38,462 nucleotides of DNA from an uncultured Eubacteriales bacterium (GTDB lineage: Bacteria > Bacillota > Clostridia > Christensenellales > Aristaeellaceae), in NCBI GenBank assembly GCA_902778995.1, contig CACYZW010000016.1, positions 1 to 38,462 on the forward strand, written 5' to 3'. The translations under genes and the position numbers were made by a program. Below, piece after piece: positions 1 to 38,462 of this stretch. Each line of letters starts with the position of its first letter. Position 1 is the stretch's first letter. Below the pieces are notes generated by a model that did no database searches, had not been told where the DNA came from, and saw nothing but the letters and a program-made list of their open reading frames with translations.

Positions 1-211
1 TTCCGCAGGCTTAGCAGGGCTAAGTCAAGGGAAATCAACACAGAAATGCAGGCAAAGACGCCGAAAGTGCATCTTTCCGAATTTAGAAACAGACTCTAAA
101 CCAGGTTACACACCGGCGTCCGCACAAGCGGGCCGTCGGCAGTGGCGCGACTGCTGTCCGGAAAAGGCGCTCACAGATGTCGCATTTAACTTGAGAAGAA
201 TATTAACCATA
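1..211. other. Window edge, no gene seen
   Basis: I find no credible coding region, RNA gene or clear promoter here. It lies beyond the 3' end of the minus-strand binding-protein gene and past its putative terminator. No permease gene for that binding protein is visible before the window ends. Confidence 0.4.
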
Positions 212-249
212 AGAAGCGGGGAAAGCGAGCGTCCGCCTTCCCCGCTTCT
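212..249 (-). terminator. Hairpin after binding-protein gene
   Basis: A perfect 12-bp inverted repeat (AGAAGCGGGGAA at 212-223, TTCCCCGCTTCT at 238-249) with a 14-base loop lies 28 bp past the stop of the minus-strand gene. The run after it on the minus strand is only moderately T-rich (TTATGGTTAATATTC), so termination is likely but not textbook. Confidence 0.6.
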
Positions 250-277
250 GCGACAGGTTCATCTATTCCGGTGCGTA

Positions 278-1519
278 TCAGCCCAGGATCTCGCCCACGC
301 GCTCGTTCATCTCCTCGATGCCCTCCTCGATGGTGTTCTCGCGGGTCATGATCAGGGTGTGCTCCTCGTTCAGGATCGTGGAGATCTCGGAGGAGTGTTC
401 GGAGGCGGGCATCTCGATGCCCACGTACACGGGCACCAGCGCGGCCTTGCTGGCGTCGTCGGTCGGGAAGCCTTCGGCGGAGGCCATAGCCTCGGCGACT
501 TTCTCGGAGACCCACGCCGGCCGGGTGCCGGTGGAAGCGGTGGCCAGGGAGCCTTCCTCGCTGGCCAGCCAGGAGATGTACTCCCAGGCCAGATCCTTGT
601 TCTCGGACTTGGCGTTGATCATCGCGCCGGTCAGGTTGCCGAAGGAGGAACCGGCGGGAACGCCTTCCTTGTGGGGAACGGACACGATGCCCCAGTTGAA
701 GTTGCAGGTGCCGTCCTTGATGGCGCCGATCAGGGTGGACACGAACCAGTAGCCCATGGGCATCATGGCGATGTTGCCGTTCTCGAAGGCGGCGGAGTAG
801 TGCAGGCCGGCGGCCTTCAGCTCGTCATAGGCCATGCAGGCGCCCGCGTCCTCGAGATCCTGATACAGCTGATAGAAGTAAGCCAGATCGCTGTAATCGC
901 CGTCGATCAGCGTGTTCTCGCCGTCGCAGACGGCCCAGTTCACCACCGCGCTCAGCCAGGTGTGATAGTGGGTGCCGTAGTTGCCGTTCCCGGTCAGCTT
1001 CTTGGCCAGCTCGGCGTACTGCTCCCAGGTCATGTCATTGGTGGGATATTCCACGCCCGCGGCGTCGAACAGATCCTTGTTGTAGTAGAGCACCCAGAAG
1101 TCGCTGCGGAAGGGCAGCGCGTACTGCTCGCCATCCACCGCGTAGTTGCTCTCGATGCCGGCAAAGCCGCTCAGGTCATAGCCCGAGGCCTCGATGTAAC
1201 TGTTCAGGGGCTCCGCATAGCCCGCCGCCTGCCAATCCAGCAGATGGGGAAGCTCCTTGACCATGTAGATGTCGCTGGCGTCACCGCCGGCCAGCATCGT
1301 CTTGGATTTGACGGGATAGTCCTGAGAGGCGACGTCGACATACTCGATGGTCACGCCGGGATGGGCGGCCTCAAAGGCTTCCTTCTGAGCGACCAGGTAC
1401 GGGGTGGTCTCCGCGTCCCAGGCCACGATGGTCAGCGTCTTGGCCTCCTCGGCGACGGCAAGGCCGGCCGTGCAGAGCAGCATGATCATGGCCAGAATCA
1501 GAGCAAGGGCTTTCTTCAT
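278..1519 (-). CDS. ABC sugar-type extracellular solute-binding protein (family 1)
   Basis: A 413-residue secreted protein. Residues 1-23 form a Sec signal peptide ending AVA before EE. There is no lipobox, so cleavage by signal peptidase I is expected. The mature part has the family 1 substrate-binding fold: a TLTIVAWD start strand, an AFEAAHPGV helix, and late segments such as GNIAMMPMGYW and AWEYISWLASEEG typical of maltose/multiple-sugar binding proteins. It would bring a carbohydrate to an ABC importer, but no permease is visible nearby, so the partner genes are elsewhere. The substrate cannot be read from sequence. The gene is divergent from a LacI-type regulator and has a near-perfect promoter with an operator-like palindrome downstream of it, so repression by that regulator or a CcpA-like protein is likely. 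The ATG start has a GGAGGA site about 9 bases upstream. Confidence 0.9.
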   Translation of the reverse strand: MKKALALILAMIMLLCTAGLAVAEEAKTLTIVAWDAETTPYLVAQKEAFEAAHPGVTIEYVDVASQDYPVKSKTMLAGGDASDIYMVKELPHLLDWQAAGYAEPLNSYIEASGYDLSGFAGIESNYAVDGEQYALPFRSDFWVLYYNKDLFDAAGVEYPTNDMTWEQYAELAKKLTGNGNYGTHYHTWLSAVVNWAVCDGENTLIDGDYSDLAYFYQLYQDLEDAGACMAYDELKAAGLHYSAAFENGNIAMMPMGYWFVSTLIGAIKDGTCNFNWGIVSVPHKEGVPAGSSFGNLTGAMINAKSENKDLAWEYISWLASEEGSLATASTGTRPAWVSEKVAEAMASAEGFPTDDASKAALVPVYVGIEMPASEHSSEISTILNEEHTLIMTRENTIEEGIEEMNERVGEILG

Positions 1520-1573
1520 GAATGGTTCCTCCTTTTTTTATCAACGGGCAATCGCCCGCAAAATTCGCGTGCA

Positions 1574-1587
1574 TGTAAATGTTTTCA
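1574..1587. promoter_or_regulatory. LacI/CcpA-type operator candidate
   Basis: TGTAAATGTTTTCA fits the cre/LacI-type pattern TGWNANCGNTNWCA except for T instead of the central C. It lies just downstream of the -10 of the binding-protein promoter, about at +6 to +20, a position where binding would block transcription. The neighbouring LacI-family gene is the first candidate ligand-responsive repressor; CcpA is the alternative. Confidence 0.5.
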
Positions 1588-1600
1588 CTACTTGCCAATC

Positions 1601-1629
1601 ATTATAGCCACAATCGGCGGTTTTGTCAA
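1601..1629 (-). promoter_or_regulatory. Sigma-A promoter of binding-protein gene
   Basis: Read on the minus strand this is TTGACA (1624-1629), a 17-base spacer, then TATAAT (1601-1606): both hexamers match consensus exactly. Transcription would start near 1594, leaving a leader of about 75 bases. Such a strong promoter next to an operator suggests a tightly repressed, strongly inducible gene. Confidence 0.85.
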
Positions 1630-1700
1630 TGCCTTACGTGAAAATTCCTGCAAAAAGTGTTTTATATATTGCAAATCAATGAAAAGTCAATTGAAAACTC

Positions 1701-1729
1701 TTGAAAATCACGAGCCTATATGTTATACT
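1701..1729 (+). promoter_or_regulatory. Sigma-A promoter of LacI-type regulator
   Basis: TTGAAA (1701-1706), a 17-base spacer, then TATACT (1724-1729), 31 bp before the ATG. Three TGAAAA copies (starting at about 1680, 1692 and 1702) overlap and precede the -35 at near-helical spacing; they may be regulator contacts. Confidence 0.75.
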
Positions 1730-1759
1730 GTCCCTGTATCATGCAGGGGGGATGGGGTT

Positions 1760-2812
1760 ATGGAACAGAGAACCGTTACGATCACAGACGTGGCCAGGCT
1801 GGCCCAAGTATCCGTCGCAACGGTTTCGCGGGTGCTCTCCGGCGGCAGCGCCAGCTCCGCCGCCCGCGAACGGGTGGAATCGGCGGTACGGGAGCTGGGC
1901 TACCGCAGGCAATCCGCCGCGAAGAGCGCGGACGCCGCGCCCTGCCGCGCCCTGGCGCTGGTCATCTCCGACCTGACCAATCCCTACTATTCACAGTTGT
2001 GCGCGGGCGCGGAGCATGCGGCGCGGCAGGCGGGCTGGCCGCTGATCGTGTTTCAGCCGGAGCTTGGCCGCCGGGCAGAGGACAACATCGCGGAGGAAGT
2101 GCTGGACCTGCGCGCTTCGGGCGCGGTGCTGGTCGGCCTGCCCGTGGAGTCGGGCACCACCGAGGAGATTCGCAGGCGCCTTTGCAGGATCGCGCAGAGC
2201 ATACCCATCGTCACCATCGGGCCGCGCGTGGAGGGGGTCAGCTGCGTCAACATCACCTCGGACCTGTCAGCCAGCGTGCGCAAGTCCATATCCCATCTGG
2301 TGACGCTCGGCCACCGCAAGATCGCCTTCATAGGCGGTTCGGGCGGCCTCCGCTCCCCCAGCGCGCGGCGCCGCGCCTATTTCGAGGAGATGGAGCGGCT
2401 CGGCCTGTCGACGAACAGCCAGGTGAGCACCGAATCGGCGCACACGCCCCAGGGGGGCGAGGTGAGCGTCAACCGGCTGTTCAGCGATGCCGCCGAGAGC
2501 GAGCGCCCGACGGCCATCATCGCCATCAACGACCTGGTGGCGCTGGGCGCGCTTCGACAGCTCCAGCGCATGGGCCTGCGCGTGCCGGAGGACGTGGCGC
2601 TGATCGGCTGTGACAACCAATTCTTCACGTCCTACCTGAACCCACCGCTGACCACCGTGGATCTGCATCCCTTTGACCACGGGGTATGCGCCATCGAGGA
2701 ACTGGCCGGCAGCCTGAACGGCGGCAGCCGCGCTTCCTATTCCCAGATCCGGGAGTGCAGCCTCATCGTCCGGGAAAGCTGCGGCGCGCTGCTGGGGGTG
2801 CGCGCCTTCTGA
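1760..2812 (+). CDS. LacI/GalR-family transcriptional regulator
   Basis: A 350-residue repressor of usual family length. The N-terminus (VTITDVARLAQVSVATVSRVL) is the LacI helix-turn-helix followed by the hinge helix region, then a periplasmic-binding-like effector domain with the typical LVISDLTNPYYSQL and GHRKIAFIGG segments and a C-terminal IGCDNQFFTSYLNPPLTTVD stretch. It should bind a sugar or sugar derivative and control the divergent binding-protein gene. I chose the ATG at 1760 because GGGGGG lies 8 bases upstream and the HTH begins at residue 5. The open frame continues upstream to about 191, but that part is antisense to the binding-protein gene and lacks protein-like character. Whether it also controls the downstream cysteine genes is unknown. 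Confidence 0.92.
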   Translation: MEQRTVTITDVARLAQVSVATVSRVLSGGSASSAARERVESAVRELGYRRQSAAKSADAAPCRALALVISDLTNPYYSQLCAGAEHAARQAGWPLIVFQPELGRRAEDNIAEEVLDLRASGAVLVGLPVESGTTEEIRRRLCRIAQSIPIVTIGPRVEGVSCVNITSDLSASVRKSISHLVTLGHRKIAFIGGSGGLRSPSARRRAYFEEMERLGLSTNSQVSTESAHTPQGGEVSVNRLFSDAAESERPTAIIAINDLVALGALRQLQRMGLRVPEDVALIGCDNQFFTSYLNPPLTTVDLHPFDHGVCAIEELAGSLNGGSRASYSQIRECSLIVRESCGALLGVRAF

Positions 2813-2934
2813 TAAGCGCCCATTGCCGTCATACGCCTGGCTTCCAACCACCCGCTGTCTGCCAATACCCTGACCTGCCGCCAACCCGGACTTTGCATAA
2901 CACACTCCAATACAAGACGCTATAAGGGGGCACT

Positions 2935-4230
2935 ATGGAAAACATGCCGATCAATGAAAACGTCTATCGCACCTATGTGGATATCCTGCGGCGCGAATTG
3001 ATCAGCGCGATGGGCTGCACGGAGCCCACCGCCCTGGCTTACTGCGCGGCAGTTGCCCGGGAAACGCTGGGAGCGCTGCCCGAACGCATTGTCGTGGAGG
3101 CCAGCGGCAACATCATCAAGAACGTCAAGAGCGTGGTCGTGCCCAACACAGGCGGCGGGCGCGGCATCGCCACGGCGGCGGCCATCGGCGTGCTGGGTGG
3201 AGACGCCCATGCCGGCCTGGAGGTCATCTCCCGCGTCGGCGACGAGGTCAGGGCGCGCCTGGCCGACTATCTGAAACAGACGCCCATCGAGATCAAGCCC
3301 CTGATTTCGGACAACGTACTGGATATGATCGTCACCGTAGAGGCCGGTTCGTCCAGCGCGAGGGTGCGCATCGCCAACGAACACACCAACATCGTGCTGA
3401 TCGAAAAGGACGGACGGGTGCTGACGCAGAAGGATCCCAACGCCGTCCCGGAGGAAGAGGACCTGCCCGACTACGACCTGCTCAACGTGCAGGACATCTA
3501 TGACTTCGCCTGTCACTGCGACCTTGACGACGTGCGCGACATACTGGACCGCCAGATCCGGCAAAACACCGCCATCGCCGAAGAAGGGCTGCGCAACGAC
3601 TACGGCGCGAACATCGGCAAGGTGCTGCTCAAGGGCGGGAACGACCTGCGCACCAAAGCCAGGGCCTGGGCCGCGGCGGGTTCAGACGCGCGAATGAACG
3701 GCTCTGAATTGCCGGTGGTCATATGCTCGGGCAGCGGAAACCAGGGCCTGACCGCATCACTGCCCGTCATCGTATATGCCAGGGGGATGGGCGTCGGAGA
3801 GGAAAAGCTCTACCGGGCGCTGCTGATATCCAACCTGATCACGCTGCACGCCAAGACCGGCGTCGGCAGGCTCTCCGCCTACTGCGGCGCGGTCAGCGCA
3901 GGCGCGGGCGCGGGCGCGGGCATCGCCTACCTCAGCGGAGGCGACGAGCGGGACATCGCCCACACCATCGTCAACACGCTGGCCATCACGTCGGGCATCG
4001 TGTGCGACGGGGCGAAATCCTCCTGTGCCGCCAAGATCGCCACCGCCGTGGAGACCGGTATATTCGGCTATGAGATGTACCGCCACGGCCAGCAGTTCTA
4101 CGCCGGCGACGGACTGGTGGTCAAGGGCGTCGAAAACTCCATCGCGAACTTCGGGCGGCTGGCCCGCATCGGCATGCGGGAGACGGACCGCGAGATCATA
4201 CTGATGATGACGGAACAGGATACCCATTGA
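2935..4230 (+). CDS. cyuA: L-cysteine desulfidase / L-serine dehydratase-like enzyme (CyuA/YhaM, UPF0597)
   Basis: A 431-residue protein matching the CyuA/YhaM (UPF0597, serine-dehydratase-alpha-like) family in length and motifs. Near the N-terminus MGCTEPTALAY contains Cys28, the first cysteine of the family. Later segments VVPNTGGGRGIATAAAIG, VICSGSGNQGLTASLPV, GRLSAYCGAVSAGAGAGAG and ICDGAKSSCAAKIA-like (VCDGAKSSCAAKIA) carry the other conserved cysteines that bind an oxygen-sensitive [4Fe-4S] cluster. Known members break L-cysteine to pyruvate, ammonia and sulfide; serine or a related amino acid remains possible. It is followed after 36 bp by a DAACS-type transporter, which suggests uptake plus catabolism of one amino acid. 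The ATG follows AAGGGGG by 5 bases. No clear sigma-A promoter is seen in the 122-bp gap before it. Confidence 0.85.
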   Translation: MENMPINENVYRTYVDILRRELISAMGCTEPTALAYCAAVARETLGALPERIVVEASGNIIKNVKSVVVPNTGGGRGIATAAAIGVLGGDAHAGLEVISRVGDEVRARLADYLKQTPIEIKPLISDNVLDMIVTVEAGSSSARVRIANEHTNIVLIEKDGRVLTQKDPNAVPEEEDLPDYDLLNVQDIYDFACHCDLDDVRDILDRQIRQNTAIAEEGLRNDYGANIGKVLLKGGNDLRTKARAWAAAGSDARMNGSELPVVICSGSGNQGLTASLPVIVYARGMGVGEEKLYRALLISNLITLHAKTGVGRLSAYCGAVSAGAGAGAGIAYLSGGDERDIAHTIVNTLAITSGIVCDGAKSSCAAKIATAVETGIFGYEMYRHGQQFYAGDGLVVKGVENSIANFGRLARIGMRETDREIILMMTEQDTH

Positions 4231-4266
4231 ACGTCAAAAGCTGAATATCGAGGAGGCGACATCTTT

Positions 4267-5457
4267 ATGAAGATCCTGAAAAGCCTTCCGGCGCGGTTGC
4301 TGCTGGCCATCGTGGTAGGAATTCTGGCCGGCCTTGTGCTGCCCGAACAGGCCATGGTGGTGGTCGTCACGCTGAAATACATCATGAGCCAGCTGATCAT
4401 GTTCTGCGTGCCGCTGATAATCATCGGCTTCATCGCGCCTTCCATCACCCGACTGGGCAACAGCGCCACCCGCATGCTGGCCGTAGCGGTGGTCATCGCC
4501 TATGCCTCCAGCATACTGGCCGCGTTCATGTCCTGTTTCGCGGGGTATGGCATCATTCCCCATCTGAAAATCGTCTCCGACCCGGAGAGCCTGCGGGAGC
4601 TGCCCGCCGTGGCCTTCCAGCTGGACATTCCCCAGATCATGCCGGTGATGTCCGCGCTGGTGCTCTCCACGCTGGTCGGCCTGGCCGCCGTGTGGACCAG
4701 GGCGCAGACCATCACCAGCGTGCTGGAGGAGTTCCAGGTCATCGTCCTTGAAATCGTAAAGAAGATCATCATCCCCGTGCTGCCCTTCTTCATCGGGGTC
4801 ACGTTTTGCAGCCTGTCCTGGGAGGGGACCATCACGCGGCAGCTGCCGGTATTCCTGATCGTGATACTGATCGTGCTGCTGGGCCATTACATCTGGCTGG
4901 CCGTATTGTACGGGAGCGCATCCATCTATTCCCACCGTTCGGGGCTGGAGGTGCTCAGCCACTACGGGCCGGCGTATCTCACCGCCGTGGGCACCATGTC
5001 CTCCGCCGCCACGCTGGCCGTGGCCCTGGATTGCGCCCGCAAGAGCAAAAACCTGCGTCGGGATCTGGTAGACTTTGGCATACCGCTGTTTGCCAACATC
5101 CACCTGTGCGGCTCGGTGCTGACGGAGGTCTTCTTCGTCATGACCGTATCCAAGGTGCTTTACGGCCAGATTCCCTCTGTGGGGAAGATGATACTGTTCT
5201 GCCTGCTGCTGGGCGTGTTTGCCATCGGTGCGCCGGGCGTACCCGGCGGTACGGTCATGGCGTCCCTGGGGCTTATCACCGGCATACTCGGCTTCAATGC
5301 CGACGGCACCGCGCTGATGCTGGCGGTATTTGCGCTACAGGACAGCTTTGGCACCGCCTGTAATGTCACCGGCGACGGCGCTCTGACGCTGATGCTTACC
5401 GGCTACGCCGAGAAACACAACATCAAGGAGGAACACCGGGAGGGAACGTTGGTTTAA
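4267..5457 (+). CDS. Dicarboxylate/amino acid:cation symporter (DAACS family)
   Basis: A 396-residue polytopic membrane protein with the GltP/DAACS layout: first helices RLLLAIVVGILAGLVLP and QLIMFCVPLIIIGFIAP, a serine-rich re-entrant segment (VGTMSSAATLAVALDCARK, about residues 239-257), a NIHLCGSVLTEVFF segment in place of the usual NMDGTA region, GAPGVPGGT, and the cation/substrate segment DSFGTACNVTGDG. Transport of glutamate, serine or cysteine with Na+ or H+ is typical for the family. The departures in the substrate motifs suggest a neutral amino acid. Its position after the cysteine desulfidase gene supports cysteine or serine import, parallel in role to E. coli CyuP although that belongs to another family. 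The start is set by GAGGAGG about 10 bases before the ATG. Its stop codon overlaps a dispersed repeat. Confidence 0.88.
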   Translation: MKILKSLPARLLLAIVVGILAGLVLPEQAMVVVVTLKYIMSQLIMFCVPLIIIGFIAPSITRLGNSATRMLAVAVVIAYASSILAAFMSCFAGYGIIPHLKIVSDPESLRELPAVAFQLDIPQIMPVMSALVLSTLVGLAAVWTRAQTITSVLEEFQVIVLEIVKKIIIPVLPFFIGVTFCSLSWEGTITRQLPVFLIVILIVLLGHYIWLAVLYGSASIYSHRSGLEVLSHYGPAYLTAVGTMSSAATLAVALDCARKSKNLRRDLVDFGIPLFANIHLCGSVLTEVFFVMTVSKVLYGQIPSVGKMILFCLLLGVFAIGAPGVPGGTVMASLGLITGILGFNADGTALMLAVFALQDSFGTACNVTGDGALTLMLTGYAEKHNIKEEHREGTLV

Positions 5458-5472
5458 GGAAACGCCGCATAA
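5454..5472 (+). repeat. TTAAGGAAAC-family repeat, half copy at stop codon
   Basis: TTAAGGAAACGCCGCATAA matches the repeated motif at 7573, 17265, 19700 (inverse) and 31015. The TAA stop of the symporter gene is inside it. No matching inverted arm is seen nearby, so this is a half element. Confidence 0.7.
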
Positions 5473-5501
5473 CCGCGACGTACATGACCGGATGTATTTC
5501 G

Positions 5502-5543
5502 AGTGTGTTTCTGAAACGCCTGAAGCGCGTTCAGAAGCACACT
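5502..5543. repeat. GTGTGCTTCTGAA-family palindromic repeat, terminator-like
   Basis: An imperfect hairpin with arms AGTGTGTTTCTGAA and TTCAGAAGCACACT, followed by CTGTTTT. It likely terminates the cysteine operon. It is homologous to the elements at 5637-5671 and 11390-11426, so it is one of at least three dispersed copies. Confidence 0.7.
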
Positions 5544-5620
5544 CTGTTTTAACTAAAGAATCTGCCAAAAAACTGAAACGGTAAAGCCCAATTGATGTCA
5601 CCCGAGGCTTTGTCCTCCTG

Positions 5621-5629
5621 TGCTATACT
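5621..5629 (+). promoter_or_regulatory. Extended -10 promoter of L,D-transpeptidase gene
   Basis: TGCTATACT is an extended -10 element (TGn plus TATACT at 5624-5629). No good -35 is visible at the right distance, which is common for extended -10 promoters. The second GTGTGC-type repeat lies between it and the gene, at the expected 5' end of the mRNA. Confidence 0.5.
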
Positions 5630-5636
5630 ATAGCAT

Positions 5637-5671
5637 GTTTCCAAATGCCTGAAGCGCATTCAGATACATAC
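5637..5671. repeat. GTGTGCTTCTGAA-family repeat, copy 2
   Basis: The reverse complement begins GTATGTATCTGAATGCGCTT and ends CAGGCATTTGGAAAC. The copy at 11390-11426 shares most of these bases, including AATGCGCTTC and GGCATTTGG. It falls in the untranslated leader of the transpeptidase gene. Confidence 0.65.
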
Positions 5672-5716
5672 CATAAAAAGCCGCTGTATTTCCTGAAAGC
5701 CCCGGGAGGCTCCCAC

Positions 5717-7555
5717 ATGTTCAGACGTTATTACCTGCTGTTTTGTGTTTTCATAACAGTTTCAGCATTGTATATGCCCGCCCCCTTCGAACTGCAAATG
5801 CCGGTTATTGCCGCCGTTGCCGAACAGGCCTATCTTGACGACCAGGCCGAACCCCTCCGCGAGGCCCAACATCATCTGCACGCACTCGGCTATCTCAAAG
5901 GCAACGCCGACGGCAAATTCGGGAAAAAAACGGAAGAAGCGCTCTACACCTTTCAGGCCGACCACAGCCTTCCGACCAGCGGCCACCTGGACCAGCAGAC
6001 TGCGGACGCACTCAAAGAGCAGTCCCGCATCGCCCAGAAGATCGAGAACGCCACCGCCCTCGACGTTCAACTGCGGCTCATCGATCTCGGCTACCTTACC
6101 GGGCAGGCTGACGGCATGTGGGGCCAGCAGTCGATCGATGCCTGGCATTCCTTCCAGGAGCAAAACGCCCTTCCCACCACCAACAGGGCCGACAGCGCGA
6201 CGCTGACGGCGCTCTTCTCCAACGACGCAGTGGCCATGCCCGAAGGATTAAACCTTGGCGACTATGGGGACGATGTTAAAGCCCTGCAGGAAAAACTGGT
6301 CCAGCTCGGATTCCTGTCTGATAAAATCGACGGCGAATACGGCCAGAAGACCTCTGCGGCTGTGACCCGCCTGCAGCAGCATCTGATCGCGCAGGGCCGT
6401 GCCGTCGTCGCCAACGGCGTAGCAACGCCCCTGACGATCAATTACCTGGAGGAAAACCTCGGCGGCTCCTACATCCACGACGTATCGCTCTATACCGAGG
6501 GGGTTGAAGCCGAACGTGTGGAAAGGCGCCTGTCCATCCTCGGCTATATGGATGCGACGCCGGATATCTATTTCGATGCTTATGCCGCAGAGGCCCTGAA
6601 GGCATTCCAGGTCGATGCCGGCCTGGAGGCCACGGGCGTCGCAGACCGCCAGACCTTTGACATACTGTTCGCCGCCGATGCCCCCCGCACGGAGCGATGC
6701 GTCCTTCACGCCATCCAGTCGGGAGAACGCGGGAAGGTTATCGAGATGGTTGAGGAGGCGTTGCTCACCTCCGGTGCCTCCATCAAGCTTCCCAATGGGC
6801 GTTTTAACGCGGAAGACGAGGACGCCATCGTCAATCTGTACAGGTATTTCAAGGGAAATGCGGATATGGAGCCGTTGTTTTCCTACCGGGGTGCCCTGTC
6901 CAAAACCGCCGTCATAACGCTCCTGGAAGGCATTGACATCGGCACCGGAAACGTGAAAAACATCTATGAAGCCAGCCGCATTCAGCGGCGGCTGCACACG
7001 CTGTATTATCTGCCAAAGGAGGGCATTGACGGAAGATTCCGCACTGACAGCGCCAATGCGCTGCGCGAGTTTCAGAAGACGAACGGCCTTGCGGAGACAG
7101 GAGAGCCCGACCGGGAAACGCTTTCGGCGCTCTACTCCGGCTCCGCCATTTCCAGGCGCTTCCCCTACCGCGTCGAGGTCTCGCTGGACGCGCAGACCGT
7201 CACCGTTTATGCGCTCAACGAGAAAAACACCTATGATGTCGCCCGCAGCTTTCACTGCTCCACCGGCCTGAACAACTCAACGCCGCGCGGTATATTTTTT
7301 GATGGCTTTCCTGCGAATCGCTGGCACTATTTTGAAAAGTTCGAATGCTGGGCACAGTATTCCTATGAAATAGAAGGCAACATCATGTTCCACTCCGTGA
7401 TTTACAGCGACAGGGACGAGCGCACCCTGCGCAAGGGTTCGGTGAGCAACCTGGGCAATCCCGCTTCCCACGGCTGCATCCGGCTGAACGTCGAGGACGC
7501 CCAATGGCTGTACGAGCATTGTCCGAGAGGGTCGCTGGTGATCGTGATAGACTGA
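5717..7555 (+). CDS. Secreted L,D-transpeptidase (YkuD) with peptidoglycan-binding repeats
   Basis: A 612-residue exported cell-wall enzyme. Residues 5-20 (YYLLFCVFITVSALYM) form a signal peptide or anchor. Between about residues 45 and 480 there are five to six peptidoglycan-binding-1 repeats, recognisable by phrases such as LHALGYLKGNADGKFG, LIDLGYLTGQADGMWG, LVQLGFLSDKIDGEYG and LYYLPKEGIDGRF. The fifth is degenerate. The C-terminus is a YkuD domain: VEVSLDAQTVTVYAL, then ASHGCIRL with the catalytic Cys at about residue 587 and its His and Arg neighbours. It should form 3-3 cross-links or attach proteins to peptidoglycan outside the membrane. I chose the ATG at 5717 because GGGAGG lies 8 bases upstream and the signal peptide starts there; an upstream in-frame ATG at 5645 lies inside a repeat. 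It ends in a bidirectional terminator. Confidence 0.9.
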   Translation: MFRRYYLLFCVFITVSALYMPAPFELQMPVIAAVAEQAYLDDQAEPLREAQHHLHALGYLKGNADGKFGKKTEEALYTFQADHSLPTSGHLDQQTADALKEQSRIAQKIENATALDVQLRLIDLGYLTGQADGMWGQQSIDAWHSFQEQNALPTTNRADSATLTALFSNDAVAMPEGLNLGDYGDDVKALQEKLVQLGFLSDKIDGEYGQKTSAAVTRLQQHLIAQGRAVVANGVATPLTINYLEENLGGSYIHDVSLYTEGVEAERVERRLSILGYMDATPDIYFDAYAAEALKAFQVDAGLEATGVADRQTFDILFAADAPRTERCVLHAIQSGERGKVIEMVEEALLTSGASIKLPNGRFNAEDEDAIVNLYRYFKGNADMEPLFSYRGALSKTAVITLLEGIDIGTGNVKNIYEASRIQRRLHTLYYLPKEGIDGRFRTDSANALREFQKTNGLAETGEPDRETLSALYSGSAISRRFPYRVEVSLDAQTVTVYALNEKNTYDVARSFHCSTGLNNSTPRGIFFDGFPANRWHYFEKFECWAQYSYEIEGNIMFHSVIYSDRDERTLRKGSVSNLGNPASHGCIRLNVEDAQWLYEHCPRGSLVIVID

Positions 7556-7572
7556 GCTTACACGGAAGGAAA

Positions 7573-7635
7573 AAGGAAACGCCGCACAATCGAACAGGGC
7601 GGTCATGCGCCCTGAGCATTGTGCGGCGTTTCCTT
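7573..7635. terminator. Full palindromic TTAAGGAAAC-family element acting as bidirectional terminator
   Basis: Perfect 18-bp arms (AAGGAAACGCCGCACAAT at 7573-7590; its complement at 7618-7635) enclose a 27-base loop with its own CAGGGC/GCCCTG hairpin. It sits between convergent genes, 18 bp after one stop and 55 bp from the other. On the plus strand the arm ends TTTCCTT; on the minus strand likewise. It is the best-preserved copy of a repeat seen five times in the window. Confidence 0.8.
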
Positions 7636-7690
7636 AAATCCCGTCTGCTTTTTCACTTCCGTTGCATCATGGGTTTATGCGCCACGTCTG

Positions 7691-9019
7691 TCACGCCTTG
7701 TTAAACTTCTCCTTCGGCTGTTTGCAGCGCGGGCACTTCCAATCCTCCGGCAGGTCGTCGAAAGCCACGCCGTCATTTTCGGCCGGGTCGTACACATATC
7801 CGCACACGGAGCATATGTATTTACCGGTCGCAGCCGCGGCCGCGACTTCCGTCGGCGGGATGCTCTCCGGCGGGTTGGCGAGATCTACGACCGCCTTGTT
7901 CTCCAGGTTTTCGACGCCCAGCGGCGTGTGGGTGGACAGGTAGACGGTCGGATGCGTGGCGATGAACGCCCGCACCTTATCCAGCGTTTCCCTGGCGGCA
8001 GCCACGTCCTCAAACACCACGGACAGCTTGTTGGCGTAGAGCGCCTCATCCGTATAGGTCACATCGCCGTGGATCATATAAAACAGGCCGCCATTTTCGA
8101 CGATCACGATGCTGTTGCCTGTTGTGTGGCCCTTTGCGGGAAGTAAGACCACGCCGTCGGCGATCTTCTCGCTGGCCTCAAAGTTGTAATAGGGCCCATC
8201 CTTGAACGCAACCGCCTTCACGTTGGGCAGAGACGCCAGCTCCTGGGCGGCAGCTTCCTCCGCCGAAGCATAGATCGTGGCGTTCGGGAACGCGCTCAAC
8301 AGTCCCGTATGATCGGCGTGCTTGTGTGTGACAAGAATCGCCGTCACATTGTCCGGGGTGTAGCCCAGATCCGCCAGCGCCGGCAGGTAGTCCTTGATGC
8401 GCGTCCCCATGTAGATGGGCGTCTTATCATCCGGAACCTGATTCGGCACCCCATCGGGCATGCCGGTATCCACCAGGATGACCTTGTCGCCGGTGTCGAC
8501 GACGTAATTCTGGAGACTGGACCGATAGCGAACAGCCGGGTCGAGGCCCTCCATGCCCTCGCCGCCCATGGCGAAGGGCTGGAGCATGTAGCCATTCTCG
8601 TAGAGCCTGACCGCCTTGATGACAATGTTCTTCTTTAAGGAATCCGGGTCGTCCCTCCAGGCTCTGTACGCATTCAATTCCGGTTCGACGTATTTCAGCG
8701 CCAGCCCCAGCACGACGAAATCATCGGCCATTCCGATCACCGGCACCTTGTCCGGGATGAAATCCTTCCCCTTGACAAAGTACAGGATAGCCGCGATGAT
8801 CGTGACCAGCACCTTCGGTTGTACCTCGTATTCCTTTTTGATCCAGCTTTTCACCATGGCGATGACGACGGGCAGGCCGGAAAGCGTCTGGCCGACGTTG
8901 GGAATGTTGCGCAGCAGGTTTTCCGCCTCGACGAGGAGACGGTCAAGCTTCGTCGGGTTGTTGATAAAGTCGTTGGCTTCTGCAGTGAATTGATGGAGAA
9001 TGGCTTCCGGGTTCATCAT
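7691..9019 (-). CDS. DUF1232 / metallo-beta-lactamase / rubredoxin fusion protein
   Basis: A 442-residue protein with three domains. Residues about 60-110 carry the DUF1232 signature ([20 protein letters not shown] followed by ADD), a small helical, possibly membrane-associated domain. Residues about 140-370 are a metallo-beta-lactamase fold with THKHADH (231-237), GH at 298, HGD ending at Asp319 and STH ending at His364, so all ligands of a two-zinc lactonase-like hydrolase are present. Residues about 400-440 are a rubredoxin with Cys403, Cys406, Cys429 and Cys432 (CSVCGYVYD and DWKCPRC). The HxHxDH motif differs from the HxExD of flavodiiron proteins, and no flavodoxin domain is present, so it is not a flavorubredoxin. 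The reaction is unknown. AAAGGAG lies 8-11 bases before two adjacent ATGs. Confidence 0.88.
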
Positions 9020-9279
9020 GGGTTCGCTCCTTTCCTGTTCATCCTGTGAAATCGTAATCTGGCTGCGCTGATGTGCTTTGATCGGTCACTCAGTCCGGTT
9101 CATGGAAGTGAATTTCGACCGTCCCCCTCTCTGTTCGTTTCTCGAATCGCAGGTATACCGCCTGCCACGACCCGTATCCCTCCGGTCACGACAGGGTTAT
9201 TCATTCTTCCCTTATACAGGCGCAGCCTTGAGCCAGGTGCCGATGGAAAGCGCTTCCTGTACAGGCGGACACAACATTT
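9020..9279 (-). other. Long leader of fusion-protein gene
   Basis: About 255 bases lie between the predicted transcription start near 9273 and the ATG at 9019. I see short palindromes (CCTGTACAGG at about 9257-9266) but no riboswitch class I recognise and no intrinsic terminator. The plus strand from 9310 to 9508 holds only the promoter of the next gene. Confidence 0.35.
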
Positions 9280-9308
9280 ATTTTAACATATTTCAATCCG
9301 GCAGGCAA
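9280..9308 (-). promoter_or_regulatory. Promoter of fusion-protein gene
   Basis: On the minus strand: TTGCCT (9303-9308), 17-base spacer, TAAAAT (9280-9285) with a TG one base upstream of the -10 (extended -10). Confidence 0.55.
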
Positions 9309-9422
9309 CCTTTTTTATATGATTTCGCACGGCACCGCTTCATTGCATCGTTTCCATTCACTCATAGGGTAAAAGGGTAACATAATTGGACGTTGTTGCC
9401 CCGCGGTTGTTAACAGTCGGTA

Positions 9423-9452
9423 TTGCATTGGCCCAATCAAATATGGTATACT
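9423..9452 (+). promoter_or_regulatory. Promoter of sensor-GGDEF gene
   Basis: TTGCAT (9423-9428), 18-base spacer, TATACT (9447-9452), with TGG directly before the -10 giving an extended -10. The start codon at 9509 is 57 bp downstream. Confidence 0.65.
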
Positions 9453-9508
9453 GTTCATATCTGATAAACTGTTGTATAAATATGCCTAGTGGATGCGGGG
9501 GATTGAAC

Positions 9509-11389
9509 ATGGGTTGCAAGGCGCGAAAGATCATCGCCGTATGCGCATCATGGGAGGATGTGGAAAACCTCAATCTCATGCTGGGTCATTTGATTCAGGC
9601 GGCGGAGGAGAAGGGTTACCTGCCGATGTGCTTCACCTTTGACCGTCACAACATCGAATCACGCGGCGAAGAGAGCATCCGCGAGTTCCTCTCTGCCTTT
9701 GAGGTCCCGGGTCTTTCAGGTCTTTTGCTGTTCGGCGAGATGATCCGCTCGGACAATATCAACGGGCAACTGATCCAGCTGGCCCACGCCCACAGAATAC
9801 CCGTCTTCATGCTGGAGCGACAATACGAGGGCTGTATCAACATGTCCTTTTCATATGGAGACGGTTTTGAACAGGTCGTCCGGCATATGGTGGAGGACCA
9901 CGGATGCAGGGACGTCGTCATGGTCGCGGGCATCCTCGGAAATCCCTTTTCAGAAGAGCGCATCGATCTGTGCCGCAAGGTTTTGGAGGAAAACGGAAGC
10001 AGCCTGCCCCCCGAGAAGGTGCTCTACGGCGATTTCTGGGATGAGCCGACGTTGCGCGCCCTGGATAATTATTTTGCGGCAGGCGGGAAAATACCGGAGG
10101 CGTTCATTTGCGCCAACGACGCGATGGCGATTTCCGTTTGCATCTATTTTGCGGAAAGAAACATACAGGTCCCGGCTCAGGTGAAGGTGGCCGGATTCGA
10201 CGGCATTCTGCAGGGCGTATACCACGAACCGACCATTACCACAATGTGCCCGGATTTTGCGATGATGTTCGGCGGGATGCTCGATCGGATATCCACATGG
10301 CACCCGGAGGACAGCAGCAGGACGGAAGTCTGGTCCATACCCTATGAGCTGAAAAAGCGCAAGTCCTGCGGATGCCAGACGGGGAATCTGATCGAAGCGA
10401 CCAAGAAAATCGGCATGCTGAAAAAGACCAATCTGATTTACACCCGCGACATCCGAGCGATGGGCAACTTTACCCGGGAAACGCTCCACATGAGTTCGGT
10501 TGAAAAGCTGATTAAATGCCTTTCTCCCCTTTTCGACCTTTGGACCGATCCCTTTTCCTTTGCCGCGATTCTGGATGAACGCGATCCGAACCTTGCCAGG
10601 CCCATTCTTCACAGCGTCCACGGCCACATCGAGCCTGCGGAGGCTTTCCGTTGGAAGGGTTCCCTCGTACCGGATTATGAGGCGCTGCTTTCCGATCCCT
10701 CCGTTCGCATCGTGATGGTCCAGCTGCTTCAAAGCCAGGAGGAGACCATGGGGTTTTTTGTCTCCGGCATCGACGAATGGGATCTGCGGGCGCAGGAACG
10801 CTTTGAAGAACAGGCGCTCTTCCTCTCCGCCGCCCTCAATGCGGTCATCAGGAACCGGCGGCTGGAGGAGGCGAACGACGCCATCCTCCGGATGGCCGAA
10901 CACGATTACCTGACCGGCCTCTATAATCGCCGGGGATTCCTGCGGGAATTGGACCGCAGGCTGCACCTTCCCCAAACGCAGAATCTGGCATTGACGCTGT
11001 TCGCCATGGATATGGACCGGCTGAAATACATCAACGATACCTACGGACATCACGAAGGCGATATCGCCATACAGAGCCTTGCCCAGGCGATTCAGGCGGA
11101 AACGGGAGAAAAGGGCATCTGCGCCCGTTACGGCGGGGACGAGTTCGCCTTCGCCATACTGGCACAGGCCTCTTCCCTTCCGGAACTGGAGAGTATCCGA
11201 TCCAGGATCGAGGCGACCGCCCGGAAGGTCTGCCCTTCAAAGGCATACCTGATTTCCGCCAGCCTCGGCGCCTGCTCCTGTCCTGTGCAGGAGCATCGTC
11301 CGCTGGATCAGCTTCTCGCGGAAGCGGATCGCGCGCTTTACGCCGATAAGATGCGGCGCAAGCACGGCACAGGCCGTCCCGAATCTTAG
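9509..11389 (+). CDS. LacI-like periplasmic-binding sensor domain with GGDEF diguanylate cyclase
   Basis: A 626-residue protein without signal peptide or membrane segment, so cytoplasmic. Residues about 5-290 resemble the effector-binding domain of LacI/GalR regulators (FICANDAMAISVCIYF, VKVAGFDGI, PTITTMCPDF) but no DNA-binding head is present. A middle part of about 170 residues is GAF-like in position. The C-terminal GGDEF domain starts near HDYLTGLYNRRGF; the active motif GGDEF is intact at residues 542-546, and no RxxD inhibitory site precedes it. It should make c-di-GMP under control of a small ligand, perhaps a sugar. The ATG at 9509 is preceded by GGGGGA 7 bases upstream; an upstream in-frame ATG at 9386 lies ahead of the promoter. 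Neighbouring genes encode an EAL protein and another GGDEF protein. Confidence 0.88.
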   Translation: MGCKARKIIAVCASWEDVENLNLMLGHLIQAAEEKGYLPMCFTFDRHNIESRGEESIREFLSAFEVPGLSGLLLFGEMIRSDNINGQLIQLAHAHRIPVFMLERQYEGCINMSFSYGDGFEQVVRHMVEDHGCRDVVMVAGILGNPFSEERIDLCRKVLEENGSSLPPEKVLYGDFWDEPTLRALDNYFAAGGKIPEAFICANDAMAISVCIYFAERNIQVPAQVKVAGFDGILQGVYHEPTITTMCPDFAMMFGGMLDRISTWHPEDSSRTEVWSIPYELKKRKSCGCQTGNLIEATKKIGMLKKTNLIYTRDIRAMGNFTRETLHMSSVEKLIKCLSPLFDLWTDPFSFAAILDERDPNLARPILHSVHGHIEPAEAFRWKGSLVPDYEALLSDPSVRIVMVQLLQSQEETMGFFVSGIDEWDLRAQERFEEQALFLSAALNAVIRNRRLEEANDAILRMAEHDYLTGLYNRRGFLRELDRRLHLPQTQNLALTLFAMDMDRLKYINDTYGHHEGDIAIQSLAQAIQAETGEKGICARYGGDEFAFAILAQASSLPELESIRSRIEATARKVCPSKAYLISASLGACSCPVQEHRPLDQLLAEADRALYADKMRRKHGTGRPES

Positions 11390-11426
11390 AGTGTGCTTTT
11401 AAATGCGCTTCCGGCATTTGGCAAAC
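11390..11426. repeat. GTGTGCTTCTGAA-family repeat, copy 3
   Basis: AGTGTGCTTTTAAATGCGCT continues to CATTTGGCAAAC and begins at the base after the TAG stop of the preceding gene. It is homologous to copies at 5502-5543 and 5637-5671. It may act as a processing or termination site. Confidence 0.65.
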
Positions 11427-11452
11427 CCCTCCGGGCAGTATGCTCTTGGGGA

Positions 11453-11481
11453 TGGAAACTTCGGCGACGGTGTGATATACT
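11453..11481 (+). promoter_or_regulatory. Promoter of EAL gene
   Basis: TGGAAA (11453-11458), 17-base spacer, TATACT (11476-11481) with TGA before it (extended -10). Start codon 43 bp downstream. Confidence 0.55.
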
Positions 11482-11523
11482 GTTGCATACGATCATAATG
11501 CGTTTATGTGAAAGAAGTATCAT

Positions 11524-13479
11524 ATGAGAAATTTATATTTCGATATATGTGCGATTCCGTTCTATCTGCTGATTCTGTGGACGTGTTATTTCCGCAGGAT
11601 GACCAAAGGGCACGCCAGCAGGATCTTTATCCGGGTGAACTGGATATCGCTGGTCTGCGTCATTGCCGACATCGCAGCGGAGTGCATCGTACATCCGCTG
11701 CCCCTTTCACAGCAGAGAGTTGCCCTTGGAACATTTATTGTCTTCGTGTATTTCCTGCTCAGAAATTCATGTCTGGGCATCTACATCATGTATCTGTTGG
11801 CCATTACGCGAACGAATTATCTGCTGCGACCCCTGAAGAACAGGATTCTCCTCTGGCTGCCCATGGGTGTGGTCGCCGTCACGCTGCTGCAGAACTTTTT
11901 CACCCATAACGTCTATGCCGTCACGGCGGAAGGCGGGTATTCCAGGGGGCCGATGATCGTCATCCTCTATGCCGTCGCCATAATCTACGGCATCGTCGGC
12001 ATGGGCTACGGTTTCTATTGCAGGCGGTACCTGACCGGCGGCAAGTGGGCGGCCATCATGTCGATCTACGTACTGACCTATATCAGCATCGTCATTCAGC
12101 TGATCTATCCGAAATACCTGGTGGAGATGTATGCGACCTCCATCGGCGTTACCATGGTCCTGCTCCTGGTCATGCGTCCGGAGGAAAAGCTGGACAGCGG
12201 TGTGAACATTCAGAACTGGAAGACCTACCAGGTGGACCTGGGGAATGCGCTCAAAACCGGGCAACCCATACAGATCCTGGTCGTTCGGATTGGCAACGTG
12301 CAAAAAATGCGCTCCTATCTGGGCGAGGACCGCTACAACAGGCTCCTGGGAGAGGTATCGCTGGCCCTTCAGGCCCTTTACAACGGTTCGCTGCAGTATG
12401 TCAACCGGGAAATATACCTTGAACGGCCGGGAATGCTCTACCTTACCCTGGATGACGCAAGCTATGACCTTCAGTCCAGACTGTCCTCGTTTGTCGAAAA
12501 CCTTCAGGACAGATTCACCAACTCCAGGGAATGCGGCACGCAATTTGAAGTGAAGGTATGCCTGATCCGCTGCCCCGAGGATCTGTCGAAGCTGAACGAC
12601 ATCATCAACCTCGGCCACAAATTCCACCAGATGGGCAGACCGGGTCAATCCGTCTGTATTGCAGCGGACATCGTCAGTTCCAGGGATTATCAGATCATCG
12701 ATCACCTGGATGAGATCCTCAGGCGCGCCATAGCCGGTAACGGTTTTGAAATGTACTATCAGCCGATATACGATCTCAGGAAGGGCAGGTTTGTGTCGGC
12801 CGAAGCGCTGTTGAGATTGAAAGACCAGCAATACGGCATGATTTCGCCCGGCGTATTCATTCCCTATGCCGAATCCTCCGGTTTGATCCTGTCCATAGGC
12901 GAGGTCGTATTGGAGAAGGTATTCCGCTTTATCGCCGAACATGACATGCAAAGGCTGGGGCTGAGCCAGGTCAAGATCAACCTTTCCGTGGCGCAGCTGC
13001 TGCAGAGCGATCTGCCGCAGAGCGTCAGACGCCTGCAATACAAATACGAAATCGATCCGCGCTATGTCAATTTCGAGATCACAGAAACCCTGTTTGACAA
13101 TATCAGCGAGAACATGGATCGAAACGTCCGGACGCTGCGAAGCATGGGCTACAGCTTTTCCCTGGACGACTATGGCGTGGGCTATTCCAACATCCAGCGC
13201 ATGAGCAAGCTGCCCCTGGACATCATCAAAATCGACAAGAGTCTGGTCGACGAGATGTTCACCAACGACGGACGGGTGATCATCAAGAACACGATACGAA
13301 TGATGAAGGGCATTCACAAGGAACTTGTGGTGGAAGGCGTTGAAACCAAGGAGGCCGTTGACGCGCTGGCAGAGATGTCATGCGATTACATCCAGGGTTT
13401 TTACTATTCCAAACCGCTGCCGAAGGATGCGTTTGTACAATTCATGACAGCCCATTCCGACAATGAAGCGACGCAGTGA
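11524..13479 (+). CDS. Membrane protein with degenerate GGDEF and EAL phosphodiesterase domain
   Basis: A 651-residue protein. Residues 1-220 contain about seven hydrophobic segments, an integral membrane sensor of unclassified type. Residues about 225-380 align in position with a GGDEF domain but lack the GGDEF motif, so this part is probably regulatory. Residues about 395-645 form an EAL domain with the catalytic signs kept: SAEALLRL (EAL at 427-429), KINLSVAQL, FEITETL, LDDYGVGYSN, IKIDKSLV, VVEGVET and IQGFYYSKPL. It should hydrolyse c-di-GMP to pGpG at the membrane. It opposes the GGDEF proteins on either side, with 71 bp to the next gene, likely co-transcribed. The ribosome site (GAAAGAAG) is weak. 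Confidence 0.88.
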   Translation: MRNLYFDICAIPFYLLILWTCYFRRMTKGHASRIFIRVNWISLVCVIADIAAECIVHPLPLSQQRVALGTFIVFVYFLLRNSCLGIYIMYLLAITRTNYLLRPLKNRILLWLPMGVVAVTLLQNFFTHNVYAVTAEGGYSRGPMIVILYAVAIIYGIVGMGYGFYCRRYLTGGKWAAIMSIYVLTYISIVIQLIYPKYLVEMYATSIGVTMVLLLVMRPEEKLDSGVNIQNWKTYQVDLGNALKTGQPIQILVVRIGNVQKMRSYLGEDRYNRLLGEVSLALQALYNGSLQYVNREIYLERPGMLYLTLDDASYDLQSRLSSFVENLQDRFTNSRECGTQFEVKVCLIRCPEDLSKLNDIINLGHKFHQMGRPGQSVCIAADIVSSRDYQIIDHLDEILRRAIAGNGFEMYYQPIYDLRKGRFVSAEALLRLKDQQYGMISPGVFIPYAESSGLILSIGEVVLEKVFRFIAEHDMQRLGLSQVKINLSVAQLLQSDLPQSVRRLQYKYEIDPRYVNFEITETLFDNISENMDRNVRTLRSMGYSFSLDDYGVGYSNIQRMSKLPLDIIKIDKSLVDEMFTNDGRVIIKNTIRMMKGIHKELVVEGVETKEAVDALAEMSCDYIQGFYYSKPLPKDAFVQFMTAHSDNEATQ

Positions 13480-13550
13480 CACACAGTTGCGCAAAGGAGT
13501 GCACAGAAGTCGCAATACAAGCAGACAGAACCTGGTAGGAGGCACAAGAC

Positions 13551-14975
13551 ATGAACAATGATTTTCAGAAGCTGGCGGACAGCATGGCGGCCATGACCTG
13601 TATCGTCTCTGTAGAGAAGCTGTCCGACGGCGGCTACGGGGAGGTCCGCATCGTCACGGGCAATAAGGCCTACATCGACAGCATAGAGAATCCCATGCAG
13701 GATGTGGTGATGCTGACGAGAAAGTTTGTTCCCAATTCCCTCTATACGACCTACATGACCCGGGATTTGAACTTTGAAGACTTCTGTTACCGTGCCGCCG
13801 TCCAAAAGAAGTGCCTGCATTCCTATGCCCATCCTGACAGATATAACGTGTGGTTCAACATGACCTTCCTCCCCCTTTGGCCGGACGACGGCAATCTGTG
13901 TTATTGCGCCTACATCATGGAAATCAATTTCGAGCCCAGCTCGGAGCGCATTTCGAACATATCGGGCGACATCGCCGCGGCCGTATTGGAAACTGCGATC
14001 ACCCTTCGCGAAGCCAAGGATTTCAAGGCGGCCATGAAGGACGTCGTAGGCGATATCCGCAAGCTGTGCGAATCCAAATACTGCTGTATACTGCTCGTGG
14101 ACAACGACAGGGAGACCTGCGAGATACTGGGAGAAGACTATGCCGCAGAATTGCAGGACAAGCGGTCGGAAAATTTCTTTGACGACGATTTTTACCGCGT
14201 CGTCCGCACCTGGAAGGACACGATTTCAGGAAGCAATTGCCTGATCGTCAAAAACGAAAGGGATCTTGAGGTCGTCGCGCAGAGAAATCCGCTCTGGTAC
14301 AACTCTCTCAAGAGCGCGGGTGTCACCACCGTCGCCCTGTTCCCGCTCAAGTCCCGCGATGAACATTTGGGATACATGTGGGCCACTTTCTTTGACGAGG
14401 AACGCTCCGCGCAGATCAAGGAGATCCTCGAGCTGACGACATTTGTGCTGGGGGCTGAAGTCGGCAACTACCTGATGGTAAACAAGCTTAAGGAATTGAG
14501 CTCCAAGGATATGCTGACCAGCGTAATGAACCGCAACGAAATGAACAATTACGTCGATCGGCTCAGCAAGCTCCCCGACAGCCAGAAAAAGCCCGTGGGG
14601 ATCCTGTTTACCGATCTGAACGGCTTGAAGCGCATCAACGATACACAGGGGCACGAAGCCGGAGACGCGCTCCTGCGAAACGCGACCCGCGCGCTCAGGG
14701 AGATCTTTGACGCCCGAACCATATTCCGGGCGGGCGGAGATGAATTTGTCGTGGTATTGACAGACGTCACCCCGGAACAGATAGAAGACAAGGCCAGGGC
14801 GCTCTACCGCATTGCCAAAAACTATCCCGACGTCTCCTTTTCCATCGGATGCAGCCATGAGGCGGATTGCAGGGATGTGCGCAGGGCGCTGGCTCAGGCG
14901 GACGAGCGGATGTATGAGGATAAAAAACAGTACTATTCCAGCTCACACCGCCCTCTCCGCGATTCCGATTCATGA
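13551..14975 (+). CDS. PAS/GAF-like sensor with GGDEF diguanylate cyclase
   Basis: A 474-residue soluble protein. The first ~130 residues look PAS-like (conserved short strands around VRIVTGNKAY and LCYCAYIMEI), residues about 150-310 GAF-like, and the C-terminal 165 residues are a GGDEF domain beginning SSKDMLTSVMNRNEMN. GGDEF is intact at residues 395-399, and ILFTDLNGLKRINDTQGHEAGD carries the Mg/GTP-binding Asp, so it should synthesise c-di-GMP. No RxxD I-site precedes the motif. TAGGAGG lies 8 bases before the ATG. With the two previous genes it forms a synthesise/degrade/synthesise c-di-GMP cluster. The sensed signal is unknown. Confidence 0.86.
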   Translation: MNNDFQKLADSMAAMTCIVSVEKLSDGGYGEVRIVTGNKAYIDSIENPMQDVVMLTRKFVPNSLYTTYMTRDLNFEDFCYRAAVQKKCLHSYAHPDRYNVWFNMTFLPLWPDDGNLCYCAYIMEINFEPSSERISNISGDIAAAVLETAITLREAKDFKAAMKDVVGDIRKLCESKYCCILLVDNDRETCEILGEDYAAELQDKRSENFFDDDFYRVVRTWKDTISGSNCLIVKNERDLEVVAQRNPLWYNSLKSAGVTTVALFPLKSRDEHLGYMWATFFDEERSAQIKEILELTTFVLGAEVGNYLMVNKLKELSSKDMLTSVMNRNEMNNYVDRLSKLPDSQKKPVGILFTDLNGLKRINDTQGHEAGDALLRNATRALREIFDARTIFRAGGDEFVVVLTDVTPEQIEDKARALYRIAKNYPDVSFSIGCSHEADCRDVRRALAQADERMYEDKKQYYSSSHRPLRDSDS

Positions 14976-15026
14976 CATCCCCCGGGATTTACCGGAACCA
15001 TTCCATGTTCTGTCCCGTCAAATGCG

Positions 15027-15032
15027 TATAAT
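15027..15032 (+). promoter_or_regulatory. -10 box before secreted-protein gene
   Basis: A perfect TATAAT 24 bp ahead of the ATG, but the region 17 bp upstream does not match a -35 well. Only the -10 can be supported. Confidence 0.4.
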
Positions 15033-15056
15033 CGATAAATATGGGAGGCATCCAAC

Positions 15057-15914
15057 ATGAAGCGCGCTATTTTCATCATCTTGCTGATTTTTGCACTGGC
15101 CCTGTCCGCCCTGGCTGAGACGGAATTGGTCTACCGGACGGAGGACGTCGATCTGCACCTGCCCGCATCCTGGAAGGGAAAGGTCCTGATCCTGCCCACG
15201 CCCACCGGCGCCGCCTTCTACCAGAAGGCCAGCTATGACAGGTTCCTGGAAGAGGGCATCCCCGGCGGCGGTTTTCTGTTTGCGCTCGACGGCTGCGTCA
15301 ACAGCGATTTTCAGGACCTCCCCAGCTTCATCTACCTGGGTTTCTGTGAGGACAGCGCCATGAATTATTACCTCGAGCTGCCCACGGACTACCCCGCTTA
15401 TATGGATGAAGCGATTCGCGCAGAGTGGGACGACATGCACGGCAAGCTGCGCGGCATCGCGCAGGGCGCGGTGATCCGTGGATCCGTCGCGAAGCCCGAA
15501 GGCAAACGGTATTCCGGCTCTGACCCCTGGGGAAACCGGCTGACCATCGCGATCGACGCCATCACGGACGGCAAAATGGCCTGGACATATACCGAGGATT
15601 TTGCGGGGCAGGTGCTGAGCCAGTCATTCCAGGACACCGAGCTTGTCGACGGCCGAGCGGCATTCCACGTCGAAGCGGCGATACAGGGTGCCGAATACAT
15701 CACCTGCGACTACAGCGGTACGATAACGGTTGACAACGACAGCCTCACGGTCGCCTACACCGCGGGGCAGATGACAGAAGCCAGCTCCGAAGGCGGTTCG
15801 ACGGCTTACCATGTCGATGCCCTGGAGGAGACCGACAGGACCGTAGTGCTCAGGAGCGCCCCCGTCGAAACGGACGATGCCGCCTCTGACAAAGCCATCG
15901 CATCCGGGGATTAG
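15057..15914 (+). CDS. Secreted protein of unknown function
   Basis: I do not recognise the family. The 285-residue product has a clear signal peptide (RAIFIILLIFALALSALA, cleavage before ETEL) and a mature part rich in beta-type segments and acidic residues, with only two cysteines (DGCVN and GFCED, about 22 residues apart) that could form a disulfide. A late phrase, YITCDYSGTITVDNDSLTVAYTAG, looks like a beta sheet, and the last 15 residues are acidic and probably disordered. GGGAGG lies 8 bases before the ATG. It lies 112 bp before hxlA on the same strand; a functional link is not shown. Confidence 0.75.
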   Translation: MKRAIFIILLIFALALSALAETELVYRTEDVDLHLPASWKGKVLILPTPTGAAFYQKASYDRFLEEGIPGGGFLFALDGCVNSDFQDLPSFIYLGFCEDSAMNYYLELPTDYPAYMDEAIRAEWDDMHGKLRGIAQGAVIRGSVAKPEGKRYSGSDPWGNRLTIAIDAITDGKMAWTYTEDFAGQVLSQSFQDTELVDGRAAFHVEAAIQGAEYITCDYSGTITVDNDSLTVAYTAGQMTEASSEGGSTAYHVDALEETDRTVVLRSAPVETDDAASDKAIASGD

Positions 15915-15925
15915 GACCCTTTGAT

Positions 15926-15982
15926 GTGATGATATTCACGCTATGCCAATCTGCGCGGGCGGATAAATCTGCGGCATCCGCC
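15926..15982. promoter_or_regulatory. Palindromes upstream of hxlA
   Basis: Two inverted repeats lie in the 112-bp gap: GTGATGATATTCAC (15926-15939; 10 of 14 positions symmetrical) and GGCGGAT (15958-15964) paired with ATCCGCC (15976-15982). They could be a regulator site and an RNA hairpin ahead of the hxlA start. No good promoter is seen. Confidence 0.35.
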
Positions 15983-16026
15983 CTTTGCCGCTTTTGCCGA
16001 CTGCCGCGTCGGCCTGGGGAACGTCC

Positions 16027-16653
16027 ATGAAAATACAGACGGCCATCGACCGGGTCAGTATCGAAACTATGCTTGGGATTGGCTCGCAGGTCTGCGGCTG
16101 CACCGACATCGTCGAAATCGGAACCTCGCTGATCAAGGATTACGGCATGGCCGCAAGCGTCGGCGAGATGCGCAGGCAATTCCCCGATATGAAGATCCTG
16201 GCGGACATCAAGACCTGCGACGAGGGCGCCTATGAATTTCAAAGGGCCTTTGAAGCCGGCGCGGATATCGCGACGGTCATGGGCTTTTCCTCCGTTGCCA
16301 CCATTCGCGCCTGCGCTTCCGTGGCGGCGGATTGGGGCAGGAAATGCTTCATCGACCTGTTGGAAGCGCCGGACGAACGCCTCGTTTTGCTGGCGCAGAT
16401 GTTTCCGGACGCCATTCTCGGCCTTCATCTTCCCGCCGACCTTCAGGGCGAGGGACTCATACAGCTTGTGCAGGAAAAGCGAGGTCTGCTGAAGCGGGCC
16501 GGTACCGTCGCGGTCGCGGGCGGGGTCAGGCTCGACAACATCGTAACCCTGAAGGCGGCGTCGGTTGACATCGCCATCGTCGGCGGGGCCATAACCAAGG
16601 CAGAGGACATCCGGGCCGCCGCGCAGGCGTTTTCTGCCGCCGCAAAAGCATAA
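16027..16653 (+). CDS. hxlA: 3-hexulose-6-phosphate synthase
   Basis: A 208-residue enzyme of the orotidine-5'-phosphate decarboxylase superfamily, the usual length for HxlA (about 210). Motifs: VEIGTSLIKDYG, the metal/catalytic stretch LADIKTCDEG, ADIATVMGFSS and the phosphate-binding VAGGVRLDNI and DIAIVGGAIT. It condenses formaldehyde with ribulose 5-phosphate, or runs backwards to make ribulose 5-phosphate. The related keto-gulonate-phosphate decarboxylases (UlaD) share the fold, but the next gene is the dedicated isomerase HxlB, which decides for HxlA. I use the ATG at 16027 (GGGGAA 6 bases upstream); the upstream in-frame ATG at 15985 would add 14 residues with no family match. Confidence 0.88.
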   Translation: MKIQTAIDRVSIETMLGIGSQVCGCTDIVEIGTSLIKDYGMAASVGEMRRQFPDMKILADIKTCDEGAYEFQRAFEAGADIATVMGFSSVATIRACASVAADWGRKCFIDLLEAPDERLVLLAQMFPDAILGLHLPADLQGEGLIQLVQEKRGLLKRAGTVAVAGGVRLDNIVTLKAASVDIAIVGGAITKAEDIRAAAQAFSAAAKA

Positions 16654-16685
16654 CTACGGTCAAAGGCCGGGAAAGAGAGGTCAAC

Positions 16686-17228
16686 ATGCTTCATCCATTG
16701 GACATCATACTCAGCGAGATCGAAGGTGTGCTCTCCCAGATCAGGGAAGGCCAGGTAAACGACGTGCTGCAATCGTTTTCAAAGGAGCGACGGGTATTTG
16801 TGGACGGCGAAGGCCGCTCCGGTTTTTCCGCTAGGGGCTTTGCCATGCGCCTGATGCACATCGGTTACACGGTCTACTTTGTGGGCGAGACCATCACGCC
16901 CGCGATGCGGGAGGGCGACGTGTTCGTCGCGGTTTCCGGCTCCGGGAAGAGCGCCAACGTATTGAACGACGCGAAGAAAGCCAAAAATACCGGCGCGGAG
17001 GTCATCGCCGTCACCTCCAAGGCGGATTCTCCCCTCGCCGACCTGGCCGACAAGGTGTTGGTCATCCCCGGAACGGTCAAGGGCGATTCCGGGGCAGGGC
17101 GCGGCTCCGTCCAGCTGCTCAGCTCGCTGTTCGACCAGAGCCTCCACATCGTGCTGGATGCCCTGTGCCTGCTGCTGAGCCGGAGGGACTGCACCGCCAA
17201 CGAGACCGCGACCAGCGCGCACTGGTGA
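16686..17228 (+). CDS. hxlB: 6-phospho-3-hexuloisomerase
   Basis: A 180-residue SIS-domain protein of the size of HxlB/PHI. VFVDGEGRSGFSARGFAMRL, the sugar-phosphate loop VSGSGKSANV, and VIAVTSKADSPLADLAD are family hallmarks, and LLSSLFDQSLHIVLDAL near the C-terminus matches the closing helix with the general base region. It isomerises 3-hexulose 6-phosphate to fructose 6-phosphate. It lies 32 bp after hxlA, so the two form the ribulose-monophosphate pair used for formaldehyde removal or for making pentose phosphate in organisms without the oxidative branch. GAAAGAGAGG precedes the ATG. Confidence 0.9.
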   Translation: MLHPLDIILSEIEGVLSQIREGQVNDVLQSFSKERRVFVDGEGRSGFSARGFAMRLMHIGYTVYFVGETITPAMREGDVFVAVSGSGKSANVLNDAKKAKNTGAEVIAVTSKADSPLADLADKVLVIPGTVKGDSGAGRGSVQLLSSLFDQSLHIVLDALCLLLSRRDCTANETATSAHW

Positions 17229-17264
17229 GGGGCCTGTCCCACGCCGACGGGCAAGGTCATCCGG

Positions 17265-17310
17265 TTAAGGAAACACCGCACAATCCTGAATTGCGCGGTG
17301 TTTCTTTATA
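17265..17310. terminator. TTAAGGAAAC-family palindrome, bidirectional terminator
   Basis: TTAAGGAAACACCGCACAAT (17265-17284) pairs with the near-complement at 17290-17310 across a 5-base loop, with two or three mismatches, ending TTTCTTTATA. It lies between convergent hxlB and the flavoprotein gene. Same family as 7573-7635. Confidence 0.8.
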
Positions 17311-17374
17311 TAATATAACGCCAAGGCTTCGTACCCATACGGCCAAGGCGCTGGCTGTGCGCCTGTTTCAGGCA

Positions 17375-17887
17375 TTACAGCGCTTTGGCGAAGTCGCAGA
17401 TCTCCTTGAGCTTCGCTTCGGAGCCGTTCTCCTCGCCCGCGGCGGTGATGATGCCGGCATCCTCGAGGCCCATGTAGCCGATCATGGTCTTGTAGGTGGC
17501 GATAGCGCCTTCAAAGGGATTGGGGGAAGCGGAGCTCAGCAGCAGCGCGGCCTTCGTGGCCTTCGTGGGCTTGCCGATGGCGTAGACCCTCTGGATCGCG
17601 GCGGAGAGCTGGGCGGTCATGTCGAAGTAGTAGATCGGGGACGCGAACACGATCATGTCGCAATCCTTGTAGGCGGGCATGACCTTCTCCATGTCGTCCT
17701 TCTGAATGCACTTTCCCTCGCCCTTGCCGTGGCAGTATTCGCAGGCAAGACAGCCGCCTATCTTCATCTTGCCGACCTGAATGACTTCCACCTCATGGCC
17801 GGCGGCCTTCGCGCCTTCGGCAAAGGCCTCCACCATCGCGGCGGTGTTCTGCTTCCTGGGACTTCCGTTCAAAACCGTAATCTTCAT
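17375..17887 (-). CDS. Flavodoxin-fold iron-sulfur flavoprotein (Isf-like)
   Basis: A 170-residue NADPH-dependent FMN reductase/flavodoxin-fold protein. ITVLNGSPRKQNTAAMVEAF is the FMN phosphate loop and FASPIYYFDMTAQL the second flavin-binding stretch. Cysteines 46, 49, 52 and 60 have the compact CX2CX2CX7C spacing of archaeal/clostridial iron-sulfur flavoproteins, which hold one [4Fe-4S] cluster. It should move electrons in the cytoplasm, perhaps from ferredoxin to O2, peroxide or quinones. AGGAGG lies 9 bases before the ATG. A rubredoxin C-terminal remnant lies in frame just upstream, hinting that a rubredoxin gene once preceded it. Confidence 0.88.
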   Translation of the reverse strand: MKITVLNGSPRKQNTAAMVEAFAEGAKAAGHEVEVIQVGKMKIGGCLACEYCHGKGEGKCIQKDDMEKVMPAYKDCDMIVFASPIYYFDMTAQLSAAIQRVYAIGKPTKATKAALLLSSASPNPFEGAIATYKTMIGYMGLEDAGIITAAGEENGSEAKLKEICDFAKAL

Positions 17888-17911
17888 GTGCTTGTTCCTC
17901 CTTGTATTTCC

Positions 17912-17971
17912 GGCTCGCGCCTTGTCGAACCTTGCTTTGAGCGGCTTGCAGCGCGGACAGCGCCAGCCCTC
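17912..17971 (-). pseudogene. Rubredoxin C-terminal remnant
   Basis: In one minus-strand frame the stretch reads EGWRCPRCKPLKARFDKARA, which matches the end of a rubredoxin; the fusion protein at 7691-9019 ends [17 protein letters not shown]. Only the second CxxC half survives. The preceding bases code nothing rubredoxin-like, and the radical SAM stop is 10 bases away. It reads through, without stop, into the next flavoprotein frame. Best explained as the debris of a rubredoxin gene removed by deletion. Confidence 0.6.
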
Positions 17972-17981
17972 TATAGCAATA

Positions 17982-19082
17982 CTATTTTGCCCTTTCGGCC
18001 AAAATGCCTTCCACCTTCTCGCGCTGCTCGTACAGCACGCAGCCGCCCACGTGGTCGTTATCCAGTATGCCGCGCGCCTGCAGCGCCATGAACAGCGGCG
18101 ATTGCAGCGCGCCGCGCACGCCCAGCTCGCGCACGTTCACGTCCGAATAGGGCGAAAATGGGCAGGGCTCCGCGCCGCCGTGGGAATTGATGTGGAAAAA
18201 GCCCCGACCCGCCGCCATGCAGCCGCCGCTGGCCTTTTCACTGCCGGGGAAGGCCAGCGCGATCAAATCGGGGAAGGTCTCCCGAAGCCTTTGCATGGCC
18301 GCCAGCAGGGTTTCGCGCTCTGCGTCGGCAGGGGCCAGGTGGCGGGCTTCCTCCGTCACCGGCACGAATTCCACGAAGATCGCCAGCCTGCAGCCGCAGC
18401 TGACCAGCGTTTCCATGAATTTGGGCGATGTGACCTCCCGGATATTTTCGGTGGTCACGGTGATGGACGCGCCAAACAGCAGGTTTTTGGCATGCAGCCG
18501 ATCCATGGCGGCAGTCAGCCTGTCGTAGACGCCCTCGCCACGGCGGGCGTCTGTAGCATTCCTGTCGCCCTCGATACTCAGCACGGGCACCAGGTTGCGG
18601 CACCTGTCCAACTGGGCGATAGCGGTGTCGTCCATACAGGTGCCGTTGGTGAAGACCGGGAAGAGCAGGTTCTTCATCTCCCCGGCCGCTTCGATCACAT
18701 CCCAGCGCAAAAACGGCTCGCCGCCCGCCAGCAGTATGAAGCTGACGCCCAGGTTCCCGGCTTCAACGAAAATCCGCTTCCATTCCTCCGTGCTCAACTG
18801 CCGCACCGGCTCGGCGTCCACCGTGGCGTTATTGCAACGGGAATAGCAGCCCGCGCAGTGAAGATTGCACCGGCTGGTGATGCTGGCGATCAGGAAGGCG
18901 GGCACATGCAGGCCCTCCGCCTCCAGTTCAAGGCGGCGCCTGGTCGCCCGGGCCGCGGCGGCGGCAAACTTCACCATGAAGGCGCTCTCCCTGGGATCGC
19001 GCAGCGTGGCCTTCAGGGTATCCGAGACGATCCGCTCCACACCTCGGGCCATGTATTCCTGCAGGTTGAATTGGCTGTCCAT
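17982..19082 (-). CDS. Radical SAM protein with SPASM-like C-terminus
   Basis: A 366-residue radical SAM enzyme. Cys72, Cys76 and Cys79 (RCNLHCAGC) form the CxxxCxxC [4Fe-4S] motif. LLAGGEPFLR is the SAM-binding GGEP, and VLSIEGDRNATDARRG is the typical strand-4 part. Near the C-terminus GGCMAAGRGFFHINSHGGAE then PCPF and GGC look like an auxiliary-cluster (SPASM/twitch) region. The substrate is unknown; heme, peptide-modifying and anaerobic maturase families share this layout. I prefer the ATG at 19082 because GGGGGG lies 6 bases upstream; the in-frame ATG at 19112 touches the preceding stop and has a distant ribosome site. It follows the glutathione peroxidase gene, probably in one transcript. 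Confidence 0.82.
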   Translation of the reverse strand: MDSQFNLQEYMARGVERIVSDTLKATLRDPRESAFMVKFAAAAARATRRRLELEAEGLHVPAFLIASITSRCNLHCAGCYSRCNNATVDAEPVRQLSTEEWKRIFVEAGNLGVSFILLAGGEPFLRWDVIEAAGEMKNLLFPVFTNGTCMDDTAIAQLDRCRNLVPVLSIEGDRNATDARRGEGVYDRLTAAMDRLHAKNLLFGASITVTTENIREVTSPKFMETLVSCGCRLAIFVEFVPVTEEARHLAPADAERETLLAAMQRLRETFPDLIALAFPGSEKASGGCMAAGRGFFHINSHGGAEPCPFSPYSDVNVRELGVRGALQSPLFMALQARGILDNDHVGGCVLYEQREKVEGILAERAK

Positions 19083-19112
19083 GAAGTCCCCCCGGTTCCT
19101 GTGTTCCGTCAT

Positions 19113-19652
19113 TTACAGCAGCGCCTTCACGCAGGCCTCCACCTCCGCCATGTCGGCGGTGGGCTCGAAGCGGGCGACGACGTTGCCCGCCCGGTCGATG
19201 ATGAACTTGGTGAAGTTCCACTTGATGTCCGGCTTCTTGGCCCAGTCCGGGTCGGCCTCCGAGAACATCTTCTCCAGCAGGGCCTTGTACTGATGCTCGC
19301 CGAAGCCCTCGAAGCCCTTCTGGGACTTGAGATAGGTGTACAGCGGCAGCTCGTTCGGGCCGTTGACGTCCGCCTTCTTCATCTGCGGGAAGGTGGTGTT
19401 GTAATGCACCGTGCAGAACTCGTGGATTTCGTCGTCCGAGCCGGGGGCCTGCCCGCCGAACTGGTTGCAGGGAATGTCGACGATTTCCAACCCCTGGTCG
19501 TGGTAGTCCCTGTACATCTGCTCGATGGGCGCGTACTGGGGGGTGAAGCCGCAGCCCGTGGCGGTGTTCACCACCATGACGACCTTGCCCTTATAGTCCG
19601 AAAGGTTGAGTTGTTCGCCCCTGCCCGTGGTCAGTGTGTAATCATAGATCAT
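19113..19652 (-). CDS. Glutathione peroxidase-family (thiol) peroxidase
   Basis: A 179-residue protein of normal family length. The peroxidatic cysteine is Cys34 in NTATGCGFTPQY, where most homologues have KCG or UCG. IPCNQFGGQAPGSDDEI and IKWNFTKFIID carry the Gln and Trp/Asn of the catalytic tetrad. It reduces peroxides in the cytoplasm; bacterial Cys forms usually take electrons from thioredoxin rather than glutathione. GGGAGG is 9 bases upstream of the ATG. The gene lies inside the long minus-strand redox run, directly before the radical SAM gene. Confidence 0.92.
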   Translation of the reverse strand: MIYDYTLTTGRGEQLNLSDYKGKVVMVVNTATGCGFTPQYAPIEQMYRDYHDQGLEIVDIPCNQFGGQAPGSDDEIHEFCTVHYNTTFPQMKKADVNGPNELPLYTYLKSQKGFEGFGEHQYKALLEKMFSEADPDWAKKPDIKWNFTKFIIDRAGNVVARFEPTADMAEVEACVKALL

Positions 19653-19699
19653 GCTCTCGTCCTCCCATTCTTGATAATAACTTTTAATGCGCCATAAGC

Positions 19700-19720
19700 A
19701 TTGTGCGGTGTTTCCTTATA
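19700..19720 (-). repeat. TTAAGGAAAC-family half element at stop codon
   Basis: On the minus strand TATAAGGAAACACCGCACAA and a final T; the TAA is the stop codon of the flavodoxin gene. No second arm is seen. This mirrors the copy at 5454, where the element also supplies the stop. Confidence 0.65.
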
Positions 19721-20192
19721 GCCATCGGGAAGCCCAGAGGCTCAGCTCCTTTTCCGAAGTCCGCGCCCCAAAGCGCTCTCCCTGGGCAACCTTCGCGTCC
19801 TTCGCCAGCGCCTGCATATTCTGCGCAGAATCGCCCAATCCGCTGCCGCCGGAGGTGCAGAAGGGAACCACCTTCTTGCCGGCAAAGTCGTACAGTTCCA
19901 TAAACGTGTCGATGATCGAAGGCTCCCGGTACCACCACACAGGGAAACCCACGAATACCACGTCGTACTGCGCCATGTCCGCCACCCTCGACGCGATTTC
20001 CGGTCGGGATGCCCTGTTGTTCATCTCGACACTGCTCCTGCTGCTTTTGTTCATCCAATTCAAATCTGCGCGCGTGTAGGGGATCTTCGGCACGATCTCA
20101 TGCAGATCCGCCCCGATGCCCTGCGCCATCTTCCCGGCCACGGCCTTTGTCGTTCCGCCCGCGCTGAAATAGGCCACCAATGCCTTGCTCAT
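19716..20192 (-). CDS. Flavodoxin-family protein
   Basis: A 158-residue flavodoxin-4-type protein. ALVAYFSAGGTTKAVAGKMA is the FMN phosphate-binding loop; VVFVGFPVWWYREPSI and PFCTSGGSGLGDS are the two flavin-ring loops (WWY and SGGSG typical of this subgroup). It carries electrons or acts as a small NAD(P)H oxidoreductase in the cytoplasm. AGGAGG is 8 bases before the ATG, and 15 bp separate it from the gene before, so it is in the TetR-headed run. Its stop codon lies in a dispersed repeat. Confidence 0.9.
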   Translation of the reverse strand: MSKALVAYFSAGGTTKAVAGKMAQGIGADLHEIVPKIPYTRADLNWMNKSSRSSVEMNNRASRPEIASRVADMAQYDVVFVGFPVWWYREPSIIDTFMELYDFAGKKVVPFCTSGGSGLGDSAQNMQALAKDAKVAQGERFGARTSEKELSLWASRWL

Positions 20193-20207
20193 GTCGATAC
20201 CTCCTCG

Positions 20208-20546
20208 TCATTCCTGTTCCGATTCATTCCAGACTTCCTTCGCCAGCCGGAACACCGCCCATCCCTTGGGCCAGCCCACGTACATCGTAGCGTGGGTAAC
20301 GATGGCGGCGATCTCGTCCTTCGTGACGCCGTGGGCCTTTGCGTTCTGCAAATGATAGGTCAGGGAGGCGTCCGTGATGCCGGAAGCCATCAGGGACACC
20401 ACCGTGATGATACACTTCGTCTTGATGTCGAGGGTCTCTGCGTTCCAGACCTCGCCGAAGAGCACGTCGTCGTTGAGATGGGCGAACATCGGGGCGAATT
20501 CCCCCAGCTGGTTTCTTCCCGCCGTCTGTGTGATCTTCTCCTTCAT
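20208..20546 (-). CDS. Carboxymuconolactone decarboxylase-family protein
   Basis: A 112-residue all-helical protein matching the CMD family in length and in the closing AAIVTHATMYVGWPKGWAVF signature (H, Y, G-W-P). The CxxC of AhpD-type peroxidase partners is absent: only one cysteine (KCIITVVSL) occurs, so AhpD-like disulfide reduction is unlikely. Members often sit beside flavodoxins and aldo/keto reductases as here, suggesting a shared job in removing reactive quinones or carbonyls; this is inference. GGAGG lies about 7 bases before the ATG. Confidence 0.88.
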   Translation of the reverse strand: MKEKITQTAGRNQLGEFAPMFAHLNDDVLFGEVWNAETLDIKTKCIITVVSLMASGITDASLTYHLQNAKAHGVTKDEIAAIVTHATMYVGWPKGWAVFRLAKEVWNESEQE

Positions 20547-20601
20547 ACCATTACCTCCATAATTAAAATGCGCAGGGCCTGCGGCTTTCCCGCCGGACAG
20601 T

Positions 20602-21984
20602 TCAAATGACGTGTCGGTTCTTCCACCTTCCGCTCCTGAAGCGCCAGATATCCAGCGCTGCCTTGATACACCAGTCCAGTGCCATCGCCAGCGCGATGCC
20701 GATCACGCCCATGCCCAACCACTTTGCCAGTATGAGCGAGAACAGCGTGCGGCAGAGCACCGTGCAGAAGAGCGAAGCCCACATCGTAAACTTCACGTCG
20801 CCTGCGGCGCGAAGCCCCGAGGACAGCGGCATGGCGAAGGGCTGCACCGTGGCCGAGAACAGGTTGTGTATCGCCACGATGATGAGGATCAGGCGCTTTG
20901 TCTCGGCGCTGAGGTCGTACAGCGGCAGGAGCAGCGGGGTCAGCGCCATCACCGCCGCGTTCCACAGCACCGCCAACACCACGGACAGCCGGGTCAGCTT
21001 GCGCATGTACCACTCCGCCGCCGCCTCGTCCCCCGCGCCGACGCACTGCCCGATCACCGTGATGAATACCGTGCTCATGGCCACGCCCATGCAGGCGGCC
21101 AGCGACCAGAAGGTCTGGCCGGTCGCGTTGGCCGCGATTTGGGAGGTGCCGAACGTGGCGACCAATATGCCCAGCACCACCTTTGCAGCCTGGAACAGCG
21201 TGTTTTCGACGGAATTGGGTATGGCGACGCCCAGTATGCGCCTGCTCATGGCCGCGTCCAGCTTCAGCATGGATTTCCATTCCACGTGAACCTCCGCACG
21301 CTCCCGGAAGCACAGCGCGGTCATCACGATGGCGGCGACGTACCACGAGAGCGTCGTCGGCCAGGCCACGCCCGCCGCGCCCGCGCGCAGCACGAAAATG
21401 CCGATGGCGTTGCCCGCCACATTGACGAGGTTTGCCAGCAGCGACACCTTCATCGTCACATCGGTCTTGCCCATGGTGCGGTAAATGGCGGAACCGGCAT
21501 TGTACAGCGCGTTGGCCGGGAAGGACAGGGCGACGATCCACATATAGGTCTTGCAGGCGGCCATGGTCCCGGGCTCCGTGGCGGGGTACATGCGCTCCAG
21601 CAGCCATGCGCCGAACAGGAGCATCAGGGCCATGCACACCAGCGACACGACGCCGGCCAGGAAAAAGATCTGCGAGGCCGCCAGATTGCCGCCCTGTCGA
21701 TCCCTGCTGCCAATGTACTGCGCCACCACCACCGACCCGCCCGCCGAGACGGCCGTGAACAGATAGATGAAAATGGTGTAGATCATCGTATCCAGGCCCA
21801 CGCCCGCCACCACTGTCTCGCCCGCGTAGCTGACCATCATCGTATCCGCCAGGCCGACGACCATCTGCAGCAGCTGCTCCACCACCAGCGGCACGATCAT
21901 CGCCTTCAGCATGTCGTTGCTAAAGCGCTTCCGTCGTTCGTCGATTTGCTGCCTCGGCTCGATCAATCCCTGGATGATGTTCAT
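20602..21984 (-). CDS. MATE-family multidrug exporter
   Basis: A 460-residue membrane protein with the twelve-helix MATE pattern. Recognisable parts: LVVEQLLQMVVGLADTMMVS in helix 1, GSVVVAQYIGSRD, ALYNAGSAIYRTMGKTDV and the second-half repeat IPNSVENTLFQAAKVVLGI. It should pump cationic or aromatic compounds out using Na+ or H+. It lies 18 bp after the aldo/keto reductase gene, with GGAGG 7 bases before the ATG, so it is under the TetR promoter. An efflux pump with a reductase and TetR fits detoxification of a small organic compound. Confidence 0.93.
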   Translation of the reverse strand: MNIIQGLIEPRQQIDERRKRFSNDMLKAMIVPLVVEQLLQMVVGLADTMMVSYAGETVVAGVGLDTMIYTIFIYLFTAVSAGGSVVVAQYIGSRDRQGGNLAASQIFFLAGVVSLVCMALMLLFGAWLLERMYPATEPGTMAACKTYMWIVALSFPANALYNAGSAIYRTMGKTDVTMKVSLLANLVNVAGNAIGIFVLRAGAAGVAWPTTLSWYVAAIVMTALCFRERAEVHVEWKSMLKLDAAMSRRILGVAIPNSVENTLFQAAKVVLGILVATFGTSQIAANATGQTFWSLAACMGVAMSTVFITVIGQCVGAGDEAAAEWYMRKLTRLSVVLAVLWNAAVMALTPLLLPLYDLSAETKRLILIIVAIHNLFSATVQPFAMPLSSGLRAAGDVKFTMWASLFCTVLCRTLFSLILAKWLGMGVIGIALAMALDWCIKAALDIWRFRSGRWKNRHVI

Positions 21985-22002
21985 AAGCGCCTCCGATGTC
22001 GC

Positions 22003-23004
22003 CTATCTCGCCCGCGCAGGCCGGTTCTGCGCCATCACGCCCGCCAGCGGGTGGGGCACATAGGGTGCTTCGAGATACGATATTTCCTCTTCCGTCAGTT
22101 CAAGATCCACGGCCTTTGCCGCGCCTTCGATGTGGCTGAGCTTCGTCGCGCCCACCACCGGCGCGGTCACCTTGCTTAATAGCCACGCAAGCGATACCTC
22201 GGTCATGGTCACGCCGCGCCTTTCGGCAATCTCCGCCACGCGGCTGATGATGACGTCGTCCTGCGCCTTCGTGGCGTCGTACTTGAACTTCGCGTAGGCG
22301 TCCTTCTCCATGCGGTTGGAGCTCTCGCCGGGCTTGCGGGACAGGCGTCCCGCCGCCAGCGCGCTGTAGGGCGTCAGGGCGATGTTTTCCTCGTCGCAGT
22401 AAGGGACCATCTCCCGCTCCTCCTCCCGGAAGATCAGGTTGTAATGGCCCTGTACGGACACGAACTTCGCCCAGCCCTCCCGCTCGGCGATGGCGTTGGC
22501 CTTGCAAAGCTGCCAGGCGAAGCAATTGGAAATGCCGATGCAGCGTGCCTTGCCCGCGACCACCTGCCGGTTCAGCCCGTCCAGTATGTCCTCGATGGGC
22601 GTCTTCCAGTCCCACATGTGATAGATGTACAGATCGACGTAATCCATGCCCAGGTTTTCAAGGCTCCTGTTCAGCATCCTTTCGATGTGCTGTTGCCCCG
22701 TGACGCCCGCCTCGATCTCGTCCTGCGTCCTGGGCAGGAACTTGGTGGCCACCACCACCTCGTCGCGCCTCGCAAAGTCCCGAAGCGCCCGGCCCACATA
22801 CTGTTCGCTGGTGCCGGACTGGTAGGCGATGGCGGTATCATAGAAGTTGACGCCCAGCTCAAGACCCCGCCGGATGATATCCCGGGAGTGTGCCTCGTCC
22901 AGCGTCCAGGCGTGCTGGCCCTGTCCCGCGTCGCCAAATCCCATGCAGCCCATGCAGATGCGGGAGACCGTCAAATCGGACTTGCCAAGTTGCGTATATT
23001 TCAT
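22003..23004 (-). CDS. Aldo/keto reductase
   Basis: A 333-residue AKR of the YajO/YdhF-like class. VNFYDTAIAYQSGTSEQYVG carries the catalytic Asp and Tyr, ATKF the Lys, and YVDLYIYHMWDW the His. GISNCFAWQL and PVVGATKLSHIEGA are the NADPH-binding parts. It reduces aldehydes or ketones with NADPH. It lies 6 bp after TetR, so it is probably the main target of that repressor. The ribosome site is GGAGGTG. The true substrate is not visible from sequence. Confidence 0.93.
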   Translation of the reverse strand: MKYTQLGKSDLTVSRICMGCMGFGDAGQGQHAWTLDEAHSRDIIRRGLELGVNFYDTAIAYQSGTSEQYVGRALRDFARRDEVVVATKFLPRTQDEIEAGVTGQQHIERMLNRSLENLGMDYVDLYIYHMWDWKTPIEDILDGLNRQVVAGKARCIGISNCFAWQLCKANAIAEREGWAKFVSVQGHYNLIFREEEREMVPYCDEENIALTPYSALAAGRLSRKPGESSNRMEKDAYAKFKYDATKAQDDVIISRVAEIAERRGVTMTEVSLAWLLSKVTAPVVGATKLSHIEGAAKAVDLELTEEEISYLEAPYVPHPLAGVMAQNRPARAR

Positions 23005-23010
23005 ATTGCT

Positions 23011-23634
23011 TCACACCTCCAGTAGTTTTTTCAGGCAGTTGCTTGTCAGGTCGTAGGCGGAATGACAGGCATAGGGAATGCCCGCTTCCCGCATGGCGTC
23101 CTCCTGCTTTTCGGTCACGCTGGTATAGGGATAGATGCCGTAGATGAAGGGAAAAAAGGCGTACAGGAACCGCTTGCGGTCGTCCGCGTCCATGTCCGGG
23201 ATATACTTCCGTACCAGGCGATCCACCGTATCCAGGGATGCGCCAAAGGAGCGCTTGAAGGCCGTCAGCCGCTCCAGGCGGGAATTGGCCTCCATCTCGT
23301 ACAGGTTCATGGACAAAAGCCGCAGCAGCCTGGGGTGGTCCGTCAGCGTGCGGGCCAGTGCGTCGGCCACTTCCATGCGCGACATGGCCGCCCGCCGCGC
23401 CATGATGTCCCGCATCTGGTCCACCCAGGCGTCGTATTCCCGCGCCAGCAGCGCCAGGAATATCTCCTCCTTTGTTTCAAAATACAGGTAGATGCCGGTG
23501 CGGGTCAGGGTCGTCGCCGCACCGATATCCTTCAGCGTGATCTCTTTGAACCCTTTGGTCTCATAGAGCGCTGCACAGGCGTTGATGATTTCATCTTTGC
23601 GCGCTTCCGTCAATTGTGGTGAGCCCCTCGACAT
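23011..23634 (-). CDS. TetR-family repressor
   Basis: A 207-residue TetR protein. An N-terminal HTH (INACAALYETKGFKEITLKD followed by IGAATTLTRTGIYLYFETKE) fits the family; the C-terminal part is the ligand-binding, dimerising all-helical domain. It heads the minus-strand run and its own promoter carries two perfect 13-bp palindromes, so it represses itself and the downstream reductase, MATE pump and flavodoxin genes until a ligand binds. Two in-frame ATGs are six bases apart; GGAGG is only 3-4 bases before the first (23640) but 9 before the second (23634), so I chose the second. Confidence 0.9.
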   Translation of the reverse strand: MSRGSPQLTEARKDEIINACAALYETKGFKEITLKDIGAATTLTRTGIYLYFETKEEIFLALLAREYDAWVDQMRDIMARRAAMSRMEVADALARTLTDHPRLLRLLSMNLYEMEANSRLERLTAFKRSFGASLDTVDRLVRKYIPDMDADDRKRFLYAFFPFIYGIYPYTSVTEKQEDAMREAGIPYACHSAYDLTSNCLKKLLEV

Positions 23635-23657
23635 CTTCATCTTCCTCCGGTCTTAAA

Positions 23658-23670
23658 TGACACCGTGTCA
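23658..23670. promoter_or_regulatory. TetR operator 1
   Basis: TGACACCGTGTCA, a perfect palindrome around one central base, just downstream of the -10 at about the transcription start. Confidence 0.85.
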
Positions 23671-23678
23671 CTATGCGT

Positions 23679-23707
23679 AGTATATCGCAAAAGTGACACG
23701 GTGTCAA
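23679..23707 (-). promoter_or_regulatory. Promoter of TetR operon
   Basis: Minus strand: TTGACA (23702-23707), 17-base spacer, TATACT (23679-23684). The -35 is inside operator 2. Confidence 0.9.
23694..23706. promoter_or_regulatory. TetR operator 2
   Basis: TGACACGGTGTCA, the same palindrome as operator 1 with the centre inverted, 36 bp centre to centre. It overlaps the -35 box, so binding excludes RNA polymerase. Confidence 0.85.
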
Positions 23708-23743
23708 GAATAATTCTGTTCAATTGTCAATCTTTACAAATCA

Positions 23744-24421
23744 TTAATATCCGTCTGTTTTCAGGCTTCCGCGCTCCATCCGATAGATCCGGGTCCCGTA
23801 GGGCAGCGCTTCGCTGTCGTGCGTCACCAGCAACACCGTCTTGCCGTCCTCCACGGCCGACCTGCGCAGCAGCGCCAGCACCGCCCGGGTGTTTTCATCG
23901 TCCAGATCGCCCGTTGGCTCGTCCGCCAGGATGATTTCAGGATTCCCCGCCAGGGCGCGGGCGATGGCCATGCGGCGCAGCTCGCCGCCGGAAAGCTCGG
24001 CGGGACGGGCGTCCCTGAGCTCGGCCATGCCGAGCGCTTCCAGCCAGCCAAGCGCGCGCTTCGCGTCGCCCTTTTCGCCGCGCAGCTGCTGCGGCAGCAG
24101 CACGTTTTCCAGCACGCCAAGGGTGTCGACGGCGCTTCTGCCCTGCGGGATCACGCCGAGCTTCGCATTTCGCAGCCGCGAAAGCGGCCCGTCCGGCAGC
24201 GCGTATATGTCCGTATCGCCCAACCAAACCCGGCCCTCGGTGGGCGTCAGCAGTCCCGCCAGCATGTTGAGCAGCGTCGTCTTGCCAGAGCCGGAGCGCC
24301 CCACCAGCAGCGTGACCTCGCCGGGGCGCAGGGTCAGGTTCACGCTACGCACCGCGAAGAAATGATTGGCCTGCCCCGTCTTTCGGAAATACTGCATGGA
24401 CAGGTTTTCAGCCCTCAGCAT
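23744..24421 (-). CDS. ABC transporter ATP-binding protein (MacB/LolD type), second module
   Basis: A 225-residue ATPase of the LolD/MacB group. Walker A GRSGSGKTT, signature LSGGELRRM, Walker [13 protein letters not shown] and H-loop VTHD are all present. It begins 2 bp after the stop of the permease gene at 24424 (GGGGG ribosome site overlapping that stop), so the two form one transporter. As part of the iron locus it may power extrusion or conformational work by the FtsX-like permease rather than transport through it. The open frame upstream of the ATG at 24421 overlaps the permease gene and is not used. Confidence 0.9.
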   Translation of the reverse strand: MLRAENLSMQYFRKTGQANHFFAVRSVNLTLRPGEVTLLVGRSGSGKTTLLNMLAGLLTPTEGRVWLGDTDIYALPDGPLSRLRNAKLGVIPQGRSAVDTLGVLENVLLPQQLRGEKGDAKRALGWLEALGMAELRDARPAELSGGELRRMAIARALAGNPEIILADEPTGDLDDENTRAVLALLRRSAVEDGKTVLLVTHDSEALPYGTRIYRMERGSLKTDGY

Positions 24422-24423
24422 GT

Positions 24424-25623
24424 TCACGCCCCCTCTCTCAGCGTCGTGCCGGGGTCGGTGCGGCTCAATCGAGCCGCCGCCCACGTTCCCGCCAGCAGCC
24501 CGACCAGCAGCGTCGCCAGGATCGTGCCACCCGCCAGCTTCAAAAGCGTTCCCGCAGACGGCGTCAGGTACGGCAGGCCCATTTGCTTCTCGATCAGCGT
24601 CGCAAACGGGAAAACGCCCAGCGCCGCGATCCCAACGCCGACGAGCGCCCCTGCGAGGCTGCACAGCGCCGTCTCCAGGAGGATTTCCCCGCGCAGCCCG
24701 CGCCGGGACGCGCCCAGCAGTCTCAGCACCGCAAATTCCCGCCGCCGCTCGTGAATCATCATGGCGAAGGCCACCAGCAGGATCGCCAGCGCCAGCGCCC
24801 ACACCGCGCCGATCAGCGCCAGGGCAGCGCGGGAGATGCCGGAGAGGCTGTCGGACACGTCGGTAAACATGCTGCGGGCGCGCACGGCGGTGACCTTGCG
24901 GATGTGCCCGTTCAACCAGTTGTTGACCTGTCCCGCGTCATATCCGTCCTTCACCTTCACATATACGGCGGAGATCACATCGGAGCCGCTGGTGATTCTG
25001 TGGCTCACGCCCTTCGCCTCCGCTGCGGCCAGCAGCTTTTCCATGGTGTCCATGTTGCAGTAGACCGCCGTGTCCAGCCCCGTGCCGGTCTCGGCCAGCT
25101 TTGCCACCACGTGGGTGCCCTGATCGTAGATTTTGAGCGTCTCCCCCACGCCCGCCGTGACCCTGCAGCCCACGGCAACCTCCATGTCGCCGAGGGTCCG
25201 CGAGTAGCTTTCTTCGATCCACGGCTTCACGGTGAAGTCCGCGTCGGGGTCGATGCCGATGATCTGCACCTTTATGGCGCAACAGTCGGCCTTCAGCGAG
25301 GCCAGGAAGGTCTGCGGCGCGGCGATTTCCACGCCCTGTGCGCCGCGCACCGCTTCCAGCACGGAGGCGTCCATGTAGAATGCGCCTGCAGTGCCCTGCA
25401 ACATCAGGTTTTTGAAGCTGACCTTGCTCTCGGCCTCGGCAGGCATCACGATGATGTCCGCGCCCAGCCGCGCCTCCAGGCTCCCGAGGCCGCTGCGCAG
25501 CGAACCGAGCACCACTGAGCCGCCGAACACCGACGCCGCCAGCAGCGCCGTCAGCAGGATCAGCGCCGCCGTGCGCCCGGGTTTCCTGAGAAGGTTCTTT
25601 ATCGCCAGATGAGCGCTTCCCAT
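24424..25623 (-). CDS. FtsX/MacB-type ABC permease, second module
   Basis: A 399-residue permease with the MacB layout: one membrane helix near residues 14-36 (GRTAALILLTALLAASVFGG), a large outside domain (about 40-265), then three C-terminal helices with the coupling motif ERRREFAVLRLLGASRRGL. It works with the ATPase at 23744 and the small DUF4418 protein just upstream. It is related to, but distinct from, the two permeases at 26886 and 28342. The substrate is unknown; in this setting a role in iron or envelope redox is inferred. The start overlaps the ribosome site behind the DUF4418 stop. Confidence 0.88.
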   Translation of the reverse strand: MGSAHLAIKNLLRKPGRTAALILLTALLAASVFGGSVVLGSLRSGLGSLEARLGADIIVMPAEAESKVSFKNLMLQGTAGAFYMDASVLEAVRGAQGVEIAAPQTFLASLKADCCAIKVQIIGIDPDADFTVKPWIEESYSRTLGDMEVAVGCRVTAGVGETLKIYDQGTHVVAKLAETGTGLDTAVYCNMDTMEKLLAAAEAKGVSHRITSGSDVISAVYVKVKDGYDAGQVNNWLNGHIRKVTAVRARSMFTDVSDSLSGISRAALALIGAVWALALAILLVAFAMMIHERRREFAVLRLLGASRRGLRGEILLETALCSLAGALVGVGIAALGVFPFATLIEKQMGLPYLTPSAGTLLKLAGGTILATLLVGLLAGTWAAARLSRTDPGTTLREGA

Positions 25624-25626
25624 ACC

Positions 25627-26019
25627 CTACCGCTCCCCCCTGCGCGCCAGCAGCCAGCCGACGAGCGACGCGAGCAGCGCCGCGCCAAACAGGATCATCA
25701 TCGCGGGCCGGGTCAGCATGCGGCAGCGCATGGTCGGCGCCTTGCACAGCGCGATCAACGGGCCGGGCGTCAGCAGCCCCAGCAGCGACGCACAGAGCAT
25801 CGCCAGGTACAGTCCTGCGCGCTCCTTTTTCAACGCCAATGCCATGAGCGACAGGACCGCCGTCAATGCGCCTTCGCCGAGCAACGCCCGACAGGCCCAA
25901 TGGCAAGCGCCGAAGCTGCCGTCCTCGTGGACGCACGCGCCGAGGAAGGTCTGGCTGCCGACGGCGGCGAGCATTGACAGTGCAAGTATGATTATCGCAG
26001 GAAAACACGATTTCTTCAC
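25627..26019 (-). CDS. DUF4418-family membrane protein
   Basis: A 130-residue protein with four hydrophobic segments and the cysteine-rich ACHWACRALLGEG stretch that marks DUF4418. Further cysteines occur in GACVHEDGSFG and ALCKAPTMRCR, so metal or redox chemistry on the outer face is plausible but unproven. It lies 3 bp before an FtsX-like permease on the same strand, and DUF4418 is often seen in that setting. Two GTG starts are possible: 26028 with a weak site, or 26019 with AGGTGA in range, which I prefer because the product then begins VKKSCFPAIIILAL. Confidence 0.8.
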   Translation of the reverse strand: MKKSCFPAIIILALSMLAAVGSQTFLGACVHEDGSFGACHWACRALLGEGALTAVLSLMALALKKERAGLYLAMLCASLLGLLTPGPLIALCKAPTMRCRMLTRPAMMILFGAALLASLVGWLLARRGER

Positions 26020-26040
26020 GGGAATCACCTGTCTTTCTAC

Positions 26041-26217
26041 TTAGGAATGAGAAATGAGGAATTGTTGAAGAAATTCTTGCGGATTTCTTTATTCAAACAT
26101 GAGAATCAATGGTATTACGTTGTATATGCCATTCAATCTGAGCAAATCCCGAAGGAATTTGCACCACCATTCCTAACTCCCCATTCCCCATTCCTCATTC
26201 CTAATTCCTCATTCCTC
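26041..26217. repeat. AT-rich imperfect palindrome of about 177 bp
   Basis: The left end starts TTAGGAATGAGAAATGAGGA and its complement returns at 26181-26204 with about 21 of 24 matches. Inside, AAATTCTTGCGGATTT pairs with AAATCCCGAAGGAATTT, and AATGG with CCATT. The right end is a run of CATTCCTC-type 7-8-mers. The base composition is much lower in GC than the genes on either side. It separates the two ABC modules, and supplies the last codons and stop of the upstream ATPase gene. Confidence 0.75.
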
Positions 26218-26883
26218 AAACCCCTCGTTCACCACTTCCCGCGCCACCTTGCCGTGCTCCAGCACGATGGTGCGCTGGGCGGCTTCAGCGACCTCGGGAT
26301 CGTGGGTCACGACGATCAGCGTGGTGCCCTCGCGGTGCAGCTGGCGGAACAGGTCGAGCACGATGTTTTCGTTGGCCTCGTCCAGGTTGCCGGTGGGTTC
26401 GTCGGCGAGGATCAGCTCGGGGTGATTGATGAGCGCCCGCGCCACGCAAACCCGCTGCTGCTCGCCGCCGGAGAGCTGGCTGGGCAGGTGCTTCGCCCGC
26501 TCCCGCAGGCCGACGCGGCCCAGCGCCTCGAGGGCTTCCTCCTCATCGGGCATGGAGTGGTAGTACTGCGAGACCATCACGTTCTCCACGGCGGTCAGGT
26601 AGGTGACCATGTGGAACTGCTGAAAGATCAGGCCGATCTTGTCCCGCCGAATATCGGTCAGCCGCTTGCTCGAGGGCTTCGAGATGTCCTCGCCGTCCAG
26701 CAGCACCTCGCCCCTGGTGGGCTTGTCCATGCAGCCGATGATGTTCATCATCGTGGATTTGCCGGAACCGGAGGGACCCATGATGGCGACCCACTCGCCC
26801 TTTTCCACGCGGATGCTCACGTTGTCCAGCGCCTTCAGTTCGCCGTAGATTTTGGAAACATTCTTCAATTCGAGAAGCGCCAT
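26209..26883 (-). CDS. ABC transporter ATP-binding protein (MacB/LolD type) of iron locus
   Basis: A 224-residue ATPase: Walker [11 protein letters not shown]-loop FQQFH, signature LSGGEQQRV, Walker [14 protein letters not shown]-loop VTHD. It follows the permease at 26886 by 2 bp and should energise the two permeases upstream. In the related Campylobacter Cj1658-Cj1663 region the equivalent gene is the last of the set. The C-terminal GFEE and the TGA are encoded by bases that belong to the AT-rich repeat, so the natural end of this protein may have been altered by that insertion. Confidence 0.9.
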
Positions 26884-26885
26884 GT

Positions 26886-28340
26886 CTATTCTCCTTTCAA
26901 CACCAGGGCGGGATCAATCGCCACGGCCCGCTTGATCGGCATCAGGCAGCTGGCAGCGGCAATCGCCATGGAAACCAGCACCGTAGCCGGCAGAAGCAGC
27001 GGCTGAAACGAAATGGACGAATTGAACACGTTCACTGAGACCACCTGGGCGAACACGAAGCCCAGCACCGCCCCCAGCACGCCGCCCAGCAGCCCCAGAA
27101 ACATGCCCTCGCCCAGGAACTCGCCGCGTATGGAGTTGTCCGACGCGCCCAGCGCCTTGCGCAGGCCGATCTCCCGCCGCCGCTCGGAGACCACCGCCAT
27201 CATCGTGGTGGACACGCAGATCATCGTCAGTATCAGCACGACCACCGTCACCAGGAACACCAGCGCCTGGAGCTTGCCCAGCACCGCCGTTTCCGACTTG
27301 GTGACGCGCTTAACCAGCCGCGCCGTCACGCCGTCGCCCGTGAGCGCCTGGGCGTAGGCGTTCAGCTGTTCCTCGTCCGCCGAAATGCTCAATTCCGCCA
27401 CGTCCAGCCGATCCTCGCCGGTCAGCGCCTGCAAATCGTCCGTGGACATGAACACATAGCCTTCCTCTTCGCCGCCGGTGACGAGTATGCCCGTGACCCT
27501 GTAGCGGGTGGTCCTCGGCTGCGCCGCCGCATCGGCGGCGCGGGCCCCGTTCAGCGCATCCACGACGGCTGTCGAGGTGATTGTCGCGCCGGACAGGGCG
27601 TCTATCTCAACATTCATTTGGAGCGGCAGTGATTTCCCCACAAACTGCTTCAAAAACAGCGGTTCCTCGGATACCCGCCCGCCGTACTCCGGCGTCTGGG
27701 TGGAGGCGTCGATCTGTATTTCTGCAATTCTCGCCCCATCGTCCAGCTTCGCCTTGACATACACCATGGCGTCGCCAAAGCCCTTGGCGCTGCCAGAAAG
27801 CGTCGCCCCGGGCTTCCAATCGTCGGAGGCTTCGCCCTCCGATTGCCGCGCCGTCGGCTGCCAGGTCAGCTCCATATCGGAGCCTTCCTTCACGCCGATG
27901 GTCTCTGCGATTTCCCTGCCGACCAGTATCTCGCGGGGCGCTTCGGGGTAGCGGCCCTCCACGCTGAAATAGGGACTGGTCTTCCGGATCTGGGTAAAAT
28001 CGGTGCCGGCGGTGGTGAATGACTGTTGGCGCGAAGTCATATCCAGCCGCACGTAGCGATAGGGCGAAGCGCCCACCAGCGCGTCCCCCGGCAGCTTCTC
28101 CAGCGCCGCCGCCAGCTTGTCCGGATTCAAAGTTTCGCCCGCCTCGGGCATCAGCAGCATGTTCGCGCCATAGGAACGCATCTGCGCGCGCATCTGCCGG
28201 GGCACGTCGTAGTAGATCGTCACCATGCCCGCAAGTATCGTCGCGCCGATGCCGATGGACAGCAGCGCGATCAGCATCCGCGAGCGCCGCCGAAGCAGCG
28301 ACGCGGTAACCATGCGCAAAAACATACGTCTCTTCGTCAT
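26886..28340 (-). CDS. MacB/FtsX-type permease with embedded FMN-binding domain
   Basis: A 484-residue permease. Residues 22-42 (MLIALLSIGIGATILAGMV region) are the first helix; 355-480 hold three helices and the coupling motif ERRREIGLRKALGASDNSI. In the extracellular part, residues about 183-268 read as an FMN_bind domain: AMVYVKAKLDDGARIAEIQI, FLKQFVGK, then DALSGATITSTAVVDALNGA. Thr253 in SGAT is the residue that ApbE would link to FMN in NqrC/RnfG-like proteins. I infer a transporter that carries an electron carrier on its outer face. It lies 2 bp from each neighbour in the FTR1/P19 locus. An apbE gene is not in the window. Confidence 0.87.
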   Translation of the reverse strand: MTKRRMFLRMVTASLLRRRSRMLIALLSIGIGATILAGMVTIYYDVPRQMRAQMRSYGANMLLMPEAGETLNPDKLAAALEKLPGDALVGASPYRYVRLDMTSRQQSFTTAGTDFTQIRKTSPYFSVEGRYPEAPREILVGREIAETIGVKEGSDMELTWQPTARQSEGEASDDWKPGATLSGSAKGFGDAMVYVKAKLDDGARIAEIQIDASTQTPEYGGRVSEEPLFLKQFVGKSLPLQMNVEIDALSGATITSTAVVDALNGARAADAAAQPRTTRYRVTGILVTGGEEEGYVFMSTDDLQALTGEDRLDVAELSISADEEQLNAYAQALTGDGVTARLVKRVTKSETAVLGKLQALVFLVTVVVLILTMICVSTTMMAVVSERRREIGLRKALGASDNSIRGEFLGEGMFLGLLGGVLGAVLGFVFAQVVSVNVFNSSISFQPLLLPATVLVSMAIAAASCLMPIKRAVAIDPALVLKGE

Positions 28341-28341
28341 A

Positions 28342-29637
28342 TCAGTGTCCTCCGTGCAGCACTTCCGCAGGCTTCAGGCGAAGCACCATGCGGATGGCGG
28401 GCAGGGAGCCCGCAATCGTCACCAGCGCGATCAGCCCCGCCACGATGGGGATGACCCTGGTGTTCATCTCGATGGCCGAGCCGAACACGCTGCGCCCGAT
28501 GAGCTGCGCAAAGCCGAAGCCCATGCCGTAGCCTGCCGCAAAGCCGATCAGCGCGGTGATCAGTATCTCCGTCATCACCACGCCGGTGATCGACCTGTCC
28601 CTCGCGCCGATGGCCTTCAAAAGCCCGATCTCCTGCGCGCGTTCCATGACGGAGGCGGTCACCAGGTTTGAGATGCCCAGCGCCGACCCAATCAGGCTCA
28701 GCGCCGTGATCAGGATCATCAGCAGCTTCGTCTTGTCCAGTATCGTCCCCTCGCTCTCGGCCACCTGCCGGACGGCGCTGGCCACCGAACCGGTGATGAC
28801 CTCCTGAATCTGATAGCAGATGGCGCTGACGTAGGCCGTGCAATACCAGGTCTCATAGTCGCGGCTGGTGAGCGCCGCAGGGTTCTTCGCCGCCCGGCGG
28901 GCCAGGTCGTTGTCGGGCGTGGTCAGCGCGGAGACTTCGATGGACGCCACCCTGCCTTCCCGGTCGGTCAGCGCCTGCACGGCGTCCAGCGTGGCGAAGA
29001 TCTGTTCGTCCTCGTCGCTGCCCGCGTCGAAGATGCCCACGATTTTCATGGCCTTTTCGCCGTGGCTGCCCGTCAGCTTCACGGTCTCGCCCACGGTCCA
29101 GCGCTTCCGTTCAGCCAGCAGCGCGCCGACCATGATCTCGCTGTCGGCGCCGGCGTCCGCCTCGTTCAGCCAGCGTCCGTCGGCAATCTCCCACCAGGAG
29201 CGCATGCCCTGTACGCCCGCGTCCAATTCCTCGCCGGTGGGCAGCGAAAGGTGATGGTTGAACCAGGTGCCGACCAGCTTCACGCCGTCGCCGTCCGGCA
29301 GCGTGACCTGCGCGTCGAGGAAGGGCGTGAAATCCACGATGTTGAACGCCCAGAATATGGTTTTGAGCCTGCCCAGCTCGTCCTCGCGCAGGTAGGCCGC
29401 GTTGAGCGCGTCGCCGTCGCCCACTTCGTAGATGTCCGACAGCAGCGAGGCGTCCTTCGGCTTAACGGTGATGTTCGCGCCGTAGTTTTTCAGCTCCTTG
29501 TTGACCTTGTCCTCCACGTCCATCACCACGTTCAGCATCCCCGTGGCCAGCGACGCCCCCAGCGCGATGGTGACGGCGATCAGCAGCATCTTGCCCTTCT
29601 GGTGGAACAGCACACCGCGTATCATTCTGAAAAGCAT
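28342..29637 (-). CDS. MacB/FtsX-type ABC permease of iron locus
   Basis: A 431-residue permease with one N-terminal helix (MLLIAVTIALGASLATGML), a large outside domain (residues about 40-300) and three C-terminal helices with ERAQEIGLLKAIGARDRSI as the ATPase-coupling motif. No FMN_bind signature is present, unlike its neighbour. The ATG overlaps the TAA of the DUF2318 gene by one base (TAATG), so translation is coupled. It probably pairs with the permease at 26886 as a heterodimer served by the ATPase at 26209. Confidence 0.9.
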   Translation of the reverse strand: MLFRMIRGVLFHQKGKMLLIAVTIALGASLATGMLNVVMDVEDKVNKELKNYGANITVKPKDASLLSDIYEVGDGDALNAAYLREDELGRLKTIFWAFNIVDFTPFLDAQVTLPDGDGVKLVGTWFNHHLSLPTGEELDAGVQGMRSWWEIADGRWLNEADAGADSEIMVGALLAERKRWTVGETVKLTGSHGEKAMKIVGIFDAGSDEDEQIFATLDAVQALTDREGRVASIEVSALTTPDNDLARRAAKNPAALTSRDYETWYCTAYVSAICYQIQEVITGSVASAVRQVAESEGTILDKTKLLMILITALSLIGSALGISNLVTASVMERAQEIGLLKAIGARDRSITGVVMTEILITALIGFAAGYGMGFGFAQLIGRSVFGSAIEMNTRVIPIVAGLIALVTIAGSLPAIRMVLRLKPAEVLHGGH

Positions 29638-30908
29638 TATTTGAACTCCTTTTCTCCGGCGATGAGGTCGGCCATAGCAAATACAAGATTGCCGCCTTCC
29701 ACCTCATAGGGAAGGGGTATCGGATTGCAGCCGCCCTTGAAGCCGATGGTGTTGGTGTTCATCACCACGTCGCAGCGGCGGCAGACCACGACGCCGCCCC
29801 GCTCGTAGTAGCCCGCGTTGCCGCAGACCTCGCAGGCGTCCAGTCCCACGCCGTAGGAAGCGGAATTGGGCTTGCGCACCACGATCCAGCGGACGTTCAC
29901 GCCGTTCGGCGTCTGCCACTCGAAGCGGTGCAGGTGGAAGTCGTTGACGGCCTCCATGGGGACAAGTATCCTGTCGCCGTCCTCGGTGAAGGTCTCCGGG
30001 GCGGACAGCTCGACCACGCGGGTGTCGTAGGCCTTGACGACGGTGAGAAAGCCTGTGAACAGCAACAGCAGCGCCATCGCGCCGCAGGCCGTGCGCCGGA
30101 AATGCCGGTTGCGGGCGCGCAGCTTGCGATGCTGGGCGGGATTGTCCCAGGGCTCCGTCACGCGGATGTTCTGTGCAAAGCAAATGATGAGGGAGGCCGC
30201 CGCCAGCGCGGCGGTGAGCCAGATGAACAGCATGGATTGGTAGGCGGTGAACATCATCCAGTCGCCAATCCAGCCGAAGCGCTCCTCGGTGTATTTGACC
30301 GACCATCCCAGCCACTTGGCCCTGTTGACCCAGGGCGCGAAGAATCGGCCGAAGCAGTAAGCCCCGTTGACCAGCATCCCCGCGGTCAAAAGCCCGTTCA
30401 CCGCGCGGAGCGGCCTGATATGCAAAGCGCAGTTGTACAGCATGCGCGAATAGGCGACGAGCAGTAGGAGCGCCAGCAGCCAGCCCGCCATGCGCACCAT
30501 GTAGTAGGACGAGAGATAGCCCTCGCCCATCGTGTTGAAGTTGAAGGGATACAGCATCACGCCTGGCAGCTGGTAGAAGATCATCGTCGCGGAGAACCCC
30601 GCGCCGGACAGGCACAGCGGGATTCTGTGCCACTTCTTCCCTGAAAACAGGCTAAAGAGGATAAAGGCCAGCGTGAAGCCCATGATAAAGGCGTATATAT
30701 AGTGATTCCAATGGCTGGATACGATCTTGTTGGAATTGCCCTTCACGGCGGCCAGCGCCGCCGACGCGATAACGCCGATGACGATACCCGCACCGTGAAA
30801 GGTGCGCCCGCATTTGTCATGGCGCCGCGATAATACCGCGTGCATCCAGGTGACCAGCGTCACTGTGACAAACAGATCCTGAGTGACTGTCCAGAGATAT
30901 TTCAGCAA
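29637..30908 (-). CDS. DUF2318 membrane Fe-S-type protein
   Basis: A 423-residue protein with about ten hydrophobic segments followed by a C-terminal outside domain carrying DACEVCGNAGYYERGG, VVCRRCDVVMN and FKGGCNPIPL, the cysteine motif of DUF2318. These proteins accompany FTR1/P19 iron uptake and are thought to handle electrons; Cj1660 of Campylobacter is the known analogue. I set the start at a TTG (30908, LKYLWTVTQDLFVTV) because AGGGAGG lies 8 bases upstream and the family starts this way; an in-frame GTG at 30983 lies inside a strong hairpin. A 15-bp stem hairpin precedes the ribosome site. Confidence 0.85.
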   Translation of the reverse strand: MLKYLWTVTQDLFVTVTLVTWMHAVLSRRHDKCGRTFHGAGIVIGVIASAALAAVKGNSNKIVSSHWNHYIYAFIMGFTLAFILFSLFSGKKWHRIPLCLSGAGFSATMIFYQLPGVMLYPFNFNTMGEGYLSSYYMVRMAGWLLALLLLVAYSRMLYNCALHIRPLRAVNGLLTAGMLVNGAYCFGRFFAPWVNRAKWLGWSVKYTEERFGWIGDWMMFTAYQSMLFIWLTAALAAASLIICFAQNIRVTEPWDNPAQHRKLRARNRHFRRTACGAMALLLLFTGFLTVVKAYDTRVVELSAPETFTEDGDRILVPMEAVNDFHLHRFEWQTPNGVNVRWIVVRKPNSASYGVGLDACEVCGNAGYYERGGVVVCRRCDVVMNTNTIGFKGGCNPIPLPYEVEGGNLVFAMADLIAGEKEFK

Positions 30909-30946
30909 GGGGCATGCCTCCCTGAGATGATTATTGCGCACGTAAT

Positions 30947-30981
30947 GCTGATACGTCATCCCCCGCGGATGGCGTATCAGC
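30947..30981 (-). other. Intercistronic hairpin before DUF2318
   Basis: GCTGATACGTCATCC (30947-30961) pairs with GGATGGCGTATCAGC (30967-30981) with one mismatch and a 5-base loop. There is no T tract after it on the minus strand. It may protect the downstream mRNA or tune translation, as it lies about 25 bases before the ribosome site. Confidence 0.6.
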
Positions 30982-31014
30982 ACGCTTTATTCAAACCGTC
31001 GCTTCAACGGCTTG

Positions 31015-31134
31015 TTAAGGAAACGCCGCATAATCGAGTCGTGCAGTAACGGGATGAATTTTAGTCGATTGCAAACTGCAGATTTCGAAGGCTTGCTGGC
31101 GGCAAGTCAAGAAATCAGCAGGCAGTTTCCTTAA
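31015..31134. repeat. TTAAGGAAAC-family element of 120 bp with terminal inverted repeats
   Basis: It starts TTAAGGAAACGCCGCATAAT and ends GTTTCCTTAA, so exact 10-bp inverted termini enclose about 100 bp with no coding capacity. It abuts the stop codon of the P19 gene at 31136. It is the longest member of the family and the only one with a non-palindromic core, which is MITE-like. Confidence 0.7.
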
Positions 31135-31135
31135 A

Positions 31136-31681
31136 TTACCACTCCTTGACGAACTTCCAGCCGGTCCACGTCACCTCCAGCGGTTCGGTCCAGAACTCGT
31201 CGGCCTCGACGCCGGTCTCGTCGTCCACATGCAGCAGGTAGCCGTTCTCGGCGGGGCTCTTGATGGACAGGGTCACGGAATACTCGCCCTCGGGCAGCGC
31301 GATGTTGTTGCCGTAGTGCGGGCCGTCGGAGGCCGCCATGGGCATCATGGAGCCGGTAACGACCTCCTTGCCCTCGCTGTCCTTGATGACGTAGTCGATG
31401 CTCAGGTAGGGCACCCAGCCGTCCACCGGAAAGCCGTAGGGGTTTTCGTTGGCGGTCAGGTCCACTTCGATGTGCAGGTCGGAGCCTTCCTTCGGGGCGG
31501 CCAGATCGGCGGGCGCCATGTCCACGGGCTGGAAATAGACCATCGCCATGGTCATGAAGCCGACCTCCTGCTCGCCCTCGACGCCCAGTTCATACTCGTC
31601 AAAGCCGGCTTCCTCGGCCAGGGCAGACGCAAAGACGCTGAGCATCATCACAGCCAGCAGCAGGGCAAGAAATTTCTTCAT
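31136..31681 (-). CDS. P19/Tp34-family iron-binding exported protein
   Basis: A 181-residue secreted protein. The signal peptide (KKFLALLLAVMMLSVFASALA, cleaved before EEAGF) is followed by the P19/Tp34 beta-sandwich with MTMAMVYFQPVDM, DLHIEVDLTANENPYGFPVD and SDGPHYGNNIALPEGEY. His, Met and Glu residues in these segments form the Cu/Fe site in known members (Campylobacter P19, E. coli FetP). It should bind iron outside the membrane and hand it to FTR1, encoded just upstream. AGGAGG is 7 bases before the ATG at 31681. The longer frame upstream to 31750 lacks a ribosome site. Confidence 0.9.
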   Translation of the reverse strand: MKKFLALLLAVMMLSVFASALAEEAGFDEYELGVEGEQEVGFMTMAMVYFQPVDMAPADLAAPKEGSDLHIEVDLTANENPYGFPVDGWVPYLSIDYVIKDSEGKEVVTGSMMPMAASDGPHYGNNIALPEGEYSVTLSIKSPAENGYLLHVDDETGVEADEFWTEPLEVTWTGWKFVKEW

Positions 31682-31766
31682 GGTTGTATTCCTCCTGAAA
31701 ATGTGATTTTTGTATCTGTAACGCCTGCCGCGCGGGGCAGGAGGCGTCAAGACCGGTTTTGAAAGC

Positions 31767-33542
31767 TCAGGATGCGGACTGCGCCGTTTGTTTCACAGTC
31801 CCCTGTTTCCCCTCGTACTTCGCGCGGAGGGCGTCGATCTTGCCGCGATAGTGGGCGATCATAAACGTCACCAGCAGTATGACGGCGAGGATCAGCTGCG
31901 GCACCAGCGTCTCAAGGTACGGATAGATGCCGAATACCTGAACGGCGTCGTTCTCGGGAACGCCCGGCACGCGCAGCGCCAGGTCGAACACATTGCCCTC
32001 GGCCAGCTCTTTGATGCCGCTTCCGAGGAAGGACACGCACATGATCGCCATCAGTATCGACGTGGCGGTGAAGAACACCTTGATCGGCAGGCGAATGGAC
32101 AGCTTCGTGATGGCCAGATACACGAACACCAGCAGCAGGCAGCCCGCGGCGAAGCCCGCCCACACCATGCCGGGATTGCCCTCGGCGAGCATGGGCTGGT
32201 AGAACAGCACCACCTCCGCGCCCTCGCGAAATACGGACAGGAACGCCGTAAACGCCAGCGCGAACGCGCTGCCCTGCGCCACCGAGGACTGCACCTTGCC
32301 ATCGATGTAGCGGCTCCAGCTCGCGGCCTCGGCCTTCGAGATCATCCAGTTGGACACATAGAACAGCACGCACACGGCGATCAGCGCGGTGATGCCCTCG
32401 ATGACCTCCTGCGCCAGACCCGCGCCCACGAACGCCCGCTTGGCCCAGGCCAGCACGGCCGCGGCGACAAAGGACGCCGCGATGCCGCAGGCCGCGCCGA
32501 TGTAAACGTTTTTGAGGCTGCTGCCGTTGCCCGACTTGATCAGATAGGCGATGATCGCCGCGATGACCAGTATGGCCTCCAGGCCCTCTCGCACAATGAT
32601 GCCGAAGGCGGCAAGAAAGGTGAGCAGCCGTGGGTCGGATTGCTTTTCCGGGGTGGCCTCAGTCTCAACAGCCTCCGGCGCCTCCGCCGCCTTCGCTTCA
32701 GCCTCCTGTTCGTCGATGCGCTTTGCCAGCTTCAATATGCTGTTCTTGGCCTTGTCGGTGGTGGTGCGGAACTTGTTCTTCTGATACTTCTCTTCGGCAG
32801 TGCTCACAAGGCTGTTCAGACCCGCGAACTGCTTGTCCATTCCCAGCCGGTCCGACAGCGAAAGGTCGGTATAGATTTTGTGGCTCAGGCCCGATTCCTC
32901 GTACACGCTGTAATAAGCCGTCTCCAGGTTGTCCGCCGCAGCGGTGAAATCCCTGTCCAGGTAGCCCATGTAGGCCGTGTCGAGCAGCTCCTTCACCAGC
33001 GTCGCAGCCTCGTACCAGCTTTCGTACTTCGCGGCGGCGTTGGGGTCGGCGGAATACTCCGGGTAGGGGTCGGCGGAAACCGGCTCGCCGCCCTTGTACC
33101 ACTTCATTTCACTCTGCACGCCGCCCTGCTGGCTGGCCAGCTTGTTGCCGTCCTCCCGGATCATGGCCTTCAGCTTGACCAGCGCGCTGCGCACGGAGAC
33201 GATCGTGTCCTGCTCGGTATTGTCCTTTTTGACCGCCGCCTTGCAGTTGGAAAACTGCATCTCCACGGCGTTCTTGCGGTTGCCGGAGATATAGCTCATG
33301 GTCTGCCGCTCGAATCCGGTGGTTTCGTACACCCGGAAATAGGCGTTGGAGACGTTTTGATAGGCGGCGTCGGCGTTCCCCGCCAGGTAGTCCTCAAAGG
33401 CCGTGTCCAGGTATTTGTCGATCTCGTCCGATGCGTCCGCCCAGCGGGTGTCCGCCTCGGCCATTGCGCCAAGGCACTGCGCCAGTAGGAGCAGCATCAT
33501 CATTCCAGCCAGCGCCAGCCGGGTGATTGACATGCGCTTCAT
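31767..33542 (-). CDS. FTR1-family iron permease with duplicated N-terminal outside domain
   Basis: A 591-residue protein. Residues 1-29 are a signal peptide ending AMA before EAD. Residues about 35-135 and 175-275 are two copies of one helical domain (compare LDTAFEDYLAGNADAAYQNV with LDTAYMGYLDRDFTAAADNL). From residue 307 on there are seven membrane helices with the two iron motifs REGLE (318-322) and REGAE (439-443) typical of FTR1/EfeU/FetM. It moves Fe into the cell. It is first gene of the iron operon, divergent from AraC- and DtxR-type regulators. The glutamate motif carries an A in the second repeat, as in many bacterial homologues. Confidence 0.93.
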   Translation of the reverse strand: MKRMSITRLALAGMMMLLLLAQCLGAMAEADTRWADASDEIDKYLDTAFEDYLAGNADAAYQNVSNAYFRVYETTGFERQTMSYISGNRKNAVEMQFSNCKAAVKKDNTEQDTIVSVRSALVKLKAMIREDGNKLASQQGGVQSEMKWYKGGEPVSADPYPEYSADPNAAAKYESWYEAATLVKELLDTAYMGYLDRDFTAAADNLETAYYSVYEESGLSHKIYTDLSLSDRLGMDKQFAGLNSLVSTAEEKYQKNKFRTTTDKAKNSILKLAKRIDEQEAEAKAAEAPEAVETEATPEKQSDPRLLTFLAAFGIIVREGLEAILVIAAIIAYLIKSGNGSSLKNVYIGAACGIAASFVAAAVLAWAKRAFVGAGLAQEVIEGITALIAVCVLFYVSNWMISKAEAASWSRYIDGKVQSSVAQGSAFALAFTAFLSVFREGAEVVLFYQPMLAEGNPGMVWAGFAAGCLLLVFVYLAITKLSIRLPIKVFFTATSILMAIMCVSFLGSGIKELAEGNVFDLALRVPGVPENDAVQVFGIYPYLETLVPQLILAVILLVTFMIAHYRGKIDALRAKYEGKQGTVKQTAQSAS

Positions 33543-33634
33543 TACAATTACTTCCCTTCTGCTTCCCTTCCCGCCGTGAGGGCAATCCCGTCTTGCAGCC
33601 CTCGCTTCAGTTTGTTAAACAAAATTAATAATTA

Positions 33635-33648
33635 TTAGTCTTTCCTAA
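33635..33648. promoter_or_regulatory. TTAG-N6-CTAA operator candidate
   Basis: TTAGTCTTTCCTAA, a DtxR/IdeR-like half-site pair, lies just downstream of the FTR1 promoter -10, at about the start of transcription, a repressing position. Confidence 0.45.
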
Positions 33649-33658
33649 TTCCATGACA

Positions 33659-33687
33659 ATTTTAGCATTATCTAACCGGCTTTGCAA
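33659..33687 (-). promoter_or_regulatory. Promoter of iron operon
   Basis: Minus strand: TTGCAA (33682-33687), 17-base spacer, TAAAAT (33659-33664). Only moderate match, consistent with a need for an activator. Confidence 0.6.
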
Positions 33688-33722
33688 TCCTGATATTGAC
33701 TTCTTGCTATCCTGATATTGAC
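33688..33722. promoter_or_regulatory. 13-bp direct repeat, activator-site candidate
   Basis: TCCTGATATTGAC occurs exactly twice, 22 bp start to start (two helical turns), right upstream of the -35 of the iron operon. AraC-family proteins typically bind such tandem sites, and an AraC-type gene is the divergent neighbour. Confidence 0.65.
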
Positions 33723-33739
33723 CACTTTGAATCTGCCGC

Positions 33740-33768
33740 TTGAAAAACATGTTATTTTATGCTAACAT
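33740..33768 (+). promoter_or_regulatory. Promoter of AraC/DtxR-type regulators
   Basis: TTGAAA (33740-33745), 17-base spacer, TAACAT (33763-33768) with TGC before it (extended -10). Confidence 0.6.
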
Positions 33769-33789
33769 ATATTAGTAAATTGAAACTAA
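33762..33789. promoter_or_regulatory. CTAA/TTAG palindromes over regulator promoter
   Basis: CTAACATATATTAG (33762-33775; 12 of 14 symmetrical) covers the -10, and a further CTAA at 33786-33789 adds a half-site. Together with 33635-33648 this suggests one metal-linked regulator acts on both promoters. Confidence 0.45.
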
Positions 33790-33811
33790 CAAATGTCGTG
33801 GGAGTGATTCG

Positions 33812-34174
33812 ATGGATTGCCAAAAGAAGACGGGAGCCTGTGATTCGCTCGTGGCGGCAGCGAAGGCGTACATTGAAGCGCACAGTCTTGAGAAGTTCTC
33901 GCTGAAAAAGATGTCCGAGGCGTTATACGTCAACGGCAGTTATCTGCTGCGACAGTTTAAATCCCACACCGGGAAGACGCTGCTGGAATACCACAATACC
34001 CTGAGATGTGAAAGGGCCAGGGCGCTGCTGCGCGATACGGATATGAGTGTTTCCGCAATTGGGACAGCTGTTGGGTTTGTCTCCTCCGCCCACTTTTCCC
34101 ACGTGTTCAAAAAGATAACGGGCTGTACCCCCACCGCATACCGCGACGCCTGCGGCACAGGCAACCGACCCTGA
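33812..34174 (+). CDS. Stand-alone AraC-type HTH regulator
   Basis: A 120-residue protein that is only the AraC double helix-turn-helix: FSLKKMSEALYVNGSYLLRQ then MSVSAIGTAVGFVSSAHFSH and FKKITGCTPTAYR. There is no ligand domain, so control must come from partner, amount or another signal. It diverges from the iron operon; a 13-bp direct repeat upstream of that operon is its likely site. It is followed after 13 bp by a DtxR-like gene in the same transcript. GGGAGTGAT precedes the ATG. Confidence 0.88.
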   Translation: MDCQKKTGACDSLVAAAKAYIEAHSLEKFSLKKMSEALYVNGSYLLRQFKSHTGKTLLEYHNTLRCERARALLRDTDMSVSAIGTAVGFVSSAHFSHVFKKITGCTPTAYRDACGTGNRP

Positions 34175-34187
34175 AAGGCAGGATACC

Positions 34188-34559
34188 GTGCTGAACAACC
34201 ATACGATCGACCGCTATCTGCACGCCATACTGACGCTCCAAAACCGCTTTCCGATCGTGCGGGCCGTGGACGTCGCCACCTGGCTTGAATGTACAAGGCC
34301 GAGCGTCAGCGTCGCGGTCAAACAGATGCTTCAGGAAGAGCTGATCAGCACAGGGCATCACTGCGCCCTTCTTCTGACTGAGGACGGCAGGCGGCGGGCC
34401 GACGCCTTTCGCGAGCGCTATGATTTTTTCCATCGCCTGCTCATCGAGGCGGGCGTCAGCGAAGACATTGCAAAAAAAGAGTCCAATGCGCTCGCATGTT
34501 CTCTGAGCAATCCATCCCTGGACGCGATCAGAAGATACTTTTTTCCTCCAGGATGTTGA
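34188..34559 (+). CDS. DtxR/MntR-like regulator with altered metal site
   Basis: A 123-residue protein with DtxR-family winged helix (IVRAVDVATWLECTRPSVSV followed by AVKQM) and a short dimerisation part (YDFFHRLLIEAGVSEDIA, then ALACSLSNPSLDAIRRYF). By eye, positions that bind metal in MntR (Asp8, Glu11, His77, Glu99, Glu102, His103) align with Arg, His, Tyr, Asn, Ala and Cys. If that alignment holds, it cannot bind Mn/Fe in the usual way; it may sense metal or redox through other residues such as Cys, or work without metal. The start is GTG with GGCAGGA upstream. It has no SH3 domain. Confidence 0.82.
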   Translation: MLNNHTIDRYLHAILTLQNRFPIVRAVDVATWLECTRPSVSVAVKQMLQEELISTGHHCALLLTEDGRRRADAFRERYDFFHRLLIEAGVSEDIAKKESNALACSLSNPSLDAIRRYFFPPGC

Positions 34560-34600
34560 AAAACCCGCAAGGCAAAGGCGCCGGGATATGTAAAAAATGA

Positions 34601-34783
34601 GGTTCTTCACGGAAAGCTGTGGAATGAATACTCCCACCGGCCTCTCTGCGTTCGGCCACCTCCCTCAATGAGGGAGGCAGGATGACCGTCTTCACTGCCT
34701 GAAGGCTCCCTCCCTGAGGGAGCTGGCATGCGCAGCATGACTGAGGGAGTTCCCCAAAATCCCACAAGAAAACGTGAAGAACC
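34601..34783. repeat. 183-bp MITE-like element with inner hairpins
   Basis: Exact 11-bp terminal inverted repeats GGTTCTTCACG (34601-34611) and CGTGAAGAACC (34773-34783). Inside are CCTCCCTCA/TGAGGGAGG (34659-34677) and GCTCCCT/AGGGAGC (34705-34723). The inner CCTCCCTCA-GAGGGAGG-type blocks resemble dispersed elements I know from gut Clostridia. It has no coding capacity. Confidence 0.7.
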
Positions 34784-34842
34784 AAAAGGGCGCTTACCAT
34801 CCCGTAAGTGACGGCATTTTGCCTGTCCCGTTTGCATGGCAA

Positions 34843-34888
34843 GCAGAAAACCCTTCCGACCTCCAAGTTCGTCGGAAGGGTTTTCTGC
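34843..34888. terminator. Strong bidirectional terminator
   Basis: GCAGAAAACCCTTCCGAC (34843-34860) pairs perfectly with 34871-34888 around a 10-base loop. It ends TTTTCTGC on either strand. It lies between convergent DtxR-like and ATPase genes, 30 bp from the latter's stop. Confidence 0.85.
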
Positions 34889-34918
34889 GTTTGCGGGCTT
34901 TGCCAGCGGCCTGAAGGC

Positions 34919-35668
34919 TCATATGCCTATGTAGATTTCGCTGTCTGTCTCGATGATGTCGATATGGACGCCAAAGGCGCGTTCGATCCACGCGGTGGTG
35001 AGTATTTCACGGGGGGCGCCCCCGGCAAGGATCACGCCTTCCTTCATAAGAAGGAGGATGTCGCAATACCTCGCCGCCAGGTTCAGGTCGTGAAGGGTCA
35101 AAATGGCCATGCCGTCGAACCGGCGAAGCCTCAGCATCAGCTCTACGCGGTACTGTATATCCAGATGGTTTGTCGGTTCGTCCAGCAGTATGACCTCCGG
35201 TTGCTGAACCAGGCAGCGGGCGATCATCACCCGCTGGAGCTCGCCGCCGCTGAGGGTGCATACCCGTCGATCCCGCAAGGCCCAAAGATCCGTCTCGCGC
35301 AGGACTTCGTCAATAATCGCTTCGTCCGCGCGATCATAGGGCAGCATGACCTTTTTGTAGGGATAGCGCCCGGTCCGCACCACCTCCGACACCCGAAGCT
35401 CCGACTCCGCAAAGGTTTGCAGCTGCATCATTACCGCCACCCTGCGCGCGTATTGCCTCCGGGAAATCTGTTCCACAGGCACGCCGTCAATGCGGATGTG
35501 TCCGTTCGCGGGATACTGCCGGTACAGGTGTCGAAGCAGCGTGGTCTTGCCGGAGCCGTTCGGACCGATGACGCCAAAGAGCCTGCGCCCCTCGAAGCGC
35601 GCGGACACGCCGTTCAATATGCGCTTCTTCCCCACCGAAAAGGACAGCGCGTCAACCTCGATCTTCAT
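34919..35668 (-). CDS. btuD: Corrinoid/siderophore-type ABC importer ATPase (BtuD/FepC type)
   Basis: A 249-residue ATPase of the FecE/BtuD class: Walker A GPNGSGKTT, signature LSGGELQRV, Walker B VILLDEPTNHLD and H-loop LTLHDLNLAARYCD. It overlaps the permease gene by 17 bp, so the products form a complex. The family serves siderophores, heme and cobalamin; the cobalamin riboswitch in front of this set points to corrinoids. The symbol is inferred from that. The gene ends 30 bp before a terminator. Confidence 0.9.
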   Translation of the reverse strand: MKIEVDALSFSVGKKRILNGVSARFEGRRLFGVIGPNGSGKTTLLRHLYRQYPANGHIRIDGVPVEQISRRQYARRVAVMMQLQTFAESELRVSEVVRTGRYPYKKVMLPYDRADEAIIDEVLRETDLWALRDRRVCTLSGGELQRVMIARCLVQQPEVILLDEPTNHLDIQYRVELMLRLRRFDGMAILTLHDLNLAARYCDILLLMKEGVILAGGAPREILTTAWIERAFGVHIDIIETDSEIYIGI

Positions 35669-36674
35669 GGTAGATTCTCCGGATCATCAGTATGAACACC
35701 GGCGCGCCTATGAAGGCGGTCATCACGCCGATGGGCATTTCCTGTGGCGCAAAGGCCGTGCGGGCGATGGTGTCGGCCAGGTTCAGAAAGCACCCCCCTG
35801 CCAGCGCCGAGGACACCACCAACGGACGGTGGGAGGTGCCCACGACCCTGCGCATGATGTGGGGAATGATGAGCCCGACAAAGCCCACCAGCCCGGATAC
35901 CGACACCACCACCGATACCGCCAGCGCCGAGAGCAGTATCATCACGAGCTGCATCGCGCGGACGTTCATGCCGGACTGGGCGGCGGCGTCCTGTCCCAGC
36001 AGCAGCAGGTCCAATTCCTTTTCCAGCAGGCGGCAGAGCAACAGCAGCAGGACCAGCGCCCCCAGCGTCACCCGCGCGTCGGCCCAGTTGCTGCCGGAAA
36101 AGGAACCCGTCAGCCAGTATTGCGCCGAACGGGCCTGGGCTTCATTGTTCGAGGAATAGATGATGAGCGTCGTTGCCGCCTGGAAGAAGGCCGATACGCC
36201 CATGCCAGTCAGCACCAGGCGCAGGGGGCTGGTGCTCCTGCCCTGCAGCGCCACCACCAGCGCGATGGCGACAAAGCTGCCGACGAAGGCCGAGAACACC
36301 ACCCTCCCGACGGGCAGAAAGGCGAACCATCGAAACACGATGGCCCCCGCCGCGCCCGCGCTGGCCCCGGAGGACACGCCCAGCACATAGGGCTCCGCCA
36401 GCGGATTGCCGGTGAGCGTCTGCATCAGTATGCCCACGACGCTCAACACCGCGCCGCCCAGCACGCACAGGCACACGCGGGGCAGCCTGACCATGACGAC
36501 CAGATTGTAGAGGTTGGGGTTTGAGGCCTCGCCGCCCGTAACCAGCGCCCGCAGCGCGTCCAGCACGTCGCCGCTCGAAAGCGAAGCCGCGCCCCAGAAC
36601 AGCGAACCGAAGGCCGTAATGCACAGCAGCGACAAAAGCCCCGGGCAGATCAATCCCCGAAAGTTATGCTTCAT
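35652..36674 (-). CDS. btuC: FecCD-family permease (BtuC type)
   Basis: A 340-residue permease with about ten helices. RLPRVCLCVLGGAVLSVVGI, LAEPYVLGVSSGASAGAAGA, and VSGLVGFVGLIIPHIMRRVV are FecCD/BtuC hallmarks; the last is the ATPase-coupling site. It dimerises to let a corrinoid through. I chose the ATG at 36674; a TTG at 36683 is an option, and neither has a clear ribosome site, so translation may depend on reading through from the binding-protein gene. An attenuating hairpin lies just in front. Confidence 0.88.
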   Translation of the reverse strand: MKHNFRGLICPGLLSLLCITAFGSLFWGAASLSSGDVLDALRALVTGGEASNPNLYNLVVMVRLPRVCLCVLGGAVLSVVGILMQTLTGNPLAEPYVLGVSSGASAGAAGAIVFRWFAFLPVGRVVFSAFVGSFVAIALVVALQGRSTSPLRLVLTGMGVSAFFQAATTLIIYSSNNEAQARSAQYWLTGSFSGSNWADARVTLGALVLLLLLCRLLEKELDLLLLGQDAAAQSGMNVRAMQLVMILLSALAVSVVVSVSGLVGFVGLIIPHIMRRVVGTSHRPLVVSSALAGGCFLNLADTIARTAFAPQEMPIGVMTAFIGAPVFILMIRRIYHEDRG

Positions 36675-36689
36675 TGCTATCAAAAATCG

Positions 36690-36713
36690 GCCCGCAGGGC
36701 TTCCCGCGGGCCG
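36690..36713 (-). terminator. Attenuating hairpin between binding protein and permease
   Basis: GGCCCGC and GCGGGCC pair around a 10-base loop; on the minus strand GATTTTTG follows. It would lower permease/ATPase mRNA relative to binding protein, as is usual for ABC importers. Confidence 0.65.
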
Positions 36714-36725
36714 TGATCCGTTCGA

Positions 36726-37694
36726 TCAGTCGATGGTTACGCCGTGAATCTCCTCGGCCAGGCGCACCAGCGCGTCCACGCTGCGCACGCCGGGGCAGAT
36801 CTCGGACAGGCGCACGCGCACGAAGTTGCCGTTCTTCACGGCGTCCAGATCCGCAAGCGCGGGGTTGGATTTGAGGTTCTCCACCTTGGCGTCGAAATCG
36901 TCGGTATTGCGGATGGAGGTGGAGTAATCGCAGATGATGATGTACTGCGGATTCTCGGCCAGCACCGTCTCCCAGCCGGCGTAGTCCCAGGTCTTGTCCA
37001 CGCCCTTGCCGGAGAGGATGTTGTTCGCGCCGATGAGCTTGAGCAGGTTGGTGGTGTAGCCCTCGAAGGCGGTGTAGATCTGGTCGTCTTCGTCGGTGGA
37101 ATCGTAGATGAAGCAGGTCACCTCCGGCAGGCCCTCCAGCTTCGCCTGCACCGCCGCGAGCTTCTCCTTCTGCGCGGCGACATAGGCCTCGGCGGCATCC
37201 TGCGCGTCGAAGATTTTGCCGTACATCAGCAGGTCGTCAAACAGCGTGTCCAGCGTCGCGTCTGTGCGCAGCATGGACTGAGGCACGAAGATCGGCACGT
37301 TCTGCGCCACGATATCCGCGGCGGGAATGGCGCGCTGGGTGAAGGGCACCGCCCAGCCGGTGGTGAAGTCCGGCGCGGCCTCCATGAACACCTCGTAGGC
37401 GGGCCACTTCTCAGCCAGCACGGGCACCTTGGCGTAATCCTCAGCCAGGGGCTCGTATATCTCCTCCTCCAGGAAGGCGGTGCCGGCCATCCTGTCGGCC
37501 AGGCCCAGCGCCAGCATCATCTCGGTGGTCGCTTGGGACATGGACACGGCCTTCTCAGGCGCGGCATCCACGGAGAAGTCGTAGTCGTTGCCGTCCAGGT
37601 TCTGGCTCCAGGTCACGGGGTACTGGCTCTCCGCCGTCGCGACGACAGACAGGGCCAGCAGGCAGACGAGCAGCAGTGCAAACAGTTTCTTCAT
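36726..37694 (-). CDS. btuF: ABC importer binding protein (BtuF/FepB type)
   Basis: A 322-residue secreted class III binding protein. The signal peptide (KKLFALLLVCLLALSVVATA) is cleaved before ES; no lipobox. KAVSMSQATTEMMLALGLAD RM-type start, EKWPAYEVFMEAAPDFTTGW and NILSGKGVDKTWDYAGWETV are typical of the fold with one long helix between lobes. The ligand is not given by the protein itself, but the cobalamin riboswitch upstream makes corrinoids most likely; ferric siderophore is the alternative. GAGGG precedes the ATG. Confidence 0.88.
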   Translation of the reverse strand: MKKLFALLLVCLLALSVVATAESQYPVTWSQNLDGNDYDFSVDAAPEKAVSMSQATTEMMLALGLADRMAGTAFLEEEIYEPLAEDYAKVPVLAEKWPAYEVFMEAAPDFTTGWAVPFTQRAIPAADIVAQNVPIFVPQSMLRTDATLDTLFDDLLMYGKIFDAQDAAEAYVAAQKEKLAAVQAKLEGLPEVTCFIYDSTDEDDQIYTAFEGYTTNLLKLIGANNILSGKGVDKTWDYAGWETVLAENPQYIIICDYSTSIRNTDDFDAKVENLKSNPALADLDAVKNGNFVRVRLSEICPGVRSVDALVRLAEEIHGVTID

Positions 37695-37807
37695 GATGAA
37701 TCCCTCTCTTCCCTAAAATGGTGAATCTATCGTTCATCGGGCGCGACAGGTGCGCTGCGCCCGGGGACGATCGTCGCAAAAGCCCTTCCGATTGTTGAAA
37801 CCGGATC

Positions 37808-37849
37808 AAAAAAACAGGACATGCCGGACTCCCATCCGAACATATCCTG
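37808..37849 (-). terminator. Terminator of riboswitch leader
   Basis: On the minus strand CAGGATATG ... CATGTCCTG followed by seven T; an inner CGGA/TCCG adds to the stem. It lies about 115 bp before the btuF-like start and is the probable expression platform of the cobalamin riboswitch, though about 255 bases from the aptamer. Confidence 0.75.
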
Positions 37850-37958
37850 TATTTTGAAGCGCGAAAACAAACCGATGACTATTGTCGGTGTGTCAGAGGC
37901 GCGCTCAAAAGGGACATATCGTTCTTTAGGAACTGTAGCGAAATAAATTGCGCCGGAT

Positions 37959-38035
37959 GAATTTGCTCCCGCAGGGCGGAGGGGAGGGGCGTGCGAGGGC
38001 ACGTCGACCGACGACAACGCCGCAGGGGCAAATTC
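37959..38035. repeat. 77-bp palindromic element inside riboswitch leader
   Basis: GAATTTGCTCCCGCAGGGCG at the left and the near-complement CGCCGCAGGGGCAAATTC at the right, with a GC-rich centre. It separates the cobalamin aptamer from the terminator, so it looks inserted. No gene fits here. Confidence 0.6.
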
Positions 38036-38103
38036 TAACGAGCAACATATGCAATGATTTCGCGGAAGTTCCTTTGTCCGAAGAATCCGATACTCGTCTT
38101 CAC

Positions 38104-38281
38104 AGGCAGGTCTTCTGACTTGGCTTCATCGTCCCCATTCACCTTCTCAGCCTCCCGGCCAATGGTCTGCGAATGGACACTCAGCTTCACAGCAGCGGTC
38201 CTGTCGGAGATTCTCACTCCGTTCCCTATTCTCCCTGCCGCCTGTTCGTACAAGCGGCAGGGCACCTGCGAATACCCATTT
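38104..38281 (-). promoter_or_regulatory. Cobalamin riboswitch
   Basis: Minus strand in order: AGGTGCCC, a stem GCCGC.../GCGGC, AGGGAACGGAGTGAGAAT then CTCCGACAGGACCGC, GCTGTGAAG, and the B12-box end GAAGCCAAGTCAGAAGACCT + GCC. These match the canonical GGTGCC, GGGAA...GTGAAAATC...CCGC, CTGTGA and CAGGAGACCTGCC parts. It should turn down the importer when adenosylcobalamin is plentiful. Confidence 0.9.
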
Positions 38282-38296
38282 ATTCAGTTGATCTGC

Positions 38297-38325
38297 ATTA
38301 TAACATGTTATCGGTCTTCTTTCAA
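38297..38325 (-). promoter_or_regulatory. Promoter of corrinoid operon
   Basis: Minus strand TTGAAA (38320-38325), 17-base spacer, TATAAT (38297-38302). It starts about 10 bp before the riboswitch. Confidence 0.85.
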
Positions 38326-38367
38326 GTGGTTTTGTTGATTTTCTGTCGGAGGAGCCAAATCAGGGTT

Positions 38368-38453
38368 ACCATTCACCCTACGGGCGAATGGTAATTGGCG
38401 GGGGACCCACTTCCCCCGCCAAACGGTGCCGCGCCTCAAATCTCTGATTTGAG
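38368..38453. other. Three hairpins in a row at window edge
   Basis: ACCATTC/GAATGGT (38368-38392), GGCGGGGGA/TTCCCCCGCC (38397-38420) and CTCAAATC/GATTTGAG (38435-38453). No gene is seen between 38326 and the end. One could be the terminator of a gene beyond the edge; the group may be another repeat. Confidence 0.5.
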
Positions 38454-38462
38454 CCGTCGGCA

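Follow-up and report, generated by a model that had tools for sequence, protein, structure and literature searches.

Results

The Locus and Its Genes

The window (the whole stretch of DNA that was analyzed, 38,462 nucleotides, contig C16) carries six genes on the same strand in the order FTR1, P19, DUF2318, unfused permease, fused permease and ATPase, and then an accessory cassette (Table 1). Permeases are called fused when they include an FMN_bind domain. The fused gene is separated by 1 bp from the gene of its partner permease and by 2 bp from that of the ATPase. The six-gene order from FTR1 to the ATPase is the one found in Campylobacter jejuni, genes 1649-1654, and in homologues from 33 species (PMC6083913); the C. 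jejuni genes were later named fetMP-fetABCD (PMC10783030), and Bifidobacterium breve has the equivalent order bfeUO-sifABCD (PMC5449479). Since the first six genes match the fet/sif order, the fused gene is fetC/sifC. The locus is the known P19/FTR1-type (fetMP-fetABCD) iron-uptake system and, by analogy, would serve iron uptake in this bacterium as well. The DUF2318, P19 and FTR1 neighbors named in the first-pass annotation were all confirmed by Pfam.

Table 1. Positions of the genes, domains and motif discussed in the text.
Feature	Position	Strand	Basis
FetC-like MacB/FtsX permease with inserted FMN_bind domain, 484 aa	26886..28340	-	Pfam and AlphaFold
Insert, residues about 168-272	27525..27839	-	alignment of 90 fused and 24 unfused permeases
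FMN_bind domain proper, residues 192-266	27543..27767	-	PF04205
Predicted ApbE flavinylation motif DALSGATITS, residues 247-256	27573..27602	-	
Putative flavin acceptor Thr253 (T of SGAT), codon	27582-27584		
FTR1/FetM-like iron permease	31767..33542	-	PF03239; REGxE motifs REGLE 318 and REGAE 439
P19/FetP-like iron-binding protein	31136..31750	-	PF10634, E=1.3e-48
FtrD-like/DUF2318 membrane protein (FetA-like)	29637..30983	-	PF10080; CxxC-x13-CxxC-x14-C
Partner permease (FetB-like), without FMN domain	28342..29637	-	Pfam, FtsX and MacB_PCD only
ABC ATPase (FetD-like)	26209..26883	-	PF00005
Accessory cassette: DUF4418 protein, third FtsX permease, second ATPase	23744..26028	-	Pfam

The cysteine pattern published for DUF2318 proteins, CxxC-x13-CxxC-x14,15-C (PMC6083913), was found in the FetA-like protein of the window, and all five cysteines are conserved at 1.00 in 67 sequences (87 thinned to 85% identity). 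A role of FetA as a haem conduit was considered and dropped because the histidines of its transmembrane part are all conserved at less than 90% in these 67 sequences. The genome encodes a second, short DUF2318 protein (181 aa frame) at C65:10917-11219 (L147), a contig other than that of the operon. The accessory cassette is tied to the iron system solely through conserved neighborhood. In the 50 fused loci that have at least 2.5 kb of sequence past the ATPase, DUF4418 is found nearby in 46 and the third permease in 48, and each of them is near in 3 of 18 unfused loci.

Other features of the window and its relatives were recorded. The N-terminal part of the FTR1 protein is long and contains an internal repeat (30% over 71 residues, E 5e-10), and the median length of the FTR1 open reading frame is 601 aa in fused loci (n=57, some of them cut) and 420 in unfused ones (n=19). 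Upstream of FTR1, inspection by eye located a near-perfect direct repeat, GTCAATATCAGGAT.GCAA, within 33543-33830 and, adjoining it, a divergent AraC-like gene (33812-34174). A helix-turn-helix-like protein is encoded at 34188-34559 and gave no Pfam match at 1e-5. Positions 34919-37694 code for a FecCD-type ABC importer with a Peripla_BP_2 protein; together these probably take up iron or haem and would be a second such system.

A Flavin Domain Inserted in the Head of the Permease

The fused permease combines MacB_PCD (residues 23-151) and FtsX (363-477) domains with four membrane helices predicted from hydropathy (22-40, 359-377, 413-431 and 448-466), which together with its head are the traits of a MacB/FtsX-type ABC permease. 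The positions of the first two helices make the region 41-358 a single head, which is expected to face the outside by analogy with other FtsX proteins. The first-pass annotation had placed an FMN_bind domain within this permease, and Pfam bore this out with a PF04205 match at residues 192-266 (40.7 bits against a curated cut-off of 22, E=4e-10). NCBIfam models of RnfG matched residues 172-268 with scores below their whole-protein cut-offs (43.9/205, 31.3/102 and 26.2/230). The acceptor motif Dxx[S/T]GA[S/T] is present as DALSGAT.

To delimit the insert, relatives were collected from 200 genomes of the window's family, from 79 loci on named genome contigs, and from regions flanking FtrD-like genes across the order and the phylum. 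The resulting 130 permease loci comprised 106 with and 24 without the FMN domain, and thinning at 98% left 90 and 24. The columns corresponding to residues 172-270 are occupied in 82-100% of the 90 fused permeases, and at no column between 168 and 272 do more than 4 of the 24 unfused permeases have a letter. The linker between the flanking strands measures 0-27 residues in 15 of the 24 unfused proteins and 111 in the window permease. The insert is thus about 105 aa long and lies in a loop joining two strands of the extracytoplasmic head, and it occupies this same FetC loop in all 90 fused sequences. Its presence agrees with the earlier annotation; the span of about 183-268 given there gives way to about 168-272.

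Conservation of the motif was equally clear. Across the 90 fused relatives that are non-redundant at 98%, no substitution occurs at D247, G251, A252, T253, S256 or A258, and position 250 is occupied by S (59), T (29) or A (2). The proposal that the domain ends in DALSGATITS, with Thr253 as the expected flavinylation site, therefore held, as did the GAT portion of SGAT as a conserved element in 90/90. An AlphaFold model of the whole permease (pLDDT 84) has a fold that matches the chains of LolCDE, MacB and FtsX, with an extra domain on the MacB-like head rather than the usual MacB fold alone. This domain, residues 172-270, was modeled as a confident separate unit (pLDDT 95.8), while its pose with respect to the permease is uncertain (pTM 0.60). 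The nearest solved structures of the domain are NqrC, RnfG and two ApbE-flavinylated domains, domain 1 of CbFMN4 and domain 2 of SaFMN3, which share its fold. The CbFMN4 and SaFMN3 domains are covalently flavinylated (PMC10339131). Among the 2211 pairs formed by 67 sequences, 786 had a dS of 0.1-1.2 in all three parts of the protein; over these pairs, median dN/dS came to 0.43 in the insert, against 0.33 in the remainder of the head and 0.13 in the membrane part. The insert is under purifying selection, yet it is the least constrained part of the permease.

Taxonomic Range of the Fusion

Within the family, order and phylum samples the fusion was seen solely in the window's family of gut bacteria. 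At E <= 1e-40 the permease profile matched 15 of the 398 genomes of the phylum sample; the match spans the insert only in the window genome, and in the other 14 it covers one or both flanks with nothing inside the insert. Six of the 297 genomes of the order sample matched, five of them fused and belonging to the window's family, and one unfused and from another family. In the family sample, among the matches listed (down to about E 2e-18), 62 of 200 genomes are fused, two are unfused and one is cut by a contig end. According to the match table, the 62 consist of 57 genomes with the permease in one piece (two of them cut at an end) and 5 with two overlapping pieces. The named fused loci, taken from the 79, come from metagenome bins, many of them ruminant, for which the taxonomic assignment is the submitter label (Clostridia, Clostridiales, Lachnospiraceae, Blautia, Oscillospiraceae, Ruminococcaceae or Christensenellaceae).

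The Insert and the Separate FMN Gene

A seventh gene past the ATPase codes for a thioredoxin in most Proteobacteria and for an FMN-binding protein in Actinobacteria, Firmicutes, Spirochaetes and Synergistetes (PMC6083913). At the window this Gram-positive FMN gene is absent: DUF4418 follows the ATPase, and contig C16 has no PF04205 match besides the fused permease. The same comparison was extended to 73 fused and 22 unfused loci, all non-redundant and extending 700 bp or more past the ATPase. Small FMN_bind genes (those of <260 aa) occur in 0/73 fused versus 10/22 unfused loci. All ten are Pfam FMN_bind proteins encoded directly past the ATPase, and two of these loci belong to the window's own family (G061, locus L145, and G121, locus L146). 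A Fisher test gave 6e-8, a value that treats the 95 loci as independent; since the fused loci form one clade or nearly so, it is closer to a single event than to 95.

The other 12 unfused loci have neither the insert nor a small FMN gene by our own FMN profile, so that flavin is not needed everywhere. In seven of them (L133, L134, L135, L137, L138, L140 and L115) the reading frames past the ATPase were also run against Pfam, and the remaining five (L116, L120, L128, L132 and L136) were searched with the profile. L115 and L120 encode further down a flavoprotein of 660 residues with FAD_binding_2 and FMN_bind domains (by Pfam in L115, by the profile in L120). Four fused loci have another large reading frame, on the opposite strand, that matches the FMN profile (L061, L065, L067 and, weakly, L077, E 0.002). 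In one unfused cluster the reading frame past the ATPase (L135:12713-13000) matches Cytochrome_C7 below the cut-off (E 5e-4); it resembles a c-type cytochrome of small size and may perhaps represent another kind of redox partner.

Origin of the Insert

Insert and separate gene never occur together, and derivation of the insert from the neighboring gene was therefore considered first. This origin was not supported by sequence identity, 60% between the window insert and a multi-FMN repeat of its own bacterial family versus 22% to the separate genes, nor by the domain tree. For these comparisons, the 90 fused rows were thinned to <82% core identity, leaving 27 embedded domains. The ten separate genes, with 11 domains among them, did not supply the best non-embedded match of any of these 27. 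In a tree of 92 rows, built from few columns by a quick search and with many open forks, the 27 embedded domains form one set (SH-aLRT 97) beside the multi-FMN repeats, and the separate-gene domains form another (SH-aLRT 96). The multi-FMN rows were chosen through matches of the family-genome search, so closer sources may exist.

The number of FMN_bind domains ranges from 3 to 9 in six of these multi-FMN proteins (L166-L171), of which L166 and L168 are cut by a contig end. L168, the one among them that was run against RnfG, scored above the cut-off. ApbE adjoins the multi-FMN gene in L166, L167, L168 and L170; in L171 it lies on a different contig of the genome, and no match to ApbE was obtained in G074, the source genome of L169.

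A permease tree of 49 rows, from which the insert columns had been removed, places the fused rows beyond one branch with weak support (60/5). As drawn, the fused rows sit among unfused relatives and one change is required. A starred set (100/100) groups two unfused permeases, L115 and L116, together with the fused rows. Either one gain or one gain and one loss could account for this history. On the simplest account, the fetC loop received a copy of a domain of multi-FMN stock and the locus lost its separate FMN gene. The insert would then have taken the place of the separate FMN gene past the ATPase, but from a different stock of FMN domains.

ApbE and the Supply of Electrons

ApbE, encoded elsewhere in the genome (C4:32143-32964), most likely would link FMN to Thr253. 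ApbE was found in 58 of the 62 fused genomes. The exceptions are G079, G142 and G167, which are 59-80% complete, and G160, which is 96% complete and counts against the ApbE-flavinylation reading. Co-occurrence with ApbE was rejected as support: the enzyme is equally common in family genomes without the fusion (125/138, and 183/200 overall) and its presence is no specific signal. In three genomes of the same genus (G086, G108 and G146) the distance from the fused permease to a downstream ApbE gene is about 7.1-7.4 kb. In G108 (L173), the one of the three that was run through Pfam, the interval encodes a protein that combines FAD_binding_2 with two FMN_bind domains. The window genome has a similar flavoprotein/ApbE pair on another contig (L148).

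Neither ApbE nor an electron exporter was found in the operon of the window. The RnfD/NqrB family is present in 56/62 fused genomes, in the window genome as a fragment at a contig edge beside RnfC. With ApbE and RnfD/NqrB found in these genomes, the parts for charging an outside flavin exist. A further protein of the window genome (L153:58-3507, contig C142; 1150 residues) combines three FMN_bind domains with a cytochrome c552 (NrfA-type) domain, and a ResB-like gene is next after it; it may be compared with the multi-haem RnfG of Christensenellales (PMC8238504).

The G160 genome also bears on the notion that the domain is a decoration, neither flavinylated nor engaged in redox chemistry. The same notion could draw on L115, L116 and L120, three loci that do without the insert although all have the DUF4418/third-permease neighborhood and the first two branch with the fused rows. 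We consider it very improbable in view of the motif, invariant in 90/90 sequences, the dN/dS below 1 and the absence of the separate gene from all 73 fused loci.

Discussion

A Possible Role of the Flavin in Iron Uptake

We propose, with a probability of roughly 55%, that a covalent flavin on the head of FetC serves the FetA/P19/FTR1 iron path and that ATP may move it. Once attached, the flavin would be charged by outside electron carriers, such as Rnf or another exporter and the multi-FMN flavoproteins, and would pass electrons to the cysteine/iron-sulphur domain of FetA or to Fe3+ on P19. Delivery of these electrons would let iron enter via FTR1, and ATP hydrolysis by FetBCD may shift the flavin between donor and acceptor. 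From flavin attachment through donor, acceptor and direction of flow to iron reduction, these steps are what we infer from the domain and its surroundings. A redox role in iron uptake, as the first-pass annotation had suggested, fits published proposals (PMC6083913, PMC8238504); the outside reduction of Fe3+ that it also envisaged is a putative step.

Genetic data from relatives are consistent with part of this scheme. Deletion of fetA, fetB, fetC or fetD in C. jejuni caused growth defects that track iron availability, and the authors proposed that FetBCD together with FetA are a route of reducing power (PMC10783030). In B. breve, sensitivity to dipyridyl and to phenanthroline was seen in mutants of sifE, which encodes the FMN protein, as well as in apbE mutants (PMC5449479). 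Ciclopirox, a ferric chelator, left the growth of sif mutants normal, and the sif genes were assigned by the authors to ferrous iron (PMC5449479), results that are a poor fit to a simple ferric-reductase role.

The insensitivity of the sif mutants to the ferric chelator tested also speaks for a different function, in which the flavinylated domain would be a redox sensor, or an oxidant that resets FetA or its cysteines, instead of a donor to Fe3+. In C. jejuni the protein at the position of the FMN gene, FetE, most resembles thiol-disulfide oxidases, and double-mutant extracts reduced DTNB faster (PMC10783030). FetE behaves more like an oxidase, and contacts between it and FetM or FetP were looked for and not detected (PMC10783030), so that electrons could run the other way. 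The location of the domain on an ABC head would suit a gating role. Thioredoxin and FMN chemistries differ, so that a direction of flow established for one is not transferable to the other, and the nearest known domains (RnfG, NqrC and multi-FMN proteins) are electron carriers. On balance we regard a sensor or oxidant as unlikely.

The ATP-dependent step of the preferred scheme can be questioned separately. The insert could be a tethered carrier for which the permease is a mere anchor, the ABC motor leaving the flavin unmoved. This reading, which is possible if somewhat unlikely, opposes the ATP-driven step and not the redox role, and its odds overlap with those of the covalent flavin serving the iron path. 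The ten unfused systems with an FMN gene of their own indicate that mechanical coupling is not needed there, and the pose of the insert in the AlphaFold model is uncertain. A lipid or a helix would suffice as an anchor; yet the domain is found in the FetC head loop in 90/90 sequences. At the other extreme, the transporter may be an ATP-powered flavin arm, a MacB-class ABC protein with a covalent flavin of its own on the moving head, in which ATP hydrolysis drives or gates the delivery of electrons to iron and no substrate is transported. We put this idea forward as a doubtful one. If true, it would explain the purpose of the ABC transporter in the widely conserved P19/FTR1 system, a transporter whose role was called unclear in the 2023 study of single genes in C. 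jejuni (PMC10783030).

A natural fusion of a redox domain and a permease suggests that flavin and ABC transporter act at one place. It also makes electron exchange between FetC and FetA/P19, and the role of ATP, addressable with one purified protein.

Comparison with Known Systems

FetBCD belongs to the MacB/LolCDE/FtsEX class of ABC proteins. This class spends ATP in moving its outside domains. Among the matches listed, the titles of 50 structure entries of the class make no mention of a flavin domain, and no description of an FMN domain in an FtsX/MacB permease appeared in the titles and abstract openings of open-licence PMC articles. The terms ABC, permease, FtsX and MacB have 0 occurrences in the available portions of PMC11334425. 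Within the literature searched (open-licence PMC, among the matches listed), the fused permease is an undescribed variant of a known system. The unusual flavin setting claimed at the outset holds for the insertion into an ABC permease; flavin in iron uptake was already known.

The C. jejuni system, fetMP-fetABCDEF (CJJ81176_1649-1656), shares with the window its gene order and the DUF2318 cysteine pattern. It differs in having the thioredoxins FetE/F past the ATPase (PMC6083913, PMC10783030), and no flavin domain is mentioned for its FetC in the available text of PMC10783030, where the words FMN and flavin occur 0 times. The Gram-positive B. breve shares the order (bfeUO-sifABCDE) and has an FMN-binding protein, SifE, past the ATPase; unlike the window, the FMN domain is a separate membrane-associated protein, and SifB/C are described with FtsX domains only (PMC5449479). 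Meheust et al. (2021) reported 260 P19-associated clusters with an FMN-binding gene, which have in common with the window the link between flavinylation, P19 and FTR1 (PMC8238504). In multi-flavinylated proteins and RnfG the domains are chained on a membrane anchor, whereas the window has a single insert in an ABC permease (PMC10339131, PMC8238504). What is new is the flavin domain inside FetC, a separate FMN gene in this system being already known. One position in the system is taken by thioredoxins, by a separate flavoprotein or, in the window's family, by an inserted flavin domain of other source.
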